Shown: positions 1 through 59,410 of the stretch, piece by piece
Layout: every line of letters starts with the position of its first letter
Numbering within the stretch: the stretch's first letter is position 1
NCBI RefSeq assembly: GCF_008728965.1
Contig: NZ_VSMC01000001.1
Span: 1-59,410, forward strand
Source of the DNA: Heminiphilus faecis
Lineage (GTDB): Bacteria; Bacteroidota; Bacteroidia; Bacteroidales; Muribaculaceae
Length of the DNA stretch: 59,410 nt
Reading direction: 5' to 3'
Notes under the pieces: generated by a model
Told to the model about the DNA's origin: nothing
The model's database searches: none
The model's input: only the letters and a program-made list of their open reading frames with translations
Translations under genes and position numbers: made by a program

Positions 1-62
1 ATAGATGAATATCTCAAAAGGCACTATTAGAACGCCCAACACAGATTGACTACTGCTCGGTT

Positions 63-120
63 ATCACCCAAAATGTCCACTTAGCACTTTTGATATACAA
101 TCCATCACCCCAAATGTCCA
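63..120. repeat. Direct repeat pair, possible insertion-sequence end
   Basis: The 17-mers at 63-79 (ATCACCCAAAATGTCCA) and 104-120 (ATCACCCCAAATGTCCA) differ at one base and are spaced 41 bp apart. Read on the minus strand, each begins TGGACATTT. Multiple spaced terminal repeats starting with TG are typical of IS21-family ends, so this could be the end of an element lying to the left of the window. No transposase is visible, so this is inference. The rest of 1-205 holds no gene. Confidence 0.35.
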
Positions 121-205
121 ACCTGCCTATTTTTTCACTATGAGATGAAACATTTTCAAGTTTATGTGTTATAGTCGTAAATGGTATTTTTATTTTTTTA
201 AACTT

Positions 206-703
206 ATGAAGAAGTTATTTCTCTCTGTAGCGGTTGTCGCTACTATCGTCATGGCTGCGTGCTCAACAACTGAAAAAGCCAAGGATGAAGGTGCCGATCT
301 TAAGGCAAAAATCGAAAGCTGTACCAATCCGGACAGCATGAAAGTTTACGTACAACAGGCTCAGGCCTATGCTGAAAAATTAATCAAGGAAGGCAAGGAC
401 AGCGCAGCACAGGTTTATCTGCAGGAAGTAGCTCCGGTTATAGCCGCAAAGGATCCGTCGGCCACACCAGTTATGGACAAGATCAAGAATGCTACCGACT
501 CTGTTGTCGATAATGTCAAGGATGCCGCAGAAGTTGCCGGCGACTCCATAGCCGCTAAAGCATCTGATGTAAAAGATGCTGTGAGTGATAAGGCTTCTGA
601 CGTCAAGGATGCTGCCGCCAAGGCGGTAGACAATACCAAGGCCAAAGCCGCAGAGGCAGCCCAAAATGCCGCCGACAAGGTAAAAGAGGCTCTTGGGAAA
701 TAA
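206..703 (+). CDS. Small lipoprotein with amphipathic helical repeats
   Basis: A 165-residue protein. The upstream in-frame ATG at 164 would put 14 residues before the signal, so the start at 206 is chosen: it gives MKKLFLSVAVVATIVMAAC, a clean SPII signal with lipid-modified Cys19. The mature N-terminal part (about 25-90) is a predicted helix that resembles a TPR-like hairpin. From about residue 95 to the end it is an Ala/Lys/Asp-rich stretch with repeats such as ASDVKDA, which would form a long amphipathic helix like that of LEA or apolipoprotein-like proteins. The role is unknown; a periplasmic or outer-membrane envelope or stress protein is the inference. It is followed by a hairpin terminator, so it is monocistronic. 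Confidence 0.75.
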   Translation: MKKLFLSVAVVATIVMAACSTTEKAKDEGADLKAKIESCTNPDSMKVYVQQAQAYAEKLIKEGKDSAAQVYLQEVAPVIAAKDPSATPVMDKIKNATDSVVDNVKDAAEVAGDSIAAKASDVKDAVSDKASDVKDAAAKAVDNTKAKAAEAAQNAADKVKEALGK

Positions 704-731
704 TAACAACAATCCGTTTTACTTACAATGA

Positions 732-764
732 AGCATGGACATCCGAGGGTGTCCATGCTTTGTT
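732..764 (+). terminator. Rho-independent-like terminator after the lipoprotein gene
   Basis: AGCATGGACATC (732-743) pairs with GGTGTCCATGCT (748-759), with one T-G wobble and a short loop, followed by TTTGTTC. It lies between the end of the + strand lipoprotein gene and the convergent mrp gene, so it fits a transcription end. Confidence 0.6.
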
Positions 765-775
765 CATTATGCAGT

Positions 776-1909
776 TTATGAGTGAGTCTCGACCTTTGAA
801 GTGGCGGGCAGAGAGTCATTGCGTTCGTCTACAGCCTCGACAACGGCACGACCGAGAGTCATAAACGCTTCGCCGGTTATCGACTCCCTGAGCGCGATAG
901 GCTCCCCGCTGTCGCCGCCTTCACATATAGAACCGACTATGGGTATCTGGGCGAGCAGCTTTACCTTCAGCCGGCGGGCAAGTTCCACAGCACCGTCCCG
1001 GCCAAAAATATAATAGCGCTCGTCAGGATGAGCAGCCGGAGTAAACCACGCCATATTCTCCACAATACCAAGTACGGGCACATTTACCTTATCATCAGTA
1101 AACATGCCTATGCCTTTACGTGCATCGGCCAAGGCCACTTCCTGCGGCGTACTTATAATTATAACTCCGGTAATGGCAAGAGTCTGCACCAAAGTAAGAT
1201 GTATATCGCTCGTGCCGGGAGGCATGTCTATAAGGAAATAATCAAGATCGCCCCACATACCCTGCGTAATAAGCTGATTAAGCGCACGTGACGCCATGGC
1301 TCCGCGCCATAACGCCGGCGCGTCACGCTCCATAAGAAGGCCTATCGACAACAGCTTCACACCGTAGCGTTCAATGGGCACGATATAATCCTGCCCCCCC
1401 ACTTTCTCCATATAAAGAGGCTCGTCCTCTACACCAAACATCTTGGGCACAGAGGGGCCGAAAATATCTGCGTCGAGCAACCCGACCTTATAACCTAGCC
1501 TCGCGAGAGCCACGGCAAGGTTACTTGCCACAGTCGACTTGCCTACACCACCCTTGCCCGACGACACGCCGATAATATTTTTCACACCGGGAAGCGGGTT
1601 TTCAGGTTTAGGAGCCGGACCGCTATTGCGGAATTTGGCAGCGATGCGGCCCTTAATATCCACTTCGGGCGATATGAAAGTAGTTATGGCGGTCTCGGCC
1701 GCCTTGACAACCGACTTCACAAAGGGGTCGGTAGGTTTGTCAAATATCAGGGAAAAGCTCACTGTATTGCCGTCAATACGTATATCGTCCTCAACCATGC
1801 CGAGTTCGACTATATTTTTCCCGTTGCCGGGATAACGCACCGTAGCAAGTGCGTCAAGTATAAGTTTCGGATAAATAGGCTCCATATTGTTATATTTATT
1901 GTTTGTCAT
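776..1909 (-). CDS. mrp: Mrp/ApbC family P-loop ATPase, Fe-S cluster carrier
   Basis: A 377-residue protein. Residues about 9-90 form an MIP18/DUF59 domain; the MinD-like ATPase follows, with a deviant Walker A motif GKGGVGKST (118-126), then [10 protein letters not shown] and DMPPGTSD. The family loads or carries iron-sulfur clusters in the cytoplasm. The CxxC pair that many Mrp proteins use to bind the cluster is absent: the equivalent loop reads [15 protein letters not shown]. From memory other Bacteroidetes Mrp proteins also lack it, so this need not mean loss of function. The start overlaps the end of trmB by 14 bases, which suggests translational coupling; a second ATG 24 bases downstream (1885) is an alternative start. 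Confidence 0.93.
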
Positions 1910-2690
1910 TGTTTTTAATACGCACCTGCGGGTTGCAAAGTTCGGGGCATTGCAACTCCCCGCGTGAGAAACTGCGATATGTGTCGGGTTCTATCTCTAC
2001 TTCCGGTTCGGAGAGTTCACCCTGCGCCGGCAAATTCCATGATATATACTTTATGGTCAGCCCGCGGTCAAGCCACTGCTGCTCGTAAAAAGTGCGTATG
2101 CCGAGAATATCGTCGACGCCCTGCGGATTGCCATACAGATCGCATGTGTCGGCAAGAAGCGGCAACGAATTATGACGGGCCATAATGCCTGTATAAGTAT
2201 ACAGAAACGGGCTGTCGGTCTTCAGATGCACCCGGCCTCCGTCCTTAAGGACCTCTCGGTAAAGTCGCATAAATCGCGTACCTGTCAGGCGTTTGTTGAC
2301 TTTCTTCATCTGCGGGTCGGGAAACGTTATCCATATCTCGTCTACCTCCCCGGGAGCGAAAAAGTATGGCAACAGCTCTATGCTCGTACGCAGAAATGCG
2401 GCATTTCCCATCTTACGGTCGCGTACCTGACATGCACCCGACCACATCCGCGCACCCTTTATGTCTATACCGATAAAGTTTTTATCGGGAAACCGCGAGG
2501 CAAGACCTACCGTATATTCACCCTTGCCGCAACCAAGCTCGAGTATGACAGGATTGTCATTGTGAAAGTAATCAGAATGCCAACGGCCCTTCATAGGGAA
2601 TCCCTGCTCCTTCAATACGCTGAAAGGATACTGAAAGACACACTCCATCGACTCCATGTCGCTAAATTTTTTCAACTTGTTTTTTCCCAT
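1896..2690 (-). CDS. trmB: tRNA (guanine46-N7)-methyltransferase
   Basis: A 264-residue protein that methylates N7 of G46 in the tRNA variable loop using S-adenosylmethionine. The SAM-binding motif I is [12 protein letters not shown] (about 50-61), followed by IGIDIKG and the family signature [11 protein letters not shown] with the catalytic Asp, then HLKTDS. It is somewhat longer than the E. coli enzyme, with the extra length at the C-terminus. It lies upstream of mrp in the same direction with a 14-base overlap, and 18 bases downstream of the S24 repressor gene, so the three may be co-transcribed. Confidence 0.93.
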
Positions 2691-2708
2691 GTTAAACTAC
2701 TTTATCGT

Positions 2709-3401
2709 TCAGACACAATCCTGAATATTAATAATACGTTCCACCACATAAAGCGCGCATATGTCATTGATAGCCACGTCCATGTCATCATAATTGCGGT
2801 TTTCGCTCCGCAACACCACTTTTGACGGATCTTCCTGATGACGCCGCACATACTTCACCACCCTACGGTTTTCCATAACCACGACATATATCTGCCCCCA
2901 CAATATGTTCTGCAGATCACTCTGAGGCAAAAAAGCCACATAACCGCCATTGTTAATTTTCGGCATCATAGAGTCGCCCTTGGCCCTGACCACAATCCAT
3001 TCGGGATTCAGATTGGGGAAATTAAGCCGGCCTATGACATTCTCCTCTGTAAACGCACGCGTCATCTCGGTACATCCGGCAGCCACATCTATATCGTAAA
3101 CCGGAATACCCTCGTTGATACACGACACCGCTACCTCTCCCGACGACACGGACATAGCCCGCGACACTTTGTCGAACGGCAATCCCTTACCGTCGCGCAA
3201 CCAGTCTTTGGATATGTTCAGGTTCACGACTATGCGGTTGAGCAGAGCCTCGCTGACAGGCAGTCGCCCGCTAAGGTACTTTGACACATTGGAGGCGTCT
3301 ATGCCAATCGTTTTCGCAAGTTGTGACTGCGAGAGATGCTGCAACTGCATTATATGCCTTATACGGCCTATTATTGCATCCTGAGAGTGTGATGTTTCCA
3401 T
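2709..3401 (-). CDS. HTH-S24 transcriptional regulator, CI/LexA-like
   Basis: A 230-residue protein from the ATG at 3401; a longer reading frame from 3461 would add 20 residues that run through the promoter and operator, so the shorter start is preferred. Residues about 10-65 form an XRE helix-turn-helix (LSQSQLAKTIGIDASNVSKY). The C-terminal part is a peptidase S24 fold with catalytic Ser in GDSMMP and Lys in RRVVKYV. The Ala-Gly in DVAAGCTEM is the usual place for RecA-stimulated self-cleavage, so it may be an inducible repressor. No phage genes lie around it. The target is unknown beyond probable self-regulation (see the operator at 3420-3453). Confidence 0.88.
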   Translation of the reverse strand: METSHSQDAIIGRIRHIMQLQHLSQSQLAKTIGIDASNVSKYLSGRLPVSEALLNRIVVNLNISKDWLRDGKGLPFDKVSRAMSVSSGEVAVSCINEGIPVYDIDVAAGCTEMTRAFTEENVIGRLNFPNLNPEWIVVRAKGDSMMPKINNGGYVAFLPQSDLQNILWGQIYVVVMENRRVVKYVRRHQEDPSKVVLRSENRNYDDMDVAINDICALYVVERIINIQDCV

Positions 3402-3419
3402 AATTGAGGTGGTTTTACA

Positions 3420-3453
3420 TTGCAAAAATACTTCAATAATTGCAATAATGCAA
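3420..3453 (-). promoter_or_regulatory. Promoter and candidate operator of the S24 repressor
   Basis: On the minus strand there is a -7 box TATTTTTG (3430 down to 3423) and a TTG -33 box (3453-3451) with a 20-base spacer. Two TTGCA half-sites start exactly 20 bp apart (3420 and 3440), and the second is half of a perfect palindrome TTGCA-ATAA-TGCAA (3440-3453). The half-sites overlap the -7 box and the palindrome overlaps the -33 box, as expected for an autorepressor operator. The promoter is a motif match; the operator role is inference. Confidence 0.5.
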
Positions 3454-3499
3454 GTCGGCATACTATTATTTTGTGCATGCCTAATAAAAAACAGTTATA

Positions 3500-3531
3500 T
3501 TTGTTTGTCAATAAGATAAAAGGTAACTTTG
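3500..3531 (+). promoter_or_regulatory. Promoter of panB
   Basis: Bacteroidetes-type promoter: -33 TTTG at 3500-3503 and -7 TAACTTTG at 3524-3531, spacer 20 bases, 24 bases upstream of the panB start codon. Confidence 0.6.
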
Positions 3532-3555
3532 CGCGTCCTTTTAAACAATAACAAA

Positions 3556-4374
3556 ATGTCAACTTACACAGAAGACCAACGCAAAGTGACCACTCATCGC
3601 CTTATCGAGATGAAATCCCGCGGCGAAAAGATAGCCATGCTTACAGCCTACGACTTCTCAATGGCAAAACTCATTGATGAAGCCGGCATGGATGTTATAC
3701 TCGTGGGCGACTCCGCCTCTAACGTCATGGCAGGCAACATAACCACCCTGCCCATTACCCTTGACCAGATGATATATCATGCCAAGTCAGTGGTAAAAGG
3801 CGTCAAGAGAGCGCTTGTGGTGGTAGACCTGCCATTCGGCAGTTATCAGGGCAACAGTAAGGAAGCACTTGCTTCGGCAATAAGAATCATGAAAGAAAGC
3901 CATGCCGAAGCTGTGAAAATGGAAGGAGGAGCTGAAATACGCGAATCTATCGAACGCGTTTTATGTGCCGGCATACCCGTCATGGGGCATCTCGGACTCA
4001 CCCCGCAGTCCATCAACAAGTTTGGCACCTATGCAGTGCGCGCCAAAGAGGAGGCCGAAGCCGAGAAACTCGTCGCTGACGCCAAATTGCTTGAAGAGAT
4101 AGGCTGCTTCGCTCTCGTTCTTGAAAAAATACCGGCGCAACTCGCCACACGCGTAGCAGCCGAGGTGTCGATACCCGTAATCGGCATTGGCGCCGGAGGA
4201 GGCGTTGACGGTCAAGTACTCGTCATGCACGATATGCTTGGCATAAACAAAGGCTTCTCACCGCGCTTCTTACGCCGTTACGCCGACCTGTCGACAGTCA
4301 TCAACGACGCCGTGGCCCACTACATCGATGATGTCAAAACCCGCGATTTTCCCAACGAGAAAGAACAATACTGA
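3556..4374 (+). CDS. panB: 3-methyl-2-oxobutanoate hydroxymethyltransferase
   Basis: A 272-residue enzyme of pantothenate and coenzyme A synthesis; it transfers a hydroxymethyl group from methylene-tetrahydrofolate to alpha-ketoisovalerate, giving ketopantoate. Family motifs are [16 protein letters not shown], the Mg-binding [29 protein letters not shown], and [21 protein letters not shown]. The start at 3556 (MSTYTED) is preferred over the in-frame ATG at 3529, because the latter lies on the promoter. It stands alone, with no panC or panD nearby. Confidence 0.96.
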
Positions 4375-4429
4375 TTTCTCGACCCGCTTTTACGGTATAG
4401 GCGCTGCTCAGGCACTACCGCAAGTTCAT

Positions 4430-4461
4430 CACGGAGCACTACAGAATTGTTGTGCTCCGTG
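4430..4461 (+). terminator. Strong hairpin downstream of panB
   Basis: CACGGAGCAC (4430-4439) pairs perfectly with GTGCTCCGTG (4452-4461); the loop adds three inner pairs (ACA/TGT) around GAAT. There is no T-run after it, so it may terminate transcription with Rho or protect the 3' end rather than act as a textbook intrinsic terminator. Confidence 0.45.
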
Positions 4462-4520
4462 TTATGTGATACATAAATACCGCGTGCTGACTCACGTCCA
4501 TACGCCTTATGAATTCCCTG

Positions 4521-4545
4521 ATTTTATGACGGGGCGTCATAAAAT
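4521..4545. terminator. Second hairpin in the panB-kinase gap
   Basis: ATTTTATGACG (4521-4531) and CGTCATAAAAT (4535-4545) make an 11-bp perfect stem with a GGG loop. On the + strand it is followed by TTCGT; the stem base is A/T-rich in both directions, so it could act on either strand. The rest of the 4375-4643 gap holds only the kinase-gene promoter. Confidence 0.5.
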
Positions 4546-4612
4546 TTCGTAAAATCGGGGTTATGTAATTAAAAGTAGATACCTATACCCGACATTTAAT
4601 AAAAAACTTTTG

Positions 4613-4620
4613 TATTTTTG
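4613..4620 (+). promoter_or_regulatory. -7 box of the kinase-like gene promoter
   Basis: TATTTTTG matches the Bacteroidetes -7 consensus TAnnTTTG, 23 bases upstream of the start codon. No clear -33 TTTG is seen at the best spacing. Confidence 0.45.
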
Positions 4621-4643
4621 CCATTCAAACAACGTTTCAACCG

Positions 4644-5444
4644 ATGACAAAGAACGAAGCCGCACCACAGCCCTCTGCCGAGAAATGGACCGAGATAACG
4701 CTTCTTCCCGAGTGGGAGGAGGAATACTATCTCGTATATACGGCAAAAAAATACGGAAAATGGGTGATGCTCAAGACCCTTAAGCCGGAATATGCCGACC
4801 ACCCCGACTTTATGGCGATGATTGAAAAAGAGTTTGAAGTACGTTATAACCTCGCCCATCCCCACATCGTCATGATCAACGACTTCGAGGAGATACCCGG
4901 GCTGGGCAAGTGCATCATCACCGATGACGTATATGGCGACTCGCTCCGCAAATTGATGAACGAAAACAAGGTGACTCCGGAGATAATACAAAAGTTACGC
5001 CACGACCTTCTTGATGCAATCGACTACATACAGGCCAATCACATCGTACATCATCCGATACGTCCTGAAACTATAATTTTCACAGAGAATATAGGCAATC
5101 TGAAACTGATAGACGTAGGCTTTGATCAATTGAAACACATGGAGCCGGCCGACATGTCGGAAGACATATATAACTACGGCCTCGTACTCAACGAAGCACT
5201 CGACCATGTGGAGGGTAAGAACACACTACTCCGCAAAGTGGCCAAAAAGTGCATGGAGCCTGATCCCGACAAGCGTTACCGCGATGTTCAGGACCTGCAC
5301 CTCGCACTTGAACACCGGTCAAGCAATCAACTATACGTCTTACTGATTGTTTTTCTTTCATTGATGATCGTAATGCTCGCTTGGTTAAACACCCGCCATC
5401 CGGCATCGGCCGACAATCGACCGTCGATTGAAAACGTAAAATAG
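4644..5444 (+). CDS. Membrane-anchored protein kinase-like protein, probable pseudokinase
   Basis: A 266-residue protein: a cytoplasmic Ser/Thr kinase-like fold (about 15-225) and one C-terminal membrane segment (231-248) followed by a short polar tail. The beta3 Lys is kept (K44 in VMLKTL), a plausible alpha-C Glu is present, and the DFG motif reads DVG (D157). The catalytic loop that should read HRDxKPEN reads HHPIRPET (136-143), so the catalytic Asp is Pro and the metal-binding Asn is Thr; there is no Gly-rich loop either. Phosphotransfer is therefore unlikely; a binding or scaffold role is the inference. The acetyltransferase-like gene starts 8 bases downstream, so the two are probably one operon. 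Confidence 0.75.
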   Translation: MTKNEAAPQPSAEKWTEITLLPEWEEEYYLVYTAKKYGKWVMLKTLKPEYADHPDFMAMIEKEFEVRYNLAHPHIVMINDFEEIPGLGKCIITDDVYGDSLRKLMNENKVTPEIIQKLRHDLLDAIDYIQANHIVHHPIRPETIIFTENIGNLKLIDVGFDQLKHMEPADMSEDIYNYGLVLNEALDHVEGKNTLLRKVAKKCMEPDPDKRYRDVQDLHLALEHRSSNQLYVLLIVFLSLMIVMLAWLNTRHPASADNRPSIENVK

Positions 5445-5452
5445 CTATCACA

Positions 5453-6595
5453 ATGTCAGTTGAAATAAGAGAAATCGACTCTACCCGATCGCAGCTCAAG
5501 GAGTATGTCAAGTTTGGCATAGACCTGTATAAAGGCAATGACTTCTTTGTACCACCACTTATATACGACGAAATAGACACATTGTCGCCCGACAAAAATC
5601 CGGCTTTCGAGTACTGCACGGCAAAGTCATGGATGGCTTATCGCGACGGCAAACCCGTAGGCCGCATAACCGGCATCGTGAACTCAATCGTCAACGACCG
5701 CACAGGATCGCACGATCTGCGCTTCGGCTTCATGGACTTCATAGACGATGACGAAGTAGTCGACGCACTGTTCAACGAACTGATGCGATGGGGCAAGTCG
5801 CAGGGTCTAAACTCCATCGTAGGTCCAATGGGCTTCAGCGACATGGACCATGAAGGCATGCTCACCTATGGCTTTGACGAACTCGGCACTATGGCCACTA
5901 TATACAACTACCCATATTATCCGCGCCATATGGAACGCCTCGGCTTCAGAAGTGATGCCGAATGGGTGGAATACCGCATGACCGTTCCCGACAGAATTCC
6001 CAACCAGCTTCAGCGCGTAGGCGACATAGTAAGGCGCAAATACAGACTTCGCACCATAAAGTTTACAAGTTCAAAAAAGCTGAAAGAGCAGTATGGACAG
6101 GCACTGTTTGAACTCATCAACGAGGCATATGACAGTCTGTACGGCTACTCGCCCCTGACAAAAAGGCAGATTGACTACTACATAAGCATATACCTTCCCA
6201 TTCTGCGACTTGAAAATGTGTGTGTCATAGTTGACGCCGACGACAAATTGGTGGGAGTGGGAATATCCATTCCGTCGCTGTCGCGGGCGCTGCAGAAGTC
6301 GCGCGGACGGTTGTTTCCGTTTGGCTGGACACATCTGCTAAAAGCACTCTACCGCCCCAACGACACTGTAGACCTTCTGCTCGTGGCTGTAAAACCAGAG
6401 TATCAGAGCAAGGGTGTGAACGCACTGCTATTTACCGACCTGATACCGGTATATATTAAAAACGGCTATCGATGGGCAGAGAGCAATCCCGAACTTGCCG
6501 AAAACGAAAACGTGCAGCAACAGTGGAAGTTTTTTGAACGTCGCCAACACCGCCGCCGCACCGCTTTCCGTAAAGACATACCCGATAAACTCTAA
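5453..6595 (+). CDS. GNAT-fold N-acetyltransferase-like protein
   Basis: A 380-residue protein resembling the YghO-type family found in Bacteroidetes and proteobacteria: an N-terminal part (EYVKFGIDLYKGNDFFVPP) and a C-terminal GNAT-like half with LLLVAVKPEYQSKGVNALLF, which matches the acetyl-CoA-binding motif A region. The acceptor substrate is not known. It begins 8 bases after the kinase-like gene and its stop overlaps the end of a convergent lipoprotein gene by 4 bases. Being paired with a dead kinase suggests a shared pathway, but the sequence does not show which. Confidence 0.75.
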   Translation: MSVEIREIDSTRSQLKEYVKFGIDLYKGNDFFVPPLIYDEIDTLSPDKNPAFEYCTAKSWMAYRDGKPVGRITGIVNSIVNDRTGSHDLRFGFMDFIDDDEVVDALFNELMRWGKSQGLNSIVGPMGFSDMDHEGMLTYGFDELGTMATIYNYPYYPRHMERLGFRSDAEWVEYRMTVPDRIPNQLQRVGDIVRRKYRLRTIKFTSSKKLKEQYGQALFELINEAYDSLYGYSPLTKRQIDYYISIYLPILRLENVCVIVDADDKLVGVGISIPSLSRALQKSRGRLFPFGWTHLLKALYRPNDTVDLLLVAVKPEYQSKGVNALLFTDLIPVYIKNGYRWAESNPELAENENVQQQWKFFERRQHRRRTAFRKDIPDKL

Positions 6596-6930
6596 AAACG
6601 GGTGTAGTACAGTTCTACGCCCATATAGTCATCATATAGAATCAGGTTGGCAGGCCCTTCCATGTCCCAGCCATAGTCCCACTCATCGCCGTTCTGAAAG
6701 TATATCTCCACTTCATAGTCATCCCAGTCCCAAGTAAAACTGTATGAACCGCTGAAGTCACTGTAAGTGCCCCAGCCGTCGCTATCAAAAATGAACCGGC
6801 TGCTTCCGTCATCCTGAATCCAGCTTCCGAGAAACGGAGCGTTTATCGGATCATAGTCCTCGTCATCGCATGACACCAAGCACACCGATAGCACCGTAAG
6901 CATAATCCCCAATAAAAAGGTCTTCTTCAT
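6592..6930 (-). CDS. Small Trp/Asp/Tyr-rich lipoprotein
   Basis: A 112-residue protein with an SPII signal ending LVSC (Cys21) followed by DDED, an acidic start typical of exported Bacteroidetes lipoproteins. The mature part reads like a single lipocalin-like beta-sandwich (LGSWIQDDGSSRFIFDSDGWGTYSDFSG...), with many alternating aromatic and Asp residues. The function is unknown. The 3' end overlaps the convergent acetyltransferase-like gene by 4 bases. Confidence 0.7.
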   Translation of the reverse strand: MKKTFLLGIMLTVLSVCLVSCDDEDYDPINAPFLGSWIQDDGSSRFIFDSDGWGTYSDFSGSYSFTWDWDDYEVEIYFQNGDEWDYGWDMEGPANLILYDDYMGVELYYTRF

Positions 6931-6990
6931 ACTGTCTTTAATTAATGTTATAATCTTAAAGATGCGTTTAATTTTTCAACAAATTTAGTG

Positions 6991-6998
6991 TAACTTTG
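6991..6998 (+). promoter_or_regulatory. -7 box of the GH3-family gene promoter
   Basis: TAACTTTG matches TAnnTTTG, 24 bases upstream of the start codon at 7023. The upstream sequence is A/T-rich without a clear -33 box. Confidence 0.5.
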
Positions 6999-7022
6999 TT
7001 GAATTACGATTAAAAACAGTCA

Positions 7023-8540
7023 ATGAATTTAACCTCGCTCGTCCGACCGCATTTTTTGAAGCGGATCGGCGCTATAACATATACAACAATGCATGCTCGG
7101 GACACACAACGCTCGCAGCTCGGCATGCTGTTGAAAAACGCCCGCGACACACTCGTCGGAGAGCGCTACGGTTTTGTTAACATAAATTGCTATGACGACT
7201 ACAGAAGCCATGTTCCGGTAAGCGGGTATGCCGACATAAGGCCGTTGGTAGAGCGCATGATAGCAGGTGAAAAGAATATACTGTGGCCAGGAACAACCCG
7301 ACGTTTTGCCCAATCGTCAGGTACCTCTGACGGAAAAAGCAAATATATACCCGTCACCGCCGACTCGCTGCGCCGCAACCACTATCAGGGCGGCAGCGAT
7401 GTAGTGAGCACTTACCTTAATCTCTATCCGGACAGCCGCATGTTTGACGGAAAAGGCTTCATACTCGGAGGCAGTTTTGCCAACGAGCTCACACTTCCCG
7501 CAGGAGTAAAAGTAGGCGATCTGTCAGCCAACCTTATCGATGCCATCAGCCCGCTGGTCAATCTTGTCAGAGTTCCGTCAAAGCGCATAGCCCTCATGGA
7601 AGACTGGCGGCAGAAACTTCCTGCACTTGTCAAAGCGTCGATGCGCAGCGACATCACTAATATATCGGGCGTACCGTCATGGTTTCTGACCGTGCTTAAA
7701 GAAGTCATAACCGCCGCCGGAGCCGCAACCATACATGATGTATGGCCACATCTTGAAGTCTTTTTCCATGGCGGCATATCGTTCAAGCCTTACCGCGAGC
7801 AGTATGCACACATCACCGACCGCTCACGGATGCGTTATATCGAAACCTACAACGCTTCAGAGGGTTTCTTCGCCGTACAGTCTGAAATCGACGACCCGTC
7901 GCTGCTTCTGCTTCTTGACTTAGGCATATTCTACGAATTCATCCCTACCGACGAAGTCGACGACAAGTTTCCCCGGGCTCTTCCGGCATGGGAGGTGAAA
8001 GAAGGGCATACTTACGCCATGATCATCACATCATGCAACGGGCTGTGGCGCTATGCACTGGGCGACACCGTGACAGTAGTATCGGTGAATCCGCTCAAAA
8101 TAATAATATCGGGACGCACCAAGCACTATATCAATGCATTCGGTGAAGAGTTGATGGTATACAATGCCGATGCCGCCATAGCCTCGACATGCCGTGAACT
8201 CGACTGCGCCATAACCAACTATACCGCTGCTCCGGTTTATGCCGGCGACAAGTCGAGAGGTCGCCATGAATGGCTAATCGAGTTCAACCGGGAGCCTGAC
8301 GACATAGAGGCTTTTGCCGACACTCTCGACCGCCATCTATGCCATGAGAACTCCGACTATCAGGCAAAACGCGCGGGCAATCTGTTTTTGGACCGGCTAA
8401 GTATAGTCAAAGGGCGCCCGGGAGTCTTTGACGAATGGCTCGCCTCAACAGGAAAACTCGGCGGGCAACGCAAAGTACCGCGGCTAAACAACGACCGACG
8501 CGTTATAGACTCGCTACTACATCTTAATAATATGAAATAA
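7023..8540 (+). CDS. GH3 auxin-responsive-family acyl-adenylating enzyme
   Basis: A 505-residue member of the GH3 family (adenylate-forming; named for the plant auxin-conjugating enzymes, not a glycosidase). The ATP-binding P-loop is seen in FAQSSGTSDGKSKYIPVT (about 98-115), and ETYNASEGFF (about 279-288) and LWRYALGDTV (about 341-350) are further family motifs. Plant members join amino acids to carboxylic acids; the bacterial substrate is unknown. It is full length. The next gene, an alkaline phosphatase, begins 20 bases after the stop on the same strand, so they may be co-transcribed, though no functional link is evident. Confidence 0.88.
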   Translation: MNLTSLVRPHFLKRIGAITYTTMHARDTQRSQLGMLLKNARDTLVGERYGFVNINCYDDYRSHVPVSGYADIRPLVERMIAGEKNILWPGTTRRFAQSSGTSDGKSKYIPVTADSLRRNHYQGGSDVVSTYLNLYPDSRMFDGKGFILGGSFANELTLPAGVKVGDLSANLIDAISPLVNLVRVPSKRIALMEDWRQKLPALVKASMRSDITNISGVPSWFLTVLKEVITAAGAATIHDVWPHLEVFFHGGISFKPYREQYAHITDRSRMRYIETYNASEGFFAVQSEIDDPSLLLLLDLGIFYEFIPTDEVDDKFPRALPAWEVKEGHTYAMIITSCNGLWRYALGDTVTVVSVNPLKIIISGRTKHYINAFGEELMVYNADAAIASTCRELDCAITNYTAAPVYAGDKSRGRHEWLIEFNREPDDIEAFADTLDRHLCHENSDYQAKRAGNLFLDRLSIVKGRPGVFDEWLASTGKLGGQRKVPRLNNDRRVIDSLLHLNNMK

Positions 8541-8560
8541 TATTTTTAACAACAGTTATT

Positions 8561-9943
8561 ATGAAATACTACCGATCTATACTTCTTGCACTGCTGATTG
8601 CGACAGCTACCGTGGCCGGAGCAAAAGCACGATACGTTTTCTATTTTATCGGCGACGGCATGGGCATGGGCCATGTCAATGCCACACAATACTACAACCG
8701 CATGGTGCTTGGAAACGAAGAGCCGTTGCTTATGATGCAGTTTCCTGTAGCCTCACATGCATGGACCTACTCCGCCTCATCGCCAGTGACCGACTCTGCA
8801 GCGGCCGGCACAGCACTGTCTACCGGCTTCAAGACCAACAACTACATGATAGCCATGTCACCCGACTCAACCACCCACTACAAGTCCATAGCCCGCACAC
8901 TCAAGGATGAAGGCTGGGGAGTGGGCATACTCACGTCGGTAGCACCCGACGACGCCACCCCCGCGGCATTTTACGCCAATCGTCTTGACCGCGGAATGCA
9001 CGCCGGCATTGATGAAGATGCCATAAAGTCAGGCTACGAATTCATGGGCGGAGCCTCATTGCGTGGACTTAAAGACAGTGAAGGACACCCCAACGCAGCG
9101 GCCGAAATGCTCAAAAAATCAGGAATAAAAATATTGTACGGCACAGACGGATACGAGAACACAGATGCCGAACGGCTGATAATCCTAAGCCCGGAGGGTG
9201 TATGGGGCAACAATAATGACATCGGCTATACAATCGATTCTATACCCGGGGCATTGACCCTGCCTGAACTCACCCGCGCCGGTCTCGCCCAAGTGAGCCG
9301 TCGTTCTCCCGACCGCTTCTTCATGATGATCGAAGGGGGCAACATAGACCATGCCGCACATGCCAACGACCCCGGAGGTGTGATAAAAGAGATATTAAAC
9401 TTTCAGGATGCCATAAAAATAGCCTACGATTTTTATTTGCAACATCCTGACGAGACTCTTATCGTAGTCACGGCCGATCATGATACAGGTGGCATGGCCT
9501 TGTCACGCAAGACCAAAGGCGGCCTCGGCCTTATCGACAACCAGCGCATAAGCAAAGACCTCCTAACCGACTACTGCCGCAACCTGCTCGAGAATAACAC
9601 ACCTGTTACATGGGAGGAGATGAAGTCGATGCTCTCGGACAAACTCGGCTTATGGGGAGCAATACCCTTAGACGAAAAAACGACCGAAAGTCTGCACAAT
9701 ACATTCAACCGCACATTTATCGAGCGTACGGCACTGAGTGAAAAGGCATTATACAATGTATATAATGCATTTGTAGTAGAAATATTCAAGATATATAACA
9801 AACAAGTGGGCACCGCTTTCATAAACAGCAGCCATACGGCCAATCCCGTACCGGTATTTGCCATTGGAGCTGGAGCTGATAAATTCACCGGCGTAAACAA
9901 CAATACCGACATACCCAAGCTGATATACGAAGCCACGCGATGA
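8561..9943 (+). CDS. Exported alkaline phosphatase
   Basis: A 460-residue periplasmic phosphomonoesterase with a cleavable signal peptide (about 1-23, ending AGAKA). Metal- and substrate-binding motifs of the alkaline phosphatase superfamily are in order: IGDGMGMGH (about 30-38), the nucleophile Ser in VTDSAAAGTAL, MIEGGNIDHAAHAND, and VTADHDTGGM. The length is usual. It releases phosphate from phosphoesters; the upstream region gives no sign of a Pho box. It ends 29 bases from a convergent TPR gene. Confidence 0.92.
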   Translation: MKYYRSILLALLIATATVAGAKARYVFYFIGDGMGMGHVNATQYYNRMVLGNEEPLLMMQFPVASHAWTYSASSPVTDSAAAGTALSTGFKTNNYMIAMSPDSTTHYKSIARTLKDEGWGVGILTSVAPDDATPAAFYANRLDRGMHAGIDEDAIKSGYEFMGGASLRGLKDSEGHPNAAAEMLKKSGIKILYGTDGYENTDAERLIILSPEGVWGNNNDIGYTIDSIPGALTLPELTRAGLAQVSRRSPDRFFMMIEGGNIDHAAHANDPGGVIKEILNFQDAIKIAYDFYLQHPDETLIVVTADHDTGGMALSRKTKGGLGLIDNQRISKDLLTDYCRNLLENNTPVTWEEMKSMLSDKLGLWGAIPLDEKTTESLHNTFNRTFIERTALSEKALYNVYNAFVVEIFKIYNKQVGTAFINSSHTANPVPVFAIGAGADKFTGVNNNTDIPKLIYEATR

Positions 9944-9972
9944 CATCATCGCACAAGCGCTTGACGGCAGTG

Positions 9973-10740
9973 TCAGTCAGGCGATGAAAGACTTTTGACC
10001 AACTCCATGACATAAGGAGTTGACTTTATAGAGTCGGCCTGTAAGAGATAACTAAGGGCCGGCTCTTTTTCGCCTTTAATATAATAATAATTACCCAATA
10101 TAAGCAGAGTATCGTAATCGTCGGGATACAGTGACAGCAATTTACTGTACACATCTATGCCTTGGGCCTCATCGCCCGCGCACATATAGCCGTCGGCCAA
10201 AGAAGCAAGATACTGCCGATTGTCGGGAGCACCGGTAAGCATTATCTTGCTGTACTCGATTATCATGGGCGCATTGCGACGAAACACATAGTAGCTGAGC
10301 AGTTGTTTTTCTATACTGCGTTTAAGCCACGGCTGCCTGTCCTTTACAAGCATGAGGAATTCTTCATACAGCGAAGTCTGTCCCATAGCGAAACTTACAC
10401 GCCTCACGCCGGAGTATATGGAGTCGACAGGTATAAGCTGTTGCTGAGCACGTTCAAGAAGCGAAATCTCATAATCGGGCAGCTTCCTCATGGCCGCCAC
10501 AACAATCGCATGACTGTATGTATCGACCACTTTGGCGCTGTCCTCAAGCATAAGTTCATACATGGCTGCGGCATTAGCCCAATCTTTGTATTTAAAAAAC
10601 CTCGCCGCTTTGGCGGCCACAGTTTTATAGTCGCGCGAATTCACGGCGGCTTGCGATACAAATGAAAACATCAATGTCACCAAAACCGTGGCAACATACA
10701 CAACACGCTTATTTTCTCCGCTAAATAATTTTTTCCGCAT
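9973..10740 (-). CDS. TPR-repeat protein with N-terminal signal or anchor
   Basis: A 255-residue protein with one hydrophobic segment near the N-terminus (about 14-32, ending SQAA) and then helical repeats, the clearest at about 165-245 (YLASLADGYMCAGDEAQGIDVYSKLLSLYP and the next unit). Such repeats bind protein partners. It is probably periplasmic. The partner is unknown and the neighbours (pyrH diverging, alkaline phosphatase converging) say nothing about it. Confidence 0.75.
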   Translation of the reverse strand: MRKKLFSGENKRVVYVATVLVTLMFSFVSQAAVNSRDYKTVAAKAARFFKYKDWANAAAMYELMLEDSAKVVDTYSHAIVVAAMRKLPDYEISLLERAQQQLIPVDSIYSGVRRVSFAMGQTSLYEEFLMLVKDRQPWLKRSIEKQLLSYYVFRRNAPMIIEYSKIMLTGAPDNRQYLASLADGYMCAGDEAQGIDVYSKLLSLYPDDYDTLLILGNYYYIKGEKEPALSYLLQADSIKSTPYVMELVKSLSSPD

Positions 10741-10771
10741 GGCTTAATTGCATTTTTCGCTTCTGTTGCAT

Positions 10772-10779
10772 TATCTTTG
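10772..10779 (+). promoter_or_regulatory. -7 box of the pyrH-frr promoter
   Basis: TATCTTTG matches the Bacteroidetes -7 consensus and lies 35 bases upstream of the pyrH start codon. Confidence 0.5.
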
Positions 10780-10814
10780 TAAAGATAAACAATTATAATA
10801 TATAATGTATCGAC

Positions 10815-11525
10815 ATGAGAACAAATTATAAGCGCATTTTGCTGAAACTAAGCGGAGAGTCGCTCATGGGGGCGCAAGGTTACGGAATCGACACAGTACG
10901 TCTTAACGAATATGCCGCGCAGATAAAGGATGTGGCAGCATCGGGAGTTCAGGTAGCCATAGTCATAGGCGGAGGCAACATATTTCGCGGCCTGAGCGGA
11001 GCGTCAAAAGGTTTCGACCGGGTTAAAGGCGACCAGATGGGCATGTTGGCCACTGTCATCAACTCGCTCGCACTCAGCTCCGCGCTTGAGGCCTCGGGAC
11101 AACCGGCCAAAGTGTTTACGGCCATAAACATGTTTCCCATCGGAGAGCATTACAGCAAGTGGCGCGCCATTGAAGCCATGAAAGAGGGCAAGGTAGCCAT
11201 CATTTCAGGCGGCACCGGCAATCCGTTCTTTACCACCGACACCGGTTCTGCTCTGCGAGGCATCGAAGTCGAAGCCGACGTTATGCTAAAAGGCACACGT
11301 GTCGACGGCATATACACCGCCGATCCGGAGAAAGACCCGACAGCCACCAAATTCTCGGAAATCACCTATGACGAAGTATATACACGCGGACTTAAAGTCA
11401 TGGACCTCACGGCCACGGCACTCTGCAAAGAAAACCGTCTGCCGATAATCGTATTTGACATGGACACCCCCGGCAACCTAAAAAAAGTCCTTGCCGGAGA
11501 ATCCATCGGTACTCTTGTCTATTAA
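10815..11525 (+). CDS. pyrH: Uridylate kinase
   Basis: A 236-residue cytoplasmic enzyme of the amino-acid-kinase fold that turns UMP into UDP with ATP. Motifs: KRILLKLSGESLMG at the N-terminus, VIGGGNIFRG, FPIGEHYSKWRA and VMDLTATALCKENRLPIIVF. The length is that of the hexameric bacterial enzyme. It is followed by frr with a 21-base gap, the common bacterial pyrH-frr order. Confidence 0.97.
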   Translation: MRTNYKRILLKLSGESLMGAQGYGIDTVRLNEYAAQIKDVAASGVQVAIVIGGGNIFRGLSGASKGFDRVKGDQMGMLATVINSLALSSALEASGQPAKVFTAINMFPIGEHYSKWRAIEAMKEGKVAIISGGTGNPFFTTDTGSALRGIEVEADVMLKGTRVDGIYTADPEKDPTATKFSEITYDEVYTRGLKVMDLTATALCKENRLPIIVFDMDTPGNLKKVLAGESIGTLVY

Positions 11526-11546
11526 CAAATCAAAATACATACCATT

Positions 11547-12107
11547 ATGACTGACGTTAAAACTTATCTCGACCCCGCCGAAGAAAAAATGGAAATGGCG
11601 GTAGCGTATCTTGACGAATCACTCGCTCACATACGTGCAGGCAAAGCCAATCCGAAAATACTCGACGGCATACGTGTCGAATACTACGGTAGTGCCGTGC
11701 CTATCTCCAACGTGGCCAACGTAAGCGTGCCCGATGCGCGTACAATCACCATTACCCCTTGGGAGAAAGCCATGTTCAAGGAAATTGAAAAGGCCATCAT
11801 AAACTCTGAACTCGGCATAACCCCCGAAAACAACGGTGAAATCATACGTATATCCATACCGCCACTTACCGAAGAGCGCCGCAAGCAACTTGTAAAACAG
11901 TCAAAAGCCGAAGCGGAAAATGCCAAGGTATCGGTACGCAACGCACGTCGCGATGCCATAGAAGGCCTTAAGAAAGCAATAAAGCAGGGCATGCCCGAGG
12001 ACGTAGAAAAAGATGCGGAAGGCACAGCCCAGAAACTTCATGACAAATACTTGAAGAAAATCGACGAGCTCTTTGCCGCAAAGGAAAAAGAGATACTAAC
12101 CGTATAA
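11547..12107 (+). CDS. frr: Ribosome recycling factor
   Basis: A 186-residue factor that, with EF-G, splits the post-termination ribosome. It matches the family end to end: N-terminal helix ([30 protein letters not shown]), the beta-domain ([21 protein letters not shown]), and the C-terminal helices ([27 protein letters not shown]). It is in an operon with pyrH; bcp starts 10 bases after the stop. Confidence 0.97.
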
Positions 12108-12117
12108 ACCGGCAACA

Positions 12118-12573
12118 ATGGTGACAGGTGACAAAATACCCGAAGTACTCGGATTGAATACGGAGGGACGTGAAATAAAAGCAGCCGATTTTGCCGGCAA
12201 GCCGCTGATAATATATTTTTATCCGAAAGACAACACTCCCGGATGTACGGCCGAAGCATGCTCCATACGCGACGGCTACGGCGAGCTTAAAGCATTGGGC
12301 TACGAGATAATAGGCATAAGCAAAGACTCTGTGGCAAGCCACGTGAAGTTTGCCGACAAATACTCCTTGCCGTTCATACTGCTAAGCGATCCCGACACAA
12401 CGGTCAATCAGGCATTCGGCGTGTGGCAGAAGAAAAAGATGGCCGGACGCGAGTACATGGGCACCGTGCGCACGACATTCATCACCGATGCCGACCATCA
12501 TGTGACCCACATAATCACGAAAGTCGATACTAAAAACGCGACCGAACAGTTATTGAAACTACTCGCCCGTTAA
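12118..12573 (+). CDS. bcp: Thiol peroxidase, Bcp/PrxQ type
   Basis: A 151-residue peroxiredoxin that reduces peroxides and hydroperoxides with thioredoxin-type donors. The active site YPKDNTPGCTAEACSIRDGY carries the peroxidatic Cys43 and the resolving Cys48 five residues later, the atypical two-Cys Bcp arrangement. It is last in the pyrH-frr-bcp group; the gap to frr is 10 bases, so probably read through from the same promoter. Confidence 0.95.
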   Translation: MVTGDKIPEVLGLNTEGREIKAADFAGKPLIIYFYPKDNTPGCTAEACSIRDGYGELKALGYEIIGISKDSVASHVKFADKYSLPFILLSDPDTTVNQAFGVWQKKKMAGREYMGTVRTTFITDADHHVTHIITKVDTKNATEQLLKLLAR

Positions 12574-12681
12574 TCGGCCGGCAATTATCAAACACATAGA
12601 AAGGTGGCACTGTAAAAAACGGTTGTTAAAAGATTGCTTCTCCATATCTGTATTAACCGTATTTTGCCGCTGACAGAATAA

Positions 12682-12712
12682 GAAAGGCGACACCTGACAA
12701 GTGCCGCCTTTC
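12682..12712. terminator. Terminator between bcp and the GH97 gene
   Basis: A 12-bp stem (GAAAGGCGACAC at 12682-12693 with GTGCCGCCTTTC at 12701-12712, one mismatch), loop CTGACAA, followed by ACATTTTT. It sits between two convergent transcription units and can serve both. Confidence 0.7.
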
Positions 12713-12759
12713 ACATTTTTATACCAACTTATCTAACTTAAACTATATCATCATTGCTG

Positions 12760-14874
<2,115 letters not shown>

Positions 14875-14907
14875 TTAAATTTTAGTTAACGCATAAGTTT
14901 CGTTTCG

Positions 14908-14937
14908 CAAAGATACATTTATATTTCGAAACCACAA
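14908..14937 (-). promoter_or_regulatory. Promoter of the GH97 gene
   Basis: On the minus strand: -7 TATCTTTG (14915 down to 14908) and a TTG -33 element (14937-14935) with a 19-base spacer, 36 bases from the start codon. Confidence 0.6.
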
Positions 14938-14967
14938 CATTTTTTTCGCAAAACTATTGAACCATAT

Positions 14968-14999
14968 TTTGCATAGTCCCTTAAACGTATTTATATTTG
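14968..14999 (+). promoter_or_regulatory. Promoter of the unknown-Sel1 gene pair
   Basis: -33 TTTG (14968-14971) and -7 TATATTTG (14992-14999), spacer 20 bases, 27 bases upstream of the start at 15027. It is divergent from the GH97 promoter. Confidence 0.6.
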
Positions 15000-15026
15000 T
15001 ACGATATACGAAGATCCGTCAGTAAA

Positions 15027-15821
15027 ATGTCACTCCTGAACAATATCAAATCAATCTTCAACCCGCACAACGCATCCTCCCGGACCGTTAACAGTCCATC
15101 ACGACCTGAATATGTCATGTCGACAAGCGCCGACGGCTCCCGTACATCACTTGTCACCGTCGAAAGCATACGTCATGCTGTCCATGACATTGGCCACGGA
15201 CTCATAGTACTGACACGCTGCATACCGGTCGAAACAAAATCAGGACAGTGCCACAGCATAGTATGGGGATATGAAGATGGCAGCGAGGAAGCGGGAATAT
15301 CCGTATATATCGACTCTACCGATAACGGCTCCGTAAGGTATGTAAAGAAGGGATCATGCTCTCCTGAAAAAGCCATAGCCGTACTCACTGACTTTTTTAA
15401 GAATGACATTGTTCCGGATATTGATGACTGGCATATGCAATACAGACTTGCCGATTCTGACTATCTTGAACCGCAGGTGCTATACGTTGACCGCGAAGAG
15501 TATGAACGTTTCGACCTTGATGACGTAATAGCCGCCATAGAGATGCTCGAAAACGGCATGGCCGGCAGTGTCATGCTTCAGGCACCATCCGGACAATACG
15601 GCTACCTCGAGGTATCGGGTGGAGTCAACGACTACAAAGTAGAACTTACAGCCGACAATTCTGACGGCGACCGTGTCGGCTTCCGTACTCATACACGTTA
15701 TGGAGGCCATGTGCGCCACTGGTTCTCGGATTACTACAATTACAAATTACCGACCCTGACACCCGATTGGGAGGAATTTGATGTGGAAGCATATTTTAAA
15801 GAATTGAAGGGTGTTCAATAA
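15027..15821 (+). CDS. Protein of unknown function
   Basis: A 264-residue protein from the ATG at 15027; a longer frame starts at 14997, inside the -7 box, so the shorter start is preferred. No signal peptide or membrane segment, so it is probably cytoplasmic. The C-terminal third is a beta-rich stretch (YGYLEVSGGVNDYKVELTAD... then HVRHWFSDYYNYKLPTLTPDWEEF), which has the feel of small immunity or substrate-binding domains, but I do not recognise the family. The Sel1-repeat gene starts 22 bases downstream on the same strand, so the two are probably co-transcribed. Confidence 0.65.
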   Translation: MSLLNNIKSIFNPHNASSRTVNSPSRPEYVMSTSADGSRTSLVTVESIRHAVHDIGHGLIVLTRCIPVETKSGQCHSIVWGYEDGSEEAGISVYIDSTDNGSVRYVKKGSCSPEKAIAVLTDFFKNDIVPDIDDWHMQYRLADSDYLEPQVLYVDREEYERFDLDDVIAAIEMLENGMAGSVMLQAPSGQYGYLEVSGGVNDYKVELTADNSDGDRVGFRTHTRYGGHVRHWFSDYYNYKLPTLTPDWEEFDVEAYFKELKGVQ

Positions 15822-15843
15822 AACGACATAATTTAACCATATC

Positions 15844-17112
15844 ATGAACGGTACATACAGTCCCGAGGTCGCAACAGCCATCGACCTCATATGGAAAAGT
15901 TTCAATAAAGAAAAGATGCAGCAGGGCTATGCCATGCTTGAAAAAGCGGCCAACAAAGGCGATGCCGATGCCTTCTGCTACCTTGGACGCTGTCATATGG
16001 GCGAAGAGTACGTATGGTGCGGAGGCGACTTTGATGTAGACGAAGACCGAGCCTCGCAATTAATAAAAGAGAGCGTACGCCGAGGGAGCGCCTCGGGAGT
16101 ACTCTGTGCCCTTCGTAATGGCAATCTTACTCCGGGAGTAATGCGCGACATGCCATTCAGTTCAGTCAAGGAAGCATTTAGCGAAATTCTTGACCAAGCC
16201 AAAGGAGGCGACGCCTTCTGCCTTTACATGATAGGCAACGCCATGTTCTGGGGCGACTATCTTATCATCGAGAAAGGAGAGGCCGACAAGTACAACGACG
16301 AGGAAGAGTATAATGAATTCGCTTATCCAATTGCAGCCGAATACTATGAGAAATCATTTGATGCAGGATTGTCATGCGCGTTCGGCAACTACCGGACCAT
16401 CTACGACTCCGGACTGGCCGACATAGACGAAGATACATATGAAGAATATTTCCAACAGCTTGCCGACAACGGTGACCCGCTCGTATGCAGCGATTTCGGG
16501 AAGTATCTCGAAGATGAATACGAAAACCGCGAAAAAGAAGCATTAATATACTACAGAAGAGCTTATGACCTCGGCGACAAGCGCTCTGCCTACAACCTTG
16601 CCACCTGCTATGGACGCGGCTATGGCACTCCGCAGAATCTCGACAAGGCGTTTGAGTACTACAACATAGCAGCTGAAGCCGGAGAACCGGGAGCCATGTT
16701 TGAACTTGGAAACTTCTATTTTGAAGGTCGGGGCAATGTCACTCGCGACTATGCCAAGGCCGTTTACTGGCTCGGGAAGTCATATGACAGCTACGATGAA
16801 GAGAGGCGATGGCGGCCGGCCGCCGAACTGGCCATACTCCATCAGGACGGTCTCGGTACGATTCAGGATGACGACATGGCCTATCGACGCCTGTCGGAAA
16901 TCGAAGATATCGTTGATGAAATATGGGAGCCGCTTGACGCGCAGGTACTCAATGCTCTCGGCGTAGCATACGCCTTCGGACGCGGCACCGACACCGATAT
17001 ACCTCGAGGCATAGAATACTTTGACCGCGCCATAGAATACGGAAGCGAGGAGGCAGCCCGCAACAAAGCTATGTTCAAAAAATCAATTTTTGGCCGCTGG
17101 AGCCGCCGATGA
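15844..17112 (+). CDS. Sel1-like repeat protein
   Basis: A 422-residue soluble protein of tandem Sel1/TPR-like helical repeats. Clear units are ATCYGRGYGTPQNLDKAFEY and FELGNFYFEGRG...DYAKAVYW, with a last one ALGVAYAFGRGTDTDIPRGIEYF. There is no signal peptide. Sel1 repeats mediate protein-protein contacts and occur in many bacterial accessory proteins, including some immunity proteins. It is probably the partner of the preceding unknown gene and ends 15 bases before a strong terminator. Confidence 0.85.
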   Translation: MNGTYSPEVATAIDLIWKSFNKEKMQQGYAMLEKAANKGDADAFCYLGRCHMGEEYVWCGGDFDVDEDRASQLIKESVRRGSASGVLCALRNGNLTPGVMRDMPFSSVKEAFSEILDQAKGGDAFCLYMIGNAMFWGDYLIIEKGEADKYNDEEEYNEFAYPIAAEYYEKSFDAGLSCAFGNYRTIYDSGLADIDEDTYEEYFQQLADNGDPLVCSDFGKYLEDEYENREKEALIYYRRAYDLGDKRSAYNLATCYGRGYGTPQNLDKAFEYYNIAAEAGEPGAMFELGNFYFEGRGNVTRDYAKAVYWLGKSYDSYDEERRWRPAAELAILHQDGLGTIQDDDMAYRRLSEIEDIVDEIWEPLDAQVLNALGVAYAFGRGTDTDIPRGIEYFDRAIEYGSEEAARNKAMFKKSIFGRWSRR

Positions 17113-17126
17113 CTGCTTACTGGTAT

Positions 17127-17161
17127 AAAAAACAGGCTGTGCAAAACACAGCCTGTTTTTT
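17127..17161. terminator. Bidirectional intrinsic terminator
   Basis: A 15-bp perfect stem (AAAAAACAGGCTGTG at 17127-17141 with its complement at 17147-17161) and a 5-base loop, with A- and T-runs at both sides. It ends the Sel1 unit on the + strand and gadC on the minus strand. Confidence 0.9.
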
Positions 17162-17177
17162 ATGTTTGGATAAACGT

Positions 17178-18722
17178 TCACTTTGCCGGAGCATCGGCAG
17201 TTGTCACATCGTTCTTTTCTTCAAAAGCCTTGGCAGCGGCAGCAAGCTTAGCCTGCGACTCGGAATCGGTCTGCCAATGAAATGGTACGAAATCGCTCTT
17301 CGGATCAACCCATGACGGCTTGCGGAAATGAAGTATTATAAAGGGAGCAACCACAAATATAAATACTCCTCCGAACAATACGGCATACCATACTGTCGTC
17401 GAACCCATCGGTATCTGGTCGGGCGGGAAGAAGCTTAACACAAATGCCAGCAAAGAACCTAAAAATCCCACACCGCCTACAATCCACATAAGACCGTTGC
17501 CTTTACTGCCTATACGGAATGGACGCTTGGTAGTTTTCATTCTGTAACGCAGATAGATTGCTGCGGCAAACATGAGCAGGTATGCGATAAGGTAGAGCAG
17601 TACCGTCAATTGCGACAAAATCTGATAGAAACTCTCTACCGAAGGCATGACCACAAACAGAAGGGCAAGAAACGTCACGGCACCTCCCTGTACATAAAGT
17701 ATATTCTTTTGTACACCCGACTTATTGGTCTTCTGAAAGAAAGGAGGCAGATACCCGGCCTGTCCCACGGCAAAAATACCCTTGGACGGACCTGCCACCC
17801 ATGTCAGCACACCTGCAAGCACTCCAAAAGCCAATGCTATGGCTATTACCGGAGTCAGCCAATTAAGATGCATGAATTGGAAATAGTTGTCGAATCCTAC
17901 AAGAAGACTCTGTACAAGATTTATATCTTTGGCCGGAATAATAACTCCGAGAGCATATGTGCCAAGAACAAATATGAGTACGGTGATTATAGCTCCTACA
18001 AATACTGCCTTAGGATAATTCACGGTAGGATTGGCGACATCCCTCACATGTATGCCCGACATCTCCATGCCGGCGTAAAACAGAAAAATAGAAGCGGCCA
18101 ACACCACATTGTCAAAATTTGAAAAATCAGGAAAAAAGTCGCCATGAAAATCCATCTGCGGCGTACCACCCATACATAAATATATTATAGCCAAAATAAC
18201 AAGTATGCATGCTGGTATTACCGTGCCTACAATACCGCCTATCTTGGATACTTTACCGACCCAGCCAAGTCCTTTCATGGATATAAGCGTCGCTATCCAA
18301 TAAATAGCAAGAACCACAACAATAGTATAGATTTTATTGGAGGCAAGATGAGAATCAGCCACATGATCCATACCTATGAATGCAAGCGACACGGCACCGA
18401 AAGTCAACACCGTAGGAAACCATATGGTACTCTCGACCCACTGAAGCCATATACCCAGAAACCCGAGTTTCTGACCGAATGCCTCCCCTATCCATCGAAA
18501 CATACCTCCCTGCTGGTAGGGAAACATCGCAGCAAGCTCAGCCGCCACAAGCGATACCGGAATAAGGAATACCAACGCCGCAAAAAGATAGTAAAACGCA
18601 GAGCTGACACCATATTCAGCCTCTGCCGGAAGTCCGCGGAGCGACACCACGGCCACGACATTCATTATCACCAGCGTGAATACACCCAGTTTCACCGCCG
18701 ATTTAACATTTGTATTAGCCAT
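17178..18722 (-). CDS. gadC: Glutamate:GABA antiporter
   Basis: A 514-residue inner-membrane APC-family transporter with about 12 membrane segments. It brings in glutamate in exchange for the GABA made by glutamate decarboxylase, and so removes protons from the cytoplasm in acid. N-terminal SLRGLPAEAEYG and the KGIFAVGQAGYLPPFFQKTN loop are typical. The last 25 residues are polar, a possible C-plug as in the E. coli protein. It is the last gene of the gadB-glsA-gadC cluster, 25 bases after glsA. Confidence 0.92.
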   Translation of the reverse strand: MANTNVKSAVKLGVFTLVIMNVVAVVSLRGLPAEAEYGVSSAFYYLFAALVFLIPVSLVAAELAAMFPYQQGGMFRWIGEAFGQKLGFLGIWLQWVESTIWFPTVLTFGAVSLAFIGMDHVADSHLASNKIYTIVVVLAIYWIATLISMKGLGWVGKVSKIGGIVGTVIPACILVILAIIYLCMGGTPQMDFHGDFFPDFSNFDNVVLAASIFLFYAGMEMSGIHVRDVANPTVNYPKAVFVGAIITVLIFVLGTYALGVIIPAKDINLVQSLLVGFDNYFQFMHLNWLTPVIAIALAFGVLAGVLTWVAGPSKGIFAVGQAGYLPPFFQKTNKSGVQKNILYVQGGAVTFLALLFVVMPSVESFYQILSQLTVLLYLIAYLLMFAAAIYLRYRMKTTKRPFRIGSKGNGLMWIVGGVGFLGSLLAFVLSFFPPDQIPMGSTTVWYAVLFGGVFIFVVAPFIILHFRKPSWVDPKSDFVPFHWQTDSESQAKLAAAAKAFEEKNDVTTADAPAK

Positions 18723-18747
18723 AATTAATATAGTTGAGGTGAGTGAA

Positions 18748-19713
18748 TTAATATTTTACGCTTACTCGATTGCCGTTGAATATGCCAAGTCCGAGTTTAT
18801 TTACAAAAGACTTCATGACAGCCTGAGCCTTGACTGAATTGCCGGCTTCATCAAGAGGCGGGGCAAAAGCCGATATGCCCATCACTCCCGGCAATACTCC
18901 GATCACACCGCCGCCTACCCCACTCTTGGCGGGAATACCTGATGTATACAGCCAGTCGCCTGTATGTTCATAAAATCCTACGGTAGCTATAAGAGAAGTG
19001 ATCTTCGGTGTTATAGCCTCGTCAAACACCGCCTTGCCTGATACAGGGTTGACCCCGTTGTTGGCTATGGTCGCAGCCATGACGGCAAGCTGGGCCGACG
19101 TTATACCGAGCGAACACTGGCGTGTATAAAGGTCTAAGCTCATATTCACATCATCGTAAATGCGATTGTAGTTCTTAAGCAGCCATGCGATAGCTCTGTT
19201 GTTGAAATTGGTCGCACTCTCGCTTTCATATAGTTGTTCTATCAATACGGGAGCTGAGCCGCACAACTCGGTTATGTTATCCACAATGGCTTTCCATTTA
19301 CCGGCAGAGTCGCCTGCGGGCAAAACCATAGAACAAGCCGATATGGCGCCGGCATTGACCAAAGGAGTGGAAGGATGGTCATTTTCCAATAATATGGCAA
19401 ATATAGAATTAAATGGCAATCCCGTAGCATCGGCTCCGATTTTATTCAACAACACCTCGGGTCCTTGCTGTCGCATGACCAATATAGCGGTAGGCACTTT
19501 TGATACGGACTCTATACCGAACCGATATGACGTATCCCCTATGTTTATACACTTACCGTTAAGCAGAGTTATACTAATACCGAACAGGCCGGGATCAATA
19601 TTTGCCAGATAAGGTATATAATGCGCATTGACGCCTCCCGATAAAGATTTTGTTTCATCAAAAGCTTCCTGAGCGGCTTGCTCTATCTGGTCTATAGTTA
19701 TAGTCTTCTCCAT
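18748..19713 (-). CDS. glsA: Glutaminase
   Basis: A 321-residue serine-dependent beta-lactamase-fold glutaminase that hydrolyses glutamine to glutamate and ammonia. The catalytic Ser-x-x-Lys is in ESVSKVP, and GLPFNSIFAI, HPSTPLVNAGAI and GVGGGVIGVLPG are family motifs. Ammonia made here neutralises acid and the glutamate feeds GadB. It lies between gadB and gadC; its start codon is only 16 bases after a terminator-like hairpin. Confidence 0.95.
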   Translation of the reverse strand: MEKTITIDQIEQAAQEAFDETKSLSGGVNAHYIPYLANIDPGLFGISITLLNGKCINIGDTSYRFGIESVSKVPTAILVMRQQGPEVLLNKIGADATGLPFNSIFAILLENDHPSTPLVNAGAISACSMVLPAGDSAGKWKAIVDNITELCGSAPVLIEQLYESESATNFNNRAIAWLLKNYNRIYDDVNMSLDLYTRQCSLGITSAQLAVMAATIANNGVNPVSGKAVFDEAITPKITSLIATVGFYEHTGDWLYTSGIPAKSGVGGGVIGVLPGVMGISAFAPPLDEAGNSVKAQAVMKSFVNKLGLGIFNGNRVSVKY

Positions 19714-19720
19714 CTTTCTA

Positions 19721-19762
19721 AATAAAAAGCGGTGATTACGGCGAATAAAGCCATAATCACCG
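19721..19762 (-). terminator. Terminator-like hairpin between gadB and glsA
   Basis: In the minus-strand RNA the arms 19762-19750 and 19742-19730 form a 13-bp stem with a single U-G wobble and a 7-base loop, followed by CUUUUUAUUUAG. It lies 26 bases after the gadB stop and 16 bases before the glsA start. It should end most gadB transcripts while letting some pass. Confidence 0.75.
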
Positions 19763-19788
19763 ATGATTCATAATCTATAATATCAGAC

Positions 19789-21213
19789 CTATCGTCCTGT
19801 GTGGTTAAATGACTTTGTCTGCAACGGTACGTTCTTCTCCATAGCTATACGGGTAGTAGTCGGGTACTCCAACGCATTGAGTTCGCCGAGAGCGAAATTG
19901 ATATCTGCCAACAACTGGTCGGCCATATCACGGCTGAATCCCTGTTTACATACCACTCGCATGACCACTATATCTTCGATATCGGCCGGCATTGTATAAG
20001 CCGGAACCATCCAGCCCTTCTGTGCGAGTTTGTCCTGAAGATCATACAGAGTCCACTTTGCTGTCTTTTGATACTCAGGCTTCATCAGCCAAGCAAACAA
20101 CGGGTTGGGCACATCTTTGGAATAAGGTACAAACGCGTCTATTTTGGCAATTTCGTCATGAAGATACTGACATATGGCCAATGAATTGAACTGCACCTCC
20201 TTGTAGCCTTGGAATCCCAGACGTATAAACTGGTAATACTGACCGAGTATCTGTGCGGCCGGACGCGAGAAGTTAAGCCCTACTTGGCGTATCTCGGCAC
20301 CAAGATAATTGACACTGAACGACATCACATCAGGAAGATACTTCTTGTCTTTCCACACGACCCAGCCAAGGCCCGGATATACAAGACCGAACTTATGACC
20401 TGAAGTACTTATCGAAAGCACCCATTTCAGACGGAAATCCCACTTTTTGTCAGGATCGAGGAACGGCAATATAAAACCACCGGTAGCAGCATCGACATGA
20501 ATAGGTATGTCATACCCAGTCTTTGCGTTAAATTCGTCGAGAGCCGCATCAAGGGCTTCAACATCATCGTTAAGGCCTGTCCATGTGACACCTTGTATGG
20601 GCACAACACATATTGTGTTTTCATCACACATCTTAATGACCGCTTCCGGATCAAGAGTGGTTTTTTCAAGAGACAATGGCACTGTACGCATCTCAATCTG
20701 CCATAACTGGGCAAATTTTTCCCAAACGATCTGATAGCCCGTAGAAATTATAAAATTAGGCTTGTCATAAGGTTTACCGGCTGCTTTACGGCGCTCACGC
20801 CAACGTATCCACGCGGCTATACCGCCCAGCATACATGCCTCTGACGAACCGATAGCTACGGCTCCGGTCTTCCATGTGTCGGTCTCCGGAGTATTCCATA
20901 GGTTAGCCACAATATTTATACACTTGCCATTCATATATGCTATACGTGGATATTCCGTCTCATCGATATAGTTTACATTAATGGCCTCATTCATCAATTT
21001 TGTGCCGTACTCATCCATATAGGTAGTCACAAATGTCGCAAGATTAAGACGTGGCTGAGTCTGTGCAAAAGTCTCGTCTTTCACCATCTGATAAGCGATC
21101 TCAGGCTTTGTAGGCCCGTCAGGAATAGTCTGTACTGGAGACGGCTGAAGCATTACATTTGAGCCGAATGTATCGGTTTTTGCATCACCATTTCGGAAAT
21201 TTTTGTCTAACAT
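19789..21213 (-). CDS. gadB: Glutamate decarboxylase
   Basis: A 474-residue PLP enzyme, close to the E. coli GadB length, that turns glutamate into GABA and CO2 and uses a proton. The PLP Lys lies in STSGHKFGLVYPG; IGSSEACMLGG and HVDAATGGF are further family motifs. It is first in the leftward acid-resistance cluster gadB-glsA-gadC. The upstream 165 bases lead to the divergent crcB gene; no clear TAnnTTTG box is seen there on the minus strand. Confidence 0.97.
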   Translation of the reverse strand: MLDKNFRNGDAKTDTFGSNVMLQPSPVQTIPDGPTKPEIAYQMVKDETFAQTQPRLNLATFVTTYMDEYGTKLMNEAINVNYIDETEYPRIAYMNGKCINIVANLWNTPETDTWKTGAVAIGSSEACMLGGIAAWIRWRERRKAAGKPYDKPNFIISTGYQIVWEKFAQLWQIEMRTVPLSLEKTTLDPEAVIKMCDENTICVVPIQGVTWTGLNDDVEALDAALDEFNAKTGYDIPIHVDAATGGFILPFLDPDKKWDFRLKWVLSISTSGHKFGLVYPGLGWVVWKDKKYLPDVMSFSVNYLGAEIRQVGLNFSRPAAQILGQYYQFIRLGFQGYKEVQFNSLAICQYLHDEIAKIDAFVPYSKDVPNPLFAWLMKPEYQKTAKWTLYDLQDKLAQKGWMVPAYTMPADIEDIVVMRVVCKQGFSRDMADQLLADINFALGELNALEYPTTTRIAMEKNVPLQTKSFNHTGR

Positions 21214-21377
21214 AAAAATGATTGTTAAGTTTGTAATTCAATAAGTTTTTAATAAATAATGGTCAGTAAGGCGTAATGTCTTTCATGCCGTCATTCATAT
21301 TATGAACATACTGGATAATAATTAGTTTGATTGATTATATTAAATTTATCATAATCACAGAAAAATAACATTGAATA

Positions 21378-21740
21378 ATGATAAAGGAGATGCTTATAGC
21401 CGGATGCGGCGGCTTTGTCGGCACATGTTGCCGCTATCTTGTAGGGAAATGGTGCGCACGATGGTGGCAGGGCGACTTCCCTGTCGGCACGTTCTTAGTA
21501 AATATCACAGGATGTTTTCTCATAGGATTGTTTTTGGGCCTTGTAGAACGACTGCATCTTATGCACACACTTCTTCTTACAACAGGCTTCTGCGGAGGTT
21601 TCACAACGTTTTCGCTTTTCGCGGCCGAAATTTACAGTCTCTGGGGCAAGCAGGAGTGGACAACGGCGCTCCTGTATACTCTGGCGAGCGTCATCATAGG
21701 AGTGATACTTGTGTGGTGCGGCCGCGCACTAATGCGCTAA
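21378..21740 (+). CDS. crcB: Fluoride ion channel
   Basis: A 120-residue Fluc-family membrane protein, four membrane segments, working as a dual-topology dimer to let fluoride out. Motifs: GCGGFVGTCCRYLVG, VGTFLVNITGCFLIG and GFCGGFTTFSLFA. Its end overlaps the convergent ribF by 4 bases. No fluoride riboswitch could be found in the 164 bases upstream. Confidence 0.94.
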   Translation: MIKEMLIAGCGGFVGTCCRYLVGKWCARWWQGDFPVGTFLVNITGCFLIGLFLGLVERLHLMHTLLLTTGFCGGFTTFSLFAAEIYSLWGKQEWTTALLYTLASVIIGVILVWCGRALMR

Positions 21741-22654
21741 CCTACAGCAGCCACAGTACGCCGGGCATCGGCGGCGAGCTGCCCTTTAAGGGCTTCAAGC
21801 GACGTAAAAGCCTGTTCATGACGAAGAAAGGCTACGAACTCCACGGCGACGAGGGAGCCGTAAATATCACCGTCAAAACCTATTATATGCACTTCGATTG
21901 ACCGCGGCGCGTCATCGCCATCCACGGTAGGACGATGACCTATGTTCAGCATACCGGGCCACACACTGCCGTCGGCAAGAGCTACACGAACGGCATAAAC
22001 CCCATTGGCAGGGACAAGAATGCCGTGACACAGAGGCTCAATATTTGCAGTAGGAAAACCGAGTTTCCTGCCGAGTTCCTTGCCATGCACCACCGAACCC
22101 TCTATCACATACGGACGTCCGAGAAGGCAGGCCGCCTCTTCAACGCGACCATCGCCGAGCAGACTCCGTATAGCCGAAGAGCTCACCTTGGACACGGAGC
22201 CGCACTTGAATTCATCGGCGGCAAAGACCTTTATGCCGCATTTTTTTCCAAGCTCGCCATATGCCTCGATAGAATCGGGACGGTCATGGCCGAAACGGTT
22301 ATTAAATCCGATCACCATAGCCTCTACACCATAATCGCGGGCAAGCATAGCCATAAATTTTCCAGCCGGCATCATGCGCAAATCTTCGTCGAAATCAAGC
22401 AATATGACATCGACACCTTCGGCCTCGATAAGCCGGAGTTTCTCGTCAAGAGTAGACAGCATAGCCATATTGCTGCCGGAAGTAAGAGTACGCGGATGAC
22501 TGCGAAATGTCACCGCCGCAGGCTTCAGCCCAAGCCGGCGTCCGTGAGCCGACAGAGTCTCGAACAGACTCCTGTGTCCGTCGTGCACTCCATCAAACAT
22601 ACCCACGGCCGCAATACGGCCGTGGGTATTATCAGGTCTGTCAATCAACGCCAT
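21737..22654 (-). CDS. ribF: Bifunctional riboflavin kinase / FAD synthetase
   Basis: A 305-residue cytoplasmic enzyme that makes FMN and FAD. The N-terminal FAD synthetase has GMFDGVHDGHRSLF (18-31); the C-terminal kinase (about 180-305) has GRKLGFPTANIEP and NIGHRPTVDG. Full length. It stands alone between crcB and the GH2 gene. Confidence 0.95.
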   Translation of the reverse strand: MALIDRPDNTHGRIAAVGMFDGVHDGHRSLFETLSAHGRRLGLKPAAVTFRSHPRTLTSGSNMAMLSTLDEKLRLIEAEGVDVILLDFDEDLRMMPAGKFMAMLARDYGVEAMVIGFNNRFGHDRPDSIEAYGELGKKCGIKVFAADEFKCGSVSKVSSSAIRSLLGDGRVEEAACLLGRPYVIEGSVVHGKELGRKLGFPTANIEPLCHGILVPANGVYAVRVALADGSVWPGMLNIGHRPTVDGDDAPRSIEVHIIGFDGDIYGSLVAVEFVAFLRHEQAFTSLEALKGQLAADARRTVAAVG

Positions 22655-22701
22655 TATGCGTAATTGCTATTATATGTTTTTACAATAGAGCCGGCGGTCT
22701 G

Positions 22702-25837
<3,136 letters not shown>

Positions 25838-25870
25838 TTTTATATGATGTTAATTTCATATCATAGTGCG

Positions 25871-28231
25871 CTACAGTCTGAAAGGAGATGCGCTCACGTA
25901 GATACGGTAATTTCTGATAGCTCCGGGAACTTCGGCCTCCATACGCGGCAGATAACGGAAGCCCGACAGTATGCGGTCGGAACCGAGGTCTATGACCACA
26001 GCATGCGGAAACGGCACACCGGGCTCCGTAGACCAGTAAGTCGACTCCTGAAGGTCAAATGTCTTGTCGGCCGACCGATTGACTCTGGCCACATCCTCGC
26101 TGTCGGCATACACAACAGTCCACGGCTCACGCGACAAGCGCTCGCCCTTGTCATCAAGCAGATACATCTCGGCTATAGCGGCCACATCCTTGCCGTCGAC
26201 AGCGTCGAGAGCCTCAACACACACATAACGGCCTTTGGCCGGGGAGTCAAACCTCACCTCCTGCCATCCGTTGCCGGGCTTGAACGAACCGGCCACTACG
26301 GGCTTTTCACCCGACAGGTCGAGTTTTTGCCCCTCGGTGCGGTGAGTAAGCGGCTTTTGCACGAGAAGCTGGTCGAGCTTAGGCTCCTTCAAGCCTTCGC
26401 TCCGGGCCTCGCGCGGGCCGAGTATGTCAAAAACGAGTATCTCGTTCTCACCTTTATTAAGCCAGCAACCGGGCATGTATAGAGTCTGCTGCGGTCCTAT
26501 TTCCCATATACGGCCCATCGGATGTCCATTAACATACACAAGTCCCTTGCCCCAAGTCTCGAAATTCAGGAATGTGTCAGAGGGCTTCCTGACATTAAAC
26601 GTGGCCCGGTAGACACCCATAGGCAGCCTGTCGCCCGACTTCTCCACACCGGCTAAAGGACGGAAACTCATGGCAGCATACGTATCGTATGCATCCTCGA
26701 TATTGAACACCTGCCAGTTTTTCAGGTCGCACACCCATTTGTGCCCGTCTTTGTCAGCGGTTAGTGTCACTCTATCGGTTATGCCTTTGAAGTCCTTGAT
26801 GGCACGGCCGAAGTTTATGCGGCCCATGGCTTCCACAAGTATATCGAGGCGCGCACCCCTGCTACATGCAGGCAAAGTAAGCTCTTTATCGCCATTGCGC
26901 CGGTCGAGTCTGCCTATATAGCGACCGTCGACAAACACCTGCGCGAAGTCATGAGCATCACTTACCGTCAGCAGCGCGGGCTCGTCGAGAGCAGGCAATA
27001 CTGTACGGTAGAGTATACTGCCGAAGCCCTGATCATACTCCTCCATAGTCTTTATGTCGACATCGCTCTTCGGCGCCGGCAGATTGTCCCACAGCGGAGC
27101 CACTTCGGTGAAGGCAAATGCGGGAACGGACACCGGCTTTATCAGTGCGGGCACCTTGGCCTGCTTCGCGCCATCCATATATTTGGCGAGCGTAGCCCGG
27201 AGAGCCATGTATTTCGGCGTGGTCTGTCCCGACTCGCTTATAGGGGCGTCGTAGTCATAGGAAGTGACATCGGGGGCGAATCCCGGAGAGTTGGCACCGG
27301 CCCAGTGGCCCCAGTTGGTACCGCCGTGAGTCATATAAAGGCTGAACGAAATGCCCTTGGAGAGCATCTCGTCGATACCGGCTATCATATCTTCGGCCTG
27401 ACGCGTCTCATGGTTGGCTCCCCACTTGTCAAACCATCCGCTCCAGAACTCAGAGCACATCAGGGGACTGTCGGGGCGCACCTCTTTCAACCGGGCAAAC
27501 TGCTGGTCGATATTTGCGCCTGTACCGAAATTCATAGTCCATATAAGGTCGTCAAGACCGTTATTGAGGAAGTTGGAGGACCAGTCGCACTGAAATAAAG
27601 TGACATTGTCGCCGAAATTCTTTCGGAGCATGTCGCGAATCTGCGACACATATTGCTTGTCAATGCCGTAAGAGCCGTATTCGTTCTCGACCTGTACCAT
27701 TATTATAGGACCGCCGTCGGCTATGGTCAGGTCGGCGACCTGACCGGCCACCGCCTTCTGAAACTTATCGACGCGTTCAAGAAAGTACGGGTCAGACTCA
27801 CGCAGCCTTATGTCTTTCTTCTTCAACAACCACCACGGCAGGCCACCCATCTCCCATTCGGCACATACATAGGGGCCGGGACGGAGTATGACTTTCATGT
27901 CATTGGCCTGACAGAGATTAACAAACTCACGCAGGTCATTCTGCCCCGTGAAGTCAAAACTGTCGGGCTTCGGTTCGTGGGAGTTCCAGAACACATACAG
28001 ACACACCGTGTTCATGCCGAGGGCCTTGCACAGCTTTATGCGCTGATCCCAATAAGGTTTGGGAATGCGCGGATAGTGCAGTTCGGCGGCTTTCACCACA
28101 AATGGCTTGCCGTTAAGCAGAAATGTGCCGTTGCCAGCCTCGAAACGCGTACCGACGGCATTGACAGCGTTGCCCCATGCCATTGTCAGCAGGGTCAGTA
28201 CCACGGCAATCCTGAAAAGACTCTTTCTCAT
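25871..28231 (-). CDS. GH35 beta-galactosidase with C-terminal CBM32-like domain
   Basis: A 786-residue exported enzyme (signal peptide about 1-24). The barrel has the acid/base Glu184 in VENEYGSYG and the nucleophile Glu262 in CSEFWSGWFDKWG. Two beta-sandwich domains follow (about 390-625), then a C-terminal F5/8-type (CBM32-like) domain (about 640-786, ending GFRYLPRMEAEVPGAIRNYR). GH35 enzymes release terminal beta-galactose, often beta-1,3 or beta-1,4. It lies upstream of the LacZ-like gene and diverges from a GH43-like gene. Confidence 0.93.
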   Translation of the reverse strand: MRKSLFRIAVVLTLLTMAWGNAVNAVGTRFEAGNGTFLLNGKPFVVKAAELHYPRIPKPYWDQRIKLCKALGMNTVCLYVFWNSHEPKPDSFDFTGQNDLREFVNLCQANDMKVILRPGPYVCAEWEMGGLPWWLLKKKDIRLRESDPYFLERVDKFQKAVAGQVADLTIADGGPIIMVQVENEYGSYGIDKQYVSQIRDMLRKNFGDNVTLFQCDWSSNFLNNGLDDLIWTMNFGTGANIDQQFARLKEVRPDSPLMCSEFWSGWFDKWGANHETRQAEDMIAGIDEMLSKGISFSLYMTHGGTNWGHWAGANSPGFAPDVTSYDYDAPISESGQTTPKYMALRATLAKYMDGAKQAKVPALIKPVSVPAFAFTEVAPLWDNLPAPKSDVDIKTMEEYDQGFGSILYRTVLPALDEPALLTVSDAHDFAQVFVDGRYIGRLDRRNGDKELTLPACSRGARLDILVEAMGRINFGRAIKDFKGITDRVTLTADKDGHKWVCDLKNWQVFNIEDAYDTYAAMSFRPLAGVEKSGDRLPMGVYRATFNVRKPSDTFLNFETWGKGLVYVNGHPMGRIWEIGPQQTLYMPGCWLNKGENEILVFDILGPREARSEGLKEPKLDQLLVQKPLTHRTEGQKLDLSGEKPVVAGSFKPGNGWQEVRFDSPAKGRYVCVEALDAVDGKDVAAIAEMYLLDDKGERLSREPWTVVYADSEDVARVNRSADKTFDLQESTYWSTEPGVPFPHAVVIDLGSDRILSGFRYLPRMEAEVPGAIRNYRIYVSASPFRL

Positions 28232-28308
28232 CGCTTGGTTTTAGATTTTAGTCAGATATGATTGTTAATACTACGTACACACTCGGGTATGCACTCATCG
28301 CACTTTCA

Positions 28309-28316
28309 CAAAAATA
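28309..28316 (-). promoter_or_regulatory. -7 box of the GH35 promoter
   Basis: TATTTTTG on the minus strand (28316 down to 28309), 77 bases from the start codon; no clear -33 box. Confidence 0.35.
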
Positions 28317-28416
28317 GGCAATTTTCTTATATTCCGAGGGTATAAACCGATATTTTGGTCATAATTTACCTCATAATTGACATAATTATACGTGATTATA
28401 GTATATTTGCCTGTAT

Positions 28417-28424
28417 TATCTTTG
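28417..28424 (+). promoter_or_regulatory. -7 box of the GH43-like gene promoter
   Basis: TATCTTTG at 28417-28424, 31 bases upstream of the start codon at 28456. The 224-base divergent gap also contains the GH35 promoter. Confidence 0.5.
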
Positions 28425-28455
28425 CAAAAAAATCACATTATCATATTGAGCAGTC

Positions 28456-29436
28456 ATGAAAACAAGAATTTTATCGGCATTGGCCATTATGCTTCCCTCA
28501 TTGGCGGGATTGGCGCAGAACACCGACAGCGACTTCAGCGCCTACCTATTCACCTATTTCACCGGCAACCGCATGGAGCAGGAACAGATATGCTTCGCGG
28601 TAAGCACCGACGGGTACAACTACCGGACCCTCAACGACGGCAAGCCCGTGATAGACTCACGCGACATATCGTCGACGGGCGGCGTGCGCGACCCGCACAT
28701 ACTCCGATGCGAAGACGGCAAGACATTTTACATGGTGGTGACCGACATGGTATCGGCCAACGGATGGGACTCAAACCGCGCCATGGTACTGATGAAGTCG
28801 TATGACCTTATAACTTGGGAAAGTTCGGTAATCAACATTCAGAAGAAGTACGCCGGCCAGAACGACCTAAAGCGCGTGTGGGCACCGCAGACCATATATG
28901 ACCGTGCGGCGGGAAAATACATGGTATACTGGTCGATGAAGCATGGCGACGGTCCCGATATAATCTACTACGCCTACGCCAACCCAGACTTTACCGACAT
29001 AGAAGGTGAACCACGGCCGCTGTTTCTGCCGAAAAACGGCAAATCATGCATAGACGGCGATATAGTGTACCATGACAACATGTACCACCTGTTCTACAAG
29101 ACCGAAGGTCACGGCAACGGCATAAAAGTGGCAACGTCACCGTCACTGACCTCAGGAAAATGGGAGGAGCAGGATGACTACAAGCAGCAGACATCTGACG
29201 CGGTCGAGGGCGCAGGCACCTTCAGGCTCATCGGCACCGACAAGTATATATTAATGTATGACGTATATATGAAAGGACGCTACCAATTCACCGAAACCGA
29301 CGACCTGCGCAATTTCAAGGTCATCGACTCGGAAGTGTCGATGGACTTCCATCCGCGCCACGGTACGGTCATTCCTATCACCGACACCGAGTTGCGCCGA
29401 CTCACCACCAAGTGGCCATCCTCCCCACAACCCTAA
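28456..29436 (+). CDS. GH43-like exported beta-propeller glycosidase
   Basis: A 326-residue protein with a cleavable signal (about 1-20, ending GLAQ). It is one five-bladed propeller: AYLFTYFTGN, GGVRDPHILR, RVWAPQTIYD, CIDGDIVYHDN and DAVEGAGTFR lie in order. The acid Glu is plausibly the one in VEGAGTF. The usual early base Asp of GH43 (the DPS/DPT motif) is not evident in the first blade; the Asp in RDPH may take its role. The probable activity is alpha-arabinofuranosidase or a related exo-activity. It is the only enzyme of the locus read rightward. Confidence 0.8.
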   Translation: MKTRILSALAIMLPSLAGLAQNTDSDFSAYLFTYFTGNRMEQEQICFAVSTDGYNYRTLNDGKPVIDSRDISSTGGVRDPHILRCEDGKTFYMVVTDMVSANGWDSNRAMVLMKSYDLITWESSVINIQKKYAGQNDLKRVWAPQTIYDRAAGKYMVYWSMKHGDGPDIIYYAYANPDFTDIEGEPRPLFLPKNGKSCIDGDIVYHDNMYHLFYKTEGHGNGIKVATSPSLTSGKWEEQDDYKQQTSDAVEGAGTFRLIGTDKYILMYDVYMKGRYQFTETDDLRNFKVIDSEVSMDFHPRHGTVIPITDTELRRLTTKWPSSPQP

Positions 29437-29485
29437 AACACACGGCATCCGGCTAATACCTATACCACGGGAGGATGCAAACACA

Positions 29486-29515
29486 TGTAGCGACCCAGTA
29501 CCACGGCACCCCTAC
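29486..29515. repeat. Short relative of the right-end repeat family
   Basis: The stretch contains CCAGTACCACGGC and CCCCTAC flanked by GTAGC. The 13-mer is identical to part of the A module found at 58071-58083 and elsewhere at the right end of the window. It lies between the convergent GH43-like and GH5 genes, so it is an intergenic dispersed copy. Confidence 0.5.
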
Positions 29516-29561
29516 CAACCATTGCCAACCGATGCCGACCTATGGTAGTGAGAGTACAAAG

Positions 29562-29592
29562 CACCCCCGGCAGTAGCATACTGTCGGGGGTG
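29562..29592 (+). terminator. Terminator between the GH43-like and GH5 genes
   Basis: CACCCCCGGCAGTA (29562-29575) pairs with TACTGTCGGGGGTG (29579-29592); the one non-Watson-Crick position is a G-U in the + strand RNA. Loop GCA. The following sequence is TTACAT, a weak T-run, but the stem is very strong. Confidence 0.65.
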
Positions 29593-29630
29593 TTACATAA
29601 ACCTAAAATTGCAGTAGTATTAGCTGTGTG

Positions 29631-31106
29631 TTAGTTCAGCCCTTTCAAGAAACCGTCAATGAACAAGGGATAAAGTTCTTCACAGGTGTTACGATCTATG
29701 ACCTGTCCCCAGAAGAAGACGCTTATGTTGCCTTTGCCTTTGGGATAGCATGTAATGAACTCCGCAAACTTGGCACGCTCCTCTTCCTTGATGCGCTCGT
29801 ATGCACCGCACTCACCAATTACGACAGGTACTCCATTGGTGTTGGAGAATTCGATAAGCAGGTCGAGTTCACTGCCGAGCAGTTTCTCGAAGTCGCGGGT
29901 CCATAGAGGCAATTCCTCTTCAGGAGTATCCTCCGTAAGTGATCCGTCGAGGTTGGAGAATCCTGCGGGAGTATAGTTATGTACCTGCAACATGATATGG
30001 CCGGGAATATTATCCTGCGGCAAAACGAAATTGTCAAGACGGGTGGCGCTTCCACCGGCTCCGTAAGTGTTGACGATCAGGTTGCGGTGCAGGTTATTAC
30101 CTCCTGTGGCACGCACGGTATTGACAAACGTCTGCGCATACATGTTGATGGCCTCATAGCCTCCTTCCATAGGCTCCACCCAAGAGTTCTGCGAGTCAAG
30201 CATCTCATTGTAGCCCTCGAAAAGCAGTTTGTGGTCATACTTGTTGAAGCGCTCGGCTATCTGCTTCCACAACTTGATGAAACGCGGCGATATATCATCG
30301 AATTTATCCTTGTCGGCCTGAATCCATCCGCCGTCGCCGGTGTCATGATGTACATTCAGTATACAATAGAGTCCGGCATTTAGAGCATAGTTTACCACTT
30401 CTTCGACACGGTTCATCCACGGCTCTTTCACGATGTCGTTTTCGTCCATGTGGCCGCCCCAAGAAACAGGCACACGCACAGCCTTAAAACCGGATGCCGC
30501 AACGGCGTCAAACCACTCCTGCTTTGCAAGAGGCTGTCCCCAGCATGTCTCCCAAGCCTCGATATCGTCAGGATCAAACCAGTCTCCTACAGCATCAAGA
30601 GTGTTCCAGAGGTTGACACCGACGCCCATATTGCGGTTAGCCACATAGGCGGTTTCCCAACCTGACTCGTCGGCGTTGGCGGGTTGCGTCTGGGTTACGG
30701 TGACTGTCTTTACTTCGTCGGCGGCACGGAATGTAACCGTACATGAGCGGGTGGGTTCGCTGCCGAGCGGCTTGGCCGTAAGCTTGATGTAGCGGGGAGT
30801 ATCCTCTTTATCGGGCATACCCATTGTCGGATCGCCGGAGCGGTTTGAGAGCACCAGCCAGTCAGCATTGTCCGATACGGTTATATCCCAATAAGCATTG
30901 GTTTCGAGTGTCAGCAAGACATTGCCTCCGTAGGTACCGAAGTCAAGAGCCGTCACTGCCGCGCCGTCGCGGGTCACCGTGAGTTCCACAGGACCGTCGG
31001 GCACAAATTTGTCATCGTCGTCGGAGCACGATACGAGTCCGATCGAGGGGAGTAACAGGCTTATGAAAAGCATAAGCCTGTTTATTGATGTAAGTTGATA
31101 TCTCAT
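29631..31106 (-). CDS. Surface GH5 endo-beta-glycanase with BACON domain
   Basis: A 491-residue lipoprotein: SPII signal with Cys27 and acidic SDDDD after it, which marks surface export in Bacteroidetes. Residues about 40-140 form a BACON domain (TNAYWDITVSDNADWLVLS ... KTVTVTQT). The GH5 barrel follows (about 155-490): GVGVNLWNTLD, VRVPVSWGGHM, LNVHHDTG, acid/base Glu301 in GYNEMLD and nucleophile Glu432 in IGECGAYE. It should cut a beta-1,4-linked backbone (glucan, xyloglucan or mannan) outside the cell. It is the last gene of the susCD operon, 5 bases after the TIG protein. Confidence 0.88.
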   Translation of the reverse strand: MRYQLTSINRLMLFISLLLPSIGLVSCSDDDDKFVPDGPVELTVTRDGAAVTALDFGTYGGNVLLTLETNAYWDITVSDNADWLVLSNRSGDPTMGMPDKEDTPRYIKLTAKPLGSEPTRSCTVTFRAADEVKTVTVTQTQPANADESGWETAYVANRNMGVGVNLWNTLDAVGDWFDPDDIEAWETCWGQPLAKQEWFDAVAASGFKAVRVPVSWGGHMDENDIVKEPWMNRVEEVVNYALNAGLYCILNVHHDTGDGGWIQADKDKFDDISPRFIKLWKQIAERFNKYDHKLLFEGYNEMLDSQNSWVEPMEGGYEAINMYAQTFVNTVRATGGNNLHRNLIVNTYGAGGSATRLDNFVLPQDNIPGHIMLQVHNYTPAGFSNLDGSLTEDTPEEELPLWTRDFEKLLGSELDLLIEFSNTNGVPVVIGECGAYERIKEEERAKFAEFITCYPKGKGNISVFFWGQVIDRNTCEELYPLFIDGFLKGLN

Positions 31107-31111
31107 ATTCG

Positions 31112-32611
31112 TCAGTCTTTTTTAACGTAGAAACGGAAGTTATCGTAAGCAATGCGCACATCATCGCCGGCATTGTCATATTCAAGGAAAATAGTGAAGT
31201 TGTCACCTCCGGCATCGGCGGCACAAAGGTCACCCCAAGTAGTAACATCAGGAGCGAATTCAGTCATCGGCACAGCTACAGACATCCAATCTGCGAGCAT
31301 CAGCTCACCGGTAGCCCGGTCGGCGATAGCAATACCACCCTTCTCTTTGCCCAATATCTTTAATTTGGTTGTCATCGTTGAAGCGGCAGTATACTGGTCT
31401 TGTAAGTAAACCGCATAACGGAATTCAATCTTGCTTAAAGGAGTAGAAGGATCGATACCTTGAGGAGCCTGTTTGGAATTTATTGTAAGATTATGATCCC
31501 ACCAAGCTGTAAATCCATCGAAATAGACAAAGTTTCCGGACGATTTGGTAATAGGACATGTTGCGGGTAGCGACTCCCATCCCCACTCGGGATTACCACC
31601 TTTAAGACCGGTTCCCCATCCGTAAGCCATCTGAGTACCGTTTCCGTCAAAGTCCTCGTATATCCAGTCATAGCGGTAGAACGGCAATGTAGCTTTACCT
31701 CCGAGAGTAGAAACCGAAATAATGCCGTTGGCATCCTTTGACGGTAACTCGTCAGGCATAGTGAATACGAGTTCACTCATAGCGTCGTTTTCTACCACAC
31801 CATCAAGAGCTATTTCTATTTCGCCACCAAGATTTATTGATGTGAGGTTGGTCAGATACTTACCATAGATTACGACTTTCTGACCCGGTACAGGCATATC
31901 GGTCGATATGTCGTGAATTTCCGGTTCCATCGGCGACTTGGAAAAACCGCAGTATGCATTACCGGCATAGCACTCAACCATGTAGATACCGTAATCAGGT
32001 ATTTCGTTGGCGGGCATGGTCAGAGTTATCTCGGTACGATCGGCATTAAGTTTATACTCGGTCACTTCAAACATAGGTACCGTATCAAGGTCGGTCACGT
32101 AAATATGCTCGATTTCGTGAAGTAGCGTACCCACAAGTTTCACTTCCTGTCCGGGTACCATTTCAGGTATACCATCAGCATTTGGTGCAAGATCGGCCTT
32201 GTAAAGTTCAAGTGATGGCACGCCAGCTACCACATGGAAAGCGTAAGTGGCCGTACCATGTGACGTTTCCACGCGGATTTCAAGGGGAACACTCTCGTCC
32301 ATACCGCGCACCACAAGGTCGCTCGGTATGGTCACGATAATGTGGGTATCGGTATTGTAGTTGCTGTTGAAGTATACATCCTGATCATTGATGTACACAT
32401 GGATAGCATTGCTCAGGTTGGCACCCTGTATAAGTATCATCTGCCCTACGGTGGCATCGGTGAACGTCGAGTCGGCAAGCTCCGGATCGGTAGTGCGCAC
32501 ACACTCGATCACAGGCTGACCGCCGCCGTTGTCATCGTCGGAACAAGATGCGAGCGACAGCATCGCGATATTGGCGAGCAGAGCTGCCAGCAATATATAA
32601 AGTCTGTTCAT
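31112..32611 (-). CDS. TIG-domain surface glycan-binding lipoprotein
   Basis: A 499-residue SPII lipoprotein (Cys23, then SDDDNGGG). It holds at least three IPT/TIG immunoglobulin-like domains (about 35-120, 125-215 and 215-310) and a C-terminal beta-rich domain (about 315-499) with many Trp residues, e.g. GWGTGLKGGNPEWGWE and FDGFTAWWDHN, that would bind sugar. The layout resembles the SGBP-B of the Bacteroides ovatus xyloglucan locus. It follows susD by 11 bases and would help to hold glycan at the surface. Confidence 0.82.
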   Translation of the reverse strand: MNRLYILLAALLANIAMLSLASCSDDDNGGGQPVIECVRTTDPELADSTFTDATVGQMILIQGANLSNAIHVYINDQDVYFNSNYNTDTHIIVTIPSDLVVRGMDESVPLEIRVETSHGTATYAFHVVAGVPSLELYKADLAPNADGIPEMVPGQEVKLVGTLLHEIEHIYVTDLDTVPMFEVTEYKLNADRTEITLTMPANEIPDYGIYMVECYAGNAYCGFSKSPMEPEIHDISTDMPVPGQKVVIYGKYLTNLTSINLGGEIEIALDGVVENDAMSELVFTMPDELPSKDANGIISVSTLGGKATLPFYRYDWIYEDFDGNGTQMAYGWGTGLKGGNPEWGWESLPATCPITKSSGNFVYFDGFTAWWDHNLTINSKQAPQGIDPSTPLSKIEFRYAVYLQDQYTAASTMTTKLKILGKEKGGIAIADRATGELMLADWMSVAVPMTEFAPDVTTWGDLCAADAGGDNFTIFLEYDNAGDDVRIAYDNFRFYVKKD

Positions 32612-32622
32612 GATACGGTGAG

Positions 32623-34281
32623 TTAATCGTTAAAATTATAATGTTCGGGCTCTGCCTTCAGCAACGGATTTTGAATAACGTCTGCTTCAGGATAAGGCAG
32701 GAAGATGCTGTTGGCAGTAACGTTAGCTTTTACAGAAGGCACAATGGCCGGACCTATAGGAGTATCCTCGTAGGTCTTCCAATCCTCTGTAGCCACCAAT
32801 TTTATCTCCTGATTTTCGCCCATCTCAATCTTGTCCCAAGTGTAACCGCGGTACTGATTGTTGAAATATGCAAGCATCTTCTCGGGCTTCCACTTGTAAA
32901 TGTCTATCAGATAGTACCAGTTCTGGTACTCAAGAGAGAACTCGACACGGTTCTCACGGATGAGGTCATCAAGAGTCACAGAAGCCACTTCATCAATGCC
33001 GGCGCGACGGCGCAAAGCGTTGAAGTACTGGATATCGTCACCCGATATCGACTCCTTATTTCCAAGACAAGCTTCGGTATAAGTAAGATATATGTTAGCA
33101 AGACGTACTATGTAAGTGTTCAACGGCGAGTTCATATCCGATACATATCCGTCATTGTCATCATTAGGACCACCGGGAACACCTTTTTTCAATATAGAAG
33201 AAGTGCCGTCATAAGTATATCCGCCTTCGGCAATGCAGATATAATCATAATGTACACCGGGAGTGACAAATGTAGCATCGCGGCGTATCACCTCCCACTT
33301 GTCCTGTCCGTTGCTTCCCTTATAACGATATTGCATCAGCATGTCGATACCCGGATTGAGTGCACTCCAGCAACCTACTCCGCCTATCATTTTTGAGTCT
33401 CCGCAAAGGTCAGAAATCAGAGTATTTTTAACATACCACGGACCGTCGGCCGATGCATACCACTGAAGCTGGAGCAACGACTCTATGTTATTGTTATGAC
33501 GATACTTGAAGAGGTCATGATAGTCCTCCATCAACTGTGCGCCGCTGTTTTGGATGATATCCATGCACACTTCCTTACACTTGTCAAGGTCAGCCTGATC
33601 ACGCTCCGGCTTACCCCATCCTGAGCGACTGAGATAAGTCTTGGCCAGCATGGCTTTGGCACTCCAGCTGGTGGCGCGTCCGGGAGCAGATGGTGTCTCC
33701 GGAAGCTTTGCTGCCGCATATTCAAGGTCGCGGATTATGAACTCAAACACATCCTCCTCATAGTTGAGGGGACGAACGGGATTGTCCACCACATCCTGAT
33801 TGTTTTCAAACAAGATGACAGGTCCCCAGATATGTATGGCATAGTAATAGGCGCATGCTCTCATAAGTCGTGCTTCAGCTATGCCGGCTTCTTTGGCTCG
33901 TTCGGTCACTTCAGGAAGACACTTGGTGTTTATGTTGTTGATCGAGGCATTGGCCATAGTCACAACAGAGAAGAGTCCCTGCCAAGCATTGGAAAGATCA
34001 CTATTCAGAGCGTCTACAGTAAAGAGAGCGAACTGTGGTGAATTGTATAGTGAGAAAACATCATTTGCCCGCATGCTGCCAAGCATCCATATGGCACGCG
34101 AGTTATAGTCAAACCATGCACGGTTGTAGAGAGGCCCGGTTGATGCGGCGATAGCTGCGTCATTGGCATAGAAGTTATCCTCAACATAGCTGCCGTCGGG
34201 CACCTTGTTAAGGAAGTCGTCACCGCATGAAGCCGTGCCGAGCATCACTGCCAGTCCAAGTATATATTTTGAAAGTTTCAT
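32623..34281 (-). CDS. SusD-like outer-membrane glycan-binding lipoprotein
   Basis: A 552-residue lipoprotein with SPII Cys19 (GTASCGDDFLN). It has the RagB/SusD layout: N-terminal TPR-like helices (FYANDAAIAASTGPLYNRAW ... ARLMRACAYYYAIHIWGPV) and a C-terminal SusD domain ending KAEPEHYNFND. It caps the SusC barrel and captures oligosaccharide. It lies 31 bases downstream of susC. Confidence 0.95.
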   Translation of the reverse strand: MKLSKYILGLAVMLGTASCGDDFLNKVPDGSYVEDNFYANDAAIAASTGPLYNRAWFDYNSRAIWMLGSMRANDVFSLYNSPQFALFTVDALNSDLSNAWQGLFSVVTMANASINNINTKCLPEVTERAKEAGIAEARLMRACAYYYAIHIWGPVILFENNQDVVDNPVRPLNYEEDVFEFIIRDLEYAAAKLPETPSAPGRATSWSAKAMLAKTYLSRSGWGKPERDQADLDKCKEVCMDIIQNSGAQLMEDYHDLFKYRHNNNIESLLQLQWYASADGPWYVKNTLISDLCGDSKMIGGVGCWSALNPGIDMLMQYRYKGSNGQDKWEVIRRDATFVTPGVHYDYICIAEGGYTYDGTSSILKKGVPGGPNDDNDGYVSDMNSPLNTYIVRLANIYLTYTEACLGNKESISGDDIQYFNALRRRAGIDEVASVTLDDLIRENRVEFSLEYQNWYYLIDIYKWKPEKMLAYFNNQYRGYTWDKIEMGENQEIKLVATEDWKTYEDTPIGPAIVPSVKANVTANSIFLPYPEADVIQNPLLKAEPEHYNFND

Positions 34282-34312
34282 GTTATAATTTCAATTGGTG
34301 TTACATTAAAGA

Positions 34313-37300
34313 TTATAGGCTTACGTTAAGTCCGAAAGTAAACATACGCTGCGACGGGTAGCGAGCATAGTCCACACCACGCAAAAGCACCTGCTGATTG
34401 TAAGCACCGATTTCGGGGTCGTAACCCTTGTACTTGGTGAAAGTATGCAGGTTCTGTATGTTGCAGTATACACGGAGAGACTCTATGCTGAACTTGCGGG
34501 TGAACGAAACCGGCAGAGTGTAGCCTACCGACAGGTTCTTGATACGCAGGTAAGAAGCATCCTCGACAAATACACTGCTCGTACGGGCATTCTGGTTGTT
34601 GGATCCTTGGTCGATACGATAGGTCGATGCTCCCGGGTTGGAGACATACATGTTGTCAAGAGTACGGTCACCTTCCGGATCTATAAGAGCGAGTTTGGCA
34701 AAGTCGCATACTGATTTAAGCGTAGACCAACGGTTGGCGGGGTCACTCTGATCAGCACGCAGATAATTGTAACCGTCATTGCCTATGGAGGCGGTTAGGA
34801 ATAGGTTGAAGTCAAAGCCCTTCCAGTTGATGGTGTTGTTGAAACCAAACGAGAATTTGGGTTCGGGATTGCCTATGTAGGTACGGTCCTTCTCGTCTAT
34901 GACACCGTCGTCGTTGAGGTCTGCATAAATATAGTCGCCATACCATATGCCGGTACCCTCGGCAATCTCCTTTTCTTCAGGAATTGCCACAAACTGACGG
35001 TTGCCGTTGGCATCAAGAATGAAGTCACCGTTGGCGTCCTTACGATAGAAGTCGCTTTCTTTCTCAAACATGCCTATAACCTGATAGCCATAGAACTGAG
35101 CCACGGGATTGCCCACTGTGGTATAAGTAAACACATCGCTGCCTATTATACCCGGTATACCACTGCTCTCGGTATATAGCTTCAGCACTTTGTTGCGGTT
35201 GAGAGAGAAAGTCAGCCCCGAAGTCCAAGAGAAATCGCGGTTAGAGATGTTGACAGTGTTGAGAGTAAACTCAAAACCTTTATTACGCATCTCGCCGGTG
35301 TTGACCCACGGTGAAGCTATGACACCACTGATATAAGAAGGCAAAGAGGCCTGCATAAGCAGGTTATCGGTATTCTTCAGGTAAGCGTCAAAAATAAATT
35401 CGACACGATTATTGAACATGGCAAGGTCAAAACCTACGTTGTAAGAATGAGTCTCCTCCCATTTTAGCTTGCTATTGGCGAAGTTGGCGGGATAAAAACC
35501 GGTACCCCAAGCCGTAGCCACTGAAGCCATTGTTGAGCCGTAAGCATAGTTACCTGCATTCTGGTTACCGACAAGACCCCATCCGAGACGCAGCTTGGCA
35601 TCGGCGAGCCACTGCACATCTTTAAGGAAAGACTCGTTTTTCAAGCGCCATGCGAGAGCCACCGAGGGGAAGTAACCCCAGCGGTTGTCTGAACCGAAAG
35701 CCGAAGAGCCGTCGGCACGTATGGTGGCTGTAAGTAGGTAACGGTTGTCGAAATTATAGTTGACACGTCCGAAGTAGGACTCTATGGCAAATGATCCGCT
35801 ACTGCTACCGTTGGAAGCTGTCTTCAGGTCACCCACGCTGAGAGAAGGCACATTATTGAACAGATAGCCTGTGCGGGCTGCTGAAAGATTTTCCCATTCC
35901 GACTCCTGAGACTCGTGACCAGCCATTACGTTGATGCTGTGCTTGCCAAAGTCCTTCATATAGGTCACATACTGCTTGAAGTTGATATAACGGCTATCAG
36001 AAGACTGACGTTCACTCCTACTTGTCTGTGTGAACTGTCCGATAGTCATCTCAGGCTGGAAGTAATACCAGTTACCATGATCAAACGTACCGCCATACTC
36101 GATACGTGCGGTAAGGCCCGGAAGTATGGTGAAATTGGCATAAGCGTTTATAAGGGCCTGAAGACCTTTATTGTAGTTAGTACGGGTAAGAGCGTCGGCA
36201 AGAGGGTTGGTATAGTAAATACCGAGCTGGTTGTCTTCCTGATAGCCCCAAGAGCCGTCGGGATTCTTGGCGGGCACCTCGGGGAGCTGACGGAGAGCGG
36301 TCTGGATAACATTGTTGTCATCGATCGTATTGTTACGCTTGGTGCGTGAAAGCGACGACTGCGCTCCTATCTGAAGCCAGCTGGTGACCTTGGAGTCAAC
36401 ATTTATACGTGCGGTGAAGCGCTGGAAATTGGAGCCTACGGCTATACCGTCCTGATCGGTGTAGCTGCCGCTTACAAGGAACTGGGTGGCTTCATTACCG
36501 CCGCTGACAGTAACCTGATGGTTCCACATGCCGGCGTTACCGAAAATCTCTTTCTGCCAGTTGGTACCGTCGCCGAGTATGGAAGGATCGGCAAATTCCT
36601 CACGTTCGCCCCAGCCGAGAACGTCTACTCGCTCGTTATAAAGAACGGCATATTCGCGTAGGTTCATGGTCTCAAGGCGCTTGGGTATCTGCTGAAGGGC
36701 ATAATAACCTTCATAAGTGACACGGGTCTTGCCTGCCTGACCGCGTTTGGTGGTTATAAGTACCACACCGTTTGACGCACGGCTACCGTAGATAGCGGTT
36801 GCCGAAGCGTCCTTGAGGACCTCCATCGATACGATGTCGGAAGGGTTGATGGTAGAAAGAGCTGATGTCTTGCCGTCAGATGACTTGCCGTCAACAGCCA
36901 CACCGTCAATGACGTACAGCGGCTCATTGCCGTTAAGAGAGTTGGTACCGCGGATAGCCACCGATATACCGCCACCGGGCGAACCGGAGTTCTGCGTAAC
37001 CTGCACACCGGCTGCACGACCCTGAAGGGCCTGATCGACCGAGGTCACGACTGTCTTCTTGATTTCATCGGCTCCCACCGAAACCACAGAACCGGTAATG
37101 TCGCTGCGTTTCATAGTACCGTAACCTACTACCACCACATCGTCAAGGGTGGTGAAGTCTTCCTGCATCGTCACATCAATGACGGCGCGGTCGATGGTAA
37201 CTTCCACAGGCTTATAACCGATATAGGTCAACTGCAGCACCTGACCCTTCTCGGCCTGAAGCGCATACTTTCCGTCAATATCGGTAGCCACTCCCTGAGA

Positions 37301-37486
37301 AGAGCCCTTAATTCTCACACTGACTCCGATAAGCGGTTCATTGTCAACTTGTGACGTAACCGTACCGGAAACAGAAATCTTGGGCGCGGCCGCAGCCTGC
37401 ATCGATAGTGCAGGCAGTAAAAGGCACAACGCCACAACTGCTTCGCTAATGCGAACAAGAGTTTTTCGCAAAATCAGTTTACTCAT
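34313..37486 (-). CDS. SusC-like TonB-dependent outer-membrane transporter
   Basis: A 1057-residue protein. Signal peptide about 1-34, a carboxypeptidase-regulatory-like domain (about 38-115, VSGTVTSQVDNEPLIGVSVRIKG...), the plug with the SusC signature ALQGRAAGVQVTQNSGSPGGG and LYVIDGVAV, then the 22-strand barrel ending in the aromatic-type C-terminus MFTFGLNVSL. It imports glycan fragments across the outer membrane. It has its own promoter-like box upstream and lies 167 bases after the acetylesterase gene. Confidence 0.95.
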   Translation of the reverse strand: MSKLILRKTLVRISEAVVALCLLLPALSMQAAAAPKISVSGTVTSQVDNEPLIGVSVRIKGSSQGVATDIDGKYALQAEKGQVLQLTYIGYKPVEVTIDRAVIDVTMQEDFTTLDDVVVVGYGTMKRSDITGSVVSVGADEIKKTVVTSVDQALQGRAAGVQVTQNSGSPGGGISVAIRGTNSLNGNEPLYVIDGVAVDGKSSDGKTSALSTINPSDIVSMEVLKDASATAIYGSRASNGVVLITTKRGQAGKTRVTYEGYYALQQIPKRLETMNLREYAVLYNERVDVLGWGEREEFADPSILGDGTNWQKEIFGNAGMWNHQVTVSGGNEATQFLVSGSYTDQDGIAVGSNFQRFTARINVDSKVTSWLQIGAQSSLSRTKRNNTIDDNNVIQTALRQLPEVPAKNPDGSWGYQEDNQLGIYYTNPLADALTRTNYNKGLQALINAYANFTILPGLTARIEYGGTFDHGNWYYFQPEMTIGQFTQTSRSERQSSDSRYINFKQYVTYMKDFGKHSINVMAGHESQESEWENLSAARTGYLFNNVPSLSVGDLKTASNGSSSGSFAIESYFGRVNYNFDNRYLLTATIRADGSSAFGSDNRWGYFPSVALAWRLKNESFLKDVQWLADAKLRLGWGLVGNQNAGNYAYGSTMASVATAWGTGFYPANFANSKLKWEETHSYNVGFDLAMFNNRVEFIFDAYLKNTDNLLMQASLPSYISGVIASPWVNTGEMRNKGFEFTLNTVNISNRDFSWTSGLTFSLNRNKVLKLYTESSGIPGIIGSDVFTYTTVGNPVAQFYGYQVIGMFEKESDFYRKDANGDFILDANGNRQFVAIPEEKEIAEGTGIWYGDYIYADLNDDGVIDEKDRTYIGNPEPKFSFGFNNTINWKGFDFNLFLTASIGNDGYNYLRADQSDPANRWSTLKSVCDFAKLALIDPEGDRTLDNMYVSNPGASTYRIDQGSNNQNARTSSVFVEDASYLRIKNLSVGYTLPVSFTRKFSIESLRVYCNIQNLHTFTKYKGYDPEIGAYNQQVLLRGVDYARYPSQRMFTFGLNVSL

Positions 37487-37535
37487 TGCTCATACAGATT
37501 TGAGGTTAAATTATTGAATTGGTTTTGTTGTCCGG

Positions 37536-37543
37536 CAAAATTA
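37536..37543 (-). promoter_or_regulatory. -7 box of the susC promoter
   Basis: TAATTTTG on the minus strand (37543 down to 37536), 49 bases from the susC start, in the 167-base gap that separates susCD from the enzyme genes. It suggests a second start in the locus. Confidence 0.5.
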
Positions 37544-37653
37544 GAGATTCTGGAGTCCACGGCGCTTAAAATTTGTTATGGTTAAGCGCACACGGACCCA
37601 GATTGCACGGTGTAAAAATGTTATAAAAAGAATAACGTATTGTTAATGCATGG

Positions 37654-39114
37654 TCACTCGTTCCAGTTGTCGGTACGGAAAGGCACGAGGGGAAGCCCCA
37701 CATGATTATGGATGCCGCCTATGGAGAAGTTCTTGAAACAATAACGCACCGCCTTAATGTCATCGACATCATCGGAAGTCACCTCTATGGCATGACAGTA
37801 CCACAGTTCCTTGGCCTTGGCGGGGTGAAACACTCGGTCTTCACCGGCCACCTCGAAGCCCTCGAGTTCGGCATTGGGGGTTAGTCCGTTGACAACGTTG
37901 TCAAGATGTATGACCGCACGTTTGCCCTGCAGTTCCACCGACTTGTAGCGCGGATAGTCGCATGGCACACCGGTAAGTCCATAGGTCTTGGCGGCAGCCA
38001 TGAACGCGAGACGCTCGCCTATCTCCTCCTTTTTTGAACCGTGTATGTCGTTAATTTCATGCGGATAGATTAGATCGGTGGTGCTTATGCAGCCTGAAGA
38101 GGGTATCATGGCCGCGGCTTTGTGCTGCGACTCACGTAGAAGTGCCGCGATGGATCCGTCAGGATTACCGTAGCTCCATGCGGGTATCTCCACGAAATAG
38201 AAGGGAAGTTCGCCCTGATTCCACTCGTCGCGCCATATCTTTACCATATCGGCCAGACGCTGGGGATAGTCAGCATGAGCGCCTACGTTAGCCTCGCCCT
38301 GATTCCAGAGAAATCCCTTGACGGTATAGCCTGCTATCGGATGCAACATGGCGTTGTACATTATATTTATACGCTCCCAGAGGTGCAGCACCGAGTCAGG
38401 AGTAGCCTTTTCTTTGGCCACGTCGCAGTCGGGATATGTGTCGAGCTTCCATTTTGGCATCCAACCCTCGACACGGCTACCGCCGAGCGAGCAGTTTATC
38501 ACCCCTACAGGCACTCCGAGAATGTCATTGAGCGAGCGGGCAAAGAAGTAGGCCGTAGCCGAGAAGTCGCCCGCATTTTCGGGCTTGCTCTCCTTCCATT
38601 TGCCTGCGGCCGCAGTCTGCGGTTCATACTCGCCCTTACGCTCGACGGTAGCCACACGCACACCGGGATAGCGGCCGGCATAGGCTATGGCGCGTCCTGC
38701 GTTTTCAACAGGCTGGCACCAGAAGCCGTTAAGAGGCATCTCCATGTTGGATTGTCCCGAGCAGAACCACACCTCACCTATAAGTATGTTTTCAAGCTTT
38801 ATATCGGAGCCGTCGCCGCTTATCGACAGAGTATGAGGCGTATATCCGGCATCGGTAGTGGCAACCGCCACATCCCATCGGCCATTCCTGTCGGCTTTTA
38901 CGGTATATGTTCTGCCGTCCCATCCCGGAATGACCGTGATGACGGCGCCGGGAGAGCTCCAACCCCACAGGCGGGCGTCGCTTTGCTGCTGGAGTACCAT
39001 GTTATTGCTGATTATATCGGGCAACGCTATCTCCGCATGTGAGATGAGCGCGGTCATGGCCACCGCCATGCCGCCCGCTAAAAATCGTCGGATAATATTG
39101 GTTTTGTCAGTCAT
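37654..39114 (-). CDS. Exported SGNH-type acetylesterase (sialate O-acetylesterase family)
   Basis: A 486-residue protein with an N-terminal signal (about 1-28). SGNH hydrolase motifs: catalytic Ser in WFCSGQSNMEMP (about residue 120), CSLGGSRVEGWMP, WNQGEAN, and an Asp-x-x-x-x-His pair near DLIYPHEIN. It should remove O-acetyl groups from a sugar so that glycosidases can act. The family is named for sialic acid but includes plant-polysaccharide acetylesterases such as CE20. It sits between the GH29 and susC genes. Confidence 0.85.
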   Translation of the reverse strand: MTDKTNIIRRFLAGGMAVAMTALISHAEIALPDIISNNMVLQQQSDARLWGWSSPGAVITVIPGWDGRTYTVKADRNGRWDVAVATTDAGYTPHTLSISGDGSDIKLENILIGEVWFCSGQSNMEMPLNGFWCQPVENAGRAIAYAGRYPGVRVATVERKGEYEPQTAAAGKWKESKPENAGDFSATAYFFARSLNDILGVPVGVINCSLGGSRVEGWMPKWKLDTYPDCDVAKEKATPDSVLHLWERINIMYNAMLHPIAGYTVKGFLWNQGEANVGAHADYPQRLADMVKIWRDEWNQGELPFYFVEIPAWSYGNPDGSIAALLRESQHKAAAMIPSSGCISTTDLIYPHEINDIHGSKKEEIGERLAFMAAAKTYGLTGVPCDYPRYKSVELQGKRAVIHLDNVVNGLTPNAELEGFEVAGEDRVFHPAKAKELWYCHAIEVTSDDVDDIKAVRYCFKNFSIGGIHNHVGLPLVPFRTDNWNE

Positions 39115-39151
39115 TGGTTGTTAGTTGTTAGTCATTAGTCGTTAGACATTA

Positions 39152-39181
39152 GACCAATTGGACTAATTAGTCTTATTGGTC
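39152..39181. repeat. 30-base imperfect palindrome between GH29 and esterase genes
   Basis: Arms GACCAAT (39152-39158) and ATTGGTC (39175-39181) flank GACTAATTAGTC (39161-39172), itself a perfect palindrome. The right edge touches the GH29 stop codon. The rest of the 67-base gap is made of GTTAG/CATTAG-like short repeats. In the minus-strand message it may form a hairpin that tunes expression of the genes downstream. Confidence 0.55.
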
Positions 39182-40795
39182 TTATTTTGTTATTTTTAGC
39201 ACAAGCGATATGTCGTTGGGCTTTTTATTACGGGGAAGGTTAACGGTAAGGCCGTCGGCGGTGCGGCGGTGGCTCACCTTGCCAGCTCCGAGCAGCTCCA
39301 CTTTCTTTATCTTTTCAGGATAAAGACCGCTGCCGGCGGCGAGCGACTTGATAAGCACCTTGTTGTCATCGGGCCATGCAAGCACATGGGCGTAAAGCAC
39401 ATCTCCCTTCTTGACAAAACGTATGTCGGCCGGTGTATAAGGTGCGTTTTTGCCCTCGTTGAATCCGGCTCCGTCAAGCGGAGCGGAGTTCTCGGTAGAC
39501 GGCCCCTCGCCATATACTACCCAAGGACGGGTATCGAATATGCCCTCTTTGTTGACATCCATCCATGCGGCTATATCCTCCAGTATCTTCTCTTCCTTGT
39601 CGTCGATGCTGCCGTCGCCCTTTATAGGCACACTGAGCAGCATGTTGCCGTTCTTGCTCACGATGTCGACAAGCATGTGAATCACGGTCGATGCCGATTT
39701 GTACCAATTGTCGACGTAGCACGATGTGTCGTAATGCCAGTTACCGAGACAGGTACATGTCTGCCATGCCTTGTCCTGACACTCTCCGGGCACACCTTTC
39801 TCAACATCCCATACAAGAGCTTTCTTGTGGTCGTCGTTGAGCTTCTTGCCGAACACCACTGCCTCAAGGTGTCCGTCGTGACGCTTCATATTACGGTTAT
39901 AGAAGTGAGCCACAACATCAAGGCCGGTATTGTCAACAGGCCAGAAAGGAAGCACACTGTCATCAAAGTAAACGAGGTCGGGATTGTAACGGTTAATCAT
40001 ATCGACGGTGCGGTTGAAAAAGTTGTCATAATACCACTGCGGGGGCACAGAAGTACCTTCGGGCCAGTCCCATATGCTCCACGCATGACCGCTGAGTGAG
40101 TGGTGCTGCACGTAAAGCTCCTGCGGGTCATAGCCTTCCCACCATTTGCCTTTACCGTCTTCCTTGGTAACTACACGGGCGTCATAGGATATGCCTGCGT
40201 AGGGTCCGGTTTTGTCGGCGCCCTGCGCGGTCTCGTACCATGTCCATGCATGTGATGAATGTATGCTTACACCAAACGGCAGTCCGTTGCGGCGCGCCGC
40301 TTTCTCCCACTCGGCGAGGATGTCGCGCCGGGGGCCCATGTTGACAGAGTTCCAGCGTTGGTACTTGCTGTCCCACAGGTCCATATTGTCATGATGATTT
40401 CCCATGGCGAAGAAATACTGCGCCCCCACCCTCTTGTATAGAGCCACAAGGCGTTCGGGATCCCACTTGTCGGCCTTCCACTCGTTGATAACATCCTTGA
40501 AGCCGAACTCCGACGGATGGCCGTACTTCTCAAGATGCACCTTGTAAGCGTGGCCACCCTCCTCATACATGCTCCGGCCGTACCAGTCACCGGCCTCGGG
40601 CTGGCACTGCGGCCCCCAGTGGGCCCAGATGCCGAATTTCGCATTGCGGAACCATTCGGGCGTCTCGTACTGTGACAAAGACTCCCAAGTAGGCTCGAAC
40701 TTACCGGTATCGGCCTTTTCACGTTGTGCATATAGGGCTGCACAGCACATCAGGGCAGATGCAAGCAGAATCGATTTTTTAGCACTCGTTTTCAT
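39182..40795 (-). CDS. GH29 alpha-L-fucosidase
   Basis: A 537-residue exported enzyme (signal about 1-24). The N-terminal barrel has NAKFGIWAHWGPQ, the MGNHHDNMDLWDS stretch and the nucleophile in VYFDDSVLPFW (Asp278 or 279); LWDVEKG-like and NGNMLLSVP motifs and a C-terminal beta domain follow. It should release terminal alpha-L-fucose. The linkage is not readable from the sequence. Next to an acetylesterase and beta-galactosidases, fucosylated galactose side groups are the likely target. Confidence 0.93.
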   Translation of the reverse strand: MKTSAKKSILLASALMCCAALYAQREKADTGKFEPTWESLSQYETPEWFRNAKFGIWAHWGPQCQPEAGDWYGRSMYEEGGHAYKVHLEKYGHPSEFGFKDVINEWKADKWDPERLVALYKRVGAQYFFAMGNHHDNMDLWDSKYQRWNSVNMGPRRDILAEWEKAARRNGLPFGVSIHSSHAWTWYETAQGADKTGPYAGISYDARVVTKEDGKGKWWEGYDPQELYVQHHSLSGHAWSIWDWPEGTSVPPQWYYDNFFNRTVDMINRYNPDLVYFDDSVLPFWPVDNTGLDVVAHFYNRNMKRHDGHLEAVVFGKKLNDDHKKALVWDVEKGVPGECQDKAWQTCTCLGNWHYDTSCYVDNWYKSASTVIHMLVDIVSKNGNMLLSVPIKGDGSIDDKEEKILEDIAAWMDVNKEGIFDTRPWVVYGEGPSTENSAPLDGAGFNEGKNAPYTPADIRFVKKGDVLYAHVLAWPDDNKVLIKSLAAGSGLYPEKIKKVELLGAGKVSHRRTADGLTVNLPRNKKPNDISLVLKITK

Positions 40796-40821
40796 AATCA
40801 GTGTATTAAATTTATGTTAAT

Positions 40822-43584
40822 TCAGTCATTTTGTAATATCATCCACAGGCTGCCGCTATATGGCACATAGTTGAGCTGCATATTCTTCTGGCCCGAAGGA
40901 CCGAGCTGAGAGGGATGCTGAAACTTTGTGCCCACAGGCGCTATGGCGTGCATGAAGCCGAAGGATGTGTCGGGAAAACCGGCCGTCGTATAGCCGTTGC
41001 CGTCGTGACGAGGCGCCTGCGGACGGAGCATCTGGAAGAAGAGTCCGGGACGCGAGGGAATGAATGTGACAGAGCCCTCGGTAGTATTGACAGTCACCGC
41101 ACGGCAGTCGGCATGGTAGCCCTTGAACTCAGGATAGAGCCATGACTCACCCGTGACGGTGTTGTTATAAGTCTTGCGGTGGCAGCCGAAAGCGGTACCT
41201 TCCATGCGGTTTTTCCATACGCGGTAGGGGCCTTCGCCCACCCATTCCATATCAATGATCTTGTCCTCGGGATAATCAAGTCCCAAACCTATGAAATCAG
41301 CCTCGCCGTGAACAGAGAACGAATAGTCAAGTCGCACCGGCTCGCCCGGAGCAAACACCCAGCGCATCCACCGGCCGTCATCGTAGCGCGGCTCCACACA
41401 GTAGCTGTCGCCGTCGCGGTAGCAGTTAAGGCCGCTGCAATCATTGCCTGACGTGGCAATCTTCGGCACACCGGTTAGCGAGAAGTGCCCGCGAGGAGTC
41501 ACTACTGAATCAAGCCGCCCGGTGGAGCGGTCAAACGTATAACGATTGCCGGCATGAAATACACATACATGGGTGTCATCTTCAGTAATTTCGGGCCGCT
41601 GTGCTGTAAATGAGCCGAGCAGACGCTTCTGCAGACGGTTGCCGGTACCTATGGGCCAACTGTAAGTGTACACTTCGGCGCCCTGCGGCGAGGTAACCGT
41701 CAAACGCAGCATATCGTGACTGTCCCACCCTGCGGGAAGCCCCAACGGAAGCATGCGGCGCTCTCCGGGAGCACACTGCGGGGCGGCCACTTGGCCGCGC
41801 AGGGCCACAGTTGCGGTATAGGAGCCACCGGGTTGTCGTGACACGTCGGCAAGCTCATATGTAAAGCCGCACTCCGACAAGTCTGTGAACATATAGTCGT
41901 TTTCGACAGCCACCGTGACGTCAGCGCCTTCAGGAAGTGTGCGTGTGGTTACGCGCACAGGCGACCATATCTGTCTTACGGCATAGAAGCTGCCCTCCTT
42001 CTGGCGGTACGGACCCAGAATGCCGTCAGGGGCAAGGTCAAATCGACAGTCTATGCTGTCATTGCGGTCGGCGCGTACCAGTCCCTCGTCAAGCAGGGCC
42101 CAAAGGAAGCCGCCTGCCGGAGCGCGGTGCTTCATCATCACGTCCCAGAAGTCGCTCAGCGATGCAGCGGCGCCTCCGTCAAAGATGCCGTGCATAAACT
42201 CTGTAGGAAAATATATGTCACGGTCATATATAGTGGAATTCACCACATAATTATAGTCAGGATAATGTTTGGTGTCGGTGCCGCGGAAACGCTCCCACGG
42301 GTGCATCACGAAACGCTCCTGAAGGTCATATATACGATAATCATCATCGACCCCGGTGTTCCAGCCTCCTTCGTTGCCGTTAGCCCACATTACTATCGAC
42401 GGATGATTGCGGTCGCGCTCCACTACCTCGCGGACAAGCCGCCGGGCAGGAGCCGTGTCATACTTCTTCTGCCAGCCACACAGCTCGTCGATAACCAACA
42501 GTCCTATAGAATCGCATATCTCAAGAAACTCTTTGTCAGGCGGATAATGCGACATCCTCACCGCATTCATGTTCATCTCTTTTATAAGGCGGGCATCGCC
42601 AAGCGATATGTCGCGCGACAGCGTACGGCCACTCTCAGGCCAGAAACAATGACGGTTGACACCCTTGAAAATAATACGGCGTCCGTTTAGATAAAATCCG
42701 TCACCGGCACGATACTCAACCGTGCGAAAACCTATCTTATCGGTTATCCGGTGGCGAAGTCCACCCTTGTCATGCAATTCGGCAACCACACGATATAGCT
42801 GGGGACGCTCATGACTCCACGGCACAACACCCTCCACGACTGTGGATATAACCTCTTCGCCTCTTCCTGTCACAGATGCTGACACACGGTTGCCGTCAAG
42901 GGTCTCAACGTAAACCGACACCTCGGCTCCGGAACCGGCACCCGACAGGCAGGGCCTGACACGCAATGTGCCGTCGGCACGTGCGTCTACCGCCATGTCA
43001 ACAAAATGAATGTCAGGTTTTATCTCCAGATATACCGGACGATAGATGCCTCCGAATAGCCAGAAGTCAGTCTGCCGCTCGGCACGGTATATGGAGCTGT
43101 CGGCAGGACATTTGGTGACCTTGACCTCAAGCACATTTTCAGCCTCGTATTTCAGTCGGTCAGAAATATCGTAGCGAAAACGATAAAAACCACCTTCATG
43201 CACCGGACCGACAAGGCGGCCGTTGAGCCGCACCTCTGTGTCGGTCATCACGCCTTCAAACACGATGTCGACATGCGATCCGCGCCATGAGCCGTCGGCC
43301 TTGAAACGATGACGATAGTAGCCGGTCTCGTCAGAGCCGAACGGCTCTTCCCATCCATAATAGTAATTGCCGAAGCCTTGGGTCTCCCAGCATGAAGGCA
43401 CCTTTATGCGCGTCCACCGGCCACTGTTGCGGCCCGACGTACACATGAAGTCCCACATCACTTCGCTGTCTTTATCCATACCCGACAGATAACAGCGCTC
43501 AGTAACACATGCCGCTTCCGCAGACGAGGACAGCCCCAAGGCAGCGACAAACAGCAATACCGGCAATATAAATTTAATATTCAT
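40822..43584 (-). CDS. GH2 beta-glycosidase, shorter form
   Basis: A 920-residue exported enzyme (signal about 1-24). GH2 layout: sugar-binding, Ig-like, barrel, then a C-terminal region including a Bgal_small_N-like part (DDTHVCVFHAGNRYTFDRSTGRLDSV). Acid/base Glu in WANGNEGGWNT, nucleophile Glu probably in FPTEFMHGIFDGG. The sequence around the nucleophile differs from the LacZ type seen in the other two GH2 genes, so its specificity may differ. It is 15 bases after the GH42 gene. Confidence 0.88.
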   Translation of the reverse strand: MNIKFILPVLLFVAALGLSSSAEAACVTERCYLSGMDKDSEVMWDFMCTSGRNSGRWTRIKVPSCWETQGFGNYYYGWEEPFGSDETGYYRHRFKADGSWRGSHVDIVFEGVMTDTEVRLNGRLVGPVHEGGFYRFRYDISDRLKYEAENVLEVKVTKCPADSSIYRAERQTDFWLFGGIYRPVYLEIKPDIHFVDMAVDARADGTLRVRPCLSGAGSGAEVSVYVETLDGNRVSASVTGRGEEVISTVVEGVVPWSHERPQLYRVVAELHDKGGLRHRITDKIGFRTVEYRAGDGFYLNGRRIIFKGVNRHCFWPESGRTLSRDISLGDARLIKEMNMNAVRMSHYPPDKEFLEICDSIGLLVIDELCGWQKKYDTAPARRLVREVVERDRNHPSIVMWANGNEGGWNTGVDDDYRIYDLQERFVMHPWERFRGTDTKHYPDYNYVVNSTIYDRDIYFPTEFMHGIFDGGAAASLSDFWDVMMKHRAPAGGFLWALLDEGLVRADRNDSIDCRFDLAPDGILGPYRQKEGSFYAVRQIWSPVRVTTRTLPEGADVTVAVENDYMFTDLSECGFTYELADVSRQPGGSYTATVALRGQVAAPQCAPGERRMLPLGLPAGWDSHDMLRLTVTSPQGAEVYTYSWPIGTGNRLQKRLLGSFTAQRPEITEDDTHVCVFHAGNRYTFDRSTGRLDSVVTPRGHFSLTGVPKIATSGNDCSGLNCYRDGDSYCVEPRYDDGRWMRWVFAPGEPVRLDYSFSVHGEADFIGLGLDYPEDKIIDMEWVGEGPYRVWKNRMEGTAFGCHRKTYNNTVTGESWLYPEFKGYHADCRAVTVNTTEGSVTFIPSRPGLFFQMLRPQAPRHDGNGYTTAGFPDTSFGFMHAIAPVGTKFQHPSQLGPSGQKNMQLNYVPYSGSLWMILQND

Positions 43585-43599
43585 CCAGATAACGTTTCA

Positions 43600-45672
43600 C
43601 TATTTACGACGAAGTATAGCCACATCCCACGGACCAACTGCGATACTGTCGCCTTCGGCTATCTCGGCACCGGTAAGCAGATTGACAGCCCGGCCGCGGT
43701 CATAGACCACATTGACGGGAGCGCCGCTGTAATTGAACACATAGTCAAGAGTGCGACCCTGTCCGTTAACCCCGGAGCGCATGATTACAGGGAAACGATG
43801 CTCATCATCGGCTATTATACCCTTTTCGACAGCTGCCATCCTCACTATTTTATCAAGCAACTCCTGCGACGGATATGCTCCGATGTAATAAAGCTTGCCC
43901 TTGCCGTAACTGTTTTCGGTAATGACAGGCCACTGTCCGAAAAAAGGATGATCGCCGTAGGCAAGCGGTTTGGCAGTCTCCGGCACAAGAAATTCATACC
44001 ATGTGTTTATACTGTTGCGATCGCCGAGGCCGAAAACATTGTCTTTCAGTTTCATATTACCGATTGTGGAATACTCCTGATAGTAGAAGCCGCAGGCATC
44101 ACGGAGCGGACCGGGAGCCGGTACTGAACGCACAGCCGAGTGCTCGTTGCAGTAGCCGCTTTTGTGCATCATCACCACATAGCCTCCGTCCTTCACGAAC
44201 TTGTCGATAGACATGAGCAGACTGTCGTCGGCCACATACAGCGGCGGTATGACAAGCATCGAGTACTTGCTGAAGTCACGCATCCTGTCACACGGCACGA
44301 TATCGGTCTCTATATTCTGGAAATACAACGCTTTATGCACAAGGTCAACCGGATAATTGGCATCGACCGGATAACCGCCTCCGTTATGATACGGCATAAA
44401 CGTGAGCGCATGGTGCGAGTCGTGGCTGTATAATATGGCTACTTTGTTGTTTTTCTTCAGATTGACTATGTCCGAGCCTATCTTCTCGAGTTCGCGGGCC
44501 GTACGTTGGAACTCGCGGTACACGCGGTTTGGCTGCAGATCGTGGCCGATTACACCGCGCCAGTATGTCTCCTGACCGTAGTGCAGTGTGGCCCAGTGCC
44601 AATACTCCACCATATTGGCGCCGGATGCGTAATGTGAGTATACGTTTTGACGAAGCTGGTTGTCGTAAGGCGGATACTGGCTCTTTGAGTCCCATCCGGT
44701 ACCCTGAGCGTTTGTCTCGGTGATCAGATAGTTGTTGCCCGCCACAGTTCTCATATAGTCGCCGGCATAGGCTATCAGCTGGCCGTCCTGACCATCCTGA
44801 ACACCGTGGTACACGTTGATGGCCGGATATTCCATCTGACGGAACGACTCCACTTGGTCGACATTATGAAACGCAGGCATGAAACAGTGGGTCACAAACT
44901 GGTCGGGGCGCTTGTATTCGTTCACGATGTCGCACTGCCAGTTTAGAAAGTCGGCTATGCGTTTGCGGTTATAACGCTCCCACTCGTTTTTATACGAAGG
45001 GCTCGTCACTCCGTCACGTTCATAAAATTCCTCCCATGTGTTGATGTTCATGCCCCAGTAGTTCATACCCCACTCTTTTGTAAGCAGGTCAAGGTCGCCG
45101 CCAAACTTATCTTTCATATAATTGCGGAAACCGATGAAGTAATCGCGGTTGTTTACTCCGCGCGCCTCAAGCTCATTGTCGACCTGATAGCCTATGACAG
45201 CCGGATGCTTGGCGTAACGTTCAAGCATCTTGCGTATTATGCGCTCGCTGTAAAACAGATAGGTCGGATTGGTGAAATCCATGTTCTGACGTATGCCGTA
45301 ATGCGACTTTTCGCCGTTCATCTTTTCAGAGAGCACCTCGGGATGCTTGTGGGCAAGCCATGCCGGAATAGAGTAAGTAGGCGTTCCGAGGATGACCTCT
45401 ATGCCGGCGGCATGAAACTTGTCGAGTATTGTGTCCATCCACTCAAATCGGAACTTTCCCTCCTGCGGCTCAAACAATCCCCACGACGACTCGCCGACGC
45501 GCACCACCGTCATGCCTGCATCTTTCATCATGGCTATGTCCTTGTCAAGCCTGTCGTAAGGCATGTACTCGTGATAGTAGGCCGCACCGTAAAGAGGTTT
45601 GTCAAAGCGATACTGTGCGTAACCGCTTAATGCCATCGTCAAAACGAGACCGATCAATGCTATTCTCTTCAT
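43600..45672 (-). CDS. GH42 beta-galactosidase, exported
   Basis: A 690-residue enzyme with a signal peptide (about 1-19, ending GYAQ). Barrel with acid/base Glu in YQVDNELEARG and nucleophile Glu in LITETNAQGTGW; then the trimerisation (class I glutamine amidotransferase-like) domain (about 405-615) and a small C-terminal beta domain. GH42 enzymes cut terminal beta-galactose; most are cytoplasmic, so export here fits periplasmic work on imported oligosaccharides. The locus position is between two GH2 genes. Confidence 0.92.
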   Translation of the reverse strand: MKRIALIGLVLTMALSGYAQYRFDKPLYGAAYYHEYMPYDRLDKDIAMMKDAGMTVVRVGESSWGLFEPQEGKFRFEWMDTILDKFHAAGIEVILGTPTYSIPAWLAHKHPEVLSEKMNGEKSHYGIRQNMDFTNPTYLFYSERIIRKMLERYAKHPAVIGYQVDNELEARGVNNRDYFIGFRNYMKDKFGGDLDLLTKEWGMNYWGMNINTWEEFYERDGVTSPSYKNEWERYNRKRIADFLNWQCDIVNEYKRPDQFVTHCFMPAFHNVDQVESFRQMEYPAINVYHGVQDGQDGQLIAYAGDYMRTVAGNNYLITETNAQGTGWDSKSQYPPYDNQLRQNVYSHYASGANMVEYWHWATLHYGQETYWRGVIGHDLQPNRVYREFQRTARELEKIGSDIVNLKKNNKVAILYSHDSHHALTFMPYHNGGGYPVDANYPVDLVHKALYFQNIETDIVPCDRMRDFSKYSMLVIPPLYVADDSLLMSIDKFVKDGGYVVMMHKSGYCNEHSAVRSVPAPGPLRDACGFYYQEYSTIGNMKLKDNVFGLGDRNSINTWYEFLVPETAKPLAYGDHPFFGQWPVITENSYGKGKLYYIGAYPSQELLDKIVRMAAVEKGIIADDEHRFPVIMRSGVNGQGRTLDYVFNYSGAPVNVVYDRGRAVNLLTGAEIAEGDSIAVGPWDVAILRRK

Positions 45673-45685
45673 ATAATTTTGTTTA

Positions 45686-48600
45686 TTAGTCTATAGGTGA
45701 TATTAAAATGTCAAAACAATAATTTTCAGTAGCGTCAACACAATATTCCGGCGCTGTCTTGGCTCCCCAGCCGTCATTTCCGCCTACGCCATGTATAAAT
45801 CTGTCTATATTGACCGTCATACAACTTCGTATCGGCAGCTCATACTTGTGTTTTACAGCCTCGATATCATCTTCATCATACGGCCACGCCCTGAAATTGA
45901 AAGGAGTCGCAGAAGTAAAACGTAAACCTTGACCCGACGCATCAGTGAGCGAGAACCACCTGACGTCGGTACGGTTTGAATTATCCTGAGCCATGACATA
46001 ATCAGGGCCGAAACAGTCGAGTGTCTTCCGGTACAGGCCTATGAATGCTCCGGTTTTACGGTCGGGATAGCTCTCCCATTCACCTCGTCCATACCATGTG
46101 ATATTATCATATTTTATAGGTATGCCGACTCTGAAGCCATACTTGGGCATAAACTGAGCTACAGGATTATACGGATTATACCGGCCTGATACACGTACAA
46201 CTCCTGAGCCAGCGATATCATACTGAAGATTGTAAGAAGCTCCCACGGCCGACAAATCAATATCAAACGATACGCGCACGCAACTATCGGTCACACATAC
46301 GTCGCAGCCTGTCACATGGCGTGATTTTATCTCTTCTTTCCATACTCCGAACCGTTCATTATATCCGTTATGTCGCTGCACATCGTTGGCCGGTTTCCAG
46401 AAATACGGCTCCAGCGGCGCCTCTATGACAGCCCGGTCCATATAGTACCAGCCGACGAGTGCTCCGCTGATTTTGTCAAATGACAGTTTAAAACCATCTT
46501 TACGTTCTACGGTTATTAATCTGTCGGATTCATTGACAGTCATGTCTGCGCGCGATTTTTCAACAGCGCATCTGTCAGCATATTCATCGAATACAAATTG
46601 CTCCATGGCTACTGCAAATCCCTTATCAGCCCACAATGTTGGTTTACGCAACACAGCCGATATGTTAAGGCATTTCTCGCCTACGGTGTCAGGCTTTTCA
46701 GAAGCATGCAGTATACCGTCTTTCAACATGACGTAATCGCGTGACACAGGATGTCCGTCAACATACCACTCGCATACATAGTCGAAATCATCAGCCGGCA
46801 GAAAATCATAACGGTTCTCTACCGATACTGTCATTAACGACGTGTCAGCTATGGCAAATTCAAGATTCTGATATACTTTCCTTACCTCATAATATCCGGG
46901 GTGAGGCACACGGTCAGAACCGACAATACCGTCTATGCCGTAATTGGCATCATTCGGGAAATCGCCGAAATCCCCGCCTATGGCCCAGAATTCATCATTG
47001 GCAGGATGTTGGGTGTCAGGCATTTTACGATAGTCGACACTGTCGCTGTTTATGTTTTTTATAAGGCTTTTGTCGCACCACTCCCATATTGCACCGCCCA
47101 ATATGCCCGGATTACTGTAAAAAACGTCCATGTACTCTTTAAGATTACCGGTCGAGTTCCCCATAGCATAAGCATACTCACGCATAAATACAGGACGATC
47201 AGATATTCTATCTGCCAAGGCCTTATAATCGTTGGGCGACAAGTAGCCTTCGTCATATATATCAGATATCGAACGGTCGGTGTCGCTATATATGACGCGT
47301 GTACTGTCGATTGACAACACCGCATTGCGCATAGCCTTAAGATTGGCCCCGCTTCCGCCTTCATTACCCATCGACCAGATTATCACGCACGGATGATTCT
47401 TGTCACGCTCGACAAGCGACAATGCTCTGTCAACATGAGCCTTCTCCCATGAAGGAGCGTCACCGAGTATTTTATTCCCCAGACCCAGACCGTGGCTTTC
47501 ATGATTGGCTTCATCCATCACATAAAATCCGTAGCGGTCACATAGTTCATAAAACAACGGCACATCGGGATAATGACTGGTACGTATCATATTGATATTT
47601 GCACGCTTCATCAATATGAGGTCATTATGTATAGACGATGCGTCGACAGTGCGCCCGCTCCGAGGTAAAAACTCATGACGGTTTATTCCTTTCAGCTTAA
47701 CCGGAACGCCGTTAATCTTGAAAATTTCACCGTCGATCTTTATTTTACGAAATCCGGTATGATATGTGAATGTCTCGACTAAAACGCCTCTTTTTTTCAT
47801 CCGTATCGTGACATCATACAGATTGGGAGTTTCCGCACTCCATAATGACGGAGCGGTTACGGGACAATTAACCGTATATCGTACGTTTTCTTTATTTTTC
47901 AGGACCGCCAACGGCTTCTCAGCCGTAACAGAAACGACATTGCCGTTACGGTCGGTACCTCGGACCGACAGTTCGACCGCCACCCCTCCTGCATCCTTAC
48001 CCGATAAGTTGATGACATCAAACGTCAGTGCCACATCACCATTATCCATCGAGTCATCCAACGTCGATTGAATAAAGTAGTCATTGATATGCACATCAGG
48101 TCTGGTCCATATTCCGACACTGCGAAATATTCCACTCAATCTCCACATATCCTGATCCTCAAGATAGCTGCCGTCGCACCAGCGATATACTTCCACGGCT
48201 ATCGTATTTTCGCCTTTGACAAGAAATTCGGTTATGTCAAACTCGGCAGGACTGTTGGAATTCTGGCTATAGCCTACATTGTGTCCGTTGATCCATACAT
48301 ACATGGCGGATTCCACTCCGTCAAAATGAAGTATGTAGCGTCTGTCAGCGGCAAGTCTGTCAATATCGAAACTCCTGCGGTAAGAGCCCACCGGATTACG
48401 ATGTAAATAACTGTAATAGTGTGCGGGGGGCTCATCGGTCACTTTAGGAGGATTCAATACAAAAGGATAAGGCTGGTTGGTGTATATGGCCTTACCGAAA
48501 CCTTGAAGTTGCCAATGGCCGGGAACATCTATCTCGCTCCAGTCCGATGTATCGAATCCGCTGCGATAAAAATCAGCGGGTCGGCAGTCTGGATCAGGCG

Positions 48601-48802
48601 ACCATTTAAAATGCCATATTCCGTCAAGCGACAGCCATCGTTCATCCGCATCACGCAATGACGGAAGGACCATTGTCGCGTGATAGGGCAACTTATTGAT
48701 ACCTACTATATTCTCATCCTCCCAGTCGTGATGATTGTTACCGGCAACGACAATAAATTGCCATAAGACAGCTATTGTCATTAAAGCTATGGACCTCTTC
48801 AT
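45686..48802 (-). CDS. GH2 beta-galactosidase, LacZ-like
   Basis: A 1038-residue enzyme from the ATG at 48802 (an in-frame ATG 15 bases upstream is possible), which gives a clean signal peptide MKRSIALMTIAVLWQFIVVAG. Full LacZ layout with acid/base Glu in SMGNEGGSGAN, nucleophile Glu in FMREYAYAMGNSTG, and a C-terminal Bgal_small_N domain (KLSFDKISGALVGWYYMDR...). It is the second large LacZ-like enzyme of the window; the other is at 22702. It follows the GH43-CBM6 gene by about 28 bases. Confidence 0.92.
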   Translation of the reverse strand: MKRSIALMTIAVLWQFIVVAGNNHHDWEDENIVGINKLPYHATMVLPSLRDADERWLSLDGIWHFKWSPDPDCRPADFYRSGFDTSDWSEIDVPGHWQLQGFGKAIYTNQPYPFVLNPPKVTDEPPAHYYSYLHRNPVGSYRRSFDIDRLAADRRYILHFDGVESAMYVWINGHNVGYSQNSNSPAEFDITEFLVKGENTIAVEVYRWCDGSYLEDQDMWRLSGIFRSVGIWTRPDVHINDYFIQSTLDDSMDNGDVALTFDVINLSGKDAGGVAVELSVRGTDRNGNVVSVTAEKPLAVLKNKENVRYTVNCPVTAPSLWSAETPNLYDVTIRMKKRGVLVETFTYHTGFRKIKIDGEIFKINGVPVKLKGINRHEFLPRSGRTVDASSIHNDLILMKRANINMIRTSHYPDVPLFYELCDRYGFYVMDEANHESHGLGLGNKILGDAPSWEKAHVDRALSLVERDKNHPCVIIWSMGNEGGSGANLKAMRNAVLSIDSTRVIYSDTDRSISDIYDEGYLSPNDYKALADRISDRPVFMREYAYAMGNSTGNLKEYMDVFYSNPGILGGAIWEWCDKSLIKNINSDSVDYRKMPDTQHPANDEFWAIGGDFGDFPNDANYGIDGIVGSDRVPHPGYYEVRKVYQNLEFAIADTSLMTVSVENRYDFLPADDFDYVCEWYVDGHPVSRDYVMLKDGILHASEKPDTVGEKCLNISAVLRKPTLWADKGFAVAMEQFVFDEYADRCAVEKSRADMTVNESDRLITVERKDGFKLSFDKISGALVGWYYMDRAVIEAPLEPYFWKPANDVQRHNGYNERFGVWKEEIKSRHVTGCDVCVTDSCVRVSFDIDLSAVGASYNLQYDIAGSGVVRVSGRYNPYNPVAQFMPKYGFRVGIPIKYDNITWYGRGEWESYPDRKTGAFIGLYRKTLDCFGPDYVMAQDNSNRTDVRWFSLTDASGQGLRFTSATPFNFRAWPYDEDDIEAVKHKYELPIRSCMTVNIDRFIHGVGGNDGWGAKTAPEYCVDATENYCFDILISPID

Positions 48803-48829
48803 TTCAGATAAAGTCACGACTATGTACTG

Positions 48830-50845
48830 CTATTTGAACTGCCAACTGCCAAAACCCATGCCATCACCTTTAAGCACGAAACACAAATCGCAGGGATCAC
48901 TGCCGACAGTGCCGGCCACTTTCGCCTTGTGGAGCTTGGCTCCGGCCGCATCGACATTGACCGTAGCGAGCAGCTCACCGTCGGCCGAACCTTTTCGTAC
49001 CTCTATAGTACCCTTTCCTGAAGCTATGACATGACACCGGCTCGGCTTCCTGCTGAACTCCACGCCACGCACCATGATCAGAGCTTCCTTTTCAACCGGC
49101 ATGGCAGTCATGCTTCCCGGCTCGGAAGCAGGTACATATTTCACTCCTTTCGTGGCTACCGTGGTAGCGGCCTGCTGTATCGCAAACGGATCAAGCGGCT
49201 TGAGCTGTGCAGGACCTCCGAGTGTCTGGTCGGCCATGGCTATGTCAAGCTTATCTTCATCAACCTTGATTTCGTCGACACACACGCTTCTGAACCCTCC
49301 ATCGGTATTAAAACTGTTCTGGAGCGACATGGTATGATAAAATACATACCAGCGGTCTTTATATTTATTTAGATGGGTGTGATTATTGGAGTAGTCAAAT
49401 CCATAGTCACCGGGATTCATCAGATAGTGATGATGATACTTCCAGCTGTCGGAATCAAGAGGGGTCTTGCTTGTCATATAGCTCATAGAGCATATCGTGG
49501 GCACATCGGCACTTGCCGTCCAGTCGCTGCGGTCCTTCCAGTCGGTATTGTAAGTATACACATAAGTACCGTTTATATAATTGAGCTCGTTGGCTTCGAA
49601 ATGATGCGGGGCCGGAAGCTCCTTCATTTCGCTGTCTATACTTGTCATGTCGGCGCCGAGCCGCATTATTATGCTGTTACCGGCTCCTATAGATAGCCAT
49701 CCGGTGCCGTCGGCATCTATGACCGCACCCGGGTCAAAAGGCACTTTGCACTTGCCGAGTCCGGGGGTATTGGCATCCACAAGACTCTTGTCAAGCGGGC
49801 TTGTCCAAGGCCCTACCGGAGATGTAGCGGTGAGCACTCCGGTACCGAAGCCGCTGTTGGAGAAATAAAGATAAAAATGAGTCTTGCCGTCGCTTTCCTG
49901 ACGTTTAATAATCGAAGGAGCCCATGACGCCATAATCCAAGGAGCAATTTCGCCGACATTTATAAGTCCGTGATAGGTCCAGTTGACCATATCGTCGGTC
50001 GACATCATAGCAAGCGTCTTTATCTTCTCATAGGTATTTTTACCGTCGCGGCCCACACCTTCGTACTGCTGATGGTCGTTTGTAGCATATACATACAACC
50101 GTCCGTCATGCTCGACAGCGGTCGGGTCAGCGGTAAAAAGGAAGTCGAGAAGCGGATTGCCGTTTTTTGAAATCAGTTTCGGCGATATTTCCGGTATGAC
50201 TTCACGGTATTTGAAACAGTCAAAATCGGCATATCCATTGTTTTCTGCAAAAAGGCCTATATAAACGGGTCCGCGACTCTTTGACGCGCCGTTCACAAGT
50301 GAGGCGTCGACATGTCCGGCCTCTTTGAAATCAGAGCCGTCGGTCGAATAAAAAAACGCATAAGAATCGGAAGTACCTTTGACTTTCACTTCTACAAATC
50401 CCTCGGGAGCTGCGCCAATCACTTCGTCATGCCGTTTGCCGCCCGCATTATAGCGAAAATGTATCTGTCCATCTTCTACACACAGATCGCAGTGTGCGTC
50501 AGGAGCTACATAAGCGGTTATGCCGGCAGTGGCTCCTTCTGCCACTTCAAAGCGTGTTGAAGCCTGAAAATCGGCATGTTCCTGCTGACGTCCCACAAGT
50601 GCCGTAGCGCCTTTCTGTTCCGATATGGGGCTGCCGCCTCTCATACGCAGAAAACCGCCACGCTCGGTCAGGGAGTACTTTTCCGCAGAGTCACCGGCCT
50701 TATAGCTCCACTCGGTGCCGAGCTGCGGATTGTTAAAGTCCCAGTCAGGACTCTTCTTGGTGTTTTTGGAAGATGCATCGGTGTTTACCGTCATGCTGCC
50801 GGCTATAACGCACAATGCAGTCAGAGATGATACGATTCGGTTCAT
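48830..50845 (-). CDS. GH43 glycosidase with N-terminal beta-sandwich and C-terminal CBM6
   Basis: A 671-residue exported enzyme; the start at 50845 (MNRIVSS, signal about 1-24) is preferred because an in-frame ATG at 50980 would run through the promoter. Residues about 30-190 form a concanavalin-like sandwich resembling the GH43_C2 domain that normally follows the propeller. The propeller (about 200-530) has base Asp in FTADPTAV, WAPSII, FDPGAVIDADG and acid Glu in HFEANELNY. The C-terminus (about 570-671, ending GSDPCDLCFVLKGDGMG) is a CBM6. Probable arabinofuranosidase or xylosidase. First gene of the enzyme operon, divergent from the HTCS. Confidence 0.88.
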   Translation of the reverse strand: MNRIVSSLTALCVIAGSMTVNTDASSKNTKKSPDWDFNNPQLGTEWSYKAGDSAEKYSLTERGGFLRMRGGSPISEQKGATALVGRQQEHADFQASTRFEVAEGATAGITAYVAPDAHCDLCVEDGQIHFRYNAGGKRHDEVIGAAPEGFVEVKVKGTSDSYAFFYSTDGSDFKEAGHVDASLVNGASKSRGPVYIGLFAENNGYADFDCFKYREVIPEISPKLISKNGNPLLDFLFTADPTAVEHDGRLYVYATNDHQQYEGVGRDGKNTYEKIKTLAMMSTDDMVNWTYHGLINVGEIAPWIMASWAPSIIKRQESDGKTHFYLYFSNSGFGTGVLTATSPVGPWTSPLDKSLVDANTPGLGKCKVPFDPGAVIDADGTGWLSIGAGNSIIMRLGADMTSIDSEMKELPAPHHFEANELNYINGTYVYTYNTDWKDRSDWTASADVPTICSMSYMTSKTPLDSDSWKYHHHYLMNPGDYGFDYSNNHTHLNKYKDRWYVFYHTMSLQNSFNTDGGFRSVCVDEIKVDEDKLDIAMADQTLGGPAQLKPLDPFAIQQAATTVATKGVKYVPASEPGSMTAMPVEKEALIMVRGVEFSRKPSRCHVIASGKGTIEVRKGSADGELLATVNVDAAGAKLHKAKVAGTVGSDPCDLCFVLKGDGMGFGSWQFK

Positions 50846-50921
50846 TTTGATATCCGGTATTTTGGGGTTACTTATTCCATGTGATGTTGACCAGCCTAAG
50901 AGGTGTCTTTTATGGTAATTG

Positions 50922-50929
50922 CAAAGGTA
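50922..50929 (-). promoter_or_regulatory. -7 box of the enzyme operon promoter
   Basis: TACCTTTG on the minus strand (50929 down to 50922), 76 bases from the GH43 start. The 276-base gap to the HTCS gene should also hold the HTCS binding site, which I could not pick out. Confidence 0.5.
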
Positions 50930-51092
50930 AAATAGATCGGGCAATAAACCGGCATCGTATATAATACATCGACGCTCCATAAGTTAAATACACGCTCAAC
51001 TTATGTTATTAATAAGATACACCTTTGTTAAACCGATTGAAACTCACATATATTTATACATTCTCACCGCTCGTATCGCCCCGATAAATAAT

Positions 51093-51100
51093 TATATTTG
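51093..51100 (+). promoter_or_regulatory. -7 box of the HTCS gene promoter
   Basis: TATATTTG at 51093-51100, 21 bases upstream of the start codon at 51122. It rules out the in-frame ATG at 51098. Confidence 0.55.
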
Positions 51101-51121
51101 CCGACGAAAACCGGTCATCAG

Positions 51122-54100
51122 ATGAAACATTACATTTCTATACTTCTAATCCTTGCCGCGTTGTCGGGGTATGCCGAGGAAAACATCATGTTCAGGCACA
51201 TCACGATGACCGACGGCATGAGTGACAACCAAGTCAACCATATAACCCGCGACTCACAGGGCTTCATGTGGTTTTCAACCTCCCACGGACTTAACAGATA
51301 CGACGGATATACATTTAAAGTATTTGCCCGCGACACCGTGCCCGGCAACCTGCCCAACTCATTCATAATAAACGTTCAGGAAGATGCCACAGGTATGTTA
51401 TGGATCAAACTACGTACCGACATATACAGCTGCTATGACCCGCAAAAAGAAATATTTATCGATGCGAAGACCGTATTGGAAGATAAATATGGCATCACCG
51501 ACATGATATCGACGATATATGTCGACGAAAAAAAAGACCTGTGGTTTCACAACGACACAAAAGGCACTTACCGATACAGTTTTGCCGACAAAAAGCTCAC
51601 GCTGACACCGGCAAGCCCAGCGTTAGCCAAGTCCGGAGCCATCCTAACCTCAATGAGCGATGACCGTCACGGAGTACTGCGCATATACTCCAACGGTTTT
51701 TTCGACCATATCGACAGACTGTCAGTAGCTAAAGCCGACTATGAAAACGACTATCTGACTAAAATACCGGCAGATACCGATGAGCGATACAAGATTTTCA
51801 CGGACCGCGACAGAGATTACTGGATATACTCCGATAAAGGCATATGGGTTTATTACAGCCACGAAAAAAGATGGGAGGCTGTCAACACCGATGAAAGCTC
51901 CACCTACAGACTTACTGGCAATCATATAAAATCGATAATAAATGACCGGTACGGACGCATATGGATAGGCATAGACCACGGCGGCATAAACATAATAGAC
52001 AAAAAACAGAAAACAATACGGTATATCGAACACCGTACAACCGACGAACGAAGCATAAGCCAGAATAATCTCACATGTCTGTATGCCGATCCTGACGGCG
52101 GCATATGGGCCGGTACGTTCAAGCGTGGCGTGTCATATTACAACGAGAACATGTTCAGGTTCTACACCGATCACTTTCCGGAGTTCAACAGCCATAAAAA
52201 CTTCATACCCGACATTAGTTCGATAACCGAAGACCGAGACGGCAATCTGTACCTCGGAGTGACAAACGGCCTGATTACAGTAAACAAGACCTCCAAAGAG
52301 AAGACATTTATACCTTTGGCCGCACCCTATAATTCTTTTCCCGACGACGTCATACTGAGCATAGCTCAAAGCGACAACGGCAAACTATGGCTCGGAACTT
52401 ATCAGGGAGGACTGCTGTCGTATGATTCCGGAAAATTCTCGTCACACAGGCTCGATCATGACAATAAAGATTCGTACGCCAACAAATCCATATGGTGCAT
52501 GACTCAGGACCGGTCGGGATACTTATGGATAGGCACGTGGGGAGCCGGACTGTGGGGTATAGATCCGGAGTCGGAACGGTCAATACACTACAACGACATC
52601 GGCGGACAGTTCAACAATGAACAGATAGCATCCATATGCGCGGCAAAAGACGGAAATCTGTATATGGCCACCACGTACGGTATACTTATATACTACCCTG
52701 TCACCGGTAAATACGAAAAACAGATAGGCGACCGGCGCGGCGAGAAATCCTTTTCCAACCAGCTCATAACACATATCACGGAGGACAGCCGCGGCCTGCT
52801 GTGGATATCGACCCAAGAGGGCATGAACATATATGACCGAAGCCATGACGAAGTTACCGTCATTGAGGGCGATCTGCGCAATTCCATTATATGCGGAGCT
52901 GTCGAGGACAATGACAAAAACATGTGGATCACAACTTCCGACGGCATATACCATGTAATTGTCAGCGGACGCAAGACCGGATATGACTATGAAATCAAGA
53001 AATATGACGACCTCAGCGCAATAGACAACCAGCAATGCAATCCGAGAGCCATAATAAAGGCCGCATCCGGAAAAATAGTATTGGGAGGAGTCAGCGGCGT
53101 CAGCATATTTGACCCTATAAATCTCGCATACAGCACTCCTATGCCCGAAATACGCTTCACCAACCTTTCACTGTTCAATAAAAGCGTTAAAATAGACTCT
53201 CTGTATCAAGGCAACCGCATACTTGACCGGGCATTGAATTACACCGATGAGATAAAACTTGATTACGGCCAAAACATATTCAGCGTCACCTTTTCGTCAA
53301 TGGACTATTGCAAACTCGAAAAGAACGGCTATATGTACATGCTTGAAGGCTTCGACACCGACTGGACATACACCACCGACAACAACCTCACGTACACCAA
53401 CCTCGGTCCCGGAACATATACGCTGAAAGTCAAGCCCGTCAATGACAACGGACTTGTCGGAGAGAACGCAGCCGAACTGCGCATAGTGATAGCTCCGCCG
53501 TTTTACCGCTCTTGGATAGCCTACATAATATATGCTCTTATGCTCGTAGGAGTGATTCTGCTCGTAAAAGCCTACATGCGCCACAGCGAGGCACAGAAGT
53601 ACAAACTCTTGCAGATACAGCAGGAGGCCAATCAAAAGCATGAAATCGACAATATGAAGCTCCGCTTCTTCACCAACATAAGCCATGACCTGCGCACACC
53701 GCTCACCCTTATACTCACCCCGCTTGAATATGTCATGGAACGTATAGACGACACTGACTTCCGCGACAAGCTCACCATAGCCCACAACAATGCCATGAGA
53801 CTGCTTGACATGGTAAACCAGTTGCTCGACTTCCGCAAGAGCGACATGACCGGGCATACACTCTCGGCAGCGGGAGGCGACATAGTGGAGACTATACGCA
53901 CCCAGTGCAACAACTTTGCCGGATACTCCGAGCAACGCAATATAAATCTTACATTCTTCTCGCCTGTCAAGAAACTTTACATGGTCTTTGACGAAGACAA
54001 GATCAACAAGATAGTCATGAATCTGCTGTCTAACGCATTCAAGTTCACACCCGAGGGAGGACGCGTGGATGTATCGCTCGACATCGTGCCTAAAACCGAA

Positions 54101-55243
54101 AACGGACAGGAGATGCTGGAGATAAAAGTAGCCGACAACGGATGCGGCATAAGCGACGAGCACAAATCCATGATATTTGAACGCTTCTATCAGGTACCGC
54201 GAAAAGACAGCAGGATAGCAAGCGGCAGCGGCGTGGGGCTTAATCTTGTAAAAGAATTTGTAACCCTTCACAAGGGCACCATAGAAGTTCATGACAACAT
54301 AGGCAAAGGATCAGTATTTGTCGTCAGAATACCGGTGGAACGCGTGAGCGCCACAGACAGCGACTGTTCCGTAGCCGAACAGACAGAAACAGTAGAAATA
54401 CCTGTGATACACTGCGGGCAAGAAGACAACGAACTAAATGACAGTAATTTAGGGGGGGATAACATGCGCCCGTCAATCCTTCTTGTCGATGACAACGATG
54501 ATTTCCGCATGTTCATGAAAGACTGTCTCAAGCATGATTATAACATATATGAAGCGGCTGACGGCGCCGAGGCATGGAAAATGTTGCCCGAACTACAGCC
54601 CGACATTATCGTCAGCGATGTGATGATGCCCGAAATGGACGGCAACGAACTCTGCCGTCTTGTGAAAAACGATATACGCACATCACACATACTTGTCATT
54701 CTGCTGACGGCGCGTGCAGCCAAAGAGCATGAACAGAAAGGGCTTGAGGTCGGTGCCGACGACTATATAACGAAGCCGTTCAATCTTAATATTCTGACAC
54801 TGCGTATTAAAAATCTGCTGCAGCGCCGACGCGACTCCCACAGCAAACCCATGGATGTATCACCAAGCAAAATCAACATAACGTCGCTTGACGAGAAGTT
54901 GATAAACAAGGCCATACAATATGTGGAAAACAATCTGAGCCGGAGCGACCTGTCGGTAGAGGAACTCAGCGGCGAGCTCGGCATGAGCCGTGTGCACCTT
55001 TACAAAAAGCTCCTGTCAATAACAGGCAAGACTCCGATAGAGTTTATAAGAATACTGCGGTTGAAACGCGCGGCCCAAATGCTCCGCGAAAGTCAGTTGA
55101 GTATCGCAGAGGTCACCTATCAGACCGGCTTCAACAACCTCAATCTCTTCCGCAAGTACTTCAAGACCGAGTTCGGCATGCTCCCGTCAGAGTACCAAGC
55201 AAAATACAGCGAAAAGTACTTAGGTCCGCAAAACAAAATATAG
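51122..55243 (+). CDS. Hybrid two-component system regulator (HTCS)
   Basis: A 1373-residue one-protein sensor-regulator. Signal/anchor at 1-18; periplasmic two-propeller sensor of about 14 repeats (LWIKLRTDIY, IWIGIDHGGINI, LWLGTYQGGL, LWIGTWGAGLWG and others), a Y_Y_Y domain up to about 790 (NLGPGTYTLKVKPVN), a membrane segment (797-820), histidine kinase with phospho-His855 in NISHDLRTPL and ATPase (GSGVGLNLV), a receiver domain with Asp1166 in VSDVMMPEMDG, and a C-terminal AraC HTH (about 1275-1370). It should sense the imported glycan product and switch on the divergent locus. Confidence 0.96.
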   Translation: MKHYISILLILAALSGYAEENIMFRHITMTDGMSDNQVNHITRDSQGFMWFSTSHGLNRYDGYTFKVFARDTVPGNLPNSFIINVQEDATGMLWIKLRTDIYSCYDPQKEIFIDAKTVLEDKYGITDMISTIYVDEKKDLWFHNDTKGTYRYSFADKKLTLTPASPALAKSGAILTSMSDDRHGVLRIYSNGFFDHIDRLSVAKADYENDYLTKIPADTDERYKIFTDRDRDYWIYSDKGIWVYYSHEKRWEAVNTDESSTYRLTGNHIKSIINDRYGRIWIGIDHGGINIIDKKQKTIRYIEHRTTDERSISQNNLTCLYADPDGGIWAGTFKRGVSYYNENMFRFYTDHFPEFNSHKNFIPDISSITEDRDGNLYLGVTNGLITVNKTSKEKTFIPLAAPYNSFPDDVILSIAQSDNGKLWLGTYQGGLLSYDSGKFSSHRLDHDNKDSYANKSIWCMTQDRSGYLWIGTWGAGLWGIDPESERSIHYNDIGGQFNNEQIASICAAKDGNLYMATTYGILIYYPVTGKYEKQIGDRRGEKSFSNQLITHITEDSRGLLWISTQEGMNIYDRSHDEVTVIEGDLRNSIICGAVEDNDKNMWITTSDGIYHVIVSGRKTGYDYEIKKYDDLSAIDNQQCNPRAIIKAASGKIVLGGVSGVSIFDPINLAYSTPMPEIRFTNLSLFNKSVKIDSLYQGNRILDRALNYTDEIKLDYGQNIFSVTFSSMDYCKLEKNGYMYMLEGFDTDWTYTTDNNLTYTNLGPGTYTLKVKPVNDNGLVGENAAELRIVIAPPFYRSWIAYIIYALMLVGVILLVKAYMRHSEAQKYKLLQIQQEANQKHEIDNMKLRFFTNISHDLRTPLTLILTPLEYVMERIDDTDFRDKLTIAHNNAMRLLDMVNQLLDFRKSDMTGHTLSAAGGDIVETIRTQCNNFAGYSEQRNINLTFFSPVKKLYMVFDEDKINKIVMNLLSNAFKFTPEGGRVDVSLDIVPKTENGQEMLEIKVADNGCGISDEHKSMIFERFYQVPRKDSRIASGSGVGLNLVKEFVTLHKGTIEVHDNIGKGSVFVVRIPVERVSATDSDCSVAEQTETVEIPVIHCGQEDNELNDSNLGGDNMRPSILLVDDNDDFRMFMKDCLKHDYNIYEAADGAEAWKMLPELQPDIIVSDVMMPEMDGNELCRLVKNDIRTSHILVILLTARAAKEHEQKGLEVGADDYITKPFNLNILTLRIKNLLQRRRDSHSKPMDVSPSKINITSLDEKLINKAIQYVENNLSRSDLSVEELSGELGMSRVHLYKKLLSITGKTPIEFIRILRLKRAAQMLRESQLSIAEVTYQTGFNNLNLFRKYFKTEFGMLPSEYQAKYSEKYLGPQNKI

Positions 55244-55299
55244 CGGATAAAAAAGCTACTGTCTGTAAGTTCTGAATCAGGCAAAAAAACAGAAAAATG

Positions 55300-57921
55300 T
55301 CAGTCGGTTTTGCCGGTGATTATCGACTTTATGTCATGGAGTTTGTTGAGAGCGGCCATAGGCGTAAGATTGTTGATGTCGGTATGCAGTATTTCGTCAC
55401 GTATCTGCGTGAGTACTGGGTCGTCAAGCTGAAAGAATGACAACTGCACGCCTCCGCGCTCTTCGGCTATATTGCTCATATTCTTACCTATCGAGTCCTG
55501 ACGGTTATTGCTCTCAAGATGCTTCAACACTTGGTCGGCACGCTTTACTATAGTCTGCGGCATGCCGGCGAGCTTAGCGACATGTATACCGAAACTGTGT
55601 TCGCTGCCCCCTTTGGCGAGCTTGCGTAGAAACACGACCTTGCCGTTGATCTCCTTTACCGACACATTATAGTTCACTACCCTCGGGAAGCTCGCAGCCA
55701 TCTCGTTGAGTTCATGGTAATGGGTGGCAAAGAGAGTCTTGGGATGCATTGAGCCGTGCTCATGGATATGCTCCACTATGGCCCAAGCTATGGATATGCC
55801 GTCGTATGTGGAAGTACCGCGTCCAAGCTCGTCAAACAGTATAAGACTGCGTTCGCTCATGTTGTTGAGTATCGAGGCCGCCTCGTTCATCTCGACCATA
55901 AACGTGGACTCGCCGAGCGATATATTGTCGCTCGCCCCGACACGTGTAAACACCTTGTCCACAACTCCTATGCGGGCGCTCTCGGCCGCCACGAAGCTGC
56001 CTATCTGCGCAAGTATAACATTAAGGGCGGTCTGACGCAACAGGGCTGACTTACCCGACATGTTCGGACCGGTGATCATCATGATCTGCGTGCCCGTATT
56101 GCTCAGGTTCACACTGTTGGTTATGTACGGCTCACCGGGCGGCAGCTGCTTCTCGATCACAGGGTGGCGCCCCTCCTTTATGTCTATTACAAGCGAGTCA
56201 TCGACTACCGGACGGTTGTAATGGTTCTCCATCGCCACACGTGTAAACGACAGCAATACGTCGATATGGGCCACAAGCGACGAATCAAGCTGAATGGCGG
56301 GTATAAATTCTACGAGCCGCGCCACCAAGTCATTATACAGCCGGGTTTCTATTATGGCTATCTTCTCCTGCGCTCCGAGTATTTTCTCTTCATAGTCTTT
56401 AAGTTCCTGAGTGATATAACGCTCCGCATTGACAAGAGTCTGCTTGCGTATCCACTCTCCGGGCACTTTTGACTTGTGAGTGTTGGTAACCTCGATATAG
56501 TAGCCGAACACATTATTGTAACCTATCTTCAGGCTCGGGATGCCGGTGGCGGCCACTTCGCGTGCCTGAAGCTTCATTAGATAATCTTTGCCCTGATACG
56601 CTATGTCGCGCAATTCGTCAAGCTCGGCGTCGACCCCGTGCTTTATAACCGTACCGCGGTTAATGGCTATGGGAGCGTCATCGACAATCTCGCGGTCTAT
56701 ACGGTCGCGTATAAGCGTGCACGGATTAAGCTGCTCGCCTATGGTTTTCAGCGCCTCAAGGTCAGAATTGCAGCATAGCGTCTTTATTGGATTGATAGCG
56801 GTAAGGGCATTGCGCAGCTGCACTACTTCACGTGGCGTCACTCGTCCTACGGCAACTTTGGATATTATGCGCTCCATGTCGCCTATCTGCTCAAGAAAAG
56901 TCTTTATCTGGTCGCGCTCTTCAGGATGACGGAAGAAATACTCAACTATATCAAGACGCGAGTTTATGGCCTTGACATCTTTGAGCGGAAACAGAAGCCA
57001 TCTGCGAAGCAATCGGGCGCCCATGGGACTGACCGTACGGTCAATGACTCCGAGCAGGCTTCTGCCCTCGTCGGCCATTGTATCGACGAGTTCCAGATTG
57101 CGTACAGTGAACTTGTCAAGCCTTACATAGCTACTCTCTTCGATGCGGCGCAACTTCAGTATATGCCCTATTTCGGTATGTTTTGTTATGTCAAGATAAT
57201 GGAGTATGGCTCCGGAGGCAACAATAGCGGCATGCATGGCGTGGACACCGAATCCTTTGAGGTTGCGCGTCTCGAAGTGCTTCAGCAGCCGGTCGAGTGC
57301 AGCCTCCTCGGTAAATATCCAGTCGTCCAGTTCAAAAGCAAGATAGCGGGTATTGAACGTAGCATCGAGCCACTTGCGTGACCCGCGCTCGATCAGCACC
57401 TCCTTAGGGGCGAAATTATTAAGCAGTTTATCTATATAATCGGCGGTACCCTCGGCCGTCAGGAACTCACCTGTGGAGATATCAAGGAATGCCACCCCGA
57501 CGACCCCCGCCTTGGTAGCATGCAATGCCGCCACAAAGTTATTTTCTTTATGGTTAAGCACTGTGTCGTTGATTGACACTCCGGGGGTAACAAGTTCTGT
57601 TATGCCACGCTTGACAAGCTTCTTGGTCAGCTTCGGATCCTCAAGCTGCTCGCATATGGCCACACGTTTTCCGGCCCTTACAAGTTTGGGTAGATATGTA
57701 TCGAGTGCGTGATGCGGAAACCCGGCCAGTTCTACATATTGCGATACCCCGTTGGCGCGTCGGGTGAGTGTTATACCGAGTATCTCCGACGTAATTATGG
57801 CATCATCGGAAAATGTTTCGTAAAAGTCGCCGACACGAAACAGCAATATGGCATCGGGATGTTTTTGTTTCATCTCGATGTATTGCTTCATAAGTGGAGT
57901 TTCGACAATTTTATGAGCCAT
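55300..57921 (-). CDS. mutS: DNA mismatch repair protein MutS
   Basis: An 873-residue MutS1-type protein. The mismatch-contacting Phe-x-Glu motif is in [11 protein letters not shown] near the N-terminus; Walker A is [14 protein letters not shown], Walker [17 protein letters not shown]. Full length with clamp and dimer domains, followed by an 80-residue C-terminal tail. It recognises mismatches and hands over to MutL; no mutL is nearby. It stands alone; the repeat cluster starts about 100 bases upstream of its start codon. Confidence 0.97.
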
Positions 57922-57939
57922 GAATCTACTTTTATTGTG

Positions 57940-57947
57940 TAAAGTTA
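57940..57947 (-). promoter_or_regulatory. Probable -7 box of mutS
   Basis: TAACTTTA on the minus strand, one base off the TAnnTTTG consensus, 18 bases from the start codon. Confidence 0.35.
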
Positions 57948-58020
57948 CTACATCCGCGCCGCTTTCGCAAATACTTTTAGCGCCTGCCTATCCGATAAAT
58001 CATTAAACAGCGTCCGGTCG

Positions 58021-58553
58021 CGGAAAATCCCGGGCCAACGTTGATTGAACGACAACCGTGCGGTAGGGGCGCCAGTACCACGGCGCCCGGTTACGACCCG
58101 TAGGGCCGTCAGGGTTCCACAAACGTATTGGCGCAGACGCCACGTATATTGGGCCGTACGGATTCGCGGGCGCCGTGGTACTGGCGCCCCTACAGACTTA
58201 TCCGATTCACATCGACATTGAGCCATCCGGATTTTACCAACGTACAGGCGCAGACGCCACGTATATTGGGGCTGCGAGCCTGTAAAGGCTCACGCCAAAC
58301 GTTAGCCGGGTACAAAGTGCCCGGATTGCGAAATTCGCAGTAAAAGTTGTTTGAGTCTGACAAGACTCGTGCTTGTTTCGACTGATGGCTCGATTCAGGC
58401 ATGAGTCTTTACAGACTCATCGATGAGGGAAAATACGACATACCGGAGACTGCGTCATCCTTCGGATGCCTTGTCCCCGGCTAACGTGAGGCAGGAGCCT
58501 TGACAGGCTCTAAATATCGGAACCCATTTTCATTGCAAAATTGAGCAAGCCAT
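58021..58553. repeat. Composite repeat unit, copy 1 (about 530 bp)
   Basis: It is made of an A module (58021-58093, 73 bp), a B module with a 26-bp segment at 58168-58193 that is the exact reverse complement of 58063-58088, and a C module (58244-58553). Copy 2 is at 58709-59236 in the same orientation; most of the difference is in about 40 bases just before C. A 24-mer starting GGCGCAGACGCC occurs at 58130 and again at 58247. No credible gene; ORFs seen here are frame accidents. Confidence 0.85.
58244..58553. repeat. C module, 310-bp structured repeat, copy 1
   Basis: Copy 2 lies at 58927-59236, same length, with 4 differences by eye. A 35-nt inverted repeat bounds a 235-base core (58276-58310 and 58476-58510, 30 of 35 pair). 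Inside or at the arms are four hairpins with a GAGYCT stem and a four-base loop: 58276-58291, 58353-58368, 58401-58420 (8-bp stem) and 58495-58510. A fifth, CATCC-TTC-GGATG, is at 58456-58468. This density of perfect hairpins suggests a structured RNA or single-strand DNA form. Confidence 0.75.
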
Positions 58554-58562
58554 ACGGATACG

Positions 58563-58781
58563 CGGAAAATCCCGGATCAACGTTGATTGGACGGCAACCG
58601 TGCGGTACTGGCGCCAGTATCACGGCGCCCGGTTACGGAAAATCCCGGGCCAGCGTTGATTGGACGACAACCGTGCGGTAGGGGCGCCAGTACCACGGCG
58701 TCCGGTCGCGGAAAATCCCGGGCCAACGTTGATTGGACGACAACCGTGCGGTAGGGGCGCCAGTATCACGGCGCCCGGTTA
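58563..58781. repeat. Three tandem 73-bp A modules
   Basis: Copies start at 58563, 58636 and 58709, exactly 73 bases apart, each beginning CGGAAAATCCCGG. The first reads CGGATCAACG, the second CGGGCCAGCG and the third CGGGCCAACG just after that. A fourth free-standing copy is at 58021 and a fifth, shortened one at 59238. The third tandem copy is also the start of composite unit 2. Confidence 0.85.
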
Positions 58782-59236
58782 CGACCCGTATGGCCATCAG
58801 GGTTCCACAAACGTACAGGCGCAGACGCCAAGTATATTGGGCCGTACGGAGACGCGGGCGCCGTGGTACTGGCGCCCCTACAGGCACATCCGATTCACTA
58901 CGGCGGCCGTACGGATTCGCCACGGTACAGGCGCAGACGTCATGTATATTGGGGCTGCGAGCCTGTAAAGGCTCACGCCAAACGTTAGCCGGGTACAAAG
59001 TGCCCGGATTGCGAAATTCGCAGTAAAAGTTGTTTGAGTCTGACAAGACTCGTGCTTGTTTCGACTGATGGCTCGATTCAGGCATGAGTCTTTACAGACT
59101 CATCGATGAGGGGAAATACGACATACCGGAGACTGCGTCATCCTTCGGATGCCTTGTCCCCGGCTAACGTGAGGCAGGAGCCTTGGCAGGCTCTAAATAT
59201 CGGAACCCATTTTCATTGCAAAATTGAGCAAGCCAT
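58709..59236. repeat. Composite repeat unit, copy 2 (about 530 bp)
   Basis: Same order as copy 1: A (58709-58781), B with the reverse-complement 26-mer at 58856-58881 of the near-identical 58751-58776 (one base differs; spacing of 79 bases is the same as in copy 1), and C (58927-59236). It is 5 bases shorter than copy 1. Confidence 0.85.
58927..59236. repeat. C module, 310-bp structured repeat, copy 2
   Basis: Near-identical to 58244-58553 at an offset of 683 bases. The four seen differences are two bases near the start (GTCATG for GCCACG), GGGGAAAT for GGGAAAAT and TTGGCAGG for TTGACAGG. The last lies in a hairpin loop and leaves the stem whole. Confidence 0.8.
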
Positions 59237-59237
59237 G

Positions 59238-59410
59238 CGGAAAATCCCGGATCAACGTTGATTGGACGGCAACCGTGTGGTACTGGCGCCCCTACAGACA
59301 CATCCGATTCTCATCGGGATTGGGCCGTGCGGATTCGCGGGCGCCGTACTACTGGCGCCCCTACAGACACATCCGATTCTCATCGGTATTGGGCCGTGCG
59401 GATTCGCGGG
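59238..59410. repeat. Shortened A module and 69-bp B tandem repeats, running off the edge
   Basis: After a truncated A module (59238 on), B modules beginning TACTGGCGCC start at 59281 and 59350, 69 bases apart. Each holds CTACAGACACATCCGATTC and ends GCGGATTCGCGGG, and the sequence stops in the second copy at the window edge, so the array continues beyond it. Confidence 0.8.

Follow-up and report, generated by a model that had tools for sequence, protein, structure and literature searches.

The repeat close to the right end of the window, the whole 59,410-nt stretch of Heminiphilus faecis DNA analysed here, is very probably a REPIN-like non-autonomous element, which, to judge from sequence comparisons, would be moved as single-stranded DNA by a Y1 transposase of subclass 1.2. 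This reading is directly supported by copies at separate loci, by a layout that the element has in common with a transposase-bearing copy, by the pairing of hairpins around the gene in relatives, and by parallel derivatives in two other genera.

An earlier note on this DNA had described a 310-bp module with terminal inverted repeats, present as two copies of equal length 683 bp apart. The two copies were confirmed: positions 58244-58553 and 58927-59236 were 99% identical across 310 nt, and a repeat comparison within the window returned 300-nt copies with 98% identity at a spacing of 683 nt. The repeat is real, but its true unit is a 235-nt element that begins with its first hairpin and ends with its last (58276-58510 and 58959-59193) and lies inside a larger tandem duplication. 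Matches at six other loci covered only unit positions 22-31 to 267-268, which places the limits of the element at the outer hairpins. Since the upstream GTAG repeats were duplicated along with the element (58007-58210 versus 58695-58898, 94%, spacing 688 nt), the window copies are not independent insertions; they are a tandem duplication of a segment of about 685 nt including flanking GTAG repeats, which is why 310 nt are common to the window pair. The reported inverted repeat was likewise present, with arms of 40 nt each (58276-58315 and 58471-58510) that were 85% complementary; however, the 235 nt said to lie between the arms are the span from hairpin to hairpin, and the arms are 155 nt apart. 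The four GAGYCT-N4-AGRCTC hairpins described previously were all located (H1, H3, H4 and H6 below) and were repeated in copy 2.

The left part of the element consists of an outer small hairpin, TTAG with a central hairpin, and an inner small hairpin, followed by a spacer of 10-24 nt; to the right of the spacer come an inner small hairpin, a central hairpin with CTAA, and an outer small hairpin. The left half, when reversed, aligned with the right half. The element sits upstream of the mutS start codon, and the features of this region are as follows.

55300..57921, minus strand: mutS (MutS domains I-V, from a domain search), the left neighbour gene
58063..58193, no strand assigned: GTAG-type REPIN, a GTAG+GGGCGCC...GGCGCCC hairpin with an inverted partner (arms 58063-58089 and 58167-58193, 100% complementary)
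58276..58510, plus strand: element copy 1, 235 nt, from the sequence; matches elsewhere break off around unit positions 29 and 268
58276..58291, minus strand: outer left small hairpin H1, GAGCCTgtaaAGGCTC, within the inverted arm, with GGCG 5' of it on the minus strand
58302..58305, plus strand: TTAG at the outer foot of the left central hairpin, a putative guide, from the sequence; TAR is enriched here in relatives
58306..58324, plus strand: left central hairpin CCGGGTACAAAGTGCCCGG (CCGGGTAC...GTGCCCGG), from the sequence and the alignment of copies
58353..58368, minus strand: inner left small hairpin H3, GAGTCTgacaAGACTC, from a hairpin pattern scan
58403..58418, plus strand: inner right small hairpin H4, GAGTCTttacAGACTC, with a stem reaching 58401-58420, from the hairpin pattern scan
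58443..58480, plus strand: right central hairpin CCGGAGAC...GTCCCCGG with an inner CATCCttcGGATG hairpin, from a pattern search and pair counts
58481-58484, plus strand: CTAA directly after the right central hairpin, from the sequence
58495..58510, plus strand: outer right small hairpin H6, GAGCCTtgacAGGCTC, from the hairpin pattern scan
58678..58881, no strand assigned: additional GTAG repeat copies at 58678-58704 (plus), 58751-58777 (plus) and 58855-58881 (minus), from repeat and pattern searches
58959..59193, plus strand: element copy 2, 235 nt, with the same six hairpins, a tandem duplication of about 685 nt with copy 1
59338-59364: GTAG repeat site, from the pattern search

The possibility, raised in the earlier note, that the repeat exists only as these two copies did not hold: the genome contains eight long copies at seven loci (C23 twice, C34, C45, C14, C33, C78 and C30). 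Those at the six other loci were 70-82% identical to the window copy and thus gave no sign of present activity; single hairpins were damaged, or the left central hairpin was lost, in some copies, C78 being the most affected. Solo right halves were read by eye at C21, C88 and C23:303688, the last of which is decayed. Across the 3.05-Mb genome, the pattern GAGYCTNNNNAGRCTC had 37 sites, compared with 0 for the reversed pattern, and the central-hairpin pattern had 12. Spread solely by recombination or gene conversion between repeats together with tandem duplication, with no transposition, would account for the window pair, for the tandem array at C22 described below, and for the solo halves. However, single copies stand at separate loci with unrelated flanks and end at hairpins, and a genome of a third genus (G134, below) carries ten end pairs of nearly one length that are too short for a gene. 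We therefore consider recombination without transposition a very unlikely explanation.

Beyond this genome, the 239-nt element core found no match in 13 congeners, and the element had zero matches among plasmids and phages. The central-hairpin pattern was absent from the 396 other genomes of the family (present in 1 of 397), and a wider family defined by this sequence was rejected, as the pattern is confined to the element's own genome among the 397. Seven contig stretches hit outside the genome were set aside because they are labelled as other phyla, as was a single viral contig hit whose similarity was limited to 17 and 12 nt. The DNA search of family genomes was a weak one that scored at most two candidates per genome. 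Both genes flanking the C78 copy were found in eight congeners, at separate places, in the one empty-site attempt made; synteny was not conserved. A protein-coding role was also rejected. No ORF of at least 100 aa lay over the element at four of the seven loci, and a Pfam search of the ORFs overlapping it at C23 (150 aa), C33 (100 aa) and C30 (112 aa) returned zero family matches. In the window, the ORFs of 92 and 150 aa were without a Pfam match.

The plus strand folded to -142.7 kcal/mol, compared with -90.6 +/- 4.8 kcal/mol for 100 shuffles (z -10.8), and the minus strand gave z -8.5, bearing out the claim that the repeat has structure beyond that of random DNA. The minimum-energy fold was one long imperfect hairpin in which arm pairs with arm, the separate small hairpins being an alternative, and the elements of G105 and G134 described below likewise folded into one long two-arm hairpin; the six separate hairpins were read from the sequence rather than from minimum-energy folds. 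In the consensus structure of 14 right halves, 95% of cells were paired. Among these copies of one genome, which are not independent, 16 cells were changed on both sides (shuffled mean 5.9; 0 of 500 shuffles reached this value), and neither covarying pairs (4) nor further pair types (7) were above shuffles, 188 and 473 of 500 of which reached them. The alignment omitted a decayed right half and another that has a deletion. Covariation thus appears to support the helices modestly.

No Rfam family matched the window at the gathering threshold, and a permissive search of 57900-59410 yielded, over the GTAG repeats, two microRNA models that scored well short of their cut-offs. A structured RNA, or a regulatory leader or terminator, that is selected in the host and repeated by chance, with the transposase irrelevant to it, would fit the strong fold, the stem pairs changed on both sides, and the ORF and Pfam results given above. 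Against it stand the Rfam result, the missing matches in the 13 congeners and the 396 other family genomes, the strong folding of both strands, and the recurrence of the same layout in unrelated sequence around transposase genes in relatives. The structured RNA option of the earlier note was accordingly abandoned, and we regard it as very unlikely.

The sole Y1 transposase gene found in the genome is contained in a hairpin array at C22, in which five right and four left halves (L032 2809-4925; C22:33808-35924) surround it. The gene-bearing copy is 712 nt long (L032 3805-4516) and has the same hairpin order as the element. On the minus strand of C22, the outer hairpin, TTAG with the central hairpin, and the inner hairpin precede the gene, which is in antisense, and the inner hairpin, the central hairpin with CTAA, and the outer hairpin follow it. 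The 235-nt element has the layout of this 712-nt copy, except that a short spacer stands in place of the gene. Whereas the other copies have GAGCCT in their outer and GAGTCT in their inner small-hairpin stems, the gene-bearing copy has GCGACT and GAGTCC as outer stems and GAGTCT and GAGCCT as inner ones; it is therefore a relative of their parent and not necessarily the parent itself. As in a MITE, the element is short and non-coding and its ends are common to a gene-bearing element in the genome, with small-hairpin stems that differ. The non-autonomous mobile element, MITE- or REP-like, that had been among the options proposed earlier is supported: copies stand at separate loci in differing flanks, they end at the outer hairpins, and one copy that carries the transposase shares their six-hairpin layout. 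In the C22 array, an additional GGACGGGAGCCGGACTCC-type repeat is inserted in several units. At C88 (L033 1800-2090), a tandem repeat with the hairpin stem GACT/AGTC (GCTGACTTTCAGTCGC...) adjoins the solo right half; this stem type is also that of an outer hairpin of the gene-bearing copy.

The transposase ORF is intact (148 aa) and matched Pfam Y1_Tnp with an E value of 1.8e-23. It passed the NCBIfam IS200 model (72 bits, cut-off 55) and scored 25 bits against a cut-off of 80 for REP_Tyr_transpos. Its Y motif, YIVRQKEHH, has the form Y---Q--HH, and DHVH is also present; by motif, the enzyme would thus bear the signature of TnpA_Y1 subclass 1.2. The solved structures nearest to its profile were IS608-type TnpA and related transposases. 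IS200/IS605 elements and their MITEs are characterised by a Y1 HUH transposase, subterminal hairpins and gene-less derivatives. The present system resembles them in its Y1 HUH transposase, hairpin ends and gene-less derivatives, but differs in having three hairpins per end and a 712-nt copy too short to also hold tnpB, and in that the genome holds one gene copy, with no near-identical multi-copy IS200/IS605-type IS carrying tnpA found. A scan of 25 other contig stretches with the transposase protein confirmed zero relatives, and plasmids carried only distant Y1 genes (47 plasmids, <60% identity). Another genome of the same genus (G009) had ten transposase matches, compared with one in the window's genome.

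The GTAG repeats beside the element are a separate family. GTAG + GGGCGCC hairpins occurred at 76 sites genome-wide, often as inverted pairs, and at none in 13 congeners. Of the seven element loci, five (C23, C34, C45, C14 and C33) lay within 300 bp of a GTAG site, compared with 0.77% of the whole genome, coding and intergenic DNA taken together. This family is either a second client of the same enzyme or orphaned. Past the window end (L035 2412-2511), the assembly has a run of N within a GTAG repeat array.

Transposase relatives were found in 149 of 297 genomes of the family, the element's own included. We took 70 family loci (30 + 40, mostly the best-scoring among the matches listed, with shorter fragments and lower matches left out) and found the Y---Q--HH motif in 68 of them, again including the own locus; the remaining two had a broken and a truncated ORF. 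Flanks were analysed at 66 loci, L062, L069, L136 and L144 having been excluded because their flanks were short or the ORF was broken. An identical 6-nt hairpin stem was present on both sides of the gene at 32 of these 66 loci, which are not all independent since some genomes are near-identical and which include the own locus, counted via an array neighbour. The cross-locus control gave 55 of 4290 (1.3%), and 0 of 1320 mononucleotide-shuffled flanks shared a stem on both sides. At least two different paired stems were seen at 11 of 66 loci, compared with 2 of 4290 cross-locus pairs, and 34 of 66 had no common 6-bp stem. The loops of paired hairpins were mostly inverted (35 inverted, 5 direct, 3 tied), and therefore the paired hairpins face each other. 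The paired stems themselves differed between most loci.

The feet of these hairpins carried a recurrent motif. Among 222 long flank hairpins, the trinucleotide before the foot was TAA in 31 (expected 3.6) and TAG in 24 (expected 2.4); the trinucleotides seen most often at the opposite foot were TTT (11, expected 4.8) and AGA (9, expected 2.7). TAR lay at, or one base off, the outer foot of a long hairpin at 47 of 66 loci and on both sides at 17, compared with 8 and 0 in the opposite orientation. The tetranucleotides directly at the foot in family loci were GTAA (20), GTAG (14), ATAG (8), ATAA (6), TTAA (5) and TTAG (2).

Gene-less derivatives of the same layout, 216-254 nt long and of unrelated sequence, are also carried by two other genera. 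In one of these (G105), the end of a gene-bearing element matched 22 places; the gene-bearing copy is 732 nt long, and two paired ends found elsewhere by the search span 245 nt. An alignment of the 13 dispersed loci with long matches, leaving out the short matches at C17:27691 and C10:10424, showed by reading a complete six-hairpin layout at seven loci (L181, L182, L184, L185, L186, L188 and L190), left halves at L179, L183 and L187, and incomplete copies at L180, L189 and L191. In G134, at least 70 places matched the element end, with 40 of 59 candidates scored. There were 28 plus-then-minus end pairs of less than 1000 nt, many of them overlapping combinations within arrays; ten end pairs spanned 216-254 nt, and two, of 720 and 718 nt, enclosed a transposase gene, the second of which has an in-frame stop. 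Comparison of the elements of the three genera by blastn gave no common aligned stretch of more than 11 nt, and the longest exact match between the window element and G105 was 10 nt (CCCCGGCTAA), at the foot of the right central hairpin.

These comparisons bear on whether the element could instead be a REPIN whose classical RAYT (class 2, Y---NP) has disappeared from the genome, in which case the subclass 1.2 gene would be an unrelated neighbour. REPINs are dispersed, gene-less inverted pairs of palindromes that form one large hairpin and have a cognate Y1 transposase, as set out in the part of the work of Bertels and Rainey (2011, PMC3116915) considered here. The element similarly consists of inverted palindromes forming one large hairpin, is gene-less, dispersed and repeated outside genes, and has a tetranucleotide at its outer foot. 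It differs from the REPINs in that part of the paper (PMC3116915) in being 235 nt long with six hairpins rather than two short REPs, in having TTAG/NTAR rather than GTRG at the foot (the window element has TTAG, not GTAG or GTGG, at the 5' foot), and in the class of its transposase, subclass 1.2 (Y---Q--HH) as opposed to class 2 RAYT (Y---NP). No cognate class 2 RAYT was found in the genome, whose sole Y1 gene has YIVRQKEHH; the 76 GTAG-type REP sites occur although this gene falls outside class 2, which leaves room for orphan REPs in this genome. On the other side, the one copy of the layout that does bear a gene encloses the subclass 1.2 gene, hairpins are paired around such genes at 32 of 66 loci, and the pattern is repeated in G105 and G134. 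A lost RAYT thus seems highly unlikely, and we prefer a REPIN-like element served by the subclass 1.2 enzyme.

Concerning subclass 1.2, the portion of its defining paper considered here (Quentin et al. 2018, PMC6006769) has the table entry 'no' for REP and describes these genes as generally lacking terminal IS200 secondary structures. The present gene agrees with that description in Y---Q--HH, DHVH and its single copy in its own genome, but has triple-hairpin ends and gene-less derivatives. The closest prior analogues, as far as the corresponding portion of text goes, are the TIRtrons with their TIRYTs (Di Nocera et al. 2013, PMC3733652), in which a Y1 transposase lies between long inverted repeats. 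Some of these repeats are double palindromes or self-complementary, and some genomes carry repeated copies; P. putida and P. fluorescens have degenerate GTAG units joined to unrelated stem-loops. The triple hairpin (inner, central, outer), the layout fixed across genera with turnover of sequence, and gene-less derivatives of about 235 nt do not figure in that portion of the TIRtron text (PMC3733652). Titles and abstract openings on REPINs, RAYTs, TIRtrons, TnpA_Y1 and Muribaculaceae or Bacteroidetes repeats contained no hairpin ends for subclass 1.2.

In our proposed mechanism, the parent would be an element of about 0.7 kb with a gene for a Y1 (HUH) single-strand transposase and three hairpins on each side. 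Each end would comprise an inner small hairpin, a longer central hairpin with NTAR at its outer foot (TTAG here), and an outer small hairpin, and loss of the gene would leave two triple-hairpin ends facing each other across the 10-24-nt spacer. In IS608 and TnpA_REP, hairpins are read in single-stranded DNA, the foot tetranucleotide takes part in guide pairing, and a tyrosine mediates cutting and joining. By analogy, the transposase may recognise the hairpins in single-stranded DNA, such as the lagging-strand template; the NTAR tetranucleotide may serve as the guide, as in IS608 and REP systems; and the tyrosine of the transposase would cut and join, moving the element in trans. The protein-binding array also suggested in the earlier note would stand only insofar as the hairpins are likely the substrate of the transposase. 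For the family as a whole, it seems reasonably likely that subclass 1.2 transposases drive single-strand transposons of their own, with triple-hairpin ends and passengers of about 235 nt, and that stems turn over as enzyme and hairpins co-evolve.

Subclass 1.2, which has no REP-like partner in the portion of its defining paper considered here, would thereby gain candidate substrates in the gene-bearing copy and the derivatives that lack the gene, together with a tetranucleotide that may act as guide. These make the question of such a partner testable in vitro with short oligonucleotides, and stem turnover under a fixed layout offers many enzyme-hairpin pairs from which to learn how Y1 enzymes read hairpins. 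For annotation, such elements would explain strongly folding intergenic repeats that might be taken for structured RNAs.

In other families of the phylum, genes of the subclass 1.2 type were found in 145 of 296 genomes. Among 29 loci, the best-scoring of a longer list, the motif was present in 28, and a stem common to both sides of the gene in 11 (58 of 812 cross pairs). A TAR foot was seen at 5 of the 29 loci, compared with 4 of 29 in the opposite orientation, and was thus not enriched. Since TAR is enriched in family loci and not outside, the triple-hairpin form with NTAR is, on present evidence, a family-level feature. Among these loci from other families (L147-L175), CAACCCC...GGGGTTG-type hairpins flank the gene in L148, L150 and L151.
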